DNA from: Methanoculleus bourgensis MS2
GTDB taxonomy: Archaea; Halobacteriota; Methanomicrobia; Methanomicrobiales; Methanoculleaceae
Assembly: GCF_000304355.2 (NCBI RefSeq)
Contig: NC_018227.2
Coordinates: 1,178,001 to 1,242,000 of the forward strand
DNA: 64,000 bases
Reading direction: 5' to 3'
The notes under the pieces were generated by a model. It searched no databases. It was given only the letters and a program-made list of their open reading frames with translations, and was not told the DNA's origin. Positions 1-64,000 of this stretch are shown here, one piece after another; positions within the stretch are counted from its first letter, which is position 1; every line of letters begins with the position of its first letter. The position numbers and the translations under genes were made by a program.

Positions 1-529
1 CATGCGGGGTGAAAGTGAAACAAAACGAAGGGGCGCCGCTCCCATCCCCCAGCTTGCGCAGGGGGTCTTCCCGCTCTGCCCCTTCAACCCCGCAGAGATA
101 AAATCCCTCCGATTTCGGTTTGGCATCGACCGTGATCATGCGGCACCCCACATACTGCGAGAGTCGCATGGCGATGGCCACCGTCTTCAACAACATGGCC
201 CGACCGATACCCCGGCCTTCAAACTCCCGGTGCGTTGCCAGTCGTGCGATCTTCAGCGCCGGATAGTGGGGGTATGGATACCATTCTTCACCGTCGTTGT
301 CGCTGATCCCTTTCCTGATGATGCAGTCATTGGTGAGTGTAAAAAAACCGACGATCTGCTCTTCATATGATACGATCCGCGTGACCGACAACCGAGCGGC
401 CTGGTTTTCGAGTGCGTCTTCGACCAGAAACTCTGTCAGATCCAGCTCTCTGCACTGGAATAATGAAACATCAATGTCTTCGGTGAGAAGAGAAAAAGAT
501 AGATTATCGAAGGGTATTTTTGTGTTCAA
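1..529 (-). CDS. GNAT-family N-acetyltransferase, 3' end beyond the window
   Basis: The reading frame starts at a TTG (529) that overlaps the TGA of the upstream small gene, as in translational coupling. It stays open for 176 codons to the window edge, so the C-terminus is missing. Residues about 100-110 carry the acetyl-CoA pyrophosphate-binding signature (Arg, then EGRGIG), followed by a GNAT-like helix and strand and a GFY near residue 143. GNAT enzymes transfer acetyl from acetyl-CoA to an amine; the substrate here is unknown. A short upstream partner plus this enzyme resembles GNAT-type toxin-antitoxin pairs, in which the toxin acetylates aminoacyl-tRNA. That role is inferred from layout only. 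There is no ATG start, which is why simple gene callers may miss it. Confidence 0.75.
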   Translation of the reverse strand, partial: MNTKIPFDNLSFSLLTEDIDVSLFQCRELDLTEFLVEDALENQAARLSVTRIVSYEEQIVGFFTLTNDCIIRKGISDNDGEEWYPYPHYPALKIARLATHREFEGRGIGRAMLLKTVAIAMRLSQYVGCRMITVDAKPKSEGFYLCGVEGAEREDPLRKLGDGSGAPSFCFTFTPH

Positions 530-672
530 AGTCGCATCTCACGGGCGAGTATGGCGGCTTCGCGGATCAACTCGCGGCCGTCATCAGTGTCTGTGGGGCA
601 GTCCAGATAGCGTTGGAACCGCCGGGCGTCTTCCCCCTCCAGGACAAGCCCAAGTTCAATCGGTTTTGCCAT
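526..672 (-). CDS. small protein upstream of GNAT gene, possible antitoxin
   Basis: A 48-residue protein begins at the ATG at 672 behind a purine-rich ribosome site (AGGAAAGGGAG). A TATA-like stretch lies at about 688-703, so the mRNA leader is very short. The frame extends upstream to 801 but that part runs through the promoter and is unlikely to be coding. The protein starts with a strand-like hydrophobic segment (IELGLVLEG) followed by an Arg/Glu-rich helix. Its stop overlaps the start of the GNAT gene by two bases. Size and coupling fit an antitoxin or partner; I do not recognise a named DNA-binding fold with certainty. Confidence 0.6.
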   Translation of the reverse strand: MAKPIELGLVLEGEDARRFQRYLDCPTDTDDGRELIREAAILAREMRL

Positions 673-864
673 CTCCCTTTCCTCTGAATATACTATAATA
701 TCCCGACATACATAAAATAGGTTTCCCTTGGTGCCGGATTCAATCTCTCCACCGTTCTTTATCGTCTGGATCCGGTTGATCCCGGTGAGATCTCCCGGCA
801 CGGCGGGATGTGCCGCCGGACGCTGAAAAGGATAGACATGGCCTTGAATGCCAGAATAGGTACT

Positions 865-1578
865 TCACTTCTGCATTCTTCGGTAAAGGATGCCGAGCAC
901 CAGTACCGAGAGGATGGGTGCAAGCGCTATCAGCGCGATCAGCCCGAAACCGTCGGTGACGGGGTTACGGCCCTCGATCCCGGCCGCGACCCCGACAGCG
1001 AGAGAGAGGAGGAAGGTGACCGCCATCGGGCCGGTGGCGACACCCCCTGAGTCGAACGCGATACCGATAAACTCCCGGTCCGAGAAGGGGAGAAGGAGTA
1101 TGGCGGTGAGGTAGCCGGGGATGAGGAAGAAGAGCAGCGGGATTGCGTAGGCGAGCCGGGCCATGCCGAGCGATACCGAGACCGCGACACCGAGGGAGAG
1201 GGTGTAGAGAATGAGAGACTCCCCGATGTAGCCGCTCGATGATTCCCCAACCTGGTAACAGAGGACCCGGACCGCAGGCTCTGCGTAGGTGACAAGGAAC
1301 CCAAGGAAGAACCCGAATGGGATCAGCAGCCACCGCTGGTCGATCGCGGCGACGGCCTCCCCTATCTCCCGGCCGGCCGGAAGGAACGCGACGCTGACAC
1401 CCTGCAGGAAGAGGACCATGCCGAGGAACGCGAGCAGGATGCCCTTCGCGAGGTTTGCGATGTAGACCCGGGGGAGTTTCAGGTAGAGCGCCTGGAAGGC
1501 CAGGAAGAAGATGAGCAGGGGGAGGAGCGCCCCGGCAACCTCGATGGTGATCCGGCCCATGCCGTCGAGGAGCGCCAT
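865..1578 (-). CDS. DUF1538 membrane protein (second of tandem pair)
   Basis: A 237-residue multi-pass membrane protein of family DUF1538. Family hallmarks are an AEPAVRVL motif at the end of one membrane segment (about residues 100-107) and an FDSGGVATGP loop between later segments (about 174-183). The gene starts five bases after the stop of the paralogous gene at 1584-2279, so the two are co-transcribed. In many organisms DUF1538 proteins are about 500 residues with two such repeats; here each repeat is its own gene, suggesting a heterodimer. The biochemical role is not established to my knowledge; the conserved charged and Gly-rich loops inside the membrane suggest transport. Confidence 0.85.
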   Translation of the reverse strand: MALLDGMGRITIEVAGALLPLLIFFLAFQALYLKLPRVYIANLAKGILLAFLGMVLFLQGVSVAFLPAGREIGEAVAAIDQRWLLIPFGFFLGFLVTYAEPAVRVLCYQVGESSSGYIGESLILYTLSLGVAVSVSLGMARLAYAIPLLFFLIPGYLTAILLLPFSDREFIGIAFDSGGVATGPMAVTFLLSLAVGVAAGIEGRNPVTDGFGLIALIALAPILSVLVLGILYRRMQK

Positions 1579-1583
1579 AAGAG

Positions 1584-2279
1584 TCAGGAGTAGATCACCC
1601 CCATTACCATGACGCCGAGGATGGGGCCGAGCGAGGCGAGCCCGATCAGCCCGAAACCGTCCGCGAGGGCCGACCGCCCGGCAAGGACCGCACTGACCCC
1701 GACCCCGAGGGCCAGGATGACCGGGACCGTCAGCGGCCCGGTCGTCACGCCGCCGGCGTCAAACGCGATTGCCATGAAATCTGGCGGCGTGAACGGCGCA
1801 AGGAGAAGGACGGTGCCGTATCCGGCGGCGAAGAGGTAGGCAATAGGGACCCCGAGGACGATCCTGAGGACCGCCGCGGAGACGAAGAACCCGACGCCGA
1901 CCCCGATAACGATGACCAGGGGTTCCTGCGGGACGCCACCCGCGGAGACGGTATCGACCATGCCTGCAAGGACGCGGACGTCGGGCTCGGCGACGGTGGC
2001 AAGGAAACCGAAGAGGAACGCCCCGAGGACGACCAGAGCGAGCGACCCTCGGGCGGGGAGTTCGGAGCCGATCGCCTCACCGATTGGGAGGAGGCCTGCC
2101 TTCACGCCGGCGAGGAAGAGCGCGATCCCAAAGATGACCATACCGCTCCCGAGCAAGAATTGAAGGAGGTCGGACGGCGAGACCCTGAGCACGCCGACCT
2201 CAAGGATGACGATAACGAGGATGATGGGGATGACTGCCCGGAGGACCTCGGAGACCGCCTCCCTGATATCCTGCATCAT
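1584..2279 (-). CDS. DUF1538 membrane protein (first of tandem pair)
   Basis: A 231-residue integral membrane protein, paralogous to its downstream neighbour. It carries AEPDVRVLAG (about residues 97-106) and FDAGGVTTGP (about 174-183) at positions equivalent to those in the neighbour. The start ATG follows a clear GGAGGAG ribosome site. About seven membrane segments are predicted from hydrophobicity. Together the two genes match the two halves of a typical double-domain DUF1538 protein. Function unknown; no transporter partner or regulator is adjacent. Confidence 0.85.
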   Translation of the reverse strand: MMQDIREAVSEVLRAVIPIILVIVILEVGVLRVSPSDLLQFLLGSGMVIFGIALFLAGVKAGLLPIGEAIGSELPARGSLALVVLGAFLFGFLATVAEPDVRVLAGMVDTVSAGGVPQEPLVIVIGVGVGFFVSAAVLRIVLGVPIAYLFAAGYGTVLLLAPFTPPDFMAIAFDAGGVTTGPLTVPVILALGVGVSAVLAGRSALADGFGLIGLASLGPILGVMVMGVIYS

Positions 2280-2360
2280 GCTGCCGCTCCTCCCTGGGTG
2301 GCCGGCCGGGGGATCGGCTACTGTGTCATGAGTGCAGATAAAGACAGATCTTCGCCGTGG

Positions 2361-3650
2361 TCAGTGCCGCTTCTCCCATTTCAGGAGTTCCGTTACCTCA
2401 GAGAGCGTCTTTCCGCGCCGGATCTCCTCGCGAATCCGCTCCTCGGTCTTCTTCACTTCCATCGCCCGGCGTGCGATCTCGTAGGCCCGTTCCCGGGGAA
2501 TCACCACAACCCCGCTCTCGTCAGCGACGATCCAGTCTCCGGGCCTGACCTCCTGCCCGCAACAGAGGATCTCGGTGTTGATCTCCCCAAATCCCTTCGG
2601 CTCACCGGCGTTCGGGGCGGTTCCCCGGGCAAAGACCGGGAACCCCATCTCCCTGATGTCGTCGACGTCCCGCACCGCGCCGTCGATCACGATCCCCACA
2701 ATCCCGCGGTTCCTGGCGGAGTGAGTGGCAAGTTCCCCCCAGGGGGCGATGTGGGTCCCGCCGTCGTTGCTGATGACGAGGACGTCCCCCGGGACGGCGG
2801 CATTGATCGCCTCGACGGGTTTTGCCCAGTCCCCGGCGATGGTCCTGACCGTCACCGCCCGGCCGACCGCCTTTACCCGGCCGCAGATGGAGACGATACC
2901 CGTCATGGCCCCTTTCCGGTGCATGGCGTCGGTGACGTTCGGCGCAGAGACCGCTTCCAGCAGTCGGCGGATGGTGGCATCGGGGCTCTCCTCCTCCCGC
3001 GGCCTGATCTCGGGCCGGTCGATAGCCTCCCTGACCCGCCGCGCCGCCCCGGTCACATCGGCGGCCTTGACGATGTTCCCCCCCACAATGACGATCAAGG
3101 CCCCGGCGGCGACCGCCTCGGATGCGGTCTCTGCATCGAGCCCCCCCGCGACGGCGATGGGGATGCTCACCTCCCCGGCAAGGCGGCGGAGGAGGTCGAG
3201 CGATGACCCCCCGATCATCTGCTGGTCGATACCTACGTGGGCGTTGATGTAATCGACACCGAGCGCCTCAAGTTCGCGGGACCGGGAGACCGGGTCCTGG
3301 ACGTTGATGAGGTCGGCCATGATCCGGACACCGTACTTCCGGGCCGACCTGACCGCCTCGGCGATGACGGTGTCGTCGGCGTCGGCGAGGATACAGACGA
3401 TCCCGGCACCAGACTTCGCCGCCATCTCCACCTCGACCGCCCCGGTGTCGGCGACCTTCATGTCAGCGACGATCTCGTGCCCCGGGAACGCTTTCCGGAG
3501 CGTCCGCACGGCCTGCATCCCCTCGCTCTTGATCAGGGGGGTCCCGGCCTCAATCCAGTCCGCGCCACCACGGACCGCCTCTTCCGCGATCTCTACCGCA
3601 CGATCGATCTCGAGGAGATCGAGGGCCACCTGGAGAGTTGGCGTTGCCAT
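2361..3650 (-). CDS. hps: 3-hexulose-6-phosphate synthase fused to RraA-like domain
   Basis: A bifunctional 429-residue protein. Residues 1 to about 215 form the hexulose-6-phosphate synthase barrel (orotidine decarboxylase superfamily, with the DMKVADTG motif near residues 64-71 and the [10 protein letters not shown] region). It interconverts formaldehyde plus ribulose 5-phosphate with hexulose 6-phosphate. In archaea the pathway mostly runs backwards to make ribulose 5-phosphate for nucleotides. Residues from about 225 form an RraA/demethylmenaquinone-methyltransferase-like domain with the [12 protein letters not shown] stretch. I chose the ATG at 3650; an in-frame extension to 3749 adds an unrelated, Arg-rich segment. 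The partner isomerase is encoded far away (33969-34568). Confidence 0.92.
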
Positions 3651-3795
3651 ACAGTACAGTATGGCGGAGATTCTATTTATCAGGTGCCGGGCCGGGGAAA
3701 CGTATATGGTGTGAGATGTCCGAGGGAACCGGCGCCCACGCTGCCCCACCGTACCCGGGAGAAGGGCGGCCGTACCGGCAGGATGTGATAGAAGG

Positions 3796-4755
3796 ATGGT
3801 TGAGATTGGTTACAAACTGGCGAGCGAAGAGCATGGGCCCCTCGACCTGGTCTCCAACGCCCGCCAGGCGGAGGATGCCGGGTTTGCGTTTGCCATGATA
3901 TCGGACCACTACCACCCCTGGACAGCCCGGCAAGGGGAGAGTCCGTTCGTCTGGACGGTGATCGGGGGCATATCCCAGGTGACGGCGGACCTCCGGCTGC
4001 TCACGGGCGTCACCTGCCCGACGGTCAGGATACACCCGGGCATCATCGCCCAGGCCGCGGCCACCGCAGCCGCCATGATGCCCGGGCGGTTCATCCTCGG
4101 CCTTGGATCAGGAGAGTACCTCAACGAGCATATCTTCGGCGACCGCTGGCCCCCGGCACCGGTCAGGGTAGAGATGCTTGAGGAGGCGGTGGAGGTGATC
4201 AGGATGCTCTGGAAAGGGGGCATGCAGGATTACTACGGCTCTTTCTATACCCTGGAGAACGCAGAGGTCTTCTCGCTTCCTGAGATTCTCCCCCCGATCT
4301 ACATAGCATCGGAAGGCCCGATCAGTGCCTCCCTGGCAGCGCGAGCCGGGGAGGGGTTCATCAACGCAGGCACAAACGCGGAAGAGTGCCTCATTGTCTT
4401 CCGGAACTCCGGGGGCGGCGATAAACCGGCGTACATGGAGGTCTCGGTCTGCTGGGCGGAGAGCGAGGAGGAGGGGCAGAGGAATGCCTATGAGCAGTGG
4501 CCCGTCGCTGCGAACAAAGGGGGACTGAACCGTGTCCTCCCCACACCGGCCCACTACGAGCAGCTGGCGGCGATGGTGACGCTGGAGGATGTGGCTGGGA
4601 ACGTCCCCTGCGGTCCTGACCCCGAGGTACACATCAAAAAGATCGAGGAGCGGGTCAGGATGGGGTTTGACCACGTCTGCGTCCATCAGATCGGAGAGCA
4701 GCAGCAGGAGTTCATGGAGTTCTACAGGAAGGAGGTTCTGCCGCATTTCCGGTAG
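3796..4755 (+). CDS. F420-dependent LLM-class oxidoreductase (TIGR03557-like)
   Basis: A 319-residue luciferase-like monooxygenase-fold protein of the F420-dependent branch, close to the glucose-6-phosphate dehydrogenase-like subgroup. Features are the N-terminal [13 protein letters not shown] strand, ISDHYHPW (about residues 35-42), a [11 protein letters not shown] segment (about 72-82) and [12 protein letters not shown] (about 100-111). Such enzymes use the deazaflavin F420, abundant in methanogens, as hydride carrier. The substrate cannot be read from sequence. It is divergent from the gene at 2361-3650 and is followed by the DUF2115 gene after 58 bases. Confidence 0.88.
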
Positions 4756-4813
4756 CGCGCCGGTCGTCGGAGGAGATGATTCATGCCTCCTGCCGATCAA
4801 GACTACAGGAGAG

Positions 4814-5368
4814 ATGAGCCCGGGAGAAGGTGAGACGGATATCCGCCGGGTCTGCGCCCGCCTGCGGTCGGCAACGACCAGGGCGGAACTTGCGGAGGTC
4901 CTCTACCGGGAGGTCTCGGGCTACTCGCTCTTTGACCTCCAGGCGCTACGGGGGAGGGTGGAGCGGGACCTCCGGTCTCTCCCTGCCGGGTACCGACAAC
5001 GCCTCTACCCCCGGGTGATGGAGCAGCTCTTTGATACGCATCATGCCCTCATCTCAACAGCCCGCCGGGGCGACCTGGATGCGCTGGACGAGCCGCTTAC
5101 GGGGCAGTTCCAGGAGTTCTGCGGGATGGTTGAGAAGACGTGCCTCACCCTGGAGAGCGATCCGCGTCTCAGCCTCCTCTACTACCTCCTCGCCGCCTTC
5201 AACCTCTTCGTCCTCGACCGCCCCGGCCACCCGGTGGGCACGCCATTCCCGGGGGGGTTCGAGGTCGAGGTCAGGAACGGGGAGTACGTCTGCCCGGTCC
5301 GGGAGAAGGCTGACGATGTTGAGAATGCTCTATGTCCCTACTGTCCGGCAAAACAGAGTGATACGTGA
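4814..5368 (+). CDS. DUF2115 / UPF0305 family protein
   Basis: A 184-residue soluble, mainly helical protein of a family largely confined to methanogens. The ATG at 4814 follows a GGAGAG-type ribosome site; an upstream extension in frame overlaps the previous gene and is rejected. Conserved parts include the LRGRVERDL and LPAGYRQRLYP stretches near the middle and two C-terminal cysteines in ALCPYCPAK that could bind metal. No enzymatic role is known to me. It probably shares a transcript with the oxidoreductase upstream. Confidence 0.78.
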   Translation: MSPGEGETDIRRVCARLRSATTRAELAEVLYREVSGYSLFDLQALRGRVERDLRSLPAGYRQRLYPRVMEQLFDTHHALISTARRGDLDALDEPLTGQFQEFCGMVEKTCLTLESDPRLSLLYYLLAAFNLFVLDRPGHPVGTPFPGGFEVEVRNGEYVCPVREKADDVENALCPYCPAKQSDT

Positions 5369-5375
5369 TCGGTAT

Positions 5376-5825
5376 TCAGTCGGTTGAGAAATAGCCGAGC
5401 CCGCCGGTGAATTCGCTGACATTCGCATAATATTTGGTGTCATGTGGGGTGATGACGGTGAGCGCAGGCACGACTACCTCGAACTTGTGCTCCGGGAACC
5501 AGTAGGACCCCTGCCCGTAGTCGTTTGACGCGTTATTCACGAGCACCACGGCATGTTCCAGGTCGATAGACTGGATCTTAGCGTCTTCGAAGTTCAGTAT
5601 ATCAAGTACCTTCCGTTTCAGGTCTGATTTTCCAAGGAGAAGAACAAGGAGCCCGATGCCGTCATCGATCTGGTAGTTCATGGTTACGACGGCATGCTCT
5701 TTCACAAGCTGGACGGTGACATCCTCGACGGTGATGTAACTGTACCGCTCGTCACTCCCTGCCACGACAGGAGCGATGAGTGCAGCTACGAGCATCAGCA
5801 CTACCGCGACCGTCACCCATCTCAT
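5376..5825 (-). CDS. exported hypothetical protein
   Basis: A 149-residue protein with a classic signal peptide: a basic start, about 15 hydrophobic residues (VAVVLMLVAALIAPVVAG) and a small-residue cleavage region. The mature part is predicted to be beta-rich, with a central hydrophobic LLVLLLGKSDLKRKVL stretch. I do not recognise the family. It is convergent with DUF2115 (7-base gap) and stands alone; the ATG is preceded by an A+T-rich promoter region at about 5830-5860. Confidence 0.7.
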   Translation of the reverse strand: MRWVTVAVVLMLVAALIAPVVAGSDERYSYITVEDVTVQLVKEHAVVTMNYQIDDGIGLLVLLLGKSDLKRKVLDILNFEDAKIQSIDLEHAVVLVNNASNDYGQGSYWFPEHKFEVVVPALTVITPHDTKYYANVSEFTGGLGYFSTD

Positions 5826-6054
5826 TATACAAGGGTTGTTCCGGGAGTCATAAAACCTTTATGGTAACTCCGGACCCGGGAGCCCTTACGCCCGAGTAAT
5901 GGGCGAGATCGCCCCTAAAAACCGGGTTTCTAAAATACCTGCCAACCTGTAGCGCGCTTCCGGGGGTACCTGTTTGGTAAAAGGCCATTCCCGGAATGCT
6001 CCCTGCCCGAGTGTCATCCCTGGCAGAGAGACTCAAAAAAGGTGTTTTTGGATC

Positions 6055-6330
6055 TCACTTCGACTGAGCGAGGACGATCTCGATACTTGAGACGTTTGTC
6101 TTTCCGGTATCGGTATCGATCATCTCGGTCGACGTAAAGATCTCTTTCTTGCTCACGTTCTCCAGGAACCGGTTGAGCGCGATCTCCGCTGTATCGACCG
6201 CACGTGAAATTGCCTTCCCCCGGGCCTTAATCGCGACTTCCTCCGCTCCGTTGTTAAATTGGGTGACCACCGCGAGCACGTAGTTCATGACCGGTTTGTT
6301 TCCCACGAATACTGTGTTATCCTTTATCAT
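6055..6330 (-). CDS. albA: Alba DNA/RNA-binding chromatin protein
   Basis: A 91-residue Alba protein, an abundant archaeal nucleoid and RNA-binding dimer. It opens with [17 protein letters not shown], the Alba strand-helix start. The [17 protein letters not shown] segment (about residues 34-50) supplies the basic nucleic-acid contact. It begins 13 bases after asd, so it may be read through from the lysine operon. Confidence 0.95.
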
Positions 6331-6343
6331 TAGCCCACCTCGT

Positions 6344-7360
6344 CTAGAGATACTTCCTTGAGTATATCAGCTCTGCGTTGAGAACGGATGCACCTGCAGC
6401 CCCACGGATTGTGTTGTGCCCGAGTGCAACGAACCGTAATCCTTCCCGGATTCTCCCGACGGACACCGTCATACCCCGTCCCCGGTTACGGTCGAGCCGT
6501 GGTTGCGGACGGTCGGGCTGGTCGAGGAGCTCAATTGCCTTTGCCGGTTGTAAGGGTAGATTGCTGAAGGGGGACTTAAAGGTTGCGTAAGCTTTTTTCA
6601 CCTCGTCAACCGGTTCCTTCACGTCGGCCCAGACCGCGATGGTATGCCCGTCGATGACCGGGACCCGATGACAGCTTGCGCTCACCTGAATCGGGGCCGG
6701 GATCACCTCAGAACCGTTGAACGTTCCCATGATCTTTACGATCTCGGTCTCTATCTTCTCCTCCTCGGCTCCGATGTAGGGGATGACGTTATCGTAGATC
6801 TCCATAGCGGCAACACCGGCAAACCCGCCCCCTGAGATTGCCTGCATGGTTGCTGCATGAACGTTATGGAACTCAAATGATCTGAGAGGGGCAAGGGCCA
6901 GGGTAAGGACGATCGTCGAGCAGTTCGGGTTGGTCACGATGAACCCCCCGCGTCCGCGGTCCCGCTGGACATCGATCAGGCCCAGGTGGTCCGGATTGAC
7001 CTCCGGTATCACCAGGGGGACGTCCGGGTCCATGCGGTGTGACCGGGCGTTGCTGCAGACGGCAATGCCTGCGTTAGCGATCTCAGTCTCGAGCTGCGTC
7101 GCCACGTCGGCGGGAAGCGCCGAGAAGACAAGGTCGCAGTCCTTCAGGCTCTCGACGGTTGTGGGAGTGACGACGACATCGCTGACCTTATCCGGGTACG
7201 GCGCATCGAGGCGCCAGTTGACCACCTTGCCATACGGTTTTCCTGCACTCCGTTCAGAAGCGGTGAGAGTCTGGAGATGAAACCAGGGATGATCCGCTAA
7301 AAGCTGGACGAAGCGCTGTCCCACTGCTCCTGTGGCACCAAGCACTCCTACATTAATCAT
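6344..7360 (-). CDS. asd: aspartate-semialdehyde dehydrogenase
   Basis: A 338-residue NADP-dependent enzyme that reduces aspartyl phosphate to aspartate semialdehyde, the branch point for lysine, threonine and methionine. Visible are the nucleotide-binding GATGAVGQ (residues 8-15), the active-site cysteine in NPNCSTI (Cys147) and the ISGGGF/AG loop. The ATG at 7360 is preferred to the TTG two codons earlier because it aligns with the family start. It lies in the minus-strand run dapA-dapB-ferredoxin-asd. Confidence 0.95.
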
Positions 7361-7407
7361 AGACAAAAATATCTCTTGTGTTGGTGGTATTAAAAGAGTA
7401 TGTTTCT

Positions 7408-7578
7408 TTATTCCATCGAGATTGCCTCAGATGGACACTCGTCGACGCAAGTCTCGCAATCTACGCAGAGATCGGCGTCAACTTTTGCTTTGCCGTCTTC
7501 CATGGTTATGGCAGAAGCCGGGCAGACATCTATACAGGTCTCACAGGCGGTACACTTCTCAATATCAACAACTGCTGG
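7408..7578 (-). CDS. 2x[4Fe-4S] ferredoxin lacking a start codon
   Basis: From 7578 down to the TAA at 7408 the frame encodes a typical clostridial-type ferredoxin with two CxxCxxCxxxCP cluster motifs about 28 residues apart. The first codon in frame is CCA, directly after a TAG. A strong GGAGG ribosome site ends nine bases before the place where ATG should be. The bases there read TTAGCCAGCA, whereas TTATGCCAGCA would give ATG-Pro-Ala. One missing T therefore removes the start. The protein would be a low-potential electron carrier. It sits between dapB and asd, an unusual place for a ferredoxin unless it serves an adjacent redox step. Either a sequencing slip or a real loss is possible. Confidence 0.8.
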   Translation of the reverse strand, partial: PAVVDIEKCTACETCIDVCPASAITMEDGKAKVDADLCVDCETCVDECPSEAISME

Positions 7579-7660
7579 CTAATTTTTTTCCTCCGAATGT
7601 ACATGTTTTTCAACTGGTTAAAAATAAATTTCGTTTCCATAGACCGATCGGGAGCGCCTG

Positions 7661-8419
7661 TTATATCCCCAGGACATCCTGCATGGCGTAGATGCGCGGA
7701 TCTCTCCCGACAACCCAGCGGGCGGCCCGGACGGCGCCCTGCGCGAATACTGCCCGGTCGTAGGCGCGGTGGGAGATCTCGATACACTCAAAGTTTCCCG
7801 CGAAGAGGACCGCATGATCGCCGACGATGTCGCCACCCCGGACTGCATGCACGCCGATCTCGTTCTTCCGTTCCGCCGCGCCGACACGACCGTAGACCTT
7901 CTCGCGCTCCCCGAGTTCCTGGTCCAGGATCTCAAGGATGGTCTTTGCGGTGCCGCTCGGGGCATCCTTCTTGTAGCGGTGGTGGGCTTCCGTGACCTCG
8001 ATATCGTAGTCGCCGAGCTCGCGGGCGGCCTCACGCACGAGTTTCCAGAAGATGTTGACGCCGACAGAGAAGTTGCTTGATATCACCGCGGGGACGTTCC
8101 CCTCGACGGCGCTCCTGATAATTTCCCTCTGTTCGGGAGAGAACCCGGTCGTCCCGACGATGAGCGCCACGTTGTTCCTGGCCGCCGCCCTGATGTTCTC
8201 GACCGCAGCGGCCGCAACCGTGAAGTCGATGAGGACGTCAGGTTTCTTCTCCTTGAGGAACGCATCGATGCGGGCCGCGGGAACCACTTCCTTCCCGAAG
8301 AACGATCCTTCCCGTATATCGATCCCGCCGACCAGTTCAAGGTCCGGAGCCTCGTCAACGATCCGGCCGATGGTGGTGCCCATCCGCCCCAGGGCCCCCG
8401 ATACAGCTACGTTAATCAT
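7661..8419 (-). CDS. dapB: 4-hydroxy-tetrahydrodipicolinate reductase
   Basis: A 252-residue NAD(P)H enzyme of the diaminopimelate route to lysine. The nucleotide loop GALGRMG is at residues 8-14. The catalytic EAHHRYKKDAPSGTA region (about residues 143-157) contains the paired histidines, the lysine and the SGTA substrate loop. Its start overlaps the dapA stop by eight bases. Confidence 0.96.
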   Translation of the reverse strand: MINVAVSGALGRMGTTIGRIVDEAPDLELVGGIDIREGSFFGKEVVPAARIDAFLKEKKPDVLIDFTVAAAAVENIRAAARNNVALIVGTTGFSPEQREIIRSAVEGNVPAVISSNFSVGVNIFWKLVREAARELGDYDIEVTEAHHRYKKDAPSGTAKTILEILDQELGEREKVYGRVGAAERKNEIGVHAVRGGDIVGDHAVLFAGNFECIEISHRAYDRAVFAQGAVRAARWVVGRDPRIYAMQDVLGI

Positions 8420-9287
8420 AGTTCGCCAGCACCTTCCTCAACTGCTCCGTCTTCTGCCCGTCCAGGTCGTCGAGCGGCAGCCTGACCGGCCCTGCAGCCA
8501 TCCCGAGGATTCCTACCGCCTTCTTCACGGGGATGGGGTTTGTGTCGATAAACATCGCCCGGAAGAGCGGGGAGAGTTCGAAGTGCAGGTCCTGTGCGCG
8601 GGCAAGGTCGCCGGCACGGTAGGCTTCGTACATCTGCACCATCCGGCGGGGGTCGACGTTAGCGGTCACCGATATCACGCCTGCGCCCCCCAGCGCGAGG
8701 ACCGGGAGGGTCATCGCGTCGTCCCCGGAGAGCACGACGAAGTCTTCGTCCTGCGTCTCCTCGATGATGCGAGAGATCTGGGTGATGTCGCCGCTTGCCT
8801 CCTTGATCCCGACGATGTTCGGATGTCGGGCCAGTTCCGCCACCAGGTCGGGCTGGAGGTTCTGTCCTGTCCGTCCCGGGACGTTGTAGAGGATGATAGG
8901 AAGATCGAGGTCGGCAAGTTTCGTGAAGTGCTTGATGAGACCGGAACGGTTCGGCTTGTTGTAGTAGGGACTGATGACCAGAGCACCATCCGCGCCGGCA
9001 TCCCGTGCTGACCGGGTCAGGCGGATTGCCTCCTCGGTGTTGTTCGACCCGGTCCCGGCGAGCACCGGCACCCGTCCGTTGACAATCTCGATGGTCTCGC
9101 AAACCACCTGCTCGTGCTCCTCGAACGTGAGCGTCGCGGACTCCCCGGTCGATCCGCAGGGAACGACACCGTGGACTCCGCGTTGCAACAGTGATTCAAT
9201 GTTGGACCGTAATCCTCCGATGTCGAGACTCGCTCCGGAGTCCGGGTGAAAAGGGGTAATAATTGCTGGAAGGATTCCCTCAAACAT
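8412..9287 (-). CDS. dapA: 4-hydroxy-tetrahydrodipicolinate synthase
   Basis: A 291-residue TIM-barrel aldolase condensing pyruvate with aspartate semialdehyde. Diagnostic elements are CGSTGE (44-49), YNVPGRT (134-140, catalytic Tyr134) and the Schiff-base lysine in GIKEASGD (Lys162). It is translated just ahead of dapB and after rps17e (9 bases), in one apparent operon. Confidence 0.96.
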   Translation of the reverse strand: MFEGILPAIITPFHPDSGASLDIGGLRSNIESLLQRGVHGVVPCGSTGESATLTFEEHEQVVCETIEIVNGRVPVLAGTGSNNTEEAIRLTRSARDAGADGALVISPYYNKPNRSGLIKHFTKLADLDLPIILYNVPGRTGQNLQPDLVAELARHPNIVGIKEASGDITQISRIIEETQDEDFVVLSGDDAMTLPVLALGGAGVISVTANVDPRRMVQMYEAYRAGDLARAQDLHFELSPLFRAMFIDTNPIPVKKAVGILGMAAGPVRLPLDDLDGQKTEQLRKVLANYD

Positions 9288-9296
9288 ACTAGAGGA

Positions 9297-9485
9297 TTAT
9301 CGCTTCCTTGTATTTATCTTTCTTGAGATATACCCGGCAACCCTGTTCCGGACGCGCTTGCTGTCGATTGTGGCAACTTCGGCGACGGCGTGCTTGTTCT
9401 CATCAAAGTTCCCGCTAAACTTCTCACGATGCTTGACGAGGAGTTCTTCGCCGACATTCTTGATATATGATGGTTTTATTCCCAT
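9297..9485 (-). CDS. rps17e: 30S ribosomal protein S17e
   Basis: A 62-residue basic protein of the archaeal/eukaryotic small-subunit family S17e. The VGEELLVKHREKFSGNFDENK segment and VRNRVAGYISRK C-terminus are diagnostic. Length matches archaeal orthologues. It lies between thiN and dapA, a linkage common in methanogens. Confidence 0.95.
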   Translation of the reverse strand: MGIKPSYIKNVGEELLVKHREKFSGNFDENKHAVAEVATIDSKRVRNRVAGYISRKINTRKR

Positions 9486-9497
9486 GTGGACCTTCCC

Positions 9498-10055
9498 TTA
9501 CAATTGTGCATAGGTAATGCGATTTGACAGTTTAAGAATATTATGTGCGACCGTGACCGGGTCCTCTCCAAGAACCCTGATCATCGGCTCTTTTCCCCGG
9601 GCTCCCCGGTCGTAGATGACGTCGGGCACGCCACCCCTGCAACAGGATGCGACGCCCCAGTCCATCGTCTGCACGCCCGGCGGTTCTTTCTCCCGGTCAA
9701 ACGAGCAGATCTCGAACATAAGGTTCTCCATCTCCAGGAGGATTGCTTCAGAGAAGCGGATGTTTGCCGCGCTCCTGATCCCCGGATCGAAGCGCATGGC
9801 CGTGATCACGATCCGCGCTACGTGGTCGCTTGCCCCGAACGTGATCTCCCCGACGGGGTGGACCCGGTCGCCGAGCCTGACGATCCGCCCGAGAACTCCC
9901 GCCACATCGTCTCTGCTCCGCGCGTCGGGCAGGGCGTAGACGATGTTCATCCCGACCTCAGGGATTAGCCGGGGGTCCATCCGCCCGGCAAGCAGCGTCA
10001 CGGCCTGGTCCATGCAGGCGATCACCCGCGCGCGGTCTTCTGCTCTCATGCCCAT
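9498..10055 (-). CDS. thiN: ThiN-type thiamine-phosphate synthase
   Basis: A 185-residue stand-alone ThiN-domain protein. The family joins the pyrimidine and thiazole moieties to make thiamine phosphate and is often the C-terminal part of ThiD-ThiN fusions. Typical stretches are ASDHVARIVITAMRFDP (about residues 75-91), IRSAANIRFSEAIL and the FDREKEPPG loop. Here the kinase part is absent, so ThiD must be elsewhere. It starts the minus-strand run that continues into rps17e and dapAB. Confidence 0.85.
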   Translation of the reverse strand: MGMRAEDRARVIACMDQAVTLLAGRMDPRLIPEVGMNIVYALPDARSRDDVAGVLGRIVRLGDRVHPVGEITFGASDHVARIVITAMRFDPGIRSAANIRFSEAILLEMENLMFEICSFDREKEPPGVQTMDWGVASCCRGGVPDVIYDRGARGKEPMIRVLGEDPVTVAHNILKLSNRITYAQL

Positions 10056-10088
10056 ATTCTCATTCCGGTTTCCTCATAAGGGTTGCGC

Positions 10089-10637
10089 TCAGGTAAGGCC
10101 GATATCGTCGCGAATCTCCGTAAGCCCTTCGATCGCAAGAAGGAAGAATGTCTCCAGATCCATGAGGGGTTCGATCAACCGGATCCTCTCTCGCTCACAC
10201 CCGGCGGCGAACGACTTCTCTTTGAACTTCTTCTTCACAGTCCTGGGCGTGACCTCGGTGATCGCCCCGCCTTTCACCAGAGCGCAGGCGATGATCAGGC
10301 CTGATGCGCTGTCCGCCGCCTGGAGCGCTATCTCGACGGGTTGTTCATAGTCGCCGAAGAGCATGTGGTTATGCCGCCTGACGATATCCGCAATCTCCTC
10401 CGGGACACCGTTCTCGATGAGGATCTGGTGCCCCTCCATGCCGTGCCGGTCCATATCCCCCCTGACGAGGTCGTAGTCGATGTCGTGCAGGAGGCCGATG
10501 ACTTCCCATGTATCGGCGTCCTCGCCGAGGTGCTCGGCGACCTTCCTCATGATGCCTGCCGTGGCGCGGCTGTGCACGATATGCGCCGGCGACGCCACAT
10601 ACCGCTGGAGCAGGGCCAGCGCCTCATCTCTCTCCAT
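10089..10637 (-). CDS. HD-domain phosphohydrolase
   Basis: A 182-residue metal-dependent HD-superfamily protein. His22, the His51-Asp52 pair in LLHDID, His65 and His70 make the expected metal ligands. HD proteins hydrolyse nucleotides or cyclic nucleotides; the substrate is not evident. It is followed by thiN after 33 bases. Confidence 0.85.
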   Translation of the reverse strand: MERDEALALLQRYVASPAHIVHSRATAGIMRKVAEHLGEDADTWEVIGLLHDIDYDLVRGDMDRHGMEGHQILIENGVPEEIADIVRRHNHMLFGDYEQPVEIALQAADSASGLIIACALVKGGAITEVTPRTVKKKFKEKSFAAGCERERIRLIEPLMDLETFFLLAIEGLTEIRDDIGLT

Positions 10638-10740
10638 GCGGGAGGGGTTGTCGATCGTCTCTCATAAGCATGTTGGGTCGCCGTGTCCGCCCTGAAGATT
10701 TATGGATAGAGATATACCTGCCCGTGTCCCACGCCTATAC

Positions 10741-10923
10741 ATGAATCTACGGGTTCTTGAGGTGCTGGCCGCTTTTGGATGCCTGGTACTGTTTATCGCC
10801 CTGCTGGTGATGCTGCCTTCACAGATGGTGGGGTTGGAGGGGCTGGCGTATGTCGTAGCACTGGTCGCCTTTATCGCTGCGCTCAGTACGGCGGGCTACA
10901 TGATCGATAGAATGGCCGCCTGA
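10741..10923 (+). CDS. small two-helix membrane protein
   Basis: A 60-residue protein made of two hydrophobic helices (about residues 5-27 and 35-55) joined by a short loop. The ATG at 10741 begins at the first helix; an in-frame ATG 39 bases upstream adds a short basic tail and is less likely. Not recognised. It faces away from the HD gene, with only about 100 bases between. Confidence 0.55.
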   Translation: MNLRVLEVLAAFGCLVLFIALLVMLPSQMVGLEGLAYVVALVAFIAALSTAGYMIDRMAA

Positions 10924-11140
10924 ACGGCCTCCATTTGCGGGGAGGGGGAGAGGCCCCCGGTCCACCGCCAGAGGGTAGGTCTTCTTCACGCGTGCAGCCT
11001 CTCACCGTGCCTCATGTTTTTTCATCAATGAGCCTCTGGCCGAGACGGCCTCGTAGGCGAGTTTAAGATTGAACCCTGATGGAAACCGGCGATGTCGGCC
11101 AGGAAGAACCTCCCAGGCGTCTCCCCCCCCACAAAACCGC

Positions 11141-12139
11141 TTAACCCTGTTTTTTCTTTGCAGTTTTCCGGAGACGGTAATAACTCAAGGGGTGGTTGAC
11201 CCGCTCGCAGTCCTTATCCCGGTTGACGCAGAGCCCGAAGGTGCGCATGGTTGGGCACGACGGCGGGGTGTACTCGGTGCCGCCCCCGCCTGAGATATGC
11301 TCCACCTGATACATCGTCTTTTCCAGGTCAAAGTCGGGCGCCCGCGCGAAGATCTCGGCGATTCCCGTGATACTCATCCCGACGGTATGGAGGAACGATG
11401 TTATGGCGAACCTGCCCATATGCGTCAGGTTTGCCCCGGTGGTGATCGCCTGGATGAGTGCGCTGATGCAGGGCGGGAATGCCTCTTCCCGGATCTCACC
11501 AAACTGTTCAAGGGCCTGTTGTTGGTACGCGGCGGAGATCTCGCGGGTAACCGGTTCAAGGCGCTCGCAGATCCCTGTTGGGACTCGGAGCGGCATCTGA
11601 TCGACGAGGATTACCCGGATCCGCTCCCGGATCAGCTCGTCGATCTCGCCCGGCTCGAGATGAACCGTTCCCTGCTGCACAACCCTGTTGACGAGCCGCC
11701 AGCGCAGATCACGCATATGCGGCACCAGTTCAACGTACTCGGTGACCGGCATGGTGGCGGCGCCGGTACTGATGCCGATGCTCCAGGCAACGAACTGCCG
11801 GATCTCCGGGTCCTCGGTCTCCAGGAAGAAGGACGCGCGTTCCGCTTCGTAGCGCGCAAGCCTGTCGATGAGGGAGCGGTTGCCGCTGCAGGAGACCAGC
11901 ACCCGGGCAAGCGCGTAACTTGCTATCTCATACTCGGGCTTGAGGCTCTGCGTATTCTCTTCCGAAAACTCCCTCTTTGGGGCAAGCGCAGCGATGACTC
12001 GATCCCTTGCCCGTTCGAGGGCTAACGACCCCGGGCCGCTTGATAGGAACTCCTCAAGCGACTCGACGTGCCGGCGGGCCAGCTGCTGTGATTCTTTTAA
12101 AAACGGGTATTTAATGAGTTCTTTACGGTCAATTTCCAT
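11141..12139 (-). CDS. priL: DNA primase large subunit PriL
   Basis: A 332-residue regulatory subunit of the archaeal/eukaryotic-type primase, needed for primer synthesis and handover. Four cysteines at about 224, 295, 304 and 311 ligate the [4Fe-4S] cluster, with the spacing of the C-terminal PriL domain. The N-terminal helical half binds the small subunit. Its first base coincides with the last base of the pcn stop region, so sliding clamp and primase are coupled in one transcript. Confidence 0.95.
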   Translation of the reverse strand: MEIDRKELIKYPFLKESQQLARRHVESLEEFLSSGPGSLALERARDRVIAALAPKREFSEENTQSLKPEYEIASYALARVLVSCSGNRSLIDRLARYEAERASFFLETEDPEIRQFVAWSIGISTGAATMPVTEYVELVPHMRDLRWRLVNRVVQQGTVHLEPGEIDELIRERIRVILVDQMPLRVPTGICERLEPVTREISAAYQQQALEQFGEIREEAFPPCISALIQAITTGANLTHMGRFAITSFLHTVGMSITGIAEIFARAPDFDLEKTMYQVEHISGGGGTEYTPPSCPTMRTFGLCVNRDKDCERVNHPLSYYRLRKTAKKKQG

Positions 12140-12882
12140 TAATCGGCCTCAATCCGAGGAGCAAGGAGGTACTCGACGTGACCGTTGCCGTCCGCAATGT
12201 CAAAGGTAAACCGGACCGGGTGATCGATACCCAGGTGCACTTCCACCTCTTCCGCGCGTGCCATGACCCGGCCCATATCCTTCAGGTAATCGAGCGAGAA
12301 GAGCGAGCGGGCCTGCACGGGGTTGAGTGCGATGAGTTCGTCCTCGCCGAGCGCGAGTTTGATGTGATCGGTGTCCCCCTCCGCCTCCATGTAGAAGGTC
12401 ATGGCGTCGGGATCGATCCCGAGAGCGATCTTGTCGGAGATGACGGAAGCCGCTTTGATGGCGTTGTTCAACGCATCCCCACGGAGGACTGCCTTGCCGG
12501 GGAGGTCGATCGCTGGAGGGTTCGGGTCCTTCCTGATGGTGTTGACGTCAAGAAGCGTGATCGAGTAGCGGTAGCCCCCGAAGTTCAGCTCCAGTTTCCT
12601 GTCTTCATCGCGCAGGTTGAGCGTCAGCGCGTCGCCTTTGCCCATCATCCCGAGGATGTTCTTCATCTTTGCGATATCCAGACCCACTTCTCCGGCGGTA
12701 GCCGAGAAAGAGTTGAACGCCGTGCTCTGGAGGTCCAGGGAGACCATAGCCACGTTTGCGGTATCGACAGCCCGTGTCCGGATAAGATCTTCAGCCGTAT
12801 GCAGGCGGCATTCTGTCACCAGTGCGGCGATCGCGTCGATGGATTCCCGAAATATTTCTGCATCAATCGTTGCCTTTAACAT
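12139..12882 (-). CDS. pcn: DNA polymerase sliding clamp PCNA
   Basis: A 247-residue clamp that tethers polymerase and other factors to DNA. The two-domain PCNA repeat is visible, with the interdomain loop near residues 115-130 and the C-terminal YLLAPRIEAD tail that contacts PIP-box partners. First gene of a pcn-priL unit with a good TATA box upstream. Confidence 0.97.
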   Translation of the reverse strand: MLKATIDAEIFRESIDAIAALVTECRLHTAEDLIRTRAVDTANVAMVSLDLQSTAFNSFSATAGEVGLDIAKMKNILGMMGKGDALTLNLRDEDRKLELNFGGYRYSITLLDVNTIRKDPNPPAIDLPGKAVLRGDALNNAIKAASVISDKIALGIDPDAMTFYMEAEGDTDHIKLALGEDELIALNPVQARSLFSLDYLKDMGRVMARAEEVEVHLGIDHPVRFTFDIADGNGHVEYLLAPRIEAD

Positions 12883-12907
12883 TGTGACCCCTTATTAAAC
12901 TCTCGTT

Positions 12908-12922
12908 GAAAGTATATATTCT
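12908..12922 (-). promoter_or_regulatory. TATA box of pcn-priL
   Basis: On the minus strand the sequence reads AATATATACTTTC. It is centred about 33 bases before the pcn ATG, which predicts a start site a few bases upstream of the codon and a near-leaderless mRNA. Confidence 0.55.
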
Positions 12923-13092
12923 CACTTTCTCTTATAGTGCTTTACGATTGTACCCCCGCTCGCCCCGGATTCCGGTATCCTGCAGAATCATATACATTCA
13001 TGGTTGGTTACGTCAAACAGTATACGTGATCTTTTGATCATGCTGATATAAACGGATCGTCTGTCAGCCTCAGGTGGAGGAGAATCGTCGCG

Positions 13093-13704
13093 ATGGGATC
13101 TCAGTGGACCAAAGACAGCGTCTATAGAAAGGCGATGAAGGCGGGTTACCGGGCCCGGGCTGCCTACAAACTGCTGGAGATCCAGCAGAAGAGCGGGTTC
13201 ATTAGGCCCGACGATAACGTCGTCGATCTCGGGGCGGCGCCGGGGAGCTGGCTGCAGGTGATCCGCGACCTGACCGGAGGAAAGGTCATCGGCGTGGATC
13301 TCAACCCGATTGTGCCTATGGAGGGTGTCACCACCATCACCGGTGATTTTACCGACCCTCTCATCCAGGAGCGCATCCGTGAGGAGGCGGGTGGCATCGT
13401 CAACGTTGTGGTCTCTGACGCCGCCCCGAAACTCTCCGGCCAGAAGAGTTACGACCAGGCTCGTGCGGTCGGCCTTGGCGAGGATGCGCTCGCGTTTGCA
13501 TGTACGATTCTAAAACCCGGCGGCAACCTGGTAATAAAGTCGTTCCAGGGGGAGCTCTTTGCGGACCTGCTCGCCGAAGTGAGAAAGCATTTCTATTCCG
13601 TCCGGGGATACAGGACGAAGGCGTCACGGAAGGGAAGTGCCGAGGTATACATAATTGCAAAAAATTTTAAGGGAACGTGCAATGGTACTGAAGGACCCCT
13701 ATAA
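13093..13704 (+). CDS. rlmE: 23S rRNA 2'-O-methyltransferase RlmE/FtsJ
   Basis: A 203-residue SAM-dependent enzyme that methylates a uridine ribose in the A-loop of 23S rRNA. Motif I DLGAAPGSW is at 45-53. The K-D-K-E catalytic set is visible: Lys26, Asp109 (SDAAP), Lys149 (VIKSF) and Glu184. The ATG is preceded by GGAGGAG. Its C-terminus overlaps the moaA start by 23 bases. Confidence 0.94.
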   Translation: MGSQWTKDSVYRKAMKAGYRARAAYKLLEIQQKSGFIRPDDNVVDLGAAPGSWLQVIRDLTGGKVIGVDLNPIVPMEGVTTITGDFTDPLIQERIREEAGGIVNVVVSDAAPKLSGQKSYDQARAVGLGEDALAFACTILKPGGNLVIKSFQGELFADLLAEVRKHFYSVRGYRTKASRKGSAEVYIIAKNFKGTCNGTEGPL

Positions 13705-14560
13705 CCGGACTGTGACCAACCTCCGGATCAGCCTGACCTCCCGGTGCAACCTGCGGTGCATCTACTGCCACGCCGAGGGCGAAGTGAACCCGAAGGAACA
13801 GATGAGTGCCGAGGATATTGCCGAACTGATGCGGGTGGGTGTGCAGTTCGGCATAAAGAATATCAAGTTCACCGGCGGAGAGCCCCTGCTCCGCCGCGAT
13901 CTTCTCGATATCATTCGTTCCGTGCCGCCGGGCGTCGAATCGTCCATGACGACGAACGGAACGCTGCTTGCCGCAAAGGCTGCGGCGCTCAAGGAGGCCG
14001 GACTTGCCCGTGTCAACGTCAGCCTCGATACCCTCCGCCCCGAGCGGTATAAAGCCATCACCGGGAAGGACTGCCTTGCAGACGTCCTCGCCGGGATCGA
14101 TGCTGCGATCGAGGTTGGCCTGACCCCGGTCAAGCTCAACATGGTGCTCCTTGAGGGTATCAACGAGGATGAACTGGACGACTTCATGGCGTTTGTCAGG
14201 GGCAAACGTGACCTCATCCTGCAGGTCATCGAACTGATGGAGTTCAACGAGTGCAAATTCCACGGGGATGTGGACAGCGTCGAGCAGGAACTGGACGAGC
14301 GGGCAACCCGGATCGTCACCCGCCGGATGCACCACCGGAAGAAATACTGCCTCGACGGTGCTGAGGTCGAGGTGGTCCGCCCCCTTCACAACACGGAGTT
14401 CTGTGCGTTCTGCAACCGCCTGCGCGTGACATCGGACGGCAAACTCAAGCCCTGCCTCCTCCGGAGCGATAACCTTGTTGATATCCGGGGCAAGCACGGC
14501 AAGGAACTGGAGGATGCCTTCCGGGAAGCCGTCAGCAGGCGCGAACCATTCTTTGCCTGA
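13682..14560 (+). CDS. moaA: GTP 3',8-cyclase MoaA
   Basis: A 292-residue radical-SAM enzyme, first step of molybdopterin (tungstopterin) synthesis. The SAM cluster cysteines are Cys22, Cys26 and Cys29 (CNLRCIYC); the second cluster uses Cys241, Cys244 and Cys258 (FCAFCNRLR then PCLL). The start at 13682 fits the family; the frame extends upstream into rlmE. Methanogens need the cofactor for formylmethanofuran dehydrogenase and formate dehydrogenase. A MITE-like element begins 14 bases after the stop. Confidence 0.94.
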   Translation: MVLKDPYNRTVTNLRISLTSRCNLRCIYCHAEGEVNPKEQMSAEDIAELMRVGVQFGIKNIKFTGGEPLLRRDLLDIIRSVPPGVESSMTTNGTLLAAKAAALKEAGLARVNVSLDTLRPERYKAITGKDCLADVLAGIDAAIEVGLTPVKLNMVLLEGINEDELDDFMAFVRGKRDLILQVIELMEFNECKFHGDVDSVEQELDERATRIVTRRMHHRKKYCLDGAEVEVVRPLHNTEFCAFCNRLRVTSDGKLKPCLLRSDNLVDIRGKHGKELEDAFREAVSRREPFFA

Positions 14561-14575
14561 ACGCTTTGGGCACTA

Positions 14576-14733
14576 CTGGACCATTGCGCCTAATATTTCG
14601 CCTACAGCGTTGCCTCATGCGGAAGGCCACGTTGTTATCCCCTGCACCTTCCCTTCGCGAACTTCTCGTGCGACTGGCGAACCCCCCTTCGCGGCATCAA
14701 CAGCCCTTCAGATTAGGATGGCTTCGTGCACCA
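14576..14733 (+). repeat. MITE-like repeat copy 1 (degenerate)
   Basis: The left end reads CTACTGGACCATTGCGCC and then CTAATATTTC, close to the copy at 46625. The interior contains TTCGCGAACTTC-type inverted segments, and a worn right end (GATTAGGATG ... TGCACCAC) is near 14733. Placed between moaA and the next gene. Confidence 0.55.
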
Positions 14734-14833
14734 CTGCGTGCGCCCTATCCGCGGGGTTCAGCGCCGTCGCCGTGAATCTCCCCCCCTTGCACTGAAGGAA
14801 TACTTTTTGTACCCCTCTCCCCAATAGGATTGT

Positions 14834-15343
14834 ATGCTGGAAGTGAACGAATACGCGCGCGTTATGCAGAAACTGTACGGCAAATCGCTGATCCTGGAGA
14901 GTCCCAGCGAGTTTCATCCGGTCCTCTACTTCTACTTCACCGATGCTCTCGCTCACATCGATTTCACCCTCGGGATCCAGGCCTACAACTACATGTCGCC
15001 ACGGAATATCATGAGCATGGAGTATATGCGGTGGCGTGTGGACGAGGAGAAGGTCGGCGAGCGGGCATACTTCCCTGATTTCATCAACTGGTTGAAGGAG
15101 GAGCACCCGGAGAAGTTTGAAGAACTCCCGATGCTCTGGACCGGGGTCTACGACCGCGACGACACCGCCCAGTACCGGAGTTTCCGCATCGTGCTCAATC
15201 CTGATGACAGAAAGCCCATCCCGGCCGAATACCTCTCGACGTTCATCGACGAGTTCTTTGACCGGAAGTTCCTCAAGCAGCTCTATGCGACCTCGACGCT
15301 TGCCCGCCTCTTCGATGAGTTCGTCGAGAGCAGGGCTGCATAA
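14834..15343 (+). CDS. conserved hypothetical protein
   Basis: A 169-residue soluble protein with many aromatic residues, for example the LYFYFTDALAHIDF and PEKFEELPMLWTGVYDRDD segments. I do not recognise the family; good codon use and a start ATG after a T-rich promoter-like stretch support it as real. It is followed after 13 bases by the M20 peptidase, so the two may share a transcript. Confidence 0.7.
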   Translation: MLEVNEYARVMQKLYGKSLILESPSEFHPVLYFYFTDALAHIDFTLGIQAYNYMSPRNIMSMEYMRWRVDEEKVGERAYFPDFINWLKEEHPEKFEELPMLWTGVYDRDDTAQYRSFRIVLNPDDRKPIPAEYLSTFIDEFFDRKFLKQLYATSTLARLFDEFVESRAA

Positions 15344-15356
15344 CCGCGAGGATGGT

Positions 15357-16526
15357 ATGGACGTCGCCCGCCTCACCTCATCGCTCGTCCGGATCAGGAG
15401 CGAGAACCCGCCGGGGAAGACGGCCGATGTGGTCGAGTATATCAGGGAATTCCTCGACTCGCTTGGGGTGAAGTGCCGCGTCATCCCCCACCCGGGCGGG
15501 CGGGACAACCTCATCACGACCGAACCTGATCCGCGGATCCTCCTCTGCGGCCACGTGGATGTGGTCCCGGCCATCCCCGATGACTGGACGCACGACCCCT
15601 ACGGCGGCGAGATCGCCGGTGGTTACGTCTGGGGGAGGGGTGCCACCGATATGAAAGGCGGGTGCGCTGCCCTTCTTGCCGCCTACCGGGACCTCATCGA
15701 GAGTGGTGTGGAGCCAAAGGCTCAGTTTGCCTTTGTCTGTGATGAGGAGACCGGCGGCCCGTATGGTATCCGGTCGTTGCTTGCACAGAACCTTCTTCTG
15801 CCCCGCGACTGCCTGATAGCCGAACCGACGCCTCCGACGAGCCCGGCGGCCGGCCAGAAAGGTCTCTACCGGATCGATCTCTCCTTCCGCGGCAGGCCGG
15901 GCCATAGTTCTCTCTATCCTATGGTCGGGAAGAGCGCCGTCATGGCGGCGTTTGACCTGCTCGGGTACCTGCGGGAGGTCCATGCGCACCCGTTCCCTGT
16001 CGGCGAAGACCTGCAACCGCTCATTGCACAGTCTGCCCGGGTCTTCCATGAGGTCTTCGGGCTTGAGGGGGTGGACGACGTCCTCACCCGGGTGATGTTC
16101 AACCCGGGGCGCATCGAGGGCGGAGAGAAGGCGAACATCGTGGCTGAGCAGTGCCGGATGGAACTGGATATCCGGGTGCCCTGGGGGTGTCCCCTCGACG
16201 ACCTGAAGAAGGGCATCGCCGCGCATGCCCCGGACGCCACCATACGCGAGATGGATGTCGCCGAACCGACACTGACCCCCCCGGACAGCCGGATCGTCCG
16301 GACGGTCTGCCGCGAGGTGGAGCGGGTCTACGGCAGGCCGGCGGTGCCGCTCCTCCAGTGGGCGGCAAGCGACGCGAAGTACCTCCGCACGGAGGGCTTT
16401 GATGTCGTGGAGTACGGGCCGGGGGAGATCACGACGTTGCACGCGGTGGATGAGCGGGTTTCTGTGGAGCAACTCGAGAAGGCGGTGGATGTGTACCGGG
16501 GGGTGATCAGGGGGTATTCGGGGTAG
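15357..16526 (+). CDS. M20-family metallopeptidase (DapE/ArgE-like deacylase)
   Basis: A 389-residue zinc-dependent amidohydrolase. Metal ligands are His66 and Asp68 (GHVDVVP), Asp98 (GRGATDMKGG) and the Glu130-Glu131 pair in DEETGG; the dimerisation domain occupies about residues 170-280. Members deacylate N-acyl amino acids or diaminopimelate. As the window carries dapA and dapB, a DapE-like role is conceivable but not shown. The start at 15357 excludes a long upstream extension overlapping the previous gene. Confidence 0.88.
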   Translation: MDVARLTSSLVRIRSENPPGKTADVVEYIREFLDSLGVKCRVIPHPGGRDNLITTEPDPRILLCGHVDVVPAIPDDWTHDPYGGEIAGGYVWGRGATDMKGGCAALLAAYRDLIESGVEPKAQFAFVCDEETGGPYGIRSLLAQNLLLPRDCLIAEPTPPTSPAAGQKGLYRIDLSFRGRPGHSSLYPMVGKSAVMAAFDLLGYLREVHAHPFPVGEDLQPLIAQSARVFHEVFGLEGVDDVLTRVMFNPGRIEGGEKANIVAEQCRMELDIRVPWGCPLDDLKKGIAAHAPDATIREMDVAEPTLTPPDSRIVRTVCREVERVYGRPAVPLLQWAASDAKYLRTEGFDVVEYGPGEITTLHAVDERVSVEQLEKAVDVYRGVIRGYSG

Positions 16527-16642
16527 TAAGGGATGATCGCCAGTTCCACATTTCAGGCGCCGGTTACCGTTCCGATGCCAGCATCTCCGTGTTTATCCTT
16601 ATGGATCCTGTCGCCCCCATGCCCCTCCCTGGAGGCCGGTGA

Positions 16643-17986
16643 CTATTCTCTGACGATGGCTGGTGGATCCCTCCGCCTAACCATCGATATAACACAGTTG
16701 ATTGATGACCTGATATCATCATATAGGCTAGGATCTGATTTCACGATAAGAAGGATCGATATTACGTAGACCATAGCATGGATGATGAAGAAAGTGAGAG
16801 AGCCGTACCACCCCGCGGTCCCGATCTCATGAATATAACCCCTGTTTACATAAAGGGATCCCCAAGCAAGCGGAAATTCGATATACACCACAACCTGGAG
16901 AAGGTAGAATACGAGCATGTTCCAATATGACTCAATCAGCAATAGAGCGTAGAAGGGAGTAAGCCACACCAGATACTGCGGGCTATGGAACTTCGTGCAG
17001 AAGATCACCGAAAACAGGGTGATGGCAATGAGCACGAGGAGCCTGCGCGGACTCCGGATGCCCTTGACCCATGAAACAAGGAGCAATGAGCCAGTAATCC
17101 CGATTATGAGGGCATACATGGCGAGGGAGATGATCTCTTCTGAGATTGGTAGATGAAGCAGCTCGTTGAGAACGTTGTAGAGCGTGTATGTCACGGTATT
17201 CGCGTACACCCCGACGTCTGCACCGGTGGCGAAAAGATACGGCCTGTACCAGTCCTGAACAAGGGATATCATCGGGATCAGGAGGAACATAATACACACG
17301 ATGGCCACCTTTGACACCGAGATGAGTTCTGTCTTCCGTGACGTCTTAGTCGCATTAAATAGCACGAGGTAAGGAACGGCGAGGATGGGAAACACTTTCG
17401 TGAAAAAACCTAAGATGCCCGCAAGGTACCCTCTCTTCGGCATCCCGTAGACTGTGGCGAATATGGCCAGAATTAAGAGGAACGTGGGGAATGAGTCATA
17501 TTTCGTCAATATGAAATATGATGATGCAAACGCCGTTGCGTATAAGAGCGCAGCTCTGAACGCCCGTTTACTGTCGAAGAGTTGTAGCCCGATCAGATAC
17601 ACGAGGAACAATGTGAGGATATCAAAGAAAGCCATGAGTACCTGGAACCCCATGACATATGCTGTGACATCGTTGGCGAGTATAGTAGGAATGAGCGGTA
17701 TCAACACCGGGATCATAAACAGAAATGGATATTCAATGGAAAAATCGATATAAGGGATCTGCCCGCCAAGCACGTTCGCTGCATACCCAAAATAAACCGA
17801 GATATCAAACAGATCGACAAACGAATGGAACACTGAAACGGTAACAAAAAGGACTATCAATTTTGTGAGTACTGATGCGATTCCAAGGAGTAGCAGGTTG
17901 TGAACGAACGTCCGACGCTCTATATTTCGGATTGTCAATCCACAAATGGAACATACTGGAGCAGGACCGCTCTTCCCTTTCCTCAT
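16643..17986 (-). CDS. multi-pass membrane glycosyltransferase (GT87/DUF2029-like)
   Basis: A 447-residue protein with about 11 membrane segments. A short cytosolic N-terminus has a CSIC pair; the first external loop has acidic residues (Asp in DISVYFGYAANVL and DFSIEYPF) as in lipid-linked-sugar-dependent GT-C enzymes. It likely adds a sugar from a polyprenyl phosphate donor on the outer face. Base composition is clearly AT-richer than the flanking core genes. It is the edge gene of the glycan island. Confidence 0.72.
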   Translation of the reverse strand: MRKGKSGPAPVCSICGLTIRNIERRTFVHNLLLLGIASVLTKLIVLFVTVSVFHSFVDLFDISVYFGYAANVLGGQIPYIDFSIEYPFLFMIPVLIPLIPTILANDVTAYVMGFQVLMAFFDILTLFLVYLIGLQLFDSKRAFRAALLYATAFASSYFILTKYDSFPTFLLILAIFATVYGMPKRGYLAGILGFFTKVFPILAVPYLVLFNATKTSRKTELISVSKVAIVCIMFLLIPMISLVQDWYRPYLFATGADVGVYANTVTYTLYNVLNELLHLPISEEIISLAMYALIIGITGSLLLVSWVKGIRSPRRLLVLIAITLFSVIFCTKFHSPQYLVWLTPFYALLLIESYWNMLVFYLLQVVVYIEFPLAWGSLYVNRGYIHEIGTAGWYGSLTFFIIHAMVYVISILLIVKSDPSLYDDIRSSINCVISMVRRRDPPAIVRE

Positions 17987-18060
17987 GCGTCAATATTTGA
18001 GAGTGCGATATAAGAAGATGTCTTTTCGCGCCTGGCCGGAGACGGCCACGAATTGATGAA

Positions 18061-18414
18061 ATGGACGATATTTTGAGAAACCAGGCTTATTCCAAACACC
18101 CCTACCGTTCTCCCGATTCGTTCCACGTGGGCAATCCCCTGTATCTCTGCCGGAAGTTGCGAGACTTCTACTGGAGAGGAGACTGAGAAACTTCTCGCAC
18201 TGGCCTAGGGGCCGGGCTCCTGACTCGCTTCGATTATTATCCGTCGCTATTCACGGGTACCGGTGCACTACGCGAGCGGTTAGATGCGGTCGCTCTGCAG
18301 TTCGAGCACAGAGAGAACTTGAATCCGAGAGGAGAAGTAATAGCCCGGCTACAAGCAGAAACCGCCACGGATCGGCAGTCTTTAATCGTTACCAGAGAAA
18401 ACAATTTCTCCTGA
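18061..18414 (+). pseudogene. decayed reading frame directly before the flippase gene
   Basis: A frame from the ATG at 18061 runs to the TGA at 18412-18414, which overlaps the next start as TGATG. It is interrupted only once, by a TGA near 18181. The first part encodes 41 residues rich in aromatics and basics; the second about 74 residues. An open frame in phase with the coupled overlap suggests a once-intact gene of about 116 residues. I do not recognise it. It could also be chance. Confidence 0.35.
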
Positions 18415-19412
18415 TGTCATCGAGACGATCAATACGGTTTATAAGCATCATAGGCATTGCCATTTTCCTGGTAATTCTCTTAAACCTCGACATTCCTGCG
18501 ATTCTCGACATCTTGCTCTCTGCCGACATACACTACCTGATCGCAGCTCTTCTGGTCAACGGAATGATCGTTGTTATTAAAGCAAAAAAATGGAGCATCA
18601 TCGTCGATTCCGTTCGCTCCAACTTCTCCCTGTGGCAAAGCGCCATTGGTTTCTTTGTCGGTTTCTCCCTCTCCACCCTGACCCCGGGAAAGGTGGGTGA
18701 TGTCGTCCGGTGTCTATACGTGAAAGATGAGTCCTGTACCACCGGGATGGCGCTCTCAACCGTTGTGATCGACCGGATAATTGATCTGGTGCTCCTTTTC
18801 GCGTTTGGGATAATCGCTCTGATCATTTTTTCGTCTCTTGTCGGGGTGGAGATCATCTCCAATGGGTTGTTACTGGTTCTCATATGCGCTATCGTCTTCG
18901 GAATTTACACGATTTCACACAAGACGTATATGGAGAAGATCCTCAGGCCGTTCTTTACTGCCTTCGTTCCGGCACGATATCGTAACAAACTCTCTGGATA
19001 TTTTGATGATTTTTATTCCGGATTTGCTGGATTTTTCGCTTCACGCCGACAGGCAGCAGAATGCATCGGGGTCGGGATTGTATCCTGGATACTGGCAGTC
19101 GTGTATGCCTCGCTCCTCGCGAAATCCATTGGCATCGATGTGGGGTATTATATGTTTCTGGTGATCCCGATCATCAGTATGTTGGATCTCCTCCCGATCA
19201 GCATCTCGGGCATCGGAACCCGAGATGCCGCATTGATCTACCTCTTTGGCATCGTTGCGATAGCCCCAGAAACGGCCATTGCCTTCTCAATTCTCTATCT
19301 GGTCTTCAGTTACTGGCTTATCGCGCTCGTGGGTCTGGTCTTCTGGCTTCAGTATCCTATCCCGCTGACCGGGCTTAACGAAGAAGCGCCTACAATACAG
19401 AGTGAAGCTTGA
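18414..19412 (+). CDS. flippase-like membrane protein (UPF0104/AglD C-terminal type)
   Basis: A 332-residue protein of the lysylphosphatidylglycerol-synthase transmembrane fold, about eight helices. Hallmarks are FSLSTLTPGKVGDVVRCLYVK (about residues 83-103) and the VVIDRIIDLVLL segment following it. In haloarchaea the matching domain of AglD works with glycosylated polyprenyl lipids. It fits the surrounding glycosyltransferases as a lipid-linked sugar handler. Confidence 0.85.
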   Translation: MSSRRSIRFISIIGIAIFLVILLNLDIPAILDILLSADIHYLIAALLVNGMIVVIKAKKWSIIVDSVRSNFSLWQSAIGFFVGFSLSTLTPGKVGDVVRCLYVKDESCTTGMALSTVVIDRIIDLVLLFAFGIIALIIFSSLVGVEIISNGLLLVLICAIVFGIYTISHKTYMEKILRPFFTAFVPARYRNKLSGYFDDFYSGFAGFFASRRQAAECIGVGIVSWILAVVYASLLAKSIGIDVGYYMFLVIPIISMLDLLPISISGIGTRDAALIYLFGIVAIAPETAIAFSILYLVFSYWLIALVGLVFWLQYPIPLTGLNEEAPTIQSEA

Positions 19413-19444
19413 GTGTTGTGCATATACCTTGATCCATGGCACTG

Positions 19445-20155
19445 TCACTCTTTATGACCTACAATCCCCACAGCGTAGCTGTAGTACTCCCTGAACGGGT
19501 AGTATCTCTCAAGTCTTGCAATCTTTTGCCGGATGGAGAATGAGAGGGCCTCCTTATCGTTCGTTGCGAGCACCGGCGTTGCTTGCAGCCCGAAATACCC
19601 CGTTACTTCGACTCCTGCCTCTTCAAGCGTAGTCTTCAGTCGCCTGGGAGAGTAGTCCTCTTCATACCCAAACTCAAATCGTTTCATGCGGTATGCAATC
19701 TCTTTTCCGATCTTGTACCAGAGGCAGAGAGTGTTCGGGACGATGACGATGATCCTCCCGCCTCTCCGGGTAACTCTCGCCATTTCGGCTACTGCTGCAA
19801 CATTACCCGGATAGATAAAATGTTCGATCACGCCTGAGTTATAAATAAGATCGCAGGTCTCATCACGGAGAGGTATGCGGAAGATATCTCCCTGTATTGG
19901 TGCGTTGCAATTGTTCCTTGCGAGATTGAGGGCGTTTGCCGATATATCAAGCCCGATCGTTCTGTGCCGGGGCGTGAAGATCCGGAGGGTCTGTCCGGTT
20001 CCGCAGCCCGCCTCGCATACTGTCGAACCCGCCAGGAGAGTGCGTTCTATCTCTGTCATGAAACTGAGGTATCTGATGCTGTAATCGCTGATGATCTGGT
20101 CTTTTTTCCAGATCTTATCCCAAAGTTCCGTGTTCTGATGTGATTCTGGCATCAT
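19445..20155 (-). CDS. class I SAM-dependent methyltransferase
   Basis: A 236-residue enzyme with motif I VCEAGCGTGQTLR (about residues 45-57), an acidic GLDIS (73-77) and YNSGVIEHF (about 106-114). The target is not evident; in this setting a sugar or a glycolipid is likely. It is convergent with the flippase gene and followed upstream by a GT2 gene (13-base gap) on the same strand, suggesting one unit. Confidence 0.85.
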   Translation of the reverse strand: MMPESHQNTELWDKIWKKDQIISDYSIRYLSFMTEIERTLLAGSTVCEAGCGTGQTLRIFTPRHRTIGLDISANALNLARNNCNAPIQGDIFRIPLRDETCDLIYNSGVIEHFIYPGNVAAVAEMARVTRRGGRIIVIVPNTLCLWYKIGKEIAYRMKRFEFGYEEDYSPRRLKTTLEEAGVEVTGYFGLQATPVLATNDKEALSFSIRQKIARLERYYPFREYYSYAVGIVGHKE

Positions 20156-20168
20156 CTCCTCTCACGTC

Positions 20169-20903
20169 CTATGAGTGCCATGGTCGGTGAAAGTATTTCG
20201 TCCGGGCGATCTTTCTCATCATCTTTAGATTGTTGATGACTTCCCTACGAATATTGATCTTTGATTCGCCGTATCGCCGCTTATGCAGTTCGACGGGAAC
20301 TTCTTGTATTTTATACCCGGCAATGAGATATTTTGAGATAATTTCCGCATTAATCTCAAAGTTTTCACTCTCGATCTCAATCTTTTTCAGGGTCTCGGCC
20401 TTATAAAGCCTGAATATTGGACTTACACAGGTGATAGGATGGCGCAGCAGAATCCTGTACATGAAATTGACCGATTGGCTGAAGAATAAGCGCATTGACG
20501 CCACCTCCTCCATAAGTCCGCTCTGGAGATACGGAGAGCCGGAGACGCAGTCCGGGTGATCCCGGGCGTACGCCTCCAAGAGGAGCGGTATATCTTCAGG
20601 TCTGAACGTGAGATCGGCGTCCATGGTGATAAGGAGATCAGCGCTGGCCTTTGCAAAACCAGCTTTGAGCGCTACGCCCATCCCCTGGTTTTTCTCGTGG
20701 TTCAGCACCACGACATCATCGCGCCTCGCTGCAATCGCGTTGATCTTCTCAAGCGTCCGATCTTTGCTCCCATCATTTATGAAGATAAAGTCGAACGTCA
20801 CACCGTGCGTTTTCGCAATCTTCTCGATAACCGGAAAAAGGTCGGATTCATACCGGTCGACATTTTCTTCTTCATTATAAAGGGGGATTATTATCGAGAC
20901 CAT
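20169..20903 (-). CDS. family 2 glycosyltransferase (polyprenyl-phosphate sugar transferase type)
   Basis: A 244-residue GT-A enzyme. It shows the IIPLYNEEENV start, FINDGSKDRT (about 40-49) and the DADLTFRPED DxD site (about 95-104). No membrane helices are present at the C-terminus. Such enzymes load a sugar onto polyprenyl phosphate for later use by GT-C enzymes, two types of which are in this island. Confidence 0.88.
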   Translation of the reverse strand: MVSIIIPLYNEEENVDRYESDLFPVIEKIAKTHGVTFDFIFINDGSKDRTLEKINAIAARRDDVVVLNHEKNQGMGVALKAGFAKASADLLITMDADLTFRPEDIPLLLEAYARDHPDCVSGSPYLQSGLMEEVASMRLFFSQSVNFMYRILLRHPITCVSPIFRLYKAETLKKIEIESENFEINAEIISKYLIAGYKIQEVPVELHKRRYGESKINIRREVINNLKMMRKIARTKYFHRPWHS

Positions 20904-20996
20904 GATGACAACCTTCTCTCAGTGCTCGTCTAATACATCTACACGAAGGAGTATATTTCGGTTTGTTTTAATTCTTCGCTATCTAAACCAAGTATC

Positions 20997-22106
20997 ATGA
21001 AGATTGCAATTATTCTCGGCACGCGCCCGGAGATCATCAAGATGTCCCCGGTGATCCGTTCGTGCTCCGATCACTCCATTGATTATTCCGTCATTCATAC
21101 CGGCCAACATTACTCGTATGAAATGGACAGAATCTTTTTCCATGAATTGGAACTGCATAATGCAACATACAACCTTGAGGTCGGTTCTGGGACACATGGT
21201 GCCCAGACAGCCCGTATGCTGACCGGTCTGGAGCAGATACTCATAGACGATCCACATGATGCTGTGCTAGTACAGGGTGATACGAACACCGTACTTTCTG
21301 GGGCCCTTGCGGCCTCGAAACTAGGCATCCCGGTAGGGCACGTCGAGGCGGGGCTACGAAGTTACGATAGATCGATGCCCGAAGAGATCAACCGGATCGT
21401 TGCCGACCACATCAGCGACTATCTTTTTGCGCCAACAGAAACCGCCGCTGGCAATCTGAGGAGAGAGGGGCGGCCCGATTCGGGGATATTCATAACCGGA
21501 AATACTGTTGTCGATGCTGTTTCCCAGAACCTTTCCATTGCTCAACGCGATACATCGATCTTTTCTAAACTCTCTGTTGAAAGGGGTGGATATGTTCTGG
21601 TCACCGCGCACCGGCAGGAGAATGTCGATAGATGGGAAAATCTTTCTGGGATCCTGAAAGGTCTCAGACTCGTGAGGGACGAATTTGGCGTCACGGTCCT
21701 CTATCCCGTCCATCCCCGGGCAAAGAAGATGATTGAACAGTTCAATTTGCAAGTTCCAGATAACATCCGTCTCCTTGAACCCCTCGGCTACTTTGAGTTC
21801 CTCCTTCTCGAGGCGTCTGCCCGACTCGTCCTGACGGATTCGGGAGGCATTCAGGAGGAATGCTGCATCCTTAAGACTCCCTGTGTGACGATGAGGAAGA
21901 ATACTGAGCGCCCAGAAACGGTTGATGTGGGGGGGAATATACTTGCGGGGACGGACCCGGAGGCGATACTCTCCTGTGCGAAGGTAATGGATCATGCGCC
22001 GAGAACATGGGAAAACCCCTTTGGCGATGGCAGAGCTGGCGAAAGGGTAATCAAGCACCTTAAAGAGATATTGCCCGATCAAAGACGAACTGTCCCGCGT
22101 TCTTGA
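20997..22106 (+). CDS. wecB: non-hydrolysing UDP-N-acetylglucosamine 2-epimerase
   Basis: A 369-residue enzyme making UDP-ManNAc for surface glycans. Family stretches include GTRPEIIKMSP (8-18), HTGQHYSYEM (about 35-44), VQGDTNT, GHVEAGLRS and LTDSGGIQEE near the C-terminal UDP site. Codon use resembles the AT-rich island rather than core genes. Confidence 0.95.
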   Translation: MKIAIILGTRPEIIKMSPVIRSCSDHSIDYSVIHTGQHYSYEMDRIFFHELELHNATYNLEVGSGTHGAQTARMLTGLEQILIDDPHDAVLVQGDTNTVLSGALAASKLGIPVGHVEAGLRSYDRSMPEEINRIVADHISDYLFAPTETAAGNLRREGRPDSGIFITGNTVVDAVSQNLSIAQRDTSIFSKLSVERGGYVLVTAHRQENVDRWENLSGILKGLRLVRDEFGVTVLYPVHPRAKKMIEQFNLQVPDNIRLLEPLGYFEFLLLEASARLVLTDSGGIQEECCILKTPCVTMRKNTERPETVDVGGNILAGTDPEAILSCAKVMDHAPRTWENPFGDGRAGERVIKHLKEILPDQRRTVPRS

Positions 22107-22145
22107 TCGGGGCTGCCTGTTCCCTTCCCCCTCTACTGCGGGAGC

Positions 22146-23261
22146 TCACATGCTCTTCCACGTGAAATGCCTGTTTATCGCGTAGTTCCAGGCAAACGCG
22201 ATAAGTATTCCCGTCAGGTTCGCGACAAGGTAGTAGACCCCAAAAACATCCGCGAGGAGGAAGAGAACGGCCATGTTTACGAGGAGTCCGCCCATCGAGA
22301 CCACCTGAAACGACCCGAACCGCTGGATCTTCCGCTCGAACCTGAGGTTATCCGCGGCCCCAAACGTCCAGATATCGTTCCAGATGAAGTTGTTCACGAT
22401 CGAGAGTTCGATCGCGATCGCGGCAGAGATGAGGTAGTAGAGGCCGGCAAACTCGGTCAGGGCGTAGAGGAGTCCCATATTGACGAAGATCCCGGAGAGC
22501 CCGACGAGCCCGAACCGGGCGATCTTCTTCCACTCATCCCAGACCGGCCCGGCACGGCGCGTGACCGAGAAGCGGGTGATATCGGCACACTGCCTGAGGT
22601 AATCGGTCATAGTTTCCAGCCGCAGTTTGCTCTCTCCCTCCTCCCGGTCCTTGAAGACAAAGGGGATCTCGACGAACGAGCGCCACCGGCCCTTGCCGAG
22701 GACCTCCATCAGGATCTTGTAACCCCGCGGTGCAAGAGGGGCGCCGGATACAACCTCGCGCCTCACAGCGAAGAACCCGCTCACGGGGTCGGTGACCTCA
22801 GGGAAGAGGATGCGTCCAAACGCGGTGGCCCCGAGCGATATGACCCTTCGTTTAAGCGGCCACTGCTCGATATCCCCGCCCTTCATGTACCTGCTCCCGA
22901 TGGCGATATCGGCGCCGCCGCGTATCGCCTCGTAGAAGCGGGGTATGAGTTCTGTTGGATGCGAGAAGTCGGCGTCGATGACCTGGAAGATATCCGAACG
23001 CGCTGCCCCAAATCCCTCGACGACCGACTGGGAAAGGCCGTGGTCCTCAGTCCGCACGATCAGCCGCACGTTGTCGTTCTGGCCCGCGATCTCCTGCACG
23101 ATAGGAATTGTGCGGTCCTTTGAGGAGTCGTCCACCACCAGGACCTCGCCGTGGATGCCGCTCCGCAGGAAGACTTCGTTGACCGCTTCGATGATTGCGG
23201 CGATATTCTCCTCCTCGTTGAAGGTTGGGATGATCACCGTCAGGTCGTAGGTATCAGTCAC
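22146..23261 (-). CDS. polyprenyl-phosphate glycosyltransferase fused to GtrA domain
   Basis: A 371-residue two-part protein. Residues 1-230 form a dolichol-phosphate-mannose-synthase-like GT2 domain (IIPTFNEEENI, VVDDSSKDRT, VIDADFSHP DxD). Residues about 245-371 form a four-helix GtrA domain thought to flip the lipid-linked sugar. GC content returns to the genome norm here. It is 12 bases from the GT39 gene on the same strand, so donor synthesis and transfer are probably co-expressed. Confidence 0.92.
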   Translation of the reverse strand: MTDTYDLTVIIPTFNEEENIAAIIEAVNEVFLRSGIHGEVLVVDDSSKDRTIPIVQEIAGQNDNVRLIVRTEDHGLSQSVVEGFGAARSDIFQVIDADFSHPTELIPRFYEAIRGGADIAIGSRYMKGGDIEQWPLKRRVISLGATAFGRILFPEVTDPVSGFFAVRREVVSGAPLAPRGYKILMEVLGKGRWRSFVEIPFVFKDREEGESKLRLETMTDYLRQCADITRFSVTRRAGPVWDEWKKIARFGLVGLSGIFVNMGLLYALTEFAGLYYLISAAIAIELSIVNNFIWNDIWTFGAADNLRFERKIQRFGSFQVVSMGGLLVNMAVLFLLADVFGVYYLVANLTGILIAFAWNYAINRHFTWKSM

Positions 23262-23273
23262 CTGCCCCTCCCC

Positions 23274-24806
23274 CTAGGCCGACCTGAAGAGGTAGATCCC
23301 CATATGCTGCCCGGCAAAATCTGCGTTCTTGTCTAGCCAGCCCAGCGCATCCCCGGTGGGATCCACGGCGAGGATGTCCCAGGTCACCACGTAGAACGCA
23401 CGCCGGTCAGGATACCGGTCCCGGATCGCCTCCAGGTCTTCTCCAGTATTCGCCCCAAGTTCGACGGTTCCATCAGTTGCGTTGCTGTAATAGTAGTCGA
23501 GCGGCTGCGCCATGTAAGGCGGCAGCACGACGATGATATCCCCCTCCCCCGTCATCCCGGCAAGCTCCGCGGAGAACCCCCGCCAGTCGTTCTTCTGGGG
23601 TGTGGTATAGTACGTCGCAAGGAAGGGGGTGCTGATGAGGAATGCTGCAGCGATTGCGATGTAGACCGCTCTTCTGTCTCGGACGAGCGCGTAGAGCCCG
23701 GGGTACGATGATGCGATGCCGACGAAGTAGATCGGGAGGAGGTAGATGAGGTAGCGCGGGATCATCGGCATCCGAGAGGAGAGGACGAGGCTTGCCGCCA
23801 GTGGGAGGACCATCATGAAGATGAGGAGGAGCGCCCCGTCCCTGTCCTCGCGCCAGGTGTAGGCAACACCGAGCAGGAAGAGAATGATAAAGGGTACCAG
23901 AATGAGGTCGCTGAACCCCGATACCTGGAGGAGGGTCTGGTAGATGACATCAAGCCCCTGCATGCCAAACGTCGGGGCGGCCGAGGTTCTCACGAGGAAG
24001 AGGTTGACCGTCACGATGAGCAAAGGAAGACTTGCGACGATGAACGCGATGATCGAGATGATCAGATTCCTCGCGCTCCGGACGTCGCTCCGGATGTTGC
24101 CCACGGAGGTGACAAGCGCGTGAAGAATGAGGATGGCGATGGGCACAAAGGCGTAGAAGTGCATCCAGAAGGCGATCGCTGAGAAGACCCCGAAGAGAAC
24201 CCATGAGCGGACCTCGTTTGACCGGTTTGCACTCACGTAGAAGAGCAGCGCGAGAGAGAAGAAGAAGAGCATCGGGGCGTATGCCCGGGCTTCCTGGGAG
24301 TAGTAGATATGGAAGGGCGAGAATGTGAGGAGCGCTGCGGCGATGATCCCGACGTTTTGGTCCCGGAACTCTTTTCCGATGAGATACACGACGGGGATCG
24401 TCAGGACACCGAGGAGTGCGGGGAGGAGGCGGAGCACGAACTCGCTCTCCCCGAAGAAGAGCATCCCGTGCTCGAGCCAGTAGAAGAGCGGCGGGTTGAA
24501 CTCTCCGCCGGCGGTGCTCTCCCAGATGCCGGTGAGCGATTGACGGGCAAAGCCAAGGGTCGAGGCCTCGTCGAGCCAGAGCGAGTTCCAGCCAAGGTTG
24601 TAGAACCGGAGGAAAAACCCAATGAGCGTCAGCCCAATGAGAATCTGCAGGTATCTGCTGGTTTTGACCGATGCCACAACCCCCTCCAGGAGGTGGTTCT
24701 GCGGGAGTGCCGGCGCGGGGATGCCGGCATCAAGTTCCTCACTGTCATTTCGTGCAGGCACCTCGCGGTTTGCACGTTTTCCCTTCTTCCTAGCCATCCT
24801 TATCAT
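23274..24806 (-). CDS. GT39-family membrane glycosyltransferase
   Basis: A 510-residue PMT/ArnT-like GT-C protein. The first membrane segment is followed by the acidic catalytic loop WLDEAST (about residues 77-83). Around eleven membrane segments and a C-terminal soluble domain of about 110 residues follow. It uses a polyprenyl-phosphate sugar, plausibly made by its downstream neighbour, to modify surface proteins or lipids. Confidence 0.88.
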   Translation of the reverse strand: MIRMARKKGKRANREVPARNDSEELDAGIPAPALPQNHLLEGVVASVKTSRYLQILIGLTLIGFFLRFYNLGWNSLWLDEASTLGFARQSLTGIWESTAGGEFNPPLFYWLEHGMLFFGESEFVLRLLPALLGVLTIPVVYLIGKEFRDQNVGIIAAALLTFSPFHIYYSQEARAYAPMLFFFSLALLFYVSANRSNEVRSWVLFGVFSAIAFWMHFYAFVPIAILILHALVTSVGNIRSDVRSARNLIISIIAFIVASLPLLIVTVNLFLVRTSAAPTFGMQGLDVIYQTLLQVSGFSDLILVPFIILFLLGVAYTWREDRDGALLLIFMMVLPLAASLVLSSRMPMIPRYLIYLLPIYFVGIASSYPGLYALVRDRRAVYIAIAAAFLISTPFLATYYTTPQKNDWRGFSAELAGMTGEGDIIVVLPPYMAQPLDYYYSNATDGTVELGANTGEDLEAIRDRYPDRRAFYVVTWDILAVDPTGDALGWLDKNADFAGQHMGIYLFRSA

Positions 24807-24897
24807 ATTTAATTGCGTCGCAGGCGCGGATATACGTTACTGGATGACTCTGCCCCGACTTCGCGCAGAATATTCATCCGACCTGCGCATCCGGATG

Positions 24898-25075
24898 GGA
24901 GTGTATCATTTCATCTAATATTGTCCATGCAATACCATCTCACGCGAAGGGCGCGAAGCCGCGAAGTTCGGTTGCTGGGCGGCAGAGTCCCCTTCGCGTT
25001 CTTCGCGTCTTCGCGTGAGGTGGCGATCGCTCACCCCGCATCAGGACCCGCAACATAAGGTGAAACGGTCCAGGA
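24898..25075 (+). repeat. MITE-like repeat copy 2
   Basis: The left end is CATTTCATCTAATATTGTCC; the right end is AACATAAGGTGAAACGGTCC, which is the mirror of the left end of the copy at 53629. The interior is a near-palindrome of TCACGCGAAG and TCTTCGCGTGAGG blocks. It lies between the GT39 gene and the lipoprotein gene. Confidence 0.7.
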
Positions 25076-25225
25076 GTCTCCTCTCCTGTCAACATCCGGT
25101 ATCATTGCGATGGATTCCTTGTATTTTCTTCAGGTTTGATATATGCCCGATGTATAATATTTATCGGAAAATCTGATGATAAAAGCATAAATACCCCTTT
25201 ACATAATCCCTCTACGGTGACCAGG

Positions 25226-25846
25226 GTGTATAAACCGTTCTCCGTAGTTATAGTGTTGGTCCTGGTTCTTGCCTCTGCCGGGTGTGCAGAGTTACCGCCC
25301 GGCGGATTTGAGTGGTCTGGTGGCGCTTCCCCGCCTGCCGAGACACCGGCAGGGGAGGATCCTGACTCCGGGTACCTGACGCCGGTGACCCCATACCCCA
25401 CCGCAACGAGCGATGTGGTCAGGCCCACGCTCAGCAGGCCGCCGGAAACCACTCCGACGTCTGATACGTATGTGACCATCTATGACCAGACAATACAATA
25501 TCCAGAGGCGACGAAAGCCTTCGCCTTTGACCTGGCCAAGCCCCCCCTCATCATCGAGTATGAGGTTGAGCCGAAGATGATCACAAGGATCAAGCACGCA
25601 AAGAGCGACTACGGGAACAGGGAATATAAAGACTACAAACAGACCTACCCGAGCGAGAGTGCGTGGTTTGCGGTGACGATCAGGGACCAGGAGTCAGGGA
25701 CGATTGTAGCAGAGGAGGGTTTTGGGAAACTCTACAGCACTGATACCCGTAAAAAGGTCTTCGTAGGTCAGTCCGGGAATTACCTGATCCAGCTTGCCGG
25801 AAACGACGCGAAGGTGCACGTGCTGATGCGCGCGGGGGGCGTGTAA
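25226..25846 (+). CDS. predicted lipoprotein
   Basis: A 206-residue protein starting with GTG at 25226 (GGTGA five bases upstream). An alternative GTG is three codons earlier. The signal peptide ends in the lipobox ASAGC, so the cysteine at about residue 20 should be lipid-anchored. A Pro/Thr-rich spacer (about 40-95) leads to a beta-rich domain ending in FVGQSGNYLIQLAGNDAKVHV. Function not recognised. Confidence 0.72.
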   Translation: MYKPFSVVIVLVLVLASAGCAELPPGGFEWSGGASPPAETPAGEDPDSGYLTPVTPYPTATSDVVRPTLSRPPETTPTSDTYVTIYDQTIQYPEATKAFAFDLAKPPLIIEYEVEPKMITRIKHAKSDYGNREYKDYKQTYPSESAWFAVTIRDQESGTIVAEEGFGKLYSTDTRKKVFVGQSGNYLIQLAGNDAKVHVLMRAGGV

Positions 25847-25970
25847 CTCCGCCAGCGTCACCCCGCATCACCTCGCTCCCGGAAGACCTCCATGAAACTC
25901 TTTTCTTCCGGTGAGCAATCCTTTTTAACCAGGACAGCGTAGTAATTAGGAGAACGACACTTCTTCTTGT

Positions 25971-26042
25971 GTCCCGGTAGGGTAGAGGATATCCTAGAAG
26001 CCTGCGGAGCTTTTGACCCGGGTTCAAATCCCGGCCGGGGCG
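25971..26042 (+). tRNA. tRNA-Arg (anticodon GCG)
   Basis: A 72-base cloverleaf. The acceptor stem is GTCCCGG with CCGGGGC (one U-G pair), the D stem GGGT/ATCC, the anticodon stem GAAGC/GCTTT with loop CTGCGGA giving GCG, and the T stem CCGGG/CCCGG with loop TTCAAAT. No intron and no encoded CCA. A TATA-like CTTTTTAACC lies about 45 bases upstream. It marks the left border of the accessory region to 31.8 kb. Confidence 0.93.
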
Positions 26043-26213
26043 TTTTCGATTTTTATATTCATGTTCAAGGGCGGTTTTTTTACAAAGGAGGCTGTAGGTC
26101 TGGCATTTTCCCTGGCAGGCACGGTCTTTCCCGGCGCACGGACTCCCCTGCGCCCCCGCGCGCACATTCGAGCCATCCGTCCCCAACTGAATCCCATGAC
26201 GGAGTGGCACGGT

Positions 26214-27128
26214 TCAACAGCGCATAGGTGCACATTTCTTTCGTAGTATCTCTGAAGCGTAGCTGGAGAGCGCCATCTCCACATCCGCTGCCGCCCAGAT
26301 ATCCCTATCGCGCAACCCGGATCGAAGAAACGGTTCGGGGTGCGGGCAGCAGACCTCCTCCCTGTTGAGCCGGCGGGCGATCGCCTGCAGTGTCTTGATC
26401 CACACCCCGTACTCTCTGGGCCATGCTGGCTGCCTGGCGGAAATTGTCCAGCGGGTGCCGGCGGGAGTGGCTGCCAGGTCCAGCAGGTGATAGCGTTGTG
26501 CCCCGGGGTCGCCATGCCCGAGGACGCGCACCAGAGGGGCATTGATCGCCCCGAAGATCACCGGGACGGCAAACCGGAGCACCCTGCTCGTGCAGGCAGG
26601 CCCGAGTCCGGGGGTCTGATCCTCGATGGTCCGGATGCTACTCTCGGGATCGTGCATCAGCCAGTATGCCGGGGCGTCGTCGATGTAGAGGAGGATGGAG
26701 AGCCGGCCGGGGCAGGTGATCAGGTTGTGGTCAGGGATGCCGTCCCGGCGGGCGATCTCCTGCACGTGGCCGAGGCCGAGCGTGCGGCCTTTAGCGGCTG
26801 TGGTCATCTTTTGTTCGAGCTGGTAAATCTCCGGGAACCCTTTCTCCCAGGTATCGCCGTCCCGTGCGTATCCACGGTAGAGGGCCGGAAAGTCAAGGTC
26901 GCCGAGCAGCCGGTCAACCTCGTCCCACCGGTACCTCGCCGGTGGTCCTGCCCGGACACCGGTCTCCTGTCCCGGGTAACGCTTGCAGAATTTGCCGCTC
27001 CCGGCAGCGAACCGGCCGGGTCGGTCACGTCGCCTGCTGGTTTCATGTTGCCGGAGGATGGCGGGCGGCACCGGCCGCCGCAAGACGGGCCCCCGCGGTT
27101 CGGCTGTCATGTTCTGGCACCTCATCAT
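26214..27128 (-). CDS. hypothetical protein with dyad operator upstream
   Basis: A 304-residue protein. The first 65 residues are Arg/Pro-rich and poor in structure; from about residue 66 (YRWDEVDRLLGDLDFP) it looks like a normal globular protein with several tryptophans and a HDPESSIRTIEDQ segment. I do not recognise the family. A true start inside the frame is possible. A TATA-like element at about 27170-27179 and a 6-bp dyad lie just before the ATG. Confidence 0.55.
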   Translation of the reverse strand: MMRCQNMTAEPRGPVLRRPVPPAILRQHETSRRRDRPGRFAAGSGKFCKRYPGQETGVRAGPPARYRWDEVDRLLGDLDFPALYRGYARDGDTWEKGFPEIYQLEQKMTTAAKGRTLGLGHVQEIARRDGIPDHNLITCPGRLSILLYIDDAPAYWLMHDPESSIRTIEDQTPGLGPACTSRVLRFAVPVIFGAINAPLVRVLGHGDPGAQRYHLLDLAATPAGTRWTISARQPAWPREYGVWIKTLQAIARRLNREEVCCPHPEPFLRSGLRDRDIWAAADVEMALSSYASEILRKKCAPMRC

Positions 27129-27151
27129 ATGAATATGGTAATTAGTGCTAT

Positions 27152-27168
27152 CTCATATTACGTATGAG
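27152..27168. promoter_or_regulatory. inverted repeat, likely operator
   Basis: CTCATA and TATGAG are separated by five bases, directly downstream (minus strand) of the TATA-like ATAAAATACC at 27170-27179. A dyad there would let a dimeric repressor block the basal transcription machinery. Confidence 0.5.
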
Positions 27169-27376
27169 GTATTTTATACTATTCGCCGTGCTCCCGGGTA
27201 CCTCCCGGTCATGGCCGGTCACCAGCACCGTCGACTGCCGGCCCCCCGGTCCTCCGGGAGGGATGGGTGGGAGGCGGCTACAACCGTTCTTGCCTGAGGG
27301 TTTGCAGGGGTCGCCACTCCGTCATGTTTAACATCGGGGAGATCCCTTCCCGAGACTGAAGCGGAGGTGTGGACCA

Positions 27377-27604
27377 GTGGTGAAGGTTACCATCGACAGG
27401 CCGGGATGCATCAGCTGTGAATCCTGCTGGACGCTCTGCCCTGATGTCTTCGAACAGAATCCCGAGGATGAGTTCAGCGAGATCATGGAGCAGTACCGGG
27501 TCAACGACAACCCTGCGGAGGGCGAGGTGCCCGAAGACCTTGCCGACTGCGTATGGGAGGCTGCCGACTCGTGCCCGGTGACGGTCATTATCGTGGAGGA
27601 TTAA
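27377..27604 (+). CDS. single-cluster [4Fe-4S] ferredoxin, copy 1
   Basis: A 75-residue ferredoxin starting at GTG after a strong GGAGGTG site. One CxxCxxCxxxCP motif (residues about 11-22) binds a [4Fe-4S] cluster; a later Cys in DSCPVTVI and one in the middle could form the disulfide or bind as in thermophile-type single-cluster ferredoxins. A very similar gene is at 31226-31447. Both are directly followed by a copy of the same structured RNA candidate. Confidence 0.9.
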   Translation: MVKVTIDRPGCISCESCWTLCPDVFEQNPEDEFSEIMEQYRVNDNPAEGEVPEDLADCVWEAADSCPVTVIIVED

Positions 27605-27687
27605 AGGGTTAGGGCGTTCTCAGAGAGTGGATAGCAGATATTGGCCGCTATTGGCCGTGAGACGGTGGGTCTCGTCGGGGCAAGATA

Positions 27688-27700
27688 AATTATATATATT
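27688..27700 (+). promoter_or_regulatory. TATA box of structured RNA copy 1
   Basis: AATTATATATATT, centred about 26 bases before the 5' strand of the closing helix at 27720. It therefore predicts transcription starting at the helix itself. Confidence 0.6.
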
Positions 27701-27718
27701 ATTGGAGCTATGGGGCTC

Positions 27719-27870
27719 CTGCCTGAGAGAGGGATCAACCACGAGGCGCATCAACATGATGCAGCGGGTCCACAGACCAAGGCGGTGAAGGTCTGCGGAC
27801 AAAAAAGACACTGCACCATGGGCCGGAATGTGCCCGGGCCTGAAACCCTGCTCTCGGGCATCCCTGTTTT
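27719..27870 (+). ncRNA. candidate structured RNA, copy 1
   Basis: A ~150-nt RNA candidate. The closing helix TGCCTGAGAG (27720-27729) pairs with CTCTCGGGCA (27851-27860) over ten pairs with one G-U. Inside, CAT (27755-27757) pairs with ATG (27818-27820), TGCAG (27760-27764) with CTGCA (27811-27815), and GTCCACAGACC (27768-27778) with GGTCTGCGGAC (27790-27800; one A-C mismatch). The loop is AAGGCGGTGAA and an A-rich internal bulge lies at 27801-27810. TTTT follows at 27867. Bases 27750-27830 are identical in copy 2. It has its own TATA box. I know no named RNA family that fits. Confidence 0.65.
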
Positions 27871-28063
27871 GTGGAGAGCGTATGTCCTCTGCCGTCAGCG
27901 GTGGGGGTTTTTGGCATCGTCATCGGCCCCGGGCAGCGCGGAGATGGTGCCGTTGATTGAGGTAGTCCCGCGCATTCAATCCAGATGAAGCTCCGGCGGG
28001 ATGCGCCTTCGCAAAACCCGGTCGGCAAAATCTAGATATCTCCTGAGCGGTAAAGAGGTCTGT

Positions 28064-28198
28064 ATGCCGACCTGCAGCGACTGCGCCCTCTATACGAAAA
28101 AGACCGCGGCCGATGGGGAATGCAGCATCAACGGCCCGGTTCCCGCCGACCGGGACGCCGGGCGGTGCCCTTCCCGGACGTTTCGGCCACGCGGATGA
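28064..28198 (+). CDS. small cysteine-rich protein
   Basis: A 44-residue protein from the ATG at 28064. It has four cysteines: CSDC at residues 4-7, one before SINGPVP and one in GRCPSRTF. The spacing suits zinc or an iron-sulfur centre. Upstream in-frame codons are basic and read as non-coding. It follows RNA copy 1 by about 190 bases and may belong to the same accessory unit. Function not recognised. Confidence 0.6.
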   Translation: MPTCSDCALYTKKTAADGECSINGPVPADRDAGRCPSRTFRPRG

Positions 28199-28509
28199 TG
28201 CCGTCATAAGGTTCAAAGGTCCTGGTGCCCTGGAGCCCCCTCTCGATCGAGCGGTTTGCCGTATCCACGGGGTCTGGATGCTGTCGAGGAGCGGATGCCG
28301 TATCGCCGTAACCAGAGGGCGGTTGTGGGACATAACATACATTTCGTGTTCCGCAAACCCCGTTGCAGGACACCGGTGGGGGGCAACGACGGGGCCGGGC
28401 GTGGAGCGTGGTGCCTGGGGGAACGCCTCCCGCGCGGGCGCAGCCGGCTACTCAGAAGGAAGGCGAGCAGAAAGGGAACCGTTTTCTGCCCTCAAACAAC
28501 AGACATCTC
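28199..28509. other. gene-poor spacer
   Basis: Frames are open here because of high GC, but none has a convincing start, ribosome site or protein-like composition. I see no repeat or hairpin that stands out. Confidence 0.4.
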
Positions 28510-29133
28510 ATGAACGAACAGATGGCCCTGATGCGTGAGCACGTCAGGACGGCGCTTCAGGGCTCGGGGTCTCACGGGTTTGACCATACCGCGAGAGTCG
28601 TGCGCCTCTGCGAGGTTATCGGCGCCAGTGAAGGCGCGGATATGGCGGTCCTCATCCCGGCCGCTCTCTTCCACGACATTGCGCGCTCCCTCGAAGAAGA
28701 AACGGGCGTCCCCCACGAAGAAGAGGGAGCACGAGTGGCGGAGACTCTCCTTCGGTCCATCCACTACCCCGAAGACCGCGTCGTGGGCATCGTCCACGCC
28801 ATCCGTGCGCACAGGTACAGCGCGGGTATCACCCCTGGGACCCTGGAGGCCCGGGTGCTCGTTGATGCGGACAACCTGGACGCTATGGGCGCGGTCGGGA
28901 TCGCGAGGACGTTTCTGCAGGCAGGGGAACGGGGCGGTGGCATCCTGGACGCAACCGATCATATCCGGGAAAAACTCCTGAACCTCAAATCTCGTATGTA
29001 CACCGAAAGAGCCCGGAGCATTGCCGGAGAGAGGCACGCGTTCCTCACCACGTTTCTTGAGGCCCTGGATGGCGAGATGCATCCCTGCACCCCGCCGGCG
29101 GCGGAGACGGGGCCGGACCGTTCCGCGCGATGA
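28510..29133 (+). CDS. HD-domain phosphohydrolase
   Basis: A 207-residue HD-superfamily hydrolase. The ligand pattern is clear: His in HGFDHT (about 22-26), the HD pair in LFHDIAR (about 57-58), HxxxG in GVPHEEEGA and Asp in LVDADNLDAMGA. It resembles the YedJ/uncharacterised HD proteins that act on nucleotides. The ATG at 28510 is preferred; an upstream extension is in the non-coding spacer. It ends just before the C39 pseudogene. Confidence 0.85.
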   Translation: MNEQMALMREHVRTALQGSGSHGFDHTARVVRLCEVIGASEGADMAVLIPAALFHDIARSLEEETGVPHEEEGARVAETLLRSIHYPEDRVVGIVHAIRAHRYSAGITPGTLEARVLVDADNLDAMGAVGIARTFLQAGERGGGILDATDHIREKLLNLKSRMYTERARSIAGERHAFLTTFLEALDGEMHPCTPPAAETGPDRSAR

Positions 29134-29168
29134 AGAAATGGCCAAAGGCCCTGTGGGTATATCCCAAC

Positions 29169-29571
29169 CATGGATACCTGAATAATCGCTGCATTCCTCA
29201 TCGGGGCAGTAATCGCGGCCGGTGCTGTCTTCCTGGTGACCAGCACCGCCGCGCCGTCCCGGGTGAGCTCGGCCATCCTCGCCGGGGTGCCCGACGTCGG
29301 CTGCGGGGCGCCCTCGTTCCAGGCGGTGCTCAGTTACTGAGGCCTTGCCTCCTTCGAGACGGACCTCCGCGCCCACCTCAATACGACGCCCGTGCATGGG
29401 ACCTATCCCCGGGACATGGTCCGCGTCGCAACGTCGCTTGGGCTTGAGGCGGAGTGGAAGGATAACCTCATCACAGCCGATCTCGAGGCCTCGCTCCGTG
29501 ACGGCGTCCCGGTCAATTGTCGACGCCCAGCGCATGAAGGAGCCCGATAAGGCCTGGACCACAGGTCACTA
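29169..29571 (+). pseudogene. C39-type peptidase pseudogene, 5' part
   Basis: The frame encodes a signal peptide (IIAAFLIGAVIAAGAVFLV), then the catalytic-Cys region VGCGAPSFQAVLSY and a GTYPRDMVRVATSLGLEAEW segment typical of bacteriocin-processing-type papain-like C39 enzymes. Damage: TGA at codon 4, a second TGA after the LSY, and a one-base insertion near 29518 after VPV. The gene then stops at HY where an 822-bp element begins. The rest of the gene resumes at 30394. Confidence 0.8.
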
Positions 29572-30393
29572 CTGGACCATTTCCCTAAATTTTCCACGAA
29601 GACCTCCCCGGGTTGGCGACCGGGAGGCTCCGCTGCTCTGTTCCACCATGCCCCGGGTCCGGGTTGTGCGGGAAGGGGGCGAGCCCCCATAGGCGTTAAC
29701 GTCTGGTATGGAGATTTGTGAGGATACCGTCCAATTCCGGAGACGAACGTCGTTTTGGGGCACTATTGGCCGGTCTGCGGTCAATCGTCCACCTCCTCGG
29801 AAAACGGTCTTGATCCCTGTCGGGGGCACTCGGTGAGAGTCCGACCGGTTCGCACCAGAAGTTCATCGTGCCCGGACAGGGTTTGCCCCTGGGAACCGCT
29901 CCCTCAGGGGGCGGGGGAGGAGGCCGGAGGCCGGGCGGGGTGGGGGGTTCGCGGTACCGCCGCCTGCGAGGGGCGAGCCCCCTCCCCGGGCCCCACCCCC
30001 CGAGGCGATGCCCACCACGGTCCACTGCCCGGGTGAGCCGGGGGGATACTCCGCGTTCACCACCCATGCTGAGGTGGGTGGGGACGATCACCAGAACCGG
30101 TACGGGGGGTTCAACAGAGCTTGAACCTCGCCGATAGCCAACCCGAAACGCAGTGCACCCATGTGGTAAGTTTGCGCCAATGGGGCGAGCCCCCTCCCCT
30201 GTCCCACCTCCAATGCGATAGCCACCACGGTCCACTGCCCAGGAAATAGGTCGCCTTCATGCGTACAGCCTCTCGCGCTCTCGCGCGAAACCTTGACGCC
30301 CGTGTATCTCTTCCTAAATGGAACCCTTCGCGTGCAACGCGCAAGACCGGCGATCACTCCAACGCACCCTCAAGTTAAGGTGAAATAGCCCAC
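29572..30393 (+). mobile_element. 822-bp MITE-like element (copy 3) inside the C39 gene
   Basis: The left end CTGGACCATTTC and right end GAAATAGCCCAC are imperfect inverted copies, flanked by TA on each side (29570-29571 and 30394-30395; the wider match is CACTAC on both sides). Two GC-rich blocks (about 29960-30060 and 30180-30290) repeat the interior of the copy at 46355, suggesting one element nested in another. No transposase is encoded, so it must move by an enzyme from elsewhere. Confidence 0.8.
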
Positions 30394-30640
30394 TACATGG
30401 TCGTGATCGGGGTTGACGACCGCTCCGTCTACCGAGAAGACCCCGACCCGATTGGGATGAGGCCCGTCATGGACCGCGACGAGTTCGTGCAGGCCTGGCA
30501 TGACTACGAAGGAAAAATCGCCTTTGGGTCTCGGTGTCTTCATCAGGGGCGAGGCACTCGCGGAGCGCCTGTGCTTCACAACCCGGGATGTGATGCCGAT
30601 GTTTGTGCCGGCGGCCCAAAGGACCCTATGATGGTAGTAG
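30394..30640 (+). pseudogene. C39-type peptidase pseudogene, 3' part
   Basis: It resumes as MVVIGVDDRSVYREDPDP, which joins the upstream GHY to make GHYMVVIGVDD, the catalytic-His strand of C39 enzymes. It then continues through DRDEFVQAWHDYEG. A frameshift near 30510 moves the remainder (GVFIRGEALAERL) to another frame. The 3' end lies against the convergent exporter gene. Confidence 0.78.
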
Positions 30641-30657
30641 GCGCCGGGCAAAGGGTT

Positions 30658-31014
30658 CTACGACGACATCCCGGACGGATCTGAACAGAGCTTCAACCCC
30701 ACGATCCCCGATATGATCAGGAGGATACAGAGGAGGCGGGCGACGCTCCGTGACTCACCGAAGAGGACAATCCCGGCGATGACCGTCCCCACCGCTCCGA
30801 TCCCCGTCCAGACGGCATACGCGGTCCCGAGAGGAAGGCCGGAGAGAGACCGCGAGAGGAGGTAGATGCTTCCGGCCATCACGGCGAGGGTCGCCACAGA
30901 TGGCCCCACCTTCGTGAACCCATCGGTATACTTCAACCCAAGCGCCCAGCCGGTCTCCAGGAGTCCGGCGAAGAACAGAGTTATCCAGGCAATCTCCCGC
31001 ATAGATAGATCCAC
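30658..31014 (-). CDS. gdx: SMR-family guanidinium exporter (Gdx/SugE type)
   Basis: A 118-residue four-helix transporter. The membrane-embedded Glu of [18 protein letters not shown] (about residues 17-34) and the GLKYT-GF signature mark the Gdx (formerly SugE) branch rather than the multidrug EmrE branch. It exports guanidinium against protons as a dual-topology dimer. Start may be codon 5 (MREIAWI). No guanidine riboswitch is seen upstream. Confidence 0.9.
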
Positions 31015-31225
31015 TCATGTTTGGGAGGGCAAGCAATATACCTTGCCGATGTGCAGGTCGTGATCGGGCTCCCCGGGCGAGCCTTCTCCCTGCAGGGGAC
31101 GGGCGTGCTGCTTCCCGGTTGCGGAGAACGGCCCCCTCCCCCGAAGGAAACGATAACGGCCGCCTGCTTCCGTCACCTGTAACATGGAAGAGTACCCTTC
31201 CCGGGACCGAAATGGCGGTGGATCG

Positions 31226-31447
31226 GTGGTGAAGGTTACCATCGACAGATCGGGATGCATCAGTTGCGAATCCTGCTGGACGCTCTGCCCGGGCATCTTC
31301 GAACAGAACCCTGAGGATGCGTTCAGCGAGATCACGGAGCGGTATCGGGTCAACGATAACCCTGCCGAGGACGGGGAAGACCTCGCCGACTGCGCCGTGG
31401 AAGCTGCCGACTCATGCCCGGTGACGGTCATCTTTGTGGAGGGCTGA
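31226..31447 (+). CDS. single-cluster [4Fe-4S] ferredoxin, copy 2
   Basis: A 73-residue protein starting at GTG, nearly the same as copy 1: identical VKVTID start, CISCESCWTLCP motif and RVNDNPAE segment; two residues are missing near the EGEVPED loop. It probably carries electrons at low potential for an unknown partner. It is followed at 31553 by RNA copy 2. Confidence 0.9.
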   Translation: MVKVTIDRSGCISCESCWTLCPGIFEQNPEDAFSEITERYRVNDNPAEDGEDLADCAVEAADSCPVTVIFVEG

Positions 31448-31523
31448 TCCGATTACGGCGGATCCGAGGTGCCGATTGGATGTACGGGCCAGGGATAATG
31501 GTCATTCCTATGATATAATAAAA

Positions 31524-31533
31524 TTTTTATACT
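31524..31533 (+). promoter_or_regulatory. TATA box of structured RNA copy 2
   Basis: TTTTTATACT, about 26 bases before the closing helix, the same spacing as in copy 1 although the sequence around it has diverged. Confidence 0.6.
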
Positions 31534-31552
31534 ATTGAAGCTATGGGGGAAA

Positions 31553-31704
31553 CTGCCTGAGAGTGGGATCACCCAAGGGGTGTATCAACATGATGCAGCG
31601 GGTCCACAGACCAAGGCGGTGAAGGTCTGCGGACAAAAAAGACACTGCACCATGGGCCGGAATGCGCCCGGGATCGGAACCTGTCTCTCGGGCATACCTG
31701 TTTT
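31553..31704 (+). ncRNA. candidate structured RNA, copy 2
   Basis: The same structure as copy 1: TGCCTGAGAG (31554-31563) pairs with CTCTCGGGCA (31685-31694). The identical core is 31584-31664 and TTTT is at 31701. Between core and helix strands the sequence differs in many places, while both helix strands are unchanged. Nothing downstream on this strand looks like a coding partner, which argues for an independent RNA rather than a leader. Confidence 0.65.
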
Positions 31705-31807
31705 CCGATGATCTGTCCAAGGGAGCGTAGCCCCTTTCGGGAAGAAGCCACCCGCCCTTAGTAGCTGTCCGGCGGATTCTCCGAAAAAATGAGTTTTGTC
31801 TGCCGCA

Positions 31808-32845
31808 TCAGAGTGCGGGCTTGCTCTTCAGCGCCTCGACGAGGAGCCTGATCCCTGCCTCAAGGTCGCCGGTATCGACCACCTCGACGGGGGAGTGGAT
31901 ATAGCGGGTTGCGATCGCGAACGGGATGCTCGGGATGCCGCCCCGCTCGAGGTGGATGATGGTCGCGTCGGTGTTCCCGCCGGTCCCGACCTCAAGCTGA
32001 TAGGGGATGTCGTTCTTCTCTGCGGTCTCCCGGAGCCACGTGGCCACCCGCAGGTCGGCCATGAGGCCGCGCCCGCTCGCGCTGACCAGCTCGATGACCG
32101 GACCCTTGCCCATCTCCACGCTCGCGTCCTTCTTCTCGATCCCCGGGTGGTCGCCGGGGATGGTGACGTCGGTTGCGATCGCACAGTTGGGGTTTAAGGA
32201 GTAAGCGCTCACCTTCGCCCCCTTCAGCCCCAGCTCCTCCTGGACCGTGAAGACGCCGTATATCGTGTGGGGGGACTTCGCCTGCTGCAGGGCCCGGATG
32301 AGCATTGCGACGCCGACCCGGTTGTCGAGCGCCTTCCCGGTCACCCGGTTGCCGGCAAGTTCCGTGTACTCCCGGTCGATGGTGATCGGGGTGCCGATCT
32401 CGATACCGAGGTCGTTTACCTCCGAGGCAGAGGTGGCACCCACGTCGATGAACATATCCTCGATCTTGATCTCCTTCTTGCGGTCCTCCGGTTTCATCAC
32501 GTGTGGGGGCTTTGCACCGATGACCCCCATAACCGGGCCCTTCTTCCCGTGCAGGATCACCCGCTGGCAGTAGAGCACCGGCCCAAACCATCCGCCGATG
32601 GAGACAACCCTGATGAACCCCTTCTCGTCGATATACTGGACCATCAGGCCGATCTCGTCCATGTGGGCGGCGAGCATGATGGAAAAGTCGTCACCGCGCT
32701 TGGTGGCGATCAGGTTGCCCATCACATCCTCGGTGATCTCGTCGACCGATCCGGCAAGCTCTGCCCTGATGATATCCCTGATGTTTCCTTCCCTGCTCGA
32801 GACGCCGTGAGCGTCCGATAACTTCCTGAGTAACTCTTTTACCAT
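31808..32845 (-). CDS. M42-family aminopeptidase (TET type)
   Basis: A 345-residue dinuclear zinc aminopeptidase that forms tetrahedral 12-mers and trims short peptides. Ligands and catalytic residues: His61 and Asp63 (AAHMDEIG), Asp in GKALDNRVG, the Glu pair in QEELGLKGA, Asp in ATDVTIPGD and His in RYIHSPVE. Its stop lies about 100 bases from RNA copy 2. Confidence 0.94.
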   Translation of the reverse strand: MVKELLRKLSDAHGVSSREGNIRDIIRAELAGSVDEITEDVMGNLIATKRGDDFSIMLAAHMDEIGLMVQYIDEKGFIRVVSIGGWFGPVLYCQRVILHGKKGPVMGVIGAKPPHVMKPEDRKKEIKIEDMFIDVGATSASEVNDLGIEIGTPITIDREYTELAGNRVTGKALDNRVGVAMLIRALQQAKSPHTIYGVFTVQEELGLKGAKVSAYSLNPNCAIATDVTIPGDHPGIEKKDASVEMGKGPVIELVSASGRGLMADLRVATWLRETAEKNDIPYQLEVGTGGNTDATIIHLERGGIPSIPFAIATRYIHSPVEVVDTGDLEAGIRLLVEALKSKPAL

Positions 32846-32851
32846 TCTGTA

Positions 32852-33958
32852 TCACTCCACCAGTGCCGCAAGCCTCTGAATCGCCCGGGAGAGGTTCTCC
32901 CGGGACGTCGCGTAGCTGAAGCGTGCATAATCAGGTGCCTTCGAGCCGAACGCTTCGCCCGGCACGATGATGACACCATCTTCGATGGCCTTCTGTATAA
33001 GGTTTCGTCCCATGGGTACGAAGGCGTAGAACGCGCCTTCCGGCCGGGGGAACTCAAATCCGAGGCCGGAGAGCCCCTCATAGAGGAGATCTCTCCGTGC
33101 GCGGTACTCCTCCCGCATCTGCTTAACCGGCTCCTGGTCGCCGGTGTATGCCGCAAGCGCAGCATACTGCGATATCGATGTCGCGCAGGCCTGGGCGTAC
33201 TGGTGCACCTTGAGGCACTCCGGGATATAGTCCTCAGGCGCGGCGATATACCCGACCCGCCAACCGGTCATGGCGTATGTCTTGCTCGCGGCGTTGACGG
33301 TGATGACGTCGTCACCAAAGTGGGCTGCGCTGACATGCGCCTTTTCGTAGACAAAGTGTTCGTAGACCTCGTCGGAGACGATGGTGACGCCCCGGTCGTT
33401 GCCGTACTCCACGAGGGCACGGATCGACTCCTCGCTCTCGACGGCACCGGTCGGGTTCGCGGGGGAGTTCAGGACGAAGAGCCGTGCCCCGTCCATCTGC
33501 TCCTTCGCCTGCTCGACGTCGATATGGAGGGTTTCATCGAGCGGCACGCCCTCGGGCCGTCCCCCGGCAAAGGTCGCTAGAGCGGCATAGGAGACGAACC
33601 CCGGATCGGTGATGAGGACGCGGTCGCCCGGGTCCACGAGTGCCTCCATGACGAGGTGGAGGGCCTCGCTCCCCCCTGCCGTGACGAGGATCTGTTCCGG
33701 CCGGAAGCAAAGATCGTTCTCCCGCTCAAACTTCGCGCATATCGCCTCCCGCAGCTCCGGGATACCGGCGTTTGGGGTGTAGCCGGTCTTACCCGCCTTG
33801 ATGGCGGCGATTGCGGCCTCCTTGATGTGATCGGGCGTATCAAAGTCGGGCTGCCCGATACCGAGGTTGATCGCGTCCGGCCCTCCTGCATCGAAGAGCT
33901 TCCTGATCCCCGACATCTCCACCGCCCGGACCCGGGCGGCGTACCTGTGCTCGCTCAT
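32852..33958 (-). CDS. class I/II PLP-dependent aminotransferase
   Basis: A 368-residue fold-type I aminotransferase of the aspartate-aminotransferase-like group. NLGIGQPDFDTPDHI (about 31-45), NSPANPTGAV (about 158-167), VSDEVYEHFVY and the PLP lysine in AASKTYAMTGWRVGY (about Lys223) are visible. Amino-acid specificity cannot be told. It precedes the M42 gene by six bases, so they are co-transcribed. Confidence 0.93.
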   Translation of the reverse strand: MSEHRYAARVRAVEMSGIRKLFDAGGPDAINLGIGQPDFDTPDHIKEAAIAAIKAGKTGYTPNAGIPELREAICAKFERENDLCFRPEQILVTAGGSEALHLVMEALVDPGDRVLITDPGFVSYAALATFAGGRPEGVPLDETLHIDVEQAKEQMDGARLFVLNSPANPTGAVESEESIRALVEYGNDRGVTIVSDEVYEHFVYEKAHVSAAHFGDDVITVNAASKTYAMTGWRVGYIAAPEDYIPECLKVHQYAQACATSISQYAALAAYTGDQEPVKQMREEYRARRDLLYEGLSGLGFEFPRPEGAFYAFVPMGRNLIQKAIEDGVIIVPGEAFGSKAPDYARFSYATSRENLSRAIQRLAALVE

Positions 33959-33968
33959 GATTTACCTC

Positions 33969-34568
33969 TCACTCAATATTCGCGTGCCGGCACTGGAGGT
34001 CTTCGGGTCTGCACCGGGTGATCTCCATGAGCCGGGATATGATGGCGTCCGCAAAGACCATCGCGGTCGTCTCGAAGATGGTGCCGAGCGGCGCAAACGA
34101 CTTGTGCTCGCCCATCATCTGCCTGATCTCGAACTCCGCCGACTCGTCGGCCACCCTGTCCCGCTGGCTCTCGATGATGACGATGCAGTCGGCGATACGA
34201 CCGATCCTCGACTCTTTCTTCGAGGTGACGAGGCAGACCCGCCCGCCGATCTCCTTTGTGGTCTCCGAGATATCCGCAACCGTCTTGGTCGCACCGGACC
34301 CGGAGAAGACGACAATGATGTCCCCCGGCTTCATGGCCGGGGTCACCGTCTCCCCGACGACGAACGCCGAGAGGCCGAGATGCATCAGCCGCATGGCGAA
34401 TGATTTTGCTACCAGTCCGGAGCGCCCCGCGCCCATGGTGTAGATACGGTTCGCATTCAGGATCTCGTCTATCAGCGCATCGATCTGTTCGTCAGAGATC
34501 ACATCCGCGATGGTCCTGATCTTGGTCGCCATCAACCGCATCATATTCTTAACCGGGTGATCTGTCAT
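33969..34568 (-). CDS. hxlB: 6-phospho-3-hexuloisomerase
   Basis: A 199-residue SIS-domain isomerase that interconverts hexulose 6-phosphate and fructose 6-phosphate. It shows the MGAGRSGLVAKSFAMRLMHLG nucleotide-like loop (about 49-69) and VFSGSGATKTV (about 92-102). The ATG at 34568 follows GAGGAAC; a frame extension upstream is non-coding. It completes the ribulose-monophosphate pair with the fusion protein at 2361-3650 although 30 kb away. Confidence 0.93.
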   Translation of the reverse strand: MTDHPVKNMMRLMATKIRTIADVISDEQIDALIDEILNANRIYTMGAGRSGLVAKSFAMRLMHLGLSAFVVGETVTPAMKPGDIIVVFSGSGATKTVADISETTKEIGGRVCLVTSKKESRIGRIADCIVIIESQRDRVADESAEFEIRQMMGEHKSFAPLGTIFETTAMVFADAIISRLMEITRCRPEDLQCRHANIE

Positions 34569-35279
34569 CGTAGTTCCTCTGTTACGTTTCACGAGAACAT
34601 ACATTAGAATATCTAAGATGTGCTTTTGTGGGGGTGGTTCCATCAATCTACCGGGCCGGCTCCTGAGGGGTCCTGTGATTGCCGGAAAGTCCCTGGGGCA
34701 GATTCTGTGGGTTAGCTGCGGGTGTGGATATCGGGAGGTCGCCTTATTTATGCTCCTTATGTTCTGAATGGTATTTATCATGGATATATGTCACTTTTTC
34801 CAATCCCCCGCTCACCCCGGCAACAGAAGACGGTTGCCCGGCACCACCCTAAAAATACGCAGGAATCCGGTGCAGCGCCCGGGATGGGAGGGGCAATATT
34901 TGAGGTCTGAAAGCCGTTCTGTGGTGATATATGTCTCTTTAGATCTTATCGTTGCGATTGTGAGTAAATTTTGATGCACAGGAGACAGATCAGGCGCACT
35001 GCAGGCCACCCGCCTCTCCCATCGTGATGCGGGGGCGCGGGGCGGCGATGCTCCGGGCGAGATTGATACGGTCCTCCTGTATCCTCTATGGATGGGGCTG
35101 TGTTTTCTCTCGCCGGTGTTCTGCTGCGTGGGCGCAGGTGCCCTGCAAGCCGTCAGGGTTCCTGCCGCCTGCCGGCAACCGCATGGGAGCGGCCCGCGGA
35201 CGTGCATGTGGCGAAGGGCGGGTCACTCCTCCGGAGAAGACGTACGCCATCTCGCCTGGTATCCTGACCCCGGAAAGCC
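34569..35279. other. long intergenic stretch
   Basis: Contains A+T-rich promoter-like patches (about 34740-34800 and 34925-34975) and a GC-rich right half. I find no frame with a convincing start and composition and no match to the repeats elsewhere. The largest open frame (35024-35308, plus) is Arg/Cys-rich and overlaps the next gene antisense. Confidence 0.4.
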
Positions 35280-35876
35280 TCACTTTCCCCTCCGGGTGCC
35301 CCGGTTGAGGCGGAACGGCGTCGGGCTCGGGGCGATGGGGAACGTCCCTTCGGCCGCACGCCTGATGTCTTCGACTGAGTAGAACGCCTTCGGGGCAAAC
35401 TCGTGGATGGCGTTCTCCACATCCTTGATGTTTTTCCTCTTGATCACCGAGAAGATGACCTTGCCGGGGCCCTGTTTCCCCTGGGCGTCGATGACCGTCA
35501 CCCCGTAGCCGGCGGCACGGAGGTAGTCGATGAGATTGGTTGCGTCCCGCTGGGTGATGATCCGGATGAGGGAGAGGCCCATCGCCAGGCGCTCCTCGAC
35601 GAGCATCCCGACGTAGTTTCCCGTGCCGAACCCGGCCGCGTAGGCGAAGTAGTTGAGCGGGTTCGTGAGATTCTGGAAGATCTGACCGATGGCGATGATC
35701 CAGATGAAGACCTCGACGAACCCGAGGATCGGGGCGACCATCTTCATCCCCCGGGCCACGAAGATGATCCGCATCGTCCCGATGGTGACATCACAGATCC
35801 GTGCGAAGAAGATGAATGTCGGGACTATAATCAGAGAAACGATTGCCGGGTCGATATCCGGGACGATGCCGAGCAT
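35280..35876 (-). CDS. UPF0316 / DUF5698-DUF2179 membrane protein
   Basis: A 198-residue protein with three membrane helices (about 12-32, 42-62 and 68-88) carrying [18 protein letters not shown], then a soluble DUF2179 domain (about 110-175; [25 protein letters not shown]). The soluble fold is thought to bind a small ligand. Function unknown. The promoter ATATATTATATAATGG lies about 30-45 bases before the start. Confidence 0.88.
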
Positions 35877-35977
35877 ACATCATGTTTGACGAGCAGACTT
35901 CATAATTATATCCATTATATAATATATTCCAGGAACCAAAAATCCCCAAAAAACAATTTATAGGATATTGCTTAAGA

Positions 35978-36076
35978 ATGCGCGGGTTAAGAGTTGATGT
36001 GGGGCGCAGATCACCCGGATGCGATCAGGAGATCTGCCAGCTCCGTCCTCCTCAACCCGCGCATCTCCGGGTGATC
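35978..36076. repeat. two interleaved inverted repeats
   Basis: ATGCGCGGGTT (35978-35988) is the reverse complement of 36054-36064, and GATCACCCGGA (36009-36019) of 36066-36076. The order A-B-A'-B' would form a pseudoknot if transcribed. On the minus strand one half also reads as a coding tail (MRGLRRTELADLLIASG stop). Confidence 0.45.
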
Positions 36077-36245
36077 ACGGGCGTACGCGGCGGAGCAGGG
36101 GCCCGGGAGGGGCCTGCATCTGCCGACGCTTCATATCCCGCCAGACAGAACGCTGTTTGTATATCCAGTAGTCCAGGTCGCCCGGGTCGTCCGCGTAGAG
36201 CACCGTATGCGCCTCCAGGATCTCGCCCCTGAGGTACCGGGGGTC

Positions 36246-36467
36246 TCAATCGAAGATGACGATATCATAGCGTTCTCCCGCCGTGAGCATGCGCCTGTAA
36301 ACCGAAGCACGGTCGGCGCCCTCGCTTAGGATGAGGCAGACATCGATGTCCGATCGCTCGTCTGCATAGCCTTTGATATGCGATCCGTAGATGAGGATAC
36401 CCCTGATGGACGGCAGCACCTCACGGAAGTGTTCGAGGAGTCCTGCACCAGCTACCTGGAGAGCCAC
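36246..36467 (-). CDS. MNT nucleotidyltransferase, cut short by an in-frame stop
   Basis: A 73-residue frame with the minimal nucleotidyltransferase motif GSHIKGYADERSDIDVCLI (about residues 29-47; Gly-Ser then Asp-x-Asp). The TGA after IVIFD is followed in the same frame by 57 more sensible codons (RYLRGEILEAHTVLYADDP, then DYWIYKQRSVWRDMKRR). An ancestral gene of about 130 residues therefore seems broken by one nonsense change. MNT proteins adenylylate and silence HEPN toxins. It overlaps the HEPN gene by 16 bases. Confidence 0.75.
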   Translation of the reverse strand: MALQVAGAGLLEHFREVLPSIRGILIYGSHIKGYADERSDIDVCLILSEGADRASVYRRMLTAGERYDIVIFD

Positions 36468-36874
36468 GTGAGCATCACCCGGGAAAATTCGCGTAAGGCT
36501 CCGGTAAGTCCTGGGATTGAGGTATACGCTATATAGTCGTTAATTCCGTCGTATTCGTGGACCAGCCTGTTCGAAAGACCGTTCGCCTCCTTCAGGGATC
36601 TGCCGAGACCTGCCGGGATAACCTCCCGTTCGACCAGGTAGTCAATGTTGCTGTAGTCGTCCTGTGCCGACGAATCCAGGCTGCGCCGCACCAGGGCGCA
36701 GATGTCGGCCGCTGCTTCAACTGCTTCCTGGAACTCCTTGTACATCGCCTTGCGCAGAATCCTTTCGGTGAGGACCTCTTCGGAGAAGTGCGCCTCGATG
36801 AACTCCACCCGGTCGATTAACACCTCGCATTTCTGCACCACCCTCTCGTGGATCGTCCCCACGCGAGTATCCAT
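36452..36874 (-). CDS. HEPN (DUF86/HepT-like) protein, toxin of MNT pair
   Basis: A 140-residue helical protein starting at the ATG at 36874 (upstream frame rejected as Arg/Pro-rich). The C-terminal LSNRLVHEYDGINDY matches the RNase motif R-x(4-6)-H of DUF86 toxins, but the usual Arg of the RN pair is Ser. It is encoded immediately before the MNT gene as in type VII toxin-antitoxin modules. With a damaged partner and changed motif it may be inactive. Confidence 0.8.
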   Translation of the reverse strand: MDTRVGTIHERVVQKCEVLIDRVEFIEAHFSEEVLTERILRKAMYKEFQEAVEAAADICALVRRSLDSSAQDDYSNIDYLVEREVIPAGLGRSLKEANGLSNRLVHEYDGINDYIAYTSIPGLTGALREFSRVMLTWLSR

Positions 36875-37133
36875 TGACGAAGTTTCACCGGAAGTCGTAT
36901 TTGAGTGTATGCTCCTTTGGGGGAATTGGAATCGCCGGTGTATTGCCGGAGCGGCAGGAGGAGGATACCTGCTTTGATGAGCAGGGCTGCCTTCCCGGCG
37001 ACGGACTTCTCCTGAACCGCTGGAAGAACTCCGCTCTGCAGTCCGCCTTTCTCTCAAGCTCCTCATTCACCTGGCAGCTCGGGTGCTACCCGGTGCAGTT
37101 ATCGGTAAGGCCAGCGATGCAGAAGAACGAGCA

Positions 37134-37448
37134 CTACTTCCCGCCCTTCTTAACCTCCCCGATCATCTCCTCGACCTCCTCGTAGCCGTGCTGATAGAAC
37201 TCCTCTTCGGTCGGCTCGATCTCGCGTAGGAGTCGCAGGAACTCTCCTGCATGCTCTTTCTCTTCGTTCGCGACATCATGCATCACCTTCCGGACCAGCG
37301 GGTCGTCGGTTGATTCGGCAATCTGCTCGTAGAACTGGATTGCCTCGTATTCAGCTGCGATCGAGAACCGGATCGTCCGGATAAGTTCGTTCCGGTCCAG
37401 CTTGCGTTCCATGCGGTTCCCGGCAAAGGGATTTGAGAAATCGGGCAT
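37134..37448 (-). CDS. ferritin-like diiron protein
   Basis: A 104-residue half-ferritin: two long helices with EYEAIQFYEQ (Glu33/Glu35) and EEKEHAGEF (Glu62/63 and His66, the ExxH ligand pair). Dimerisation would build a complete diiron site as in encapsulin-associated ferritins. An AGGAGG site precedes the ATG at 37448. No encapsulin gene is next to it. Likely iron storage or peroxide defence; the flavoprotein gene is nearby. Confidence 0.85.
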   Translation of the reverse strand: MPDFSNPFAGNRMERKLDRNELIRTIRFSIAAEYEAIQFYEQIAESTDDPLVRKVMHDVANEEKEHAGEFLRLLREIEPTEEEFYQHGYEEVEEMIGEVKKGGK

Positions 37449-37642
37449 ATCACATAACCTCCTGGGAGAGGTTGGCGGAGCCTCCCGCAGGCGCATATGC
37501 CTGAGCTTATATATAGGTTCGGGCCTGCCGTAGCCGGGGCCGTCCGGGAGGTGGCACCGCCGGGATGGATGGGGGCGGTTTTTACCCGGATACCTCGGAG
37601 GGGTCGGATGGTATACGGGAAATCTCGAAGACAGTCGCGGGT

Positions 37643-38311
37643 TCACCAGACCCATACCTGGTCGACCCAGTGCTCGTAATCGCCCGGCCATTCAGGCTTT
37701 GCGCCGGTGATGACCGCTTTGAACTTCTCCTGGAACCGCTGGTGGAACGCTTCGATATCCGGGTACCGCCGTTGTGTCAGGATCGCTTCGGCAAGCGTCT
37801 TCCCGAGCTCACGGGCATCCTCTTCCGCCCGGGTCAGGGCATTCTGGTCCCTCCCGATCGCGACCCCCACTCCGCCGACCGGCGTCGCGCCGAGCATCTG
37901 GAGGAAGTGGTTCAGGTACGTGACGACCGCCTGCTCGGCATGGTCGCCCGAGGTGGAGACCGAACACCCGTACTTCCCTGAGAGCGCCTGACACTGGATT
38001 CCATCGGCCATCCGGTCGATGAGCAGTTTCATCTGGCCGGTGATCAGGTCGATGTACACGGGTGACCCGAGCACAAGGCCATCGGCAGCCTTGATCTTCG
38101 TATACAGTTCCGGGAAATCGTCTTCCTCGACGCACCTCCCCTCCTGGAAACAGGCGCTGCACGCGTTGCGAAACCTGATATCGAGGTCTATGAGGTTCAC
38201 GACATCGACCTCTGCGCCTTTCTCCTTCGCATCCTCGAGGACCGCTGCGATGAGCTGCAGGGTGGCGCTTCTCTCACCCCGGGGGCTCCCGTTAATACCA
38301 AGTACCTTCAT
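37643..38311 (-). CDS. iron-sulfur flavoprotein (NADPH-dependent FMN reductase fold)
   Basis: A 222-residue flavodoxin-like protein. FMN is bound by GINGSPRGERSAT (5-17) and GSPVYIDLITGQMK (about 81-94). The compact Cys51-x2-Cys54-x5-Cys60 motif is characteristic of archaeal Isf proteins, which carry electrons from ferredoxin to O2 or H2O2. The N-terminus fits the family exactly. Confidence 0.9.
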   Translation of the reverse strand: MKVLGINGSPRGERSATLQLIAAVLEDAKEKGAEVDVVNLIDLDIRFRNACSACFQEGRCVEEDDFPELYTKIKAADGLVLGSPVYIDLITGQMKLLIDRMADGIQCQALSGKYGCSVSTSGDHAEQAVVTYLNHFLQMLGATPVGGVGVAIGRDQNALTRAEEDARELGKTLAEAILTQRRYPDIEAFHQRFQEKFKAVITGAKPEWPGDYEHWVDQVWVW

Positions 38312-38940
38312 GGTAACAACTCCAGACAGCGGCGCCTATCGATCGCACCTGGTTATGAAGCTTTCCGGCCTGGACGCCTCTCCGGGTCAGAGGAGCAATC
38401 TCGCCTGTTGAGAAGGTTTTCCCGGGAGCATAACCGTGGCCCTCCGGTCGGGCGCTTCTACGAGGGCCTAGTGCAACGATTCCCAATTACCGGCACGCTC
38501 AACGGAGGGGAGTATCGATCTCGTTTCACACTTTCCGGGGGTTTGCATCCCGGGAATGGCTTTTCCCGGGTATCCCCATGTACTGCGCCCCTCCGGGGGC
38601 GGGGGCTTTGAGGGGGAACGTATGGGTACCCGCCTGCGGGGAGGGGGAAACCCCCTCTCCGGTCCCCTCCCCCAATGGCGATATCCCCACGGTCCTCTCC
38701 AAGGGGAGAACCCGGAGGAGAACCCGCTCCGGGGCAGTTCTCCCCTGCCTATCCTTCCGGGAAATCGTCGTCAGCACTATTCCTGGCGCGGCTTCCCGCT
38801 GGATAGCGCCATGACTGCCCTCGCCCCCGGAAGGGGGCGGGGGAGGAGCGCGCAGCGCGGGCGGGGTGGGGGAGCGGAGGGGAGCGCTCCGTGGGGGATG
38901 GGATGAAGGCCAGACGTGGTCTGCTATTTTGGAATCGATG
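38312..38940. other. GC-rich repeat region without genes
   Basis: Contains blocks such as GGGGAGGGGGAAACCCCCTC and GGGGGCGGGGG that recur at about 29.9, 30.2, 44.35 and 46.45 kb, plus mirror-like pairs (GGGAATGG, then CCCGGGTATCCCC). No plausible protein. Probably worn mobile-element remains related to the long MITE-like copies. Confidence 0.5.
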
Positions 38941-38945
38941 CACTA

Positions 38946-39131
38946 CTGCATCGTGTCATCTTATTTTAGAAACTTTTGTCGCATGCCGGGATGGACACTA
39001 TGGCCTCACGCGGAAGCACGCGGGAGAGCGCGAAGGGGAGACTATATCGTCCAGCAACCAAACTTCGCGCCTTCGTGCGAGAGACCGGCGATCACTCCAA
39101 AGCCCCCTCAAGGTAAGGTGAAATGCTCCAC
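38946..39131 (+). repeat. MITE-like repeat copy 4
   Basis: The left end is worn (CTGCATCGTGTCATCTTATTTT). The right end GGTAAGGTGAAATGCTCCAC followed by TAG is well kept. The interior has CACGCGGAAGCACGCGG and the ATATCGTCCAGCAACCAAAC block shared with the copies at 46625 and 53629. Its last base plus the TA target forms the stop codon of the FKBP gene. Confidence 0.75.
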
Positions 39132-39568
39132 TAGCCGGCCCGGGGAAGTATTGCCGCGACCGTGATCGTATAGGTGATCGTCTCCCCTGCAAGCGGGTGG
39201 TTTGCATCGATGGTAACGCTCTTCTCGGTCACGTCGACGACGGTCACCATACAGGGTTTTCCCATCACCTCGACCCTGATGAACTCCCCGGGAACGGGTT
39301 CGTGGTCGAGGGTCAGCTTCTTGCGTTTTATTGTGACAACGAGTTTCCTGCGGAATTTTCCATAGGCCTCCTCCGGGGGCAGCACTACGGTCACCGTCTC
39401 GCCCGGCTCTTTTCCGATGAGCGCCTCCTCAAACAGGGGGTTGATCTGGTTCTTGCCGAGGGTCACCTGCACCGGATCTCCCGAGCGGGTATCCTCGAAT
39501 ATCTCGCCATCGGGACGGGTGCTGATGAAGTGCAGGAGCAGGGTGTCGCCGTCTGTCACGGGTGCCAT
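39131..39568 (-). CDS. FKBP-type peptidyl-prolyl isomerase (SlyD-like)
   Basis: A 145-residue protein-folding enzyme. The FKBP part is residues 1-65 plus the C-terminal strand; the insert-in-flap chaperone domain spans about 70-120 (PVPGEFIRVEVMGKPCMVTVVD). The TAG stop is formed by the boundary base of the adjacent repeat and its TA target, so the original C-terminus may have been a little different. Confidence 0.92.
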   Translation of the reverse strand: MAPVTDGDTLLLHFISTRPDGEIFEDTRSGDPVQVTLGKNQINPLFEEALIGKEPGETVTVVLPPEEAYGKFRRKLVVTIKRKKLTLDHEPVPGEFIRVEVMGKPCMVTVVDVTEKSVTIDANHPLAGETITYTITVAAILPRAG

Positions 39569-39640
39569 GATTATCTAATCGGTATCGGGTAATTTTATCG
39601 CAGAATTCAATAGAACTTATCTTGAGCAATGAGAACAGGA

Positions 39641-39713
<73 letters not shown>

Positions 39714-39742
39714 TTGACGCACCAATTATGTTGGAGTTTTTC

Positions 39743-39752
39743 CCTATAAAAG
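39743..39752 (-). promoter_or_regulatory. TATA box of tRNA-Thr
   Basis: TTTTATAGGG on the minus strand, centred about 34 bases before the mature 5' end, predicting a leader of a few bases. Confidence 0.5.
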
Positions 39753-39793
39753 GTTACGGCTGAAACCGGTGGAGGAGCGGGGCAAGACCGCTC

Positions 39794-40525
39794 CTATTCC
39801 CCTGCGCGTGCAGCATCGATCGACTCAAGCGCGCCGATGCTGGCGGTCACGCCCTCGAGGGTATCCACCTCGACGATGGGAATGACGTTGTTCCTGCGCA
39901 CAGCATCCATCACAGCCACGAAATCGATCGACCCGGTCCCGACCGGGTCGTGTGAATCCTCGGTACCGTCGTTGTCGTGCAGGTGGAAGTGCGCCGCCGG
40001 GTGGGAGAGGAACGCATCCAGGCACCCGTTCAGGTGAGCGTGGCCGACGTCGAGCGCAAGCCCGATCCCGTCGATGAGCGGCAGGTCCTCGGAGGAGCGC
40101 AGGAAGAAGTACTCCCAGTTTCCCATGTTCTCGACGAAGAAGGTGACCGAGAGGTCGTCGGCCGCTGCCGTCAGTTCGCCAAGCGACTGCCGGAACTTCT
40201 CCACCGCCCGCTCCCGCTCCTGGCGCCACGCATAGTAACCCGGGTGGATGACCACGTCAGCCCCGATCTCAGCGGCGATGGAGAACGTCTGCGTCAGGAC
40301 CTCGACGCTCGCCTGCCTGATAGGCTCAAGGATGCTTGCGATGTTGACTCCCCGGGACGGCGCATGAATGAAGTAGAGATACGAGTAGCTCTCAAGCGGT
40401 TCTGTGTTCTCCAGGTAGTGCAGCCCTTCATCCATCACCTCCACGCAATCGGTTACGGAAGCGAGTCTCTCGAGCGCTGCAGGGAGCGGCTCGTGATGGA
40501 GGCAGTAGGTGGAGACGCCAAACAT
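39794..40525 (-). CDS. sugar-phosphate isomerase/epimerase-like TIM barrel
   Basis: A 243-residue AP-endonuclease-2-superfamily barrel. Metal-site stretches are DVVIHPGYY (about 91-99), FFVENMGN (about 131-138), LALDVGHAHLNG (about 160-171) and HFHLHDNDG (about 182-190). Members isomerise sugars or cleave abasic DNA; the lack of the longer Nfo loops favours the isomerase group. The ATG at 40525 is chosen over a Pro/Arg-rich upstream extension. Confidence 0.82.
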   Translation of the reverse strand: MFGVSTYCLHHEPLPAALERLASVTDCVEVMDEGLHYLENTEPLESYSYLYFIHAPSRGVNIASILEPIRQASVEVLTQTFSIAAEIGADVVIHPGYYAWRQERERAVEKFRQSLGELTAAADDLSVTFFVENMGNWEYFFLRSSEDLPLIDGIGLALDVGHAHLNGCLDAFLSHPAAHFHLHDNDGTEDSHDPVGTGSIDFVAVMDAVRRNNVIPIVEVDTLEGVTASIGALESIDAARAGE

Positions 40526-40689
40526 AATACAGGATATTCCGGCCGGTACATTAAATATCTTCGGGATATACGGCCGCCGTCCCTGTGGTCCGGTCCCCCT
40601 GGGCTGCCGGAACCAGCCGCGGGTGCCTCCGGGCGGTGCGGGGGCCAAATCCACATGGTTTATAGTAACCTCCTCCCAAACGAATAGAT

Positions 40690-41868
40690 ATGGCTGGCGG
40701 CTTCATCCCGGAGATCGTCGTCTCAAACCGGCTTGACAAAGCAAAGATCGAGATCTTCTCCTTCATCGAGACCAATGCCGAAGCCATCGATGAAAATTTC
40801 CCCTCGTTCTTCGGGAAGATTGCCACAATTCTTGAACGTGCAAACGTCCCCATCCCCGATCAGGTGCACGATGAGTTCATCGATGCGGTTGTATACCAGG
40901 TCTTTAACGTCAGCAAACGGGCCGGGGATCCCCGGTTCGTCAGTCGCGTCTGCGACATTGCCTGCGGGCTGAAACGGAAGAAAGAACGGAAAGCCGGCGC
41001 CCACCTTGCCGCTGCTGTCAAACTAATGAAGATCGGGATGCCGATCGCGGCGGCAGCCTACCTCCGGCCGTACTGGAAGCACGACGCTGCCGTGGGGTGC
41101 TGGTATGCCTACTGCCACTATATCCTCTATAAGGAGGGGTCGGCTGAACCTGGTTATTCGGCCGCGGAACGGTGGAACTACCTGAAGTCCGCACGCCAGT
41201 ACATGGACGAACTCGGGCAGTTGAGGCCCGGCCTGCAGCGACTGGTCAGGGGGGAGCTTGAGCAGGACTCATGGCTTGCCGAACCGTTCTGGGTGATGAT
41301 ATTCCTTGCAACCGAATGGCTCCCTGATAACCGCTGGTTCCTGCAGATTGGACTAGCGAGAGCAAAACAGGATAGAAACGATGTGGCGCTGGTGAAGATG
41401 CTCCAGATCGCCCTTGTCCGGTTTCCCGACGATATATCCTTCTACCAGGAGGCATACCACCTCAAGTTCGAGCAGGGTGACCTCGGCGATGCCCTGAGTT
41501 TCATCCGCGATATGCTCGAGAAGTTTCCCGACGATCTCGAGCCCGTCTACTACGGCCTCCGGACCGCACTCTACCTCCCGCGCGACGCCGAGTACAACGA
41601 GTTTCGGGCGCTTGCCGAAGAGAGAAAGATGCCGGGGCATGTCCTGCATCTTATCGACTACGTCTACGCTGTTCTCCGGGGAAGGCAGGGGCAGGCGGCA
41701 CTCTGCCTTGACGAGTTCCAGAGGAAGTACCCCTCAATGAACTACTACTCCGACCTGCTCCGGTTCATCACCATCGATGCCCCTGCCTGCCCTGATGGCA
41801 CCAACCGGGCGGTCTTCACCTCGGTTGACCACTTCTGCAAGAGGATGCTCAGGATCGGGGAGGCGTGA
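40690..41868 (+). CDS. TPR-like conserved hypothetical protein
   Basis: A 392-residue soluble helical protein. Helix pairs with repeat-like spacing occur at about residues 215-330 (RNDVALVKMLQIALVRFP, DDISFYQEAYHLKFEQGD, GDALSFIRDMLEKFPDDLEP), so a tetratricopeptide-like scaffold is likely. No catalytic motif is seen. The ATG lies behind a TATA box (TTTATAGTAACC). It is followed by the radical SAM gene on the same strand. Confidence 0.7.
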   Translation: MAGGFIPEIVVSNRLDKAKIEIFSFIETNAEAIDENFPSFFGKIATILERANVPIPDQVHDEFIDAVVYQVFNVSKRAGDPRFVSRVCDIACGLKRKKERKAGAHLAAAVKLMKIGMPIAAAAYLRPYWKHDAAVGCWYAYCHYILYKEGSAEPGYSAAERWNYLKSARQYMDELGQLRPGLQRLVRGELEQDSWLAEPFWVMIFLATEWLPDNRWFLQIGLARAKQDRNDVALVKMLQIALVRFPDDISFYQEAYHLKFEQGDLGDALSFIRDMLEKFPDDLEPVYYGLRTALYLPRDAEYNEFRALAEERKMPGHVLHLIDYVYAVLRGRQGQAALCLDEFQRKYPSMNYYSDLLRFITIDAPACPDGTNRAVFTSVDHFCKRMLRIGEA

Positions 41869-41921
41869 GGGGGTCTTGCCTCCGGCTAAATGCTGAAGAC
41901 CTCTCACGCCCAGATAACACT

Positions 41922-42854
41922 ATGGCATACCGCTACCTCTTCGGCCCGGTCTGCTCCCGGCGCCTGGGTACGTCGCTCGGGGTCGACCTGGTGCCGCTGA
42001 AGACCTGCACCTTCAACTGTGTCTACTGCGAGTGTGGGCAGACGACCAGCCTCACCAGGGAGCGGCGCGAGTACGTCCCGACGGATCGGGTCCTCGCGGA
42101 GGTTGACGAGTACCTCGCGAAGGCGCCGAATCTCGACTACGTCACGTTTGCCGGCTCAGGGGAGCCGACGCTCCACTCAGGGATCGGTGAGATCATCTCC
42201 TTCATCAAGGATCGGTATCCACGCTACCGCGTCGCGGTGCTGACCAACAGCGCGCTCCTCACGGACCCGGACGTCAGGGCCGCTCTCATGCAGGCGGACC
42301 TCATCGTTCCGTCGCTTGACGCGGTATCCGAAGAGGTCTTCCAGGAGATCAACCGCCCCTGCCCCGGCCTCACCGCCGGGCAGGTACTTGCGGGGCTCGA
42401 AACTTTTGCCCGGGAGTTCACGGGCGAGATCTGGCTTGAGGTCTTCATCGTCCCGGGCCTGAACGACATGGAGGAGGAGATCCTCCGCCTGAGGGACGCT
42501 ATCGCCGCCATCGACCCTGACTGCGTCCAGGTAAACACCCTCGACCGGCCCGGCACCGAGGTCTGGGTCAGGCCGGCACCGCCCCTTGCCCTCGAGCGGA
42601 TCGCGTCAATGCTCGGCGGGAACGCGGAGGTGATCGGGGCGGTGTGCATGGGCCGGGCGCTGCCGCCGAAGGCCGGGGAGGTCATCGACCTCCTCCTTGC
42701 GACCATCAGGCGGAGACCATGCACGATCGGCGACCTCGCCGGCATCCTGGGTCTCCGTCCGGCCGAGGTCTCAAAGTGCCTGAGGGTTCTTGAGGCGGAG
42801 GGCCGGGTCGAGCCAGTACGGGAGAAAAGGGGCGTGTTTTATCGGGCGATCTGA
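41922..42854 (+). CDS. radical SAM protein with C-terminal winged helix
   Basis: A 310-residue enzyme. The cluster motif CTFNCVYC (Cys29, Cys33, Cys36) follows GVDLVPLKT; the GSGEPTLHS segment (about 86-94) is the SAM-binding GGE-like loop. The last 65 residues (TIGDLAGILGLRPAEVSKCLRVLEAEGRV) form a DNA-binding-like winged helix. It belongs to the COG0731-type group; the reaction is unknown. The ATG at 41922 is chosen; an upstream frame overlaps the previous gene. Confidence 0.88.
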   Translation: MAYRYLFGPVCSRRLGTSLGVDLVPLKTCTFNCVYCECGQTTSLTRERREYVPTDRVLAEVDEYLAKAPNLDYVTFAGSGEPTLHSGIGEIISFIKDRYPRYRVAVLTNSALLTDPDVRAALMQADLIVPSLDAVSEEVFQEINRPCPGLTAGQVLAGLETFAREFTGEIWLEVFIVPGLNDMEEEILRLRDAIAAIDPDCVQVNTLDRPGTEVWVRPAPPLALERIASMLGGNAEVIGAVCMGRALPPKAGEVIDLLLATIRRRPCTIGDLAGILGLRPAEVSKCLRVLEAEGRVEPVREKRGVFYRAI

Positions 42855-42992
42855 TCATTCCCATATGCGGCGGCCTCGTCTTTCGCGTGCCTCCCGCTGA
42901 TTGGAGGGAAGGTGCCGGTGCGCATAACCCCGGCAGTTCTGTCCATACCGGCACTAATATGCCCTATCGGCGAGAGATATTTATGAGAATCT

Positions 42993-44024
42993 ATGGCGGT
43001 TGGTAAGGAAATCCTCGATACACTCCATTCTCTTGTAGACCAAGAGATCACGCTCATGCACATCTGCGGCACCCACGAGGCAGCGATAGCGCGTGCCGGG
43101 CTCCGGAGCGTTCTGCCTTCAAACCTCAAGATCGTGATGGGGCCGGGTTGTCCGGTCTGTATCACGCCGCAGGGTGAGATCGATGCCGCGCTGGACCTGG
43201 TGGAGAAGGGCTGCATCGTCGCTACCTACGGCGACCTTCTGCGGGTCCCGGGGTCGAAGGGGTCGCTTGAGTCGAGCGGCGGCGATGTCCGGGTGGTGCA
43301 GGGTGTCCACAAGGCCGTGGAGATCGCGCGAAATGAGCCTGGCCGTGATGTCGTCTTCATATCGGTCGGGTTTGAGACCACCGCACCGACCGTCGCCGCC
43401 GCGATCCTCGCAAACCCGCCGGAGAACTTCTCCATCCTCTCGTGTCACCGGCTCGTCCCGCCCGCGATGGCCTGGCTCCTCGAGCAGGGGGAGGCATCGC
43501 TCCAGGGGTTCATCCTCCCGGGGCATGTCTGCACGGTGATGGGTTACGAGGAGTACGAGCGGTTCCCTGTCCCGCAGGTCGTCGCAGGGTTTGAGCCAGA
43601 GGATATCCTCCTTGGCCTTGTTATGGCGGTGCAGCAGATCCGCGAGGGCGTGCACCGGGTGGACAACGCTTACCCGCGCGCGGTCTCGCGAGAGGGGAAC
43701 GTCAAGGCGAAGCGCCTCATGTATGAGGTCTTTGAGCCGTTCGATGTCGAGTGGCGCGGGTTCCCGGTGATCCCGAAGTCAGGTCTCCGCCTGAAGCCGG
43801 AGTTTGCGGGCTACGATGCGCAGGAGAAGTACGGTATCGAGATCCGGCACGTGGATAAACACTCCGCCTGCATCTGCGATAAGGTGCTGCGCGGTGTCGC
43901 CCGGCCGTCAGACTGCAGGCTCTTCGGGAAGGTCTGCACCCCGCGCACCCCTGTCGGTCCCTGCATGGTCAGTCACGAGGGGGCGTGCAAGATATGGCAC
44001 CTCTACGAGTCGAAGAGAGCCTGA
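42993..44024 (+). CDS. hypD: hydrogenase maturation factor HypD
   Basis: A 343-residue [4Fe-4S] protein that with HypC carries the Fe(CN)2CO unit for [NiFe] hydrogenases. Conserved cysteines: Cys25 (HICGTHE), Cys53 and Cys56 (GPGCPVC), and the C-terminal cluster cysteines in HSACICDKVLRG, DCRLFGKVCTP and GPCMVSHEGAC. Stand-alone here; the TATA-like GATATTTATG is just upstream. Confidence 0.96.
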   Translation: MAVGKEILDTLHSLVDQEITLMHICGTHEAAIARAGLRSVLPSNLKIVMGPGCPVCITPQGEIDAALDLVEKGCIVATYGDLLRVPGSKGSLESSGGDVRVVQGVHKAVEIARNEPGRDVVFISVGFETTAPTVAAAILANPPENFSILSCHRLVPPAMAWLLEQGEASLQGFILPGHVCTVMGYEEYERFPVPQVVAGFEPEDILLGLVMAVQQIREGVHRVDNAYPRAVSREGNVKAKRLMYEVFEPFDVEWRGFPVIPKSGLRLKPEFAGYDAQEKYGIEIRHVDKHSACICDKVLRGVARPSDCRLFGKVCTPRTPVGPCMVSHEGACKIWHLYESKRA

Positions 44025-44045
44025 AACCCTCTCTCTCCGCTGGCC

Positions 44046-44055
44046 TTTTATATCA
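44046..44055 (+). promoter_or_regulatory. TATA box of tRNA-Arg (CCG)
   Basis: TTTTATATCA about 27 bases before the mature tRNA 5' end, so transcription should start at or just before the tRNA. Confidence 0.55.
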
Positions 44056-44077
44056 TACCAGACAACATAATATGGCA

Positions 44078-44149
44078 GTCCCGGTAGGGTAGTGGATATC
44101 CTGAAAGCCTCCGGAGCTTTCGACCCGAGTTCGAATCTCGGCCGGGGCG
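44078..44149 (+). tRNA. tRNA-Arg (anticodon CCG)
   Basis: A 72-base cloverleaf nearly identical to the tRNA-Arg(GCG) at 25971: the same acceptor and D stems; anticodon stem AAAGC/GCTTT with loop CTCCGGA giving CCG; T arm CCGAG-TTCGAAT-CTCGG. No intron. Confidence 0.94.
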
Positions 44150-44737
44150 TTGTCTGTTTTTCGATATGGGTTCTATTTTCACGTGATTTGCTGGTACTGC
44201 GCTAAATGTTACTTATTCAGCCGCGAATATTATAACCGGTCTGTCTCCAGATTGGCGTTTTTGTATGGGTCCTGTCCGACACTGCGCCGCAGGTGGTGTG
44301 ACAGCGCAACGCGGGCAGGTATGAATCTGGTCATCCCCTACCGGGATCCCCGGGTTCGCCACACACTGCCCCCGCTCCCGGGCGCGATTCCTGCTATGGT
44401 CCACTGCCCCGGGGAAAGGCTGTTTTCATGCATGCAGTCGACTTTCCGCAGTAAGAGTTCTGGCCCGGCATTTTTCTCACATCCCCTCGCTACATCAGAG
44501 TACCAAGGCAAGCTGACACGGTCTCACGCGGAAGTTCGCGAAGAGCGCGAAGGGTGACAGGGGAGGAAAGACAGTCCTTCGCGCTCTTCGCGCCTTCGCA
44601 TGCGGCTGGCGATCACGCCCACGCACCCGCAACATATGGTGAATCGGGCCGCGGCCGCGCCCCGCTTGGAGAAGGAGCCCGACGGCAATTCCTCCCCGGT
44701 TCTCCTGCCAAAAAGAGACTGGAAGGGTAACCTCACT
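44150..44737 (+). repeat. repeat-filled gap with MITE-like copy 5
   Basis: From about 44516 to 44650 the TCACGCGGAAG, TCTTCGCGCC and GGCGATCACGCC blocks and the right end AACATATGGTGAATCGGGCC match the family; the left end is lost. The part around 44340-44440 matches the GC-rich interior of the long copies (CGCGATTCCTGCTATGGTCC). No gene is supported in this gap. Confidence 0.55.
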
Positions 44738-45370
44738 TCAGGAGTATCGCCGGTAGAGGTAGACCATCCGCTGGATCGCAGAGAGGTTCGTGCAGACCGC
44801 GATGAGAAGCACGGCAACCCATATGTACCCGGTCACGCCGCCAAGCACCAGCACGAGAATTGTCTCCGGCCTGCCGAAGAAACCGACGCCCTCAAGGGGA
44901 TCCTCTATCTTCCCGGCGATCCTCTCGGTGTAGCCGATCTCCGCATAGGTGACCGGTTTGATGAAGGTATTGATCAGGGATCCAACGAGCGCAACCCCCA
45001 CAACACCGAAATCAGCGATCGGTGGGACGTCTATGAGGTGGCTGACGATAGGGATGCCGGAGAACCCCACGCCGAGGATGACCGCCGCATCGACATACTT
45101 ATCGGCGACCCAGTCGAAGACGGCCCCGAACCTGCTCTCGGTATGGTTCTTCCTGGCGACGTTACCGTCCACCAGGTCGAGGATCGCAGAGACGACCAGC
45201 AGCAGGCCGCCCGCGAGAAAGCATCGCTCTGCGAAGGCGAGTGCGCACGAAAAGCCGAAGAGCACGGAGAGCACCGAGACCTGGTTCGGTGTAATGCCCA
45301 GGCGTATGAAAAATGACGCGATTGGTTCCGTGTATTTGATGAATTTCGGCCGCAGAGTGGTTATATTCAT
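44738..45370 (-). CDS. CDP-alcohol phosphatidyltransferase (archaetidylinositol-phosphate-synthase-like)
   Basis: A 210-residue enzyme with six membrane helices. The full signature D65-x2-D68-G69-x2-A72-R73-x8-G82-x3-D86-x3-D90 is present. It joins a polar head group to CDP-archaeol; sequence style favours inositol phosphate. The phosphate-binding Arg/Lys residues lie in the later loops. Confidence 0.88.
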   Translation of the reverse strand: MNITTLRPKFIKYTEPIASFFIRLGITPNQVSVLSVLFGFSCALAFAERCFLAGGLLLVVSAILDLVDGNVARKNHTESRFGAVFDWVADKYVDAAVILGVGFSGIPIVSHLIDVPPIADFGVVGVALVGSLINTFIKPVTYAEIGYTERIAGKIEDPLEGVGFFGRPETILVLVLGGVTGYIWVAVLLIAVCTNLSAIQRMVYLYRRYS

Positions 45371-45589
45371 CGCATAATTTATCAGCCCACAAAGAGTTTA
45401 ACCTTTGCTCTGTCTGGATTTGAGCAGACACAAAATGGGTTCCGGTTTCCGTGGTACCGGGGCTGTCATCCGGCCTGCATACCGGTGCCCTGCTGATGTC
45501 ATAGTGCTCTGTTCTTGACGTTGTATATCCTCCAGAATCACCAGATTCATAAACGCTCCCGCCAGATAGATCAGTAAGAAGGAAATCCA

Positions 45590-46288
45590 ATGGCAGATCA
45601 CGACAGGCCGCATGTGCTCATGATGTCAGAGATAACCGTCGACGGGAAACTCACCCTGAGGCGGGGGGCATCGAGCAAGATCCTCATGAAGTACATGGCA
45701 CCCGAGACCGAGATTCTCCTTCACCAGACCCGGGCGGAATGTGACGCCATCATGGTCGGGGCAAACACCATCAGGATCGACAACTCCTTCCTGACGGTCC
45801 GGCTGGTCGAGGGGAAAAGCCCGCTTCGTGTCATCCCGAGCAACCGGGCTGATATACCGCCGGACGCCAACATCCTCGGGCCGGACGCCCGGACGGTCAT
45901 CGCTGTCAGCGAGGCTGCACCGGCCGAGAAGGTTGCCCAGCTCCGGGAGAGCGGCGCCGATGTTGTTGTGGCGGGGGAACGCCAGGTTGACCTGCCAGAA
46001 CTGATGCGGGTCCTGAAGAGCGACTACGGCGTCTCAAGGATGATGATCGAGGGCGGGCCGACGCTGAACTGGTCCATGCTGAACCACCGTCTCGTGGACG
46101 AGATACGCCTGATCCACCTGCCGTTCATCGTAGGCGGTGCCGATACCCCGTCGCTTGTCGGCGGCATGCATATCGAGACTGAGAAAGAGATGATCCGGCT
46201 CTCCCTAAAACGCTACTTTATGTGCGGGAGCAACCTGGTCACCGAGTGGAACCTGCTCTACGGCGACGGAGACGGCAGCGGGGCCTGA
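45590..46288 (+). CDS. arfC: 2,5-diamino-6-ribosylamino-pyrimidinone 5'-phosphate reductase
   Basis: A 232-residue RibD-C-like reductase, second step of archaeal riboflavin and F420-precursor synthesis. Motifs: SEITVDGKLT (13-22), the MVGANTIRIDNSFLTVR stretch (about 55-71) and MMIEGGPTLNWSMLN (about 149-163) for NADPH. Length matches archaeal orthologues. Confidence 0.92.
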   Translation: MADHDRPHVLMMSEITVDGKLTLRRGASSKILMKYMAPETEILLHQTRAECDAIMVGANTIRIDNSFLTVRLVEGKSPLRVIPSNRADIPPDANILGPDARTVIAVSEAAPAEKVAQLRESGADVVVAGERQVDLPELMRVLKSDYGVSRMMIEGGPTLNWSMLNHRLVDEIRLIHLPFIVGGADTPSLVGGMHIETEKEMIRLSLKRYFMCGSNLVTEWNLLYGDGDGSGA

Positions 46289-46354
46289 CCGGCCCCATAC
46301 TCTGCTCTTTTTTGACGATCCGCCTCATATCCTTAACGCTGGCTTGATGCACTA

Positions 46355-46622
46355 GTGGAGCATTTCCTCTAAAATCTCCCATGGAGACCGCCCCTATTTG
46401 GCGAGTGGGGGGGAACATGGCTCTGTTTGTGCCCCGGGCATGGCTTCCTTGTGCGGGGAGGGGGCTTGTCCCCTCCCCTGCCCCCACCCCCCGAGGCGAT
46501 TCCCACCACAGTCCACTCCCCGGGCTCGCCCGGGGAATAGGTCGTGTTCGTGTGCAACATCGCCTCACGCGAGCGGCTGGCGATCCGCACCAGAACCCGC
46601 AAAATAAGATGAAATGCTCCAC
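46355..46622 (+). repeat. MITE-like repeat copy 6 (long form)
   Basis: Left end GTGGAGCATTTCC, right end AAATGCTCCAC, with CTAG on both sides. The interior is GC-rich (GGGAGGGGGCTTGTCCCC and the CCGAGGCGATTCCCACCAC block) and ends in GGCGATCCGCACC. It shares its right TA target with copy 7, so the two lie head to tail. Confidence 0.85.
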
Positions 46623-46624
46623 TA

Positions 46625-46776
46625 GTGGACCATTGCACCTAATATTTCCATGTGATTGTTGCGTCACGCAGAAGTGCGCGAAGAGCGCGAAGGGGACCAT
46701 ATCGTCCAGCAACCGAACTTCGCGGCTTCGCGCTCTTCGCGTGAGACGAGTGTAATAATTAGATGTAATGCTCCAC
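46625..46776 (+). repeat. MITE-like repeat copy 7 (short form, best preserved)
   Basis: A 152-bp element, left end GTGGACCATTGCACCTAATA, right end TTAGATGTAATGCTCCAC, flanked by CTAG. The interior folds back: GCGAAGAGCGCGAAG pairs with CTTCGCGCTCTTCGC. The right boundary supplies the first base of the truD stop codon. Confidence 0.88.
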
Positions 46777-48050
46777 TAGATCATAACATAGGGGTCTGCT
46801 TTCATGTACTCACGGCAGACCGTCGTTGCGTAGTGGCCGGGGGGGAGCGTGAACCCAAGACGGACGCTCTCATCTGATACCTCCGCCTGCAGGTCGGTAG
46901 AGAGTGTGATCGGCCTGAGAACCCCGTCGAATTTCATCTCCACGAACCGGGAAGCGCGCTCAAAGTCCCCGGCATCGATCCCCTCCTTCTGCATCAGTTC
47001 CTGCATGATCTCGTCCATCCGGCCATGTGGCACCACCGGCCCGGATCCCGGGATGAATATGGCGATCCGGCACCGTCCGCGACGGATCTGTAATTGCGCC
47101 GCCCTCATGTTCCGGGTTGTGACGATATCCTCGCGGCCGTCCTGGAAGAGCAGATGGTCGCCGACCTCAGGTTCGGTGAGCGACATGCCTTCATCGATGC
47201 GGCAGGAGAGCGCGCAGTTGAAGAGATACGACTGGAATGCGCTCACCAGGAGCGAGAGGAGTTTCGGGGGGAGTGCCCGGAGCGCACCGGCGTAGTCGCC
47301 GGGGTTTGCGACGAGATGGTTCGCCATCGCCCGTTCGTAGGTCATCTGGACCGGAAGTTCGGCGAGCGCGGCTCTTGCATCCCGGGTTTCGGCGAAGTGC
47401 GTCCTGGCGCCTTGAGCCTCTTCCGTCTCCAGGGGGTATGCCCTGCCTATGTAGGTGACCGCGGCTGCCTCGTAATCGCCGTTCAGGATCTTCTCGCCGA
47501 CGACATGGGTGACCGGCCTGACGACGCCGAACCGCTGCAGCCCGTAGTAGTTCGGTATCCCGGCGGCCGCCACCTCCGTGACCGCCTGCACCCGTGCGGC
47601 AAGATCCTCCGGGATACAGTCGCGGATGGTGATATCGAACCGGTTGCCGACAAGACCCCCAAGGGTGAGCGGGTGCTGCGACCGCCCGACGACCTCGAGC
47701 GAGATATCCTTGAGGTGCACCCGGCCGACCGCTTCAGGCGCAAGATCGTAGATCGATATGAACTGGGTGGTCACCGCGTTCTTGTCCTTGGTCCCGGCCC
47801 AGGCGATCCGCCGGTGGCTGATACCGAGCCGTTTTGCAATCTCCTTGACCGCCCGCTGAAGTTCCCAGTTTGTCTTGGAAAGCCGGCAGATCAGGTAGGA
47901 GCCATCGTCAGCGTCGGTGAACGGGAGCGGTATCTCCTCGACGATGAAGTCCTCGGGCCTTGAGCGGAGCCTTCCTCCGATCCCCGGGATGTCGGATGCG
48001 TAGTAGCGCATCCCCAGCTCCTCTTCCAGGGGGTAGGGTGTGCGCATCAT
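46776..48050 (-). CDS. truD: tRNA pseudouridine synthase TruD
   Basis: A 424-residue enzyme that isomerises U13 of tRNAs. The catalytic Asp89 is in AGTKDKNAVT, the family's central motif; the TruD insert domain spans about 150-320. Its TAG stop coincides with the end of the neighbouring repeat. It overlaps pth2 by four bases, so pth2 and truD are co-translated. Confidence 0.95.
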   Translation of the reverse strand: MMRTPYPLEEELGMRYYASDIPGIGGRLRSRPEDFIVEEIPLPFTDADDGSYLICRLSKTNWELQRAVKEIAKRLGISHRRIAWAGTKDKNAVTTQFISIYDLAPEAVGRVHLKDISLEVVGRSQHPLTLGGLVGNRFDITIRDCIPEDLAARVQAVTEVAAAGIPNYYGLQRFGVVRPVTHVVGEKILNGDYEAAAVTYIGRAYPLETEEAQGARTHFAETRDARAALAELPVQMTYERAMANHLVANPGDYAGALRALPPKLLSLLVSAFQSYLFNCALSCRIDEGMSLTEPEVGDHLLFQDGREDIVTTRNMRAAQLQIRRGRCRIAIFIPGSGPVVPHGRMDEIMQELMQKEGIDAGDFERASRFVEMKFDGVLRPITLSTDLQAEVSDESVRLGFTLPPGHYATTVCREYMKADPYVMI

Positions 48051-48409
48051 AGCAGCGAGAGGTCCCCGGTGATCCGGTCGAGATCCTCGGCACGGGCGGG
48101 CCCGAGGCCGAGCGCCGTCACCGTTCCCGGCGGTATCTCGGTCATCCCGGCGTCCTGGATGATCGATGTCGGGATGCCGGCCCGCTCCGCGATCGTCTTA
48201 AGTTCATAGAGTTCTCGTTCGCTCTGCACCTTCAGCACCACCTTCTTCTGCCCTTCATCCAGCCAGGCCTTCCTGGCGACTTTATCGGCCTTCTCGTAGG
48301 CTCCAATGGCAGCGTGGGCGGTCTGCGCACACTTTTTGCCGCAGGACATCCTGATATCGGCACGCACGACCAGACACTGTTTCCACTTAAACTCCCGTGT
48401 ATCAGGCAT
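48047..48409 (-). CDS. pth2: peptidyl-tRNA hydrolase (archaeal/eukaryotic type)
   Basis: A 120-residue Pth2 that frees tRNA from stalled peptidyl-tRNA. Typical residues: KQCLVVRADIRMSCGKKCAQTAHAA start (catalytic Lys and Thr/His region), the LKVQSERELYELK middle and the DAGMTEIPPGTVTALGLGP tail. Confidence 0.96.
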   Translation of the reverse strand: MPDTREFKWKQCLVVRADIRMSCGKKCAQTAHAAIGAYEKADKVARKAWLDEGQKKVVLKVQSERELYELKTIAERAGIPTSIIQDAGMTEIPPGTVTALGLGPARAEDLDRITGDLSLL

Positions 48410-48426
48410 TTCGTACTACCTGGGGC

Positions 48427-48600
48427 ATGATCCGTCAAATACGCATCTATGGGGACGGCGGTCGGAGCACGCACATCTGCTGCCCACATCCCGTGACCCC
48501 CTCGACTGCCGTCGGTAAAGGGATCCGTGAGGTGGTGCGCCAGGCTGAACCGGTGGGAGACCGGTGCATCAGATGCAGGACGGGGTGCAGAGGCGATTAG
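48427..48600 (+). CDS. possible small cysteine-rich protein
   Basis: A 57-residue frame with GC-rich third positions like the local genes. It has five cysteines, in HICCPH and RCIRCRTGC, and could bind metal. It diverges from pth2 with only 17 bases between starts, and I see no good ribosome site, so expression is doubtful. Confidence 0.4.
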   Translation: MIRQIRIYGDGGRSTHICCPHPVTPSTAVGKGIREVVRQAEPVGDRCIRCRTGCRGD

Positions 48601-48728
48601 CCGCCGGGGAAACGCTTCCAGGAGTGCGATCGAACCGGGCTTTCTCTCAGAATTATATTGGATTTGCGCCAATATGTGGGGGTTTTTTCTTGTAATAGTC
48701 TTTATCGGCCCCTGGATTTTAGGTAACC

Positions 48729-48740
48729 TATTTATAGGCG
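48729..48740 (+). promoter_or_regulatory. TATA box for the 48778 gene
   Basis: CTATTTATAGGC, about 45 bases before the ATG, leaving a short leader containing GAGGTGA as ribosome site. Confidence 0.5.
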
Positions 48741-48777
48741 GCGGACCATAATCTGGCATTGAACGAGGTGATTTTTT

Positions 48778-49371
48778 ATGGTAAACCGTGAACAGTTACT
48801 TGCCGAATCCAGGCAGGAGATGTATGACAGTCTTCCAAAGATTGCCGTCGGGATCGCCATTGCCTTCCTCATATGGCTCTTTGGTGTGCTCATCTTCCTG
48901 CCGCTTGCAAACATGCTCGGGGATCCGTTCCTCTTTGGCCTGATAGGCCTTGGCAGCCTGATCTCAGCGATAATCCTCATCGCACTCGTGCTCGTCATCT
49001 TCGGTATCTTCAAGGAGGTCCTTGATATCACCGATGCACTCGCGGGGTATGCTGCCGCGGCGTATTCCCGGGTAGAGACACCTGACGAGAAGGTCGAGCG
49101 TTACCAGCGGGCGTTCCGGGGTATCGCGTACGTGCTCCTTGCCGTCATCGCGTTTCTGTTCTTCCTGCCGTTCATCGCAGGGATCATCCCGGTTCTCGCA
49201 GGCATCGTGCTGGTCATTCTGGTCATCTGGGCGATCCTTGTCCTTTTCCGGACCGGCAGACTCTTCTCCGGAGAGATCGAGCGGTGGGCCGCGGATTTCT
49301 CCCGGCAGGTCGAGTCCCAGCGGCAGGAGATGGCCCTGAGGGAACAGCAGGCCGAAGAGAACAACGAGTAG
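48778..49371 (+). CDS. four-helix membrane protein, unknown
   Basis: A 197-residue protein with two hydrophobic hairpins (about residues 22-80 and 118-158) separated by a charged linker and a Glu/Gln-rich coiled C-terminus. Not recognised. GAGGTGA precedes the ATG. It is co-transcribed with the next small membrane protein (4-base gap). Confidence 0.7.
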   Translation: MVNREQLLAESRQEMYDSLPKIAVGIAIAFLIWLFGVLIFLPLANMLGDPFLFGLIGLGSLISAIILIALVLVIFGIFKEVLDITDALAGYAAAAYSRVETPDEKVERYQRAFRGIAYVLLAVIAFLFFLPFIAGIIPVLAGIVLVILVIWAILVLFRTGRLFSGEIERWAADFSRQVESQRQEMALREQQAEENNE

Positions 49372-49375
49372 GTCT

Positions 49376-49600
49376 ATGAGGAAGATATCAATCTACCTCA
49401 TTTTTGTGGCGATATGGGTGCTCGCCTCCGTGGCGGTTGCCGCATTCCCCGGCATCATGGCCCCGGTCGCCGGGGCGCTCGCGCTCACCCTCAATGAAAC
49501 GGTCGCACTCTTCCTCTCCCTGATGGTCGTGCTGACGATTATCTTCCTTGCATTCATCGGTCGGGAAACCGGCAGATTCGTGGCAGAGTATCTCTCGTAA
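49376..49600 (+). CDS. small two-helix membrane protein
   Basis: A 74-residue protein with helices at about 5-30 and 38-60 and an acidic/aromatic end. Not recognised; close coupling to the previous gene suggests a joint membrane complex. Confidence 0.65.
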   Translation: MRKISIYLIFVAIWVLASVAVAAFPGIMAPVAGALALTLNETVALFLSLMVVLTIIFLAFIGRETGRFVAEYLS

Positions 49601-49752
49601 GCAGCACGCCACCGCCGGCCGGCGCAACGTGACATGCCCATTTATACTCGTCGCGACCTAGTATAGTCAGCAAAGAAGTCGCCGGCTGGCCGGTCTGCAG
49701 ACCCGGGGACAGCCGGAATCTTAGTTATGCGAGGCATGGTAGTCTGACCTGG

Positions 49753-50895
49753 GATGTTGTTGTTGTAGGTGCAGGTCCTTCCGGGAGTGCCGCTGCCCGG
49801 GCGTGCGCGGAGAAGGGACTTGCGACGCTCTGTATCGAGGAACATGGGACGATCGGCTATCCTGTGCAGTGTGCGGGACTCCTCTCCACGTCCGCGTTTG
49901 ATGAGTGCGGCGTCTCCAGGGGATCAGTCCAGAACGAGGTGAGCGGTGCCCGGATGGTCTCAGACCTCGGGGGCGAACTCCTCTTCGACGCCCGGACCAC
50001 AAAGGCCTGTGTCGTGGATAGGTCTCTCCTCGACCGTGAGATGGCGCAGAGAGCGGCAGATGCCGGGGCCGAGTTCCTCCTCAAGACCAGTGTATCAGGC
50101 ATCAAGGGCTCCTCTCTCCTGACCCGCGGGGTCAGGGGGCGTGAAGAGATCCCCTTCCGGCTTGTCATCGCCGCAGACGGGCCGCGGGGTTCCGTTGCCC
50201 GGATGCTCGGCCTCCGGCGCCCGGAGATCTACCTCGGCGGGGTGCAGGCCGAGGTGCCGTGCAGGGTGGACCCGCGCTACGTGGAGCTGCACCCCAACGC
50301 CTCGCCCGACTTCTTCGGGTGGGTGATCCCGGTCTCGGCGACCAGGGCACGCATCGGTCTCTGTGCAAGAGAACACGCAAAAGACCACTTCGACCGGTTC
50401 ATCGCCCGGTATGGCGGGAACTGCATTCACCTTGCGAGCGGGGTCATCCCGCTCGGGGTTATGCCGCAGACCTACGGTCACCGCGCACTCTTTGTCGGTG
50501 ACGCGGCAGGTTTCCCCAAACCCACGTCAGGCGGCGGGATCTACACCGGTGTCAGGTCGGCAAAGCATGCGGCCGAGGTCGCGGCGGCCTGCTGCGCGCG
50601 CGGGGCTTTCGATGACGAGAGCCTCCGGGACTACGAGCGGCGCTGGAAGGAAGACTTCGGGAGAGAACTTGATACCGGATTGAAAGTGCTCCGGATGCGG
50701 CAGAGGATGACGCCGGAGGAGATCGACCGCCTTTGCCGGGCCTTAAATGACCCGAGCGTCATCGAGACGATCGTAGAGCACGGTGATATGGATAGGCCTG
50801 GCGCCCTGATCAGGAGGCTCGCCCTGAAACCCGCCCTGATCCGGGGCATGGGCATACTTTTTGCCTCTGGCGTACGTCAGATTCTTACAGGATGA
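49753..50895 (+). CDS. geranylgeranyl reductase family protein, start region damaged
   Basis: From 49753 the frame encodes 380 residues beginning DVVVVGAGPSGSAAA, the FAD dinucleotide loop that must be near the N-terminus, then GYPVQCAGLLS and the GDAAGFPKPTSGGGIYTG FAD motif (about 259-276). Such enzymes saturate the isoprenoid chains of archaeal lipids. No ATG, GTG or TTG lies in frame before 49753 back to the promoter TATA at 49638. The nearby ATGs (49727, 49736) are one base out of phase. The only in-frame start (GTG at 49864) would remove the FAD loop. Confidence 0.85.
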   Translation, partial: DVVVVGAGPSGSAAARACAEKGLATLCIEEHGTIGYPVQCAGLLSTSAFDECGVSRGSVQNEVSGARMVSDLGGELLFDARTTKACVVDRSLLDREMAQRAADAGAEFLLKTSVSGIKGSSLLTRGVRGREEIPFRLVIAADGPRGSVARMLGLRRPEIYLGGVQAEVPCRVDPRYVELHPNASPDFFGWVIPVSATRARIGLCAREHAKDHFDRFIARYGGNCIHLASGVIPLGVMPQTYGHRALFVGDAAGFPKPTSGGGIYTGVRSAKHAAEVAAACCARGAFDDESLRDYERRWKEDFGRELDTGLKVLRMRQRMTPEEIDRLCRALNDPSVIETIVEHGDMDRPGALIRRLALKPALIRGMGILFASGVRQILTG

Positions 50896-50930
50896 GATGT
50901 CCGTAGAGTTTGATCACACTTTTATATCTA

Positions 50931-50940
50931 AACGTATTAC
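50931..50940 (+). promoter_or_regulatory. TATA box of cbiMNOQ
   Basis: TTTATATCTA, about 25 bases before the cbiM ATG at 50959. This predicts a leaderless mRNA, which fits the absence of a ribosome site. Confidence 0.55.
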
Positions 50941-50958
50941 AAGTCTCTGGGTGTGTTT

Positions 50959-51597
50959 ATGCATATACCTGACGCGTTTATACCGATGGGACAGGCCCTG
51001 GTCTACTGGATCATCGCTCTCATCTTCATCGCTCTCGCCCTGCGGTGGGCGCGGAGTTCAATGAAAGAGGAAAAAGTGCCGCTGGTTGCTGTGCTTGCGG
51101 CAGGCATCTTTGCCATCCAGGCAGTTAACATCCCTATCCCCTGGGGGACGAGCGGACATATGGTCGGGGCGGCGCTTGCGGCTATCGTGCTCGGGTCGCC
51201 GTATGCAGGAGTCTTCGTCCTGACGCTGGTGCTCCTCGTGCAGGGTATCATATTCGGTGACGGCGGCATCACGGTGATGGGTGCGAACATCATCAACATG
51301 GGCGTCGTCGGCGGGTTTGTCGGCTACTATGGCTACACCGCACTCAACGGCGTTATGAACAACGCATACGTCGCTGCGTTCATCGCCGGGTGGGCGTCGC
51401 TCTTCATCTCGGCGATCCTCTGTGCGGTCGAACTCGCGATCGCCGGCACGTTCCCGCTGGATCTCGGCCTCACGTTCATGGGAGCGTACCACGCCGTCAT
51501 CGGTCTCATCGAGGGCGGGATCACCGCTGTTGCCCTCTACCTGATCGCATCGGCGCGGCCTGATATCCTTGAACGTCCAGCGGGGGTGACCGCGTAA
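50959..51597 (+). CDS. cbiM: Co/Ni ECF transporter substrate-binding subunit CbiM
   Basis: A 212-residue S component with seven membrane helices. The start at 50959 gives MHIPDAF; the N-terminal Met-His-Ile is itself a metal ligand in this family, so the two extra codons of the longer frame are excluded. A second His lies in TSGHMVGA. First gene of a four-gene metal importer, feeding cobamide or nickel enzymes of methanogenesis. Confidence 0.94.
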
Positions 51598-51947
51598 TGG
51601 AGAAGAAGCAGTATATCATGATCGGTATCGCGATCGCGCTTGTGATCGCCGTTGCCGCACCGTTCATCGCGTCCGGAAACCCTGACGGCCTCGAGAGCGC
51701 GTTCTTCAGCATCCACGGTGCAAAAGACTTCCGGGGTGACGAACTTGACGAAGATGCCGCCGAGGCCGCGGAGGAACAGGCAATCGCCATCACCGGGAAC
51801 GATTTTTCGTTCGATGCGCCGCTGCCTGACTACGGCATCGAGGGTCTGGATAAACCGGGAGAGGTGCTTGCCGTCGTTATCGGCACGCTTCTTATGCTGA
51901 TTCTGGTCTACGGGGTTGCCCGGATGACGGCCCGACCCGATAACTAG
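51597..51947 (+). CDS. cbiN: CbiN-like PDGLE-domain subunit
   Basis: A 116-residue protein with one helix at each end and an exposed acidic middle. NPDGLES after the first helix is the family signature; the second helix anchors the C-terminus. Its ATG overlaps the cbiM stop by one base. It assists metal loading of CbiM. Confidence 0.88.
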   Translation: MEKKQYIMIGIAIALVIAVAAPFIASGNPDGLESAFFSIHGAKDFRGDELDEDAAEAAEEQAIAITGNDFSFDAPLPDYGIEGLDKPGEVLAVVIGTLLMLILVYGVARMTARPDN

Positions 51948-51978
51948 ATACCCAACAAAATCCCTACTTTTTGCTATC

Positions 51979-52812
51979 ATGCACCTGGTCGAGACACGCG
52001 ATCTCACCCATGTCTATCGCGGCAACCTTCCCGCCCTTCAAGGCGTGAACTTCATCGCAGAGAGAAAGTCCCGTATCGCAGTCATCGGGCCGAACGGGGC
52101 CGGAAAGAGCACTCTCTTCAAACACTTCAACGGCATACTCAAGCCCACATCCGGCGAGGTGCTGGTCAGGGGTGAGCCGGTCACGAAGGAGAACGTCCGG
52201 GAAGTCAGGAAGTTCGTGGGGATCGTCTTTCAGAACCCCGACGACCAGATCTTCTCCCCCACCGTGGAGCAGGATGTTGCGTTCGGCCCGACCAACCTCG
52301 GGCTCGACGAGGCCACCGTCGCTCACCGTGTTGAGGGGGCCCTGCACCTCCTTGGTATCGAGGACCTCCGCGAGCGCGTGCCGCACCACCTCTCAGGCGG
52401 CGAGAAGAAGAGGGTCGCCATCGCGGGCATCCTCGCGATGGAGCCGCAGGTCTTGGTGCTCGACGAACCGACCGCCGGACTCGACCCCCAGGGCGTCATC
52501 GACCTCATGGGGTTCGTCAACCGGCTGCCCGAGGATTACGGCATGACCGTGATCTTCTCGACACACCATGTCGACCTCGTGGCTGAGATGGCGGATTTCA
52601 TCTACGTGATGGACCAGGGCCAGATTGTAGCCTCCGGGACGGTCGAGGAGATCTTCGCCCGTCCGGAGCTGCTCGCCCGGACCAGACTTGATGTGCCGGT
52701 CATACCGAAACTGATCCGGTCGCTGCAGGAGAGCGGTGTTGCCATCGATATGGCCTACACCTACGAGGATGCGCAGAAGTCGTTCCTTGACGCCTACACG
52801 AGAAGAGCATGA
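51979..52812 (+). CDS. cbiO: Co/Ni ECF transporter ATPase CbiO
   Basis: A 277-residue ABC ATPase. Walker A GPNGAGKST (about 37-45), signature LSGGEKKR (about 138-145), Walker B VLVLDEPTAGLD (about 156-167) and the FSTHHVD switch histidine are intact. It overlaps cbiQ by four bases. Confidence 0.94.
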   Translation: MHLVETRDLTHVYRGNLPALQGVNFIAERKSRIAVIGPNGAGKSTLFKHFNGILKPTSGEVLVRGEPVTKENVREVRKFVGIVFQNPDDQIFSPTVEQDVAFGPTNLGLDEATVAHRVEGALHLLGIEDLRERVPHHLSGGEKKRVAIAGILAMEPQVLVLDEPTAGLDPQGVIDLMGFVNRLPEDYGMTVIFSTHHVDLVAEMADFIYVMDQGQIVASGTVEEIFARPELLARTRLDVPVIPKLIRSLQESGVAIDMAYTYEDAQKSFLDAYTRRA

Positions 52813-53624
52813 TCGACGACCTCTACGCTATCGAGAAGTCGGCCTACCGGGACAGCGTCATCCACCGGCTGGACGCAAGGGTCAAGCTCGTCATCGCCCT
52901 CGCCGGTATCGTCGCGATTGTGGCGATGCCGTACTCGACCAGGGTCTACGAACTCGGCGCCATCCTCTTCGCCTTCTTCATCGTCCTCTGGATCTGCTCG
53001 CGTCTCTCGCCGCTCGTCTATCTCCGGCGGCTTCTCCTCATCCTGCCGTTTGGGATCTTCCTCATCGGTTTCCAGATATTTGTGAAGAACAGGTACTACG
53101 ATGTCTTTCATCCGATCGCGACCCTGCCGTTCGGGATCGAGATCTATGCGGAGTCGGTAGAGTTCGCTTCGATCCTCCTCGTGAAGTTCATCGTCAGCAT
53201 ATCGTTCATCATTCTGCTCTCGTCGACGACGAAGATGCAGGACCTGCTTGAGGCGTCGGGGAGGCTCGGCCTGCCCCGGGAGTTCATCCTCCCGCTCGGC
53301 ATGATGATCCGCTATATCTTCGTCTTTGCCGAGATCTTCGGGAAGATACGGTCCGCGATGGATACCCGGTGCTTCGACCCCTTCGACCGCAACCTCCCCT
53401 ACCGCTACCGGCTTCGCCAGCTTGGCTACACGGTCGGTATGCTCTTCATCAGGTCGTATGAGCAGGGCGAGCGCACCTACATGAGTATGCTCTGCCGTGG
53501 GTACGGGGAGGGGGGCCACCTCCATATCCGATCTAAGCCCATCGGTGCTAAAGAAGCCTCGTTCTTCGCCGGTGCGCTTGCCTTCATCGTGCTCTCCACG
53601 GTCCTGATCTACCTGCATCCGTGA
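52809..53624 (+). CDS. cbiQ: Co/Ni ECF transporter transmembrane subunit CbiQ
   Basis: A 271-residue T component with about five membrane helices and the two coupling-helix Ala-Arg-Gly-like segments (MDTRCFD near 185 and MLCRGYGEGG near 235) that contact the ATPases. Ends three bases before a MITE-like element. Confidence 0.92.
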   Translation: MIDDLYAIEKSAYRDSVIHRLDARVKLVIALAGIVAIVAMPYSTRVYELGAILFAFFIVLWICSRLSPLVYLRRLLLILPFGIFLIGFQIFVKNRYYDVFHPIATLPFGIEIYAESVEFASILLVKFIVSISFIILLSSTTKMQDLLEASGRLGLPREFILPLGMMIRYIFVFAEIFGKIRSAMDTRCFDPFDRNLPYRYRLRQLGYTVGMLFIRSYEQGERTYMSMLCRGYGEGGHLHIRSKPIGAKEASFFAGALAFIVLSTVLIYLHP

Positions 53625-53628
53625 ACTA

Positions 53629-54077
53629 CTGGACCATTTCACCTTATCTTGCGGGTCCTGGTACAGATCGCCACCTCCCGCGTTGAGCGCGAAGGACGCG
53701 AAGTGGAGTTGCTGGACGATATAGTTCCCTTCGCGGCTTCGCGTCCTTCGCGTGAGGCCTTGTTTGTTACCCCTGTAATTACCTCTCGCGTTGCCGCGAA
53801 GGACGCGAAGTCCGTGTACCTCCCAACCGGAACCCTTCGCGCTCTCCCGCGTGCTTTCGCGTGAGGTTGCGGTATACAGAGGCGCTGCAGTCTCTCTCGC
53901 GAAGCGCGCCATGAGCCTTTGGCTCATAGATGAGCATGAAAAACAGCGATGGCCGGCCCGTATTGGTCATAGCCGTCTCTTCGAGGGGACGCTCTCCAGA
54001 CACGGAGGGGTTTTTCATACCAGCCGCGAAGGGTGCGGCGCGACAATCGCGTGGAAATATTAGATGCAATGGACCAC
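53629..54077 (+). repeat. MITE-like repeat copy 8 (449 bp)
   Basis: Left end CTGGACCATTTCACCTTATC then GCGGGTCCTGG; right end TTAGATGCAATGGACCAC. Several GCGAAGGACGCGAAG blocks and their reverse complements lie inside, as does GTTGCTGGACGATATAG, the reverse of the core in copy 7. Likely two short copies joined. It lies between convergent cbiQ and the channel gene. Confidence 0.8.
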
Positions 54078-54105
54078 TAGAACACTCTCCAAAAACCGGT
54101 TTTTT

Positions 54106-55011
54106 CTATCCCCCATCCCCAAGCACCCTCTGCTTCTGGACCGCCACTTCCTCGTCGGTGAGGACCCCCTCTTCCCGCAACAGGGCTAGCCGTTCGAGGA
54201 GGTCAACGACCTCCTCCGGCGACCGGGAATGTGAAGAATTGCCTCTCTCGCCCCCGCCGTTCTTCTGAATCTCCTCCAGGAAGGCCGAGGAGAGGACGCC
54301 GGCTGGGAGGGCGAACATACCGATACCGAGGAGCGCGATGAGCCCCCCGAGTGCCTTGCCGAGGGGCGTAACCGGGAAGACGTCCCCGTAGCCCACGGTC
54401 GAGAGGGTTGCGACGGCCCACCACATGGCGGTGGGGATGTTTGCGAAATCATCGGGCTGCACATCGTGCTCGACAAAGAACATCAGGCTCGATGTGATGA
54501 CAACCAGGAGCACGAGGATGAAGATCAGCACCCCGATGACGTGCACCTGTGCCTTCATGACCCGGCCAAGCAGCTTCAAGGCGTACGAGTACCTGCTGAT
54601 CTTTAAGATCCGGAAGACCCGAAGCAGCCGGAGCGCCCGCATGATCCGCAGGTCGAGCGGGATGAACATCGGCAGGAAGAACGGCAGTATCGCCAGGAGG
54701 TCGATGATCGCGAGAGGGGTCGCGGCGTATCTGAGCCGCCCGAGAACGGGGTTCGCGTAGTCCGGGTTTGCAGTGCAGGTCCAGAGACGGAGGAGGTATT
54801 CGACGGTGAAGACCGCGACGGAGAAGATATCAAATGCCTGGAAGAACGTGGCATGGGGGATATACAGCCCCTCAACCGATTCGAGGATCACGGCAATGAC
54901 GTTTGCCACGATCAGCATCAGGATGCATACGTCGAGAATCCGGCCCGCCCCGGGTTTTTCTGGGTCCGCCTCGAGGAGATGATAGATCGTTTCTTTGTTC
55001 AGGCGGTGCAT
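54106..55011 (-). CDS. voltage-gated-type potassium channel with SHOCT tail
   Basis: A 301-residue six-helix channel. The S4 helix has regularly spaced arginines (RIMRALRLLRVFRILK, about 122-137), the selectivity filter is TVGYGD (about 205-210), and the pore helix precedes it. The last 35 residues (DLLERLALLREEGVLTDEEVAVQK) form a SHOCT oligomerisation domain. The ATG at 55011 is preferred over one three codons upstream. Confidence 0.92.
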   Translation of the reverse strand: MHRLNKETIYHLLEADPEKPGAGRILDVCILMLIVANVIAVILESVEGLYIPHATFFQAFDIFSVAVFTVEYLLRLWTCTANPDYANPVLGRLRYAATPLAIIDLLAILPFFLPMFIPLDLRIMRALRLLRVFRILKISRYSYALKLLGRVMKAQVHVIGVLIFILVLLVVITSSLMFFVEHDVQPDDFANIPTAMWWAVATLSTVGYGDVFPVTPLGKALGGLIALLGIGMFALPAGVLSSAFLEEIQKNGGGERGNSSHSRSPEEVVDLLERLALLREEGVLTDEEVAVQKQRVLGDGG

Positions 55012-55160
55012 GATTACCATCTGGAGAGTGCAAAAAGCCTCTTTTGGTTAGCAGAGATCGTATTTATTTTGAGAGGATGGAGGGGGTTGGATCGGTCTTT
55101 AGAATGACCACGAGGAAGAAACGGATCGTTAATATCACCCGGCAGTAAACAAGGGTAGAT

Positions 55161-55475
55161 ATGCCTGCAAAGAGCGAATTTGGCAGGGGTTTTATCATCA
55201 ACCTGATGCTGCTTTCACGACACTTCGGCCTGCCTCCAGAGAAGGCCTTCTACGGCGCCGCCGACCACCTCACCGACCTCGTCGTCCCGGAGCAGTTCCG
55301 GGGGACCGAGATCGACGAACTCATCGAGCGCCTCCGCAAGATGGTGATCTGGCACCAACCGGGCATCATGGACAGGGAGGATGCGGCGGATATCCGCAGG
55401 CTCCTCAACCGGATCGGGGTCGCCATCGATACACACCTGGGTATACCAGACCCTGACGCCGGGAAGTACGACTGA
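55161..55475 (+). CDS. conserved hypothetical protein
   Basis: A 104-residue, mainly helical protein (FIINLMLLSRHFGLPPEKAFYGAADHL; RLRKMVIWHQPGIM). I recognise no fold. A TATA-like ATCGTTAATATC is about 40 bases upstream and the ATG is clean. Not coupled to gyrB, which is 270 bases further on. Confidence 0.65.
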   Translation: MPAKSEFGRGFIINLMLLSRHFGLPPEKAFYGAADHLTDLVVPEQFRGTEIDELIERLRKMVIWHQPGIMDREDAADIRRLLNRIGVAIDTHLGIPDPDAGKYD

Positions 55476-55736
55476 CGGGAGCCCCCTCTCCTCCCGTGCC
55501 CCGGGTCGGGACCGCCTGCCGTTCTGTCCGCAGCATGCTCCGTTCCCGCATATCTCTCCCCGCGCGGTCCGGCGTATGCCGGTCCTCACGGGCGTGTCCA
55601 TGAAGTGGGATTGTCGTGTTTCGTACCGCCGGGAACGGCCGGAATAGGGAGATTCTCCGGAGCCATACACTATAAGTGCTTATACGACCAATATATGCTG
55701 TGAGTTTTGCTGCGATTCAGGACGCCGCTCGTTTAG

Positions 55737-60144
<4,408 letters not shown>

Positions 60145-60690
60145 GAACTCCTCTTTCTTGCGCTCGTATTCGCGGCTTTCATCCCGACTGTTTCCTCAAA
60201 ACGCCTCAGCGTGCGGGGCTTCTTCTCCGCAAGGCTCTGTTCTGTGTCTGATTGAGGGTTTTGGCATATTTCAAGGGGTAAATGGCCATGAGGCTCTGCC
60301 TCAGACTAAATGCATGAAAACAGCCTGCTGGATACAGCTCAGGTGCAGGGATAGATCAACTAATGCATCGATTCTAAATTTTCAGACTTTGTTGAACCCC
60401 CGGGGCGGGGGTAATGCGTGGCGATACCTAGCGGGAGGAGCCGTGCCTGGGCGTGAACCTGGGCTTGCGACCGTCCGGAACAAACTGGCAGGAACGTTCT
60501 TTCGAGATCAGAGCCACGCCTCGCAAAGACCATTGCACAACCGTCCCGCCACCTTCCGGTGCCGTGCTTCGTACGGCACCGCCTCCTGACGATCGCGTGC
60601 CTCTGGTGTCGGTGTGTCATAGGGAAGTGAGCCACTCAAAATGAGAAGTTATTTATCCAATAAGAGAAGCTTATGTTACATTGATGAAGC
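60145..60690. other. intergenic region with strong hairpin
   Basis: No supported gene. A perfect 8-bp hairpin GGTGCCGT (60558-60565) / ACGGCACC (60573-60580) with a 7-base loop stands out. The TATA-like GTTATTTATCC at about 60645 serves the next gene. Confidence 0.45.
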
Positions 60691-61260
60691 ATGAAGCAGC
60701 GAACCTACATTATCTGCATTGCTCTGGTGGCAACCGGTCTGGTCCTTGCTCTCGGATTTGGCCTGACATCCGCAAACATGATCGTCCCGGTCGTCGCCGT
60801 CGTCATCGGCATTGGTATCCTCGCTCTCTGCCGCAGCAGGGTGACGGAGGTCACGGAAGATGAGCTCTCCACGATCCTGCACGGGAAGGCGGCGCTCAGC
60901 GCGCTTGAGATAACTATTATCGTCGCCGCGATCGGGTTTGCCATGCTGATGACCTTCTCGTTCACCGGCGGAACCGGATCGACCCTATCCAGGTGCGAGA
61001 ACGGGTCGATCCTGGTCGTCTACGGCGTACTCACCGCCCCTCCGGATCCGGAGTTTCTCTACAAGAACACCTATCTCATCCCCGACCCGGCGGACCTGAC
61101 CATCGACGATCTTGTCGCTCTCGATACGCTGTTTGCGAATGGACACCGTATCCGGGACACCGCCCGCGCATTCGGCGCAGCGCTCGGGGCGGTCACGGTA
61201 CTGCTGGCCGCGCTGTACGGAGCGTTTTTATGGCATTACAACAGGAGATATGGGGCGTAA
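60691..61260 (+). CDS. DUF2178 membrane protein
   Basis: A 189-residue protein with four membrane helices (about 5-24, 27-48, 67-90 and 155-178) and an extracellular loop between helices three and four. Family DUF2178 is typical of archaea and often precedes an XRE regulator, as here (gap five bases). Role unknown, perhaps sensing. Confidence 0.75.
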   Translation: MKQRTYIICIALVATGLVLALGFGLTSANMIVPVVAVVIGIGILALCRSRVTEVTEDELSTILHGKAALSALEITIIVAAIGFAMLMTFSFTGGTGSTLSRCENGSILVVYGVLTAPPDPEFLYKNTYLIPDPADLTIDDLVALDTLFANGHRIRDTARAFGAALGAVTVLLAALYGAFLWHYNRRYGA

Positions 61261-61265
61261 ATTCG

Positions 61266-61499
61266 ATGAAGAACAGGATCAAGGTCTTTCGCGCGATGCA
61301 CGACATGACCCAGGAGGAACTCGCCAACAGGATCCGGGTCACCCGGCGGACGATCAACTCCATCGAGCGGGGGAAATACAACCCCTCCATTGAGGTCGCC
61401 TACAAGATCGCGAAAACCTTCGGCGTCACCATCGAGGAGGTCTTCTGCTTTGAGGATGACGAGAACGAGGATGCGGGGCAGGACGATGATCCTCTGTGA
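61266..61499 (+). CDS. XRE-family transcriptional regulator
   Basis: A 77-residue single-domain regulator. The helix-turn-helix is TQEELANRIRVTRRTINSIERGKYNPS (about 13-39), followed by an acidic tail. It sits between DUF2178 and the ABC genes, overlapping the ATPase start by 14 bases, so it probably controls its own operon. Confidence 0.93.
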   Translation: MKNRIKVFRAMHDMTQEELANRIRVTRRTINSIERGKYNPSIEVAYKIAKTFGVTIEEVFCFEDDENEDAGQDDDPL

Positions 61500-62397
61500 C
61501 CACCTGACCAAGGTCTATGGCGGCGTCCCGGCCGTGGACAACCTCTGCCTTGAGATTCCGACCGGCGAGGTCTTCGGGCTGCTCGGCCCGAACGGCGCCG
61601 GGAAGAGCACCACCATCCTGATGCTCGTCGGGCTCATCCAGCCGACGTCGGGCGCCTGCTCCATCGACGGGATTGAGGTTGCTACCCACCCGATCGAGGT
61701 GAAGAGAAAGATCGGCTACATGCCCGAAGACGTCGGGTTCTACGCCGATCGCACCGCCGAGGAGAACCTCGACTACGCGGCGAGGTTTTACGGGCTCAGC
61801 GAGGACGAGCGGAGGAGGCGGGCGAGCGACCTCCTCACCCTTGTCGGGCTGGACGGTGTCAGGACAACGGTCGGCGGCTACTCGAAAGGGATGCGGCAGC
61901 GCCTCGGCCTCGCCCGGGCTCTCATCAACGATCCCGCCGTCGTCATCCTCGACGAACCCACGGCAAACCTCGACCCCCGGGGGGTCCTGGACTACCGCCG
62001 GATTGTCAGGGACCTTGCCGGCCGGGGGACGACCGTGCTCGTCTCCTCGCACATCCTCTCGGAGGTGAGCCGGGTCTGCACCTCGGTCGGCATTCTCGCA
62101 CGCGGAAAACTCATCGCGTCCGGCGACCGGGATACACTGTTGCGTTCCGCGATGCAGGACGGGGTGATCATCAGCGTTGAAACCCGGACCCCGATGCCCC
62201 GGTTCGCCAGCCCGGATATCCTCTCCGCGGAGTTTTCACAGGACGCCTGTTCCGCCCGGATCGTCGCGGGAAAGGATATCAGCGACCATATCGCAGAGAC
62301 CCTGTATGCCAAAGGCATCATCCCCCGCCGGCTGGCGGTCGAGAAACCCGACATGGAGGAGACCCTGCTCTCGTATTACGTGGAGGAGACCGTATGA
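61486..62397 (+). CDS. ABC transporter ATP-binding protein
   Basis: A 303-residue ATPase of the ABC-2 exporter type. Walker A GPNGAGKST (about 35-43), signature YSKGMRQRL (about 131-139), Walker B VVILDEPTANLDP (about 151-163). The ATG at 61486 overlaps the regulator gene; the upstream frame is Arg/Ser-rich and rejected. It pairs with the permease that follows. Confidence 0.93.
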   Translation: MILCDHLTKVYGGVPAVDNLCLEIPTGEVFGLLGPNGAGKSTTILMLVGLIQPTSGACSIDGIEVATHPIEVKRKIGYMPEDVGFYADRTAEENLDYAARFYGLSEDERRRRASDLLTLVGLDGVRTTVGGYSKGMRQRLGLARALINDPAVVILDEPTANLDPRGVLDYRRIVRDLAGRGTTVLVSSHILSEVSRVCTSVGILARGKLIASGDRDTLLRSAMQDGVIISVETRTPMPRFASPDILSAEFSQDACSARIVAGKDISDHIAETLYAKGIIPRRLAVEKPDMEETLLSYYVEETV

Positions 62398-63446
62398 CCG
62401 CGAACGGACTTGCGATCATCGCAGGCAAGGAGTTCTCCGATCATCTCCGGAGCCGGCGGTTCCACCTCCTCTTCGGGATCCTGATCGTCATCGCCGCCGT
62501 CGGCATGATCACCGGGGCGGTCCAGTACTCAAAAGACCTCGCCGATTACAACTCGCTCCAGGTGATTGCGCAGGATGACCCGACGCTCGCCGGCACCCTG
62601 GCCGGACTGAACCCCTCTATCCTCTCGGCGTATTCCCAGATGGGCGGCCTGATGGCCATTATCGGCGTGGTGCTCGGGATCGCGATGGGGTTTGACCTGG
62701 TGACCCGGGAGAAAGAGAGCAAGTCCTTAAAGAGTCTGCTTGCCTATCCGGTGTTCAGGGACGAAGTGATCAATGGGAAAGCCCTCGGAGGAGTCGGGGC
62801 AATCGCGCTTGCGATGGGCGTCGTCCTGGTCGTCTCCCTCGCGGTTATGACCCTGTTCGGCATCGTCCCGGACCTCGACGAACTGGTACGCATCCTGGTC
62901 TTCGGGGTAGCCTCGTTCCTCCTCGTCTTCACGTTCTTTGCCCTCGCGCTCCTGATGTCGACGGTCTCGAAAGACAGCGGGAACGCCCTGCTGTATTCCC
63001 TGATCGTGATGATCGTCCTCACGTCGTTCATCCCGATCTTCGCGTACAGCCCGGTCTACTCGGCTGTCTTCGGCGATCCTCCGGACCCCCCGGGCAGGTC
63101 CACCTACTCGTACCTGCAGGGGTCATCGGCCTATATGGTGACATCGGTCGCGGTTGGATATACATCCGGCGACCCCATAGACCCGGAAGAACTCAAGGAG
63201 TATGAGCGGGCATTGAGAGAGTATATGGCGCAGAAACAGACGATCACCGATATCGTCACGCTCATCTCTCCGACCGGCAACTACCAGGCGATCCTCGGTG
63301 CCGTCTCCCAGCCCGCAGGGGATAACGCCCCGGGATACGGGGATCTCCTAGGTGCCCTTGCGTACAACGTTATCGCCCTGCTTGCAATGCCCGCTGCCTT
63401 CTTCGGGCTCGCTTGGGCAAGGTTCATGCGGGAGGACATCCGATGA
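62394..63446 (+). CDS. ABC-2 type permease
   Basis: A 350-residue permease with a helix near residue 25-45, a large external loop and five further helices. LVTREKESKSLKSLLAYPVFRDEVINGKALGG (about 102-133) is the family's cytosolic coupling region. It overlaps the ATPase by four bases and the next gene by four (ATGA). Confidence 0.92.
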   Translation: MTANGLAIIAGKEFSDHLRSRRFHLLFGILIVIAAVGMITGAVQYSKDLADYNSLQVIAQDDPTLAGTLAGLNPSILSAYSQMGGLMAIIGVVLGIAMGFDLVTREKESKSLKSLLAYPVFRDEVINGKALGGVGAIALAMGVVLVVSLAVMTLFGIVPDLDELVRILVFGVASFLLVFTFFALALLMSTVSKDSGNALLYSLIVMIVLTSFIPIFAYSPVYSAVFGDPPDPPGRSTYSYLQGSSAYMVTSVAVGYTSGDPIDPEELKEYERALREYMAQKQTITDIVTLISPTGNYQAILGAVSQPAGDNAPGYGDLLGALAYNVIALLAMPAAFFGLAWARFMREDIR

Positions 63447-63580
63447 CCGGGTCCGCTTCGTGGCTGGGGAAACCGAGCCTGCTGCTCATAATCCTCCTTG
63501 CCGGCCTGGTGGCAACAACGGTCTCGAATATTGGCGGGAGAGAGGTTGCCGTCTACCTCTGTGGGGCTCGCGGGGCATGA
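63443..63580 (+). pseudogene. third gene of the ABC operon, truncated
   Basis: An ATG overlapping the permease stop starts a 45-residue frame with a signal-anchor-like helix (LLLIILLAGLVATTV) and then SNIGGREVAVYL, after which it runs into GC-rich sequence and stops. A coupled start but abrupt end suggests a longer membrane or secreted protein cut by the insertion of the element carrying tnpB. Confidence 0.6.
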
Positions 63581-64000
63581 GCGGGAGGGCTCCCTCCGCA
63601 AGGGGGGAGGGGATTCGCGGCGCCCCTTCTTCACTTTCACGGCGCTTGGCTCACCTTAATGTCGGAGGGGGTCAACATGACTTTATCGTATGCTGCGGAG
63701 GTATCAGTACCGGCTGTACCCGACGAAGGATCAGGAACCCCTGATCGCCCAGCACCTTGGGTGCTGCCGGTTTGTGTACAACTGGGCGCTTGCCCGCAAG
63801 AATCAGGCGTACCACGACGAGGGGATCAGCCTCTCCAAGTACGACCTCATGAAGCAGCTTCCGGCGCTCAAAGCGGAGTTGCCGTGGCTGAAAGAGGTCA
63901 ACGCCCAGTCGCTGCAGCAATCGATCCACCACCTTTTCCGTGCGTTCACGAACTTCTTCGAGGGTCGTGCCGAATCACCGACCTTTAAGAAGAAGCATGC
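63575..64000 (+). mobile_element. IS200/IS605-family element (left part)
   Basis: Begins roughly where the truncated gene ends. A near-palindrome GCGGGAGGGCTCCCTCCGC lies at about 63580-63600, as expected of the hairpin ends these elements use instead of inverted repeats. Only tnpB is seen; no tnpA lies upstream. The right end is outside the window. Confidence 0.6.
63690..64000 (+). CDS. tnpB: TnpB-like RNA-guided nuclease of IS605 family, 5' part
   Basis: The ATG at 63690 opens a frame of 103 codons to the window end. RYQYRLYPTKDQEPLIAQHLGCCRFVYNWAL is the TnpB start (helix-turn-helix region), followed by LPWLKEVNAQSLQQSIHHLFRAFTNFFEG. The catalytic RuvC part is beyond the window, so activity cannot be judged. 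Confidence 0.88.
   Translation, partial: MLRRYQYRLYPTKDQEPLIAQHLGCCRFVYNWALARKNQAYHDEGISLSKYDLMKQLPALKAELPWLKEVNAQSLQQSIHHLFRAFTNFFEGRAESPTFKKKH

Follow-up and report, generated by a model that had tools for sequence, protein, structure and literature searches.

To our knowledge, archaea have few large structured RNAs that lack known relatives, and a mechanism has been established for only a small number of archaeal non-coding RNAs. Among the described systems with which such an RNA can be compared are the CsrB/RsmZ-type RNAs, bacterial RNAs that titrate a protein by offering short GGA loops to CsrA, and the small RNAs sRNA154 and sRNA162 of Methanosarcina mazei, which are said to bind target mRNAs in trans. 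Here we analyzed a 64,000-nucleotide stretch of the genome of Methanoculleus bourgensis MS2 (referred to as the window), in which two near-identical genes almost certainly encode a folded non-coding RNA of a previously unlisted family, judging from sequence comparison. As a works-like comparison only, this family resembles CsrB/RsmZ in carrying several copies of one recognition hairpin per RNA, in a number that varies between lineages. It differs in that the Methanoculleus RNA has one module only, the loops of the methanogen modules follow the consensus ACGGY and lack a conserved GGA motif, and the module, at ∼76 nt, contains an internal loop and probably a pseudoknot. With sRNA154 and sRNA162 it would share an independent intergenic gene, an archaeal promoter of its own, and a comparable length, whereas those RNAs are described as acting on mRNAs and the methanogen module is repeated and probably pseudoknotted. 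The architecture of the SAM-I type riboswitch, a hairpin bent at an internal loop with its apical loop paired to a linker, may be similar; here, in contrast, there is no cis-regulated gene and no Rfam match, the modules occur in arrays, and their 1 x 8 internal loop does not show the kink-turn pattern.

Each window copy specifies a rod-like RNA of 151 nt, has a TATA box to itself, and is located on the plus strand of a 2.79-Mb, single-contig genome. The initial annotation had reported two segments of ∼150 nt sharing 81 bases; we found that positions 27720-27870 (copy 1) and 31554-31704 (copy 2) are identical at 136 of 151 positions, and that the 81 bases form a single unbroken run (27750-27830 = 31584-31664). 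The repeat around the RNA copies reaches 159 nt at 89% identity and is part of a larger duplicated unit, which also holds a 4Fe-4S ferredoxin gene that is 85-87% alike between units. The 10-base strands of the closing helix (P1 here), TGCCTGAGAG and CTCTCGGGCA, are, as had been described, the same in the two copies, and their separation is 121 nt; P1 extends over 27720-27860 in copy 1 (5' strand 27720-27729, 3' strand 27851-27860) and over 31554-31694 in copy 2. A TATA-like sequence ∼26 nt 5' of the helix and a TTTT just after it, both noted earlier, are present in the two copies (TATA box of copy 1 at 27689-27703 and TATA region of copy 2 at 31520-31537, plus strand, both matched in the genus alignment; TTTT of copy 1 at 27867-27870). 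Within P1 of copy 1, stem A pairs CATGATGCAG (27755-27764) with CTGCACCATG (27811-27820), and stem B pairs GTCCACAGACC (27768-27778) with GGTCTGCGGAC (27790-27800), both stems being supported by covariation. Stem B is capped by an 11-nt apical loop (27779-27789), and the A-rich stretch AAAAAAGACA at 27801-27810 forms the 3' side of the asymmetric internal loop. The three nested inner helices, the 11-base loop, and the A-rich bulge had thus been drawn correctly, and the full structure goes beyond them to about five stacked helical segments. Both copies are predicted to fold better than shuffled sequences (z of -3.9 for copy 1 and -2.9 for copy 2). Between the two RNA copies, at 29190-29570, a cysteine-peptidase-like gene (of the FQAVLSYWGL type in relatives, e.g., L024 and L073) is apparently broken, with an in-frame TGA at a conserved W and a later frame change.

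A blastn search with copy 1 gave clear homologues in about two-thirds of the genomes of the genus. A covariance model, R1, which matches both window copies (G000:C1:1205720-1205870, E value of 1.9e-33; G000:C1:1209554-1209704, E value of 2.6e-33), found a complete RNA in 28 of 35 Methanoculleus genomes, in most of them at a single, syntenic locus. The test for compensating changes proposed in the initial annotation was run on a MAFFT alignment of 26 homologues, in which nested helices form a rod and an A/T-rich TATA region can be followed together with a palindrome close to it. In this alignment, sequence changes respect the helices: we counted 38 double-change cells versus 13.9 in shuffled controls, and 95.7% of the cells are paired versus at most 44% when the partners are slid. 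Clean C-G/U-A and A-U/G-C exchanges occur at pairs 30/125 and 31/124 and at P1 pair 7/149, the seventh pair of P1, where a double change from A-U to G-C is found in 9 of the 26 sequences. Weak matches of the covariance model on the minus strand were put down to the self-complementarity of the rod. Exact 17- to 18-mers of the loop region that recur elsewhere in Methanoculleus genomes were taken as chance, since those inspected lie mostly inside one conserved protein-coding gene.

Six of the 35 genomes have neither the RNA nor an adjacent ferredoxin gene, and in a seventh (G023, L075:5974-6022) a 49-nt 3' remnant of the RNA directly follows an intact ferredoxin gene, as if the promoter and the 5' part had been deleted or the region misassembled. 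The RNA is thus not essential everywhere in the genus.

The element occurs twice in the window and in tandem in the related genus g19, and could therefore also be read as a DNA-level repeat, e.g., a nonautonomous mobile element, instead of an RNA gene. We give this reading, which was already disfavored, a next to negligible probability, given that the element usually occurs once per genome in a syntenic position within the genus and shows strand-specific covariation and a conserved promoter. A search of a plasmid collection gave no match, and a plasmid or mobile origin was rejected. A protein-coding explanation was also dropped for lack of a conserved reading frame, in line with the initial annotation, which had seen no conserved protein: the most open frame is intact in only 15 of the 26 homologues, whose lengths fall into all three modulo-3 classes.

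The novelty of the RNA depended on its not belonging to a listed family, and no Rfam 15 family matches it. At gathering score only tRNAs were found in the whole window, a permissive threshold gave no significant match for copy 1, and the loci of the other families yielded nothing except tRNAs. The initial annotation had also set the RNA apart from SRP, RNase P, C/D, and H/ACA RNAs. Archaeal SRP RNA (RF01857) and RNase P RNA (RF00373) resemble it only in being structured archaeal RNA genes, and their sole matches in the genome lie outside the RNA loci, at C1:2738747 and C1:2088895, respectively. No Rfam snoRNA match rose above chance, and the ATGATG seen in copy 1 has not been retained by g19 or by families 4 and 5. 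We found no description of such an RNA in the open-access literature, which is what our search covered.

To follow the RNA into other Methanomicrobiales, as had been proposed, we used covariance models, and homologues were found in the order. Beyond the genus, R1 matched three genomes in two other genera of the same family and G043 of another family; in these relatives the stem sequences differ greatly while the fold is kept. In genus g19, the one-module RNA gene is present in two or three copies, arranged in tandem at distances of 411-479 bp, and one further copy is unlinked; G099 has such an extra, unlinked copy. A second model, R2, gave weak matches in families 4 and 5, where scores are low because the hairpin is there a module repeated two or three times inside P1. 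Iterated covariance models defined this inner hairpin as a 76-nt module, composed of stem A, an asymmetric A-rich internal loop (1 x 8, near the apex), stem B, an apical loop that carries CGGY, and, on the 3' side, a linker that carries RCCG. Methanoculleus has one module per RNA gene, inside P1, while family 5 and most of family 4 have two or three, ∼100 nt apart inside a homologous P1; in family 5, the majority of RNA-bearing genomes have exactly three at one locus. Family 2 also has two or three modules with ∼100-nt spacing.

In families 4 and 5, P1 begins with UGCCUCAG and ends with CUGGGGCA or CACGGGGCA, with a TATA box upstream. It looks homologous to the P1 of Methanoculleus, having the same UGCC/GGCA end, the same U.G fifth pair, and a change from G-C to C-G at the sixth. 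In the additional loci of these families where P1 could be found, it encloses ∼325-340 nt, the predicted length of these RNAs; no such P1 was seen in the two family 2 genomes (genus g15) and at a few family 4 and 5 loci. In an alignment of 48 modules from families 1, 3, 4, and 5, the covariation score was 0.588 versus at most 0.155 with the partners slid, with 199 double-change cells versus 66 in shuffled controls, and both partners vary at 19 of the 21 pairs. The module model R3 scored modules at loci outside its training set with E values down to 4e-15 and found the module in 77 of 232 Methanomicrobiales genomes. Among 393 genomes sampled across the phylum, every match lay inside the order and none outside Methanomicrobiales.

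A second conserved intergenic element of ∼100 nt, GGTGGCATCAACAGGAGG ... GTTGGACACTAATACACCTG, was noticed in family 5 (L114:4570-4665; also L105, L106, L107, L112, and L115). It contains a GC-rich hairpin, lies ∼100-300 nt downstream of the modular RNA (>1 kb in L105), is absent from the window, and could represent a further unlisted RNA, which might be encoded by the opposite strand.

The multi-module forms bear on the likeness to bacterial 6S RNA (RF00013), under which the RNA, as a rod, would act as a decoy that binds RNA polymerase or one of the general transcription factors. The Methanoculleus form does recall 6S RNA as one long, interrupted, rod-like stem with an internal, asymmetric bubble. 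We nevertheless regard the decoy as very improbable: the large symmetric central bubble of 6S RNA is absent, the bubble present lies near the apical end, the RNAs of other families carry several modules and are not one rod, and there is no Rfam 6S match.

The conserved letters of the module are concentrated in the internal loop, the apical loop, and the linker (the A-rich strand is kept as GACARAGA in other families), while the stems are variable, a pattern that suggests tertiary contacts or recognition of a ligand or protein. Probably, the apical loop bends back at the internal loop to form a pseudoknot with the linker. In copy 1, the proposed strands are CGGU (27783-27786) and the linker GCCG (27822-27825), the latter being RCCG in most modules and showing a C-G/U-A exchange. 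Of the 47 training modules that could be scored, 39 form all four CGGY/RCCG pairs; outside the training loci, with the linker register left free for the best fit, the four pairs form in 44 of 50 modules. Families 4 and 5 have CGGC/GCCG and Methanoculleus mostly has CGGU/ACCG, in some cases with G.U. Replacement of C-G by U-A is seen in two lineages, Methanoculleus and, separately, one family 4 module (G079, L181; CGGU/ACCG). Pairing fails in G008/L010, G017/L072, and G026/L074, and only three pairs form in g19; owing to these exceptions, and since the covariance model itself favors common letters, we grade the pseudoknot as probable and not as proven. A kink-turn reading of the internal loop was dropped because the tandem G.A pattern is absent.

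Highly conserved loops and linker, variable stems, and a probable pseudoknot are typical of ligand-binding RNAs, and the conserved loops would also fit a small-molecule or an RNA-binding role. The module might then be a small-molecule aptamer in a free-standing sensor, with two or three in tandem in some families. We hold this to be quite improbable, given that no same-strand gene lies consistently downstream, the neighbors differ between families, and Rfam riboswitches give no match. For similar reasons, a cis-regulatory riboswitch was rejected: the downstream gene in Methanoculleus is on the opposite strand, and the neighborhoods change from family to family.

The unequal conservation of the two window copies can be compared with that of their orthologues. 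The outer RNA parts of copy 1 are closest to the single copy of G021 (93% and 90%), and those of copy 2 are closest to G001 (97% and 98%), whereas the 81-nt core is 100% identical between the copies and only 96% and 93% identical to the G021 and G001 orthologues. Since the core is identical even though the outer parts resemble different orthologues, the best fit would be two paralogous lines whose core was recently homogenized by gene conversion. A module homogenized despite differing outer parts would be expected of a functional core.

The initial annotation had taken the RNA to be independent, with a putative regulatory or effector role. Its independence gains support from the TATA box that precedes it in each of the families examined and from neighbors that differ between families. 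The full-length family 4 and 5 RNAs that were read have a TATA-like box ahead of P1, with the same TATA start as the Methanoculleus RNAs. The gene order in Methanoculleus and g19 is ferredoxin, RNA, and an opposite-strand M42 peptidase, and in many of these genomes a small membrane-protein gene (DUF421-like by eye) lies in between. In the window, a 75-amino-acid, single-cluster 4Fe-4S ferredoxin (27377-27604, plus strand; PF13459/PF13370) ends ∼115 nt upstream of copy 1, and its paralogue in the duplicated unit, likewise assigned with Pfam, lies upstream of copy 2 (31208-31447, plus strand). Ferredoxin is a conserved neighbor in Methanoculleus and g19 only, and no adjacent protein gene is common to the RNA loci across families; the few cross-family neighbor matches are low-complexity frames or ATPase genes some kilobases away. 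In G043 (L071), the RNA precedes an operon for an A-type ATP synthase, and in family 5 genus g7 (L107/L114) it has ATPase-like genes at a distance of a few kilobases; the ATPase neighborhood is possibly an ancestral location of the RNA.

A 3' untranslated region structure or processing signal of the ferredoxin mRNA would account for the position of the RNA ∼70-120 nt after the ferredoxin gene in Methanoculleus and g19, and for the joint loss of both in six genomes. Ferredoxin is present in all 28 Methanoculleus genomes with a complete RNA; exactly the six RNA-less ones lack it, while in other families ferredoxin is unlinked to the RNA. We consider such a cis element highly improbable, since the TATA box and the palindrome separate ferredoxin from the RNA, the two are on different contigs in G036, G043, G096, and G162, no ferredoxin match was found in several family 5 genomes with the RNA, the extra copy of G099 is unlinked, and G035 has ferredoxin without the RNA. 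A functional link between RNA and ferredoxin was therefore not adopted, and their linkage, confined to Methanoculleus and g19, was treated as synteny. With neighbors that vary and ferredoxin unlinked elsewhere, the conserved element appears to be the RNA with its putative promoter and not a cis element of a gene.

Just upstream of the RNA TATA box, many Methanoculleus genomes have a 7-1-7 palindrome, GAAYAAYNRTTATTC, the spacing of which we take to be reminiscent of Fur-family operators. This genus consensus is matched exactly upstream of the RNA in G001 and G003, appears as the palindrome-like element GGATAATGGTCATTC at 31493-31507 upstream of the copy 2 TATA region, and is degenerate in copy 1. 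A palindrome regulon was not adopted, as there are few sites genome-wide and no convincing shared promoters. The palindrome does suggest regulated transcription, which, together with an intergenic gene having its own putative promoter, would suit a base-pairing small RNA whose exposed A-rich strand or apical loop binds target mRNAs in trans. Archaeal intergenic small RNAs with mRNA targets are documented (PMC5867862), which also counts for this reading. Base pairing with mRNAs still appears unlikely to us, as the unpaired segments are short and mostly conserved across families, the loop is probably already paired internally, and an antisense RNA would not usually be a rigid rod carrying two or three modules that resemble each other.

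The explanation that we prefer, tentatively and at somewhat less than even confidence, is a stable, trans-acting, TATA-driven structured RNA whose modules bind a protein, so that the RNA serves as a multivalent scaffold or a titrating RNA. Each copy would be an independent gene for such an RNA, and each folded module would offer one putative protein-binding site. The RNA would then act as a multivalent ribonucleoprotein scaffold or would titrate its partner, with the number of sites set by the modules per RNA and by the gene copies. The module is suggested as the binding site by its conserved unpaired segments with variable stems, its constant spacing, the varying number of modules and genes, and the homogenization of the core. 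The broader proposal of an order-wide, undescribed archaeal ribonucleoprotein RNA, with a repeatable pseudoknotted module and a dedicated protein partner and unique to Methanomicrobiales, is one that we hold as possible, with less assurance still. If true, it would define a modular class of non-coding RNA with one module in Methanoculleus and usually three in family 5. Because the unit is compact, at 76 nt, and can be made and tested in isolation, the question of binding is directly testable, and both one-module and multi-module forms exist in nature, in an RNA family conserved across several families of a major order of methanogens.
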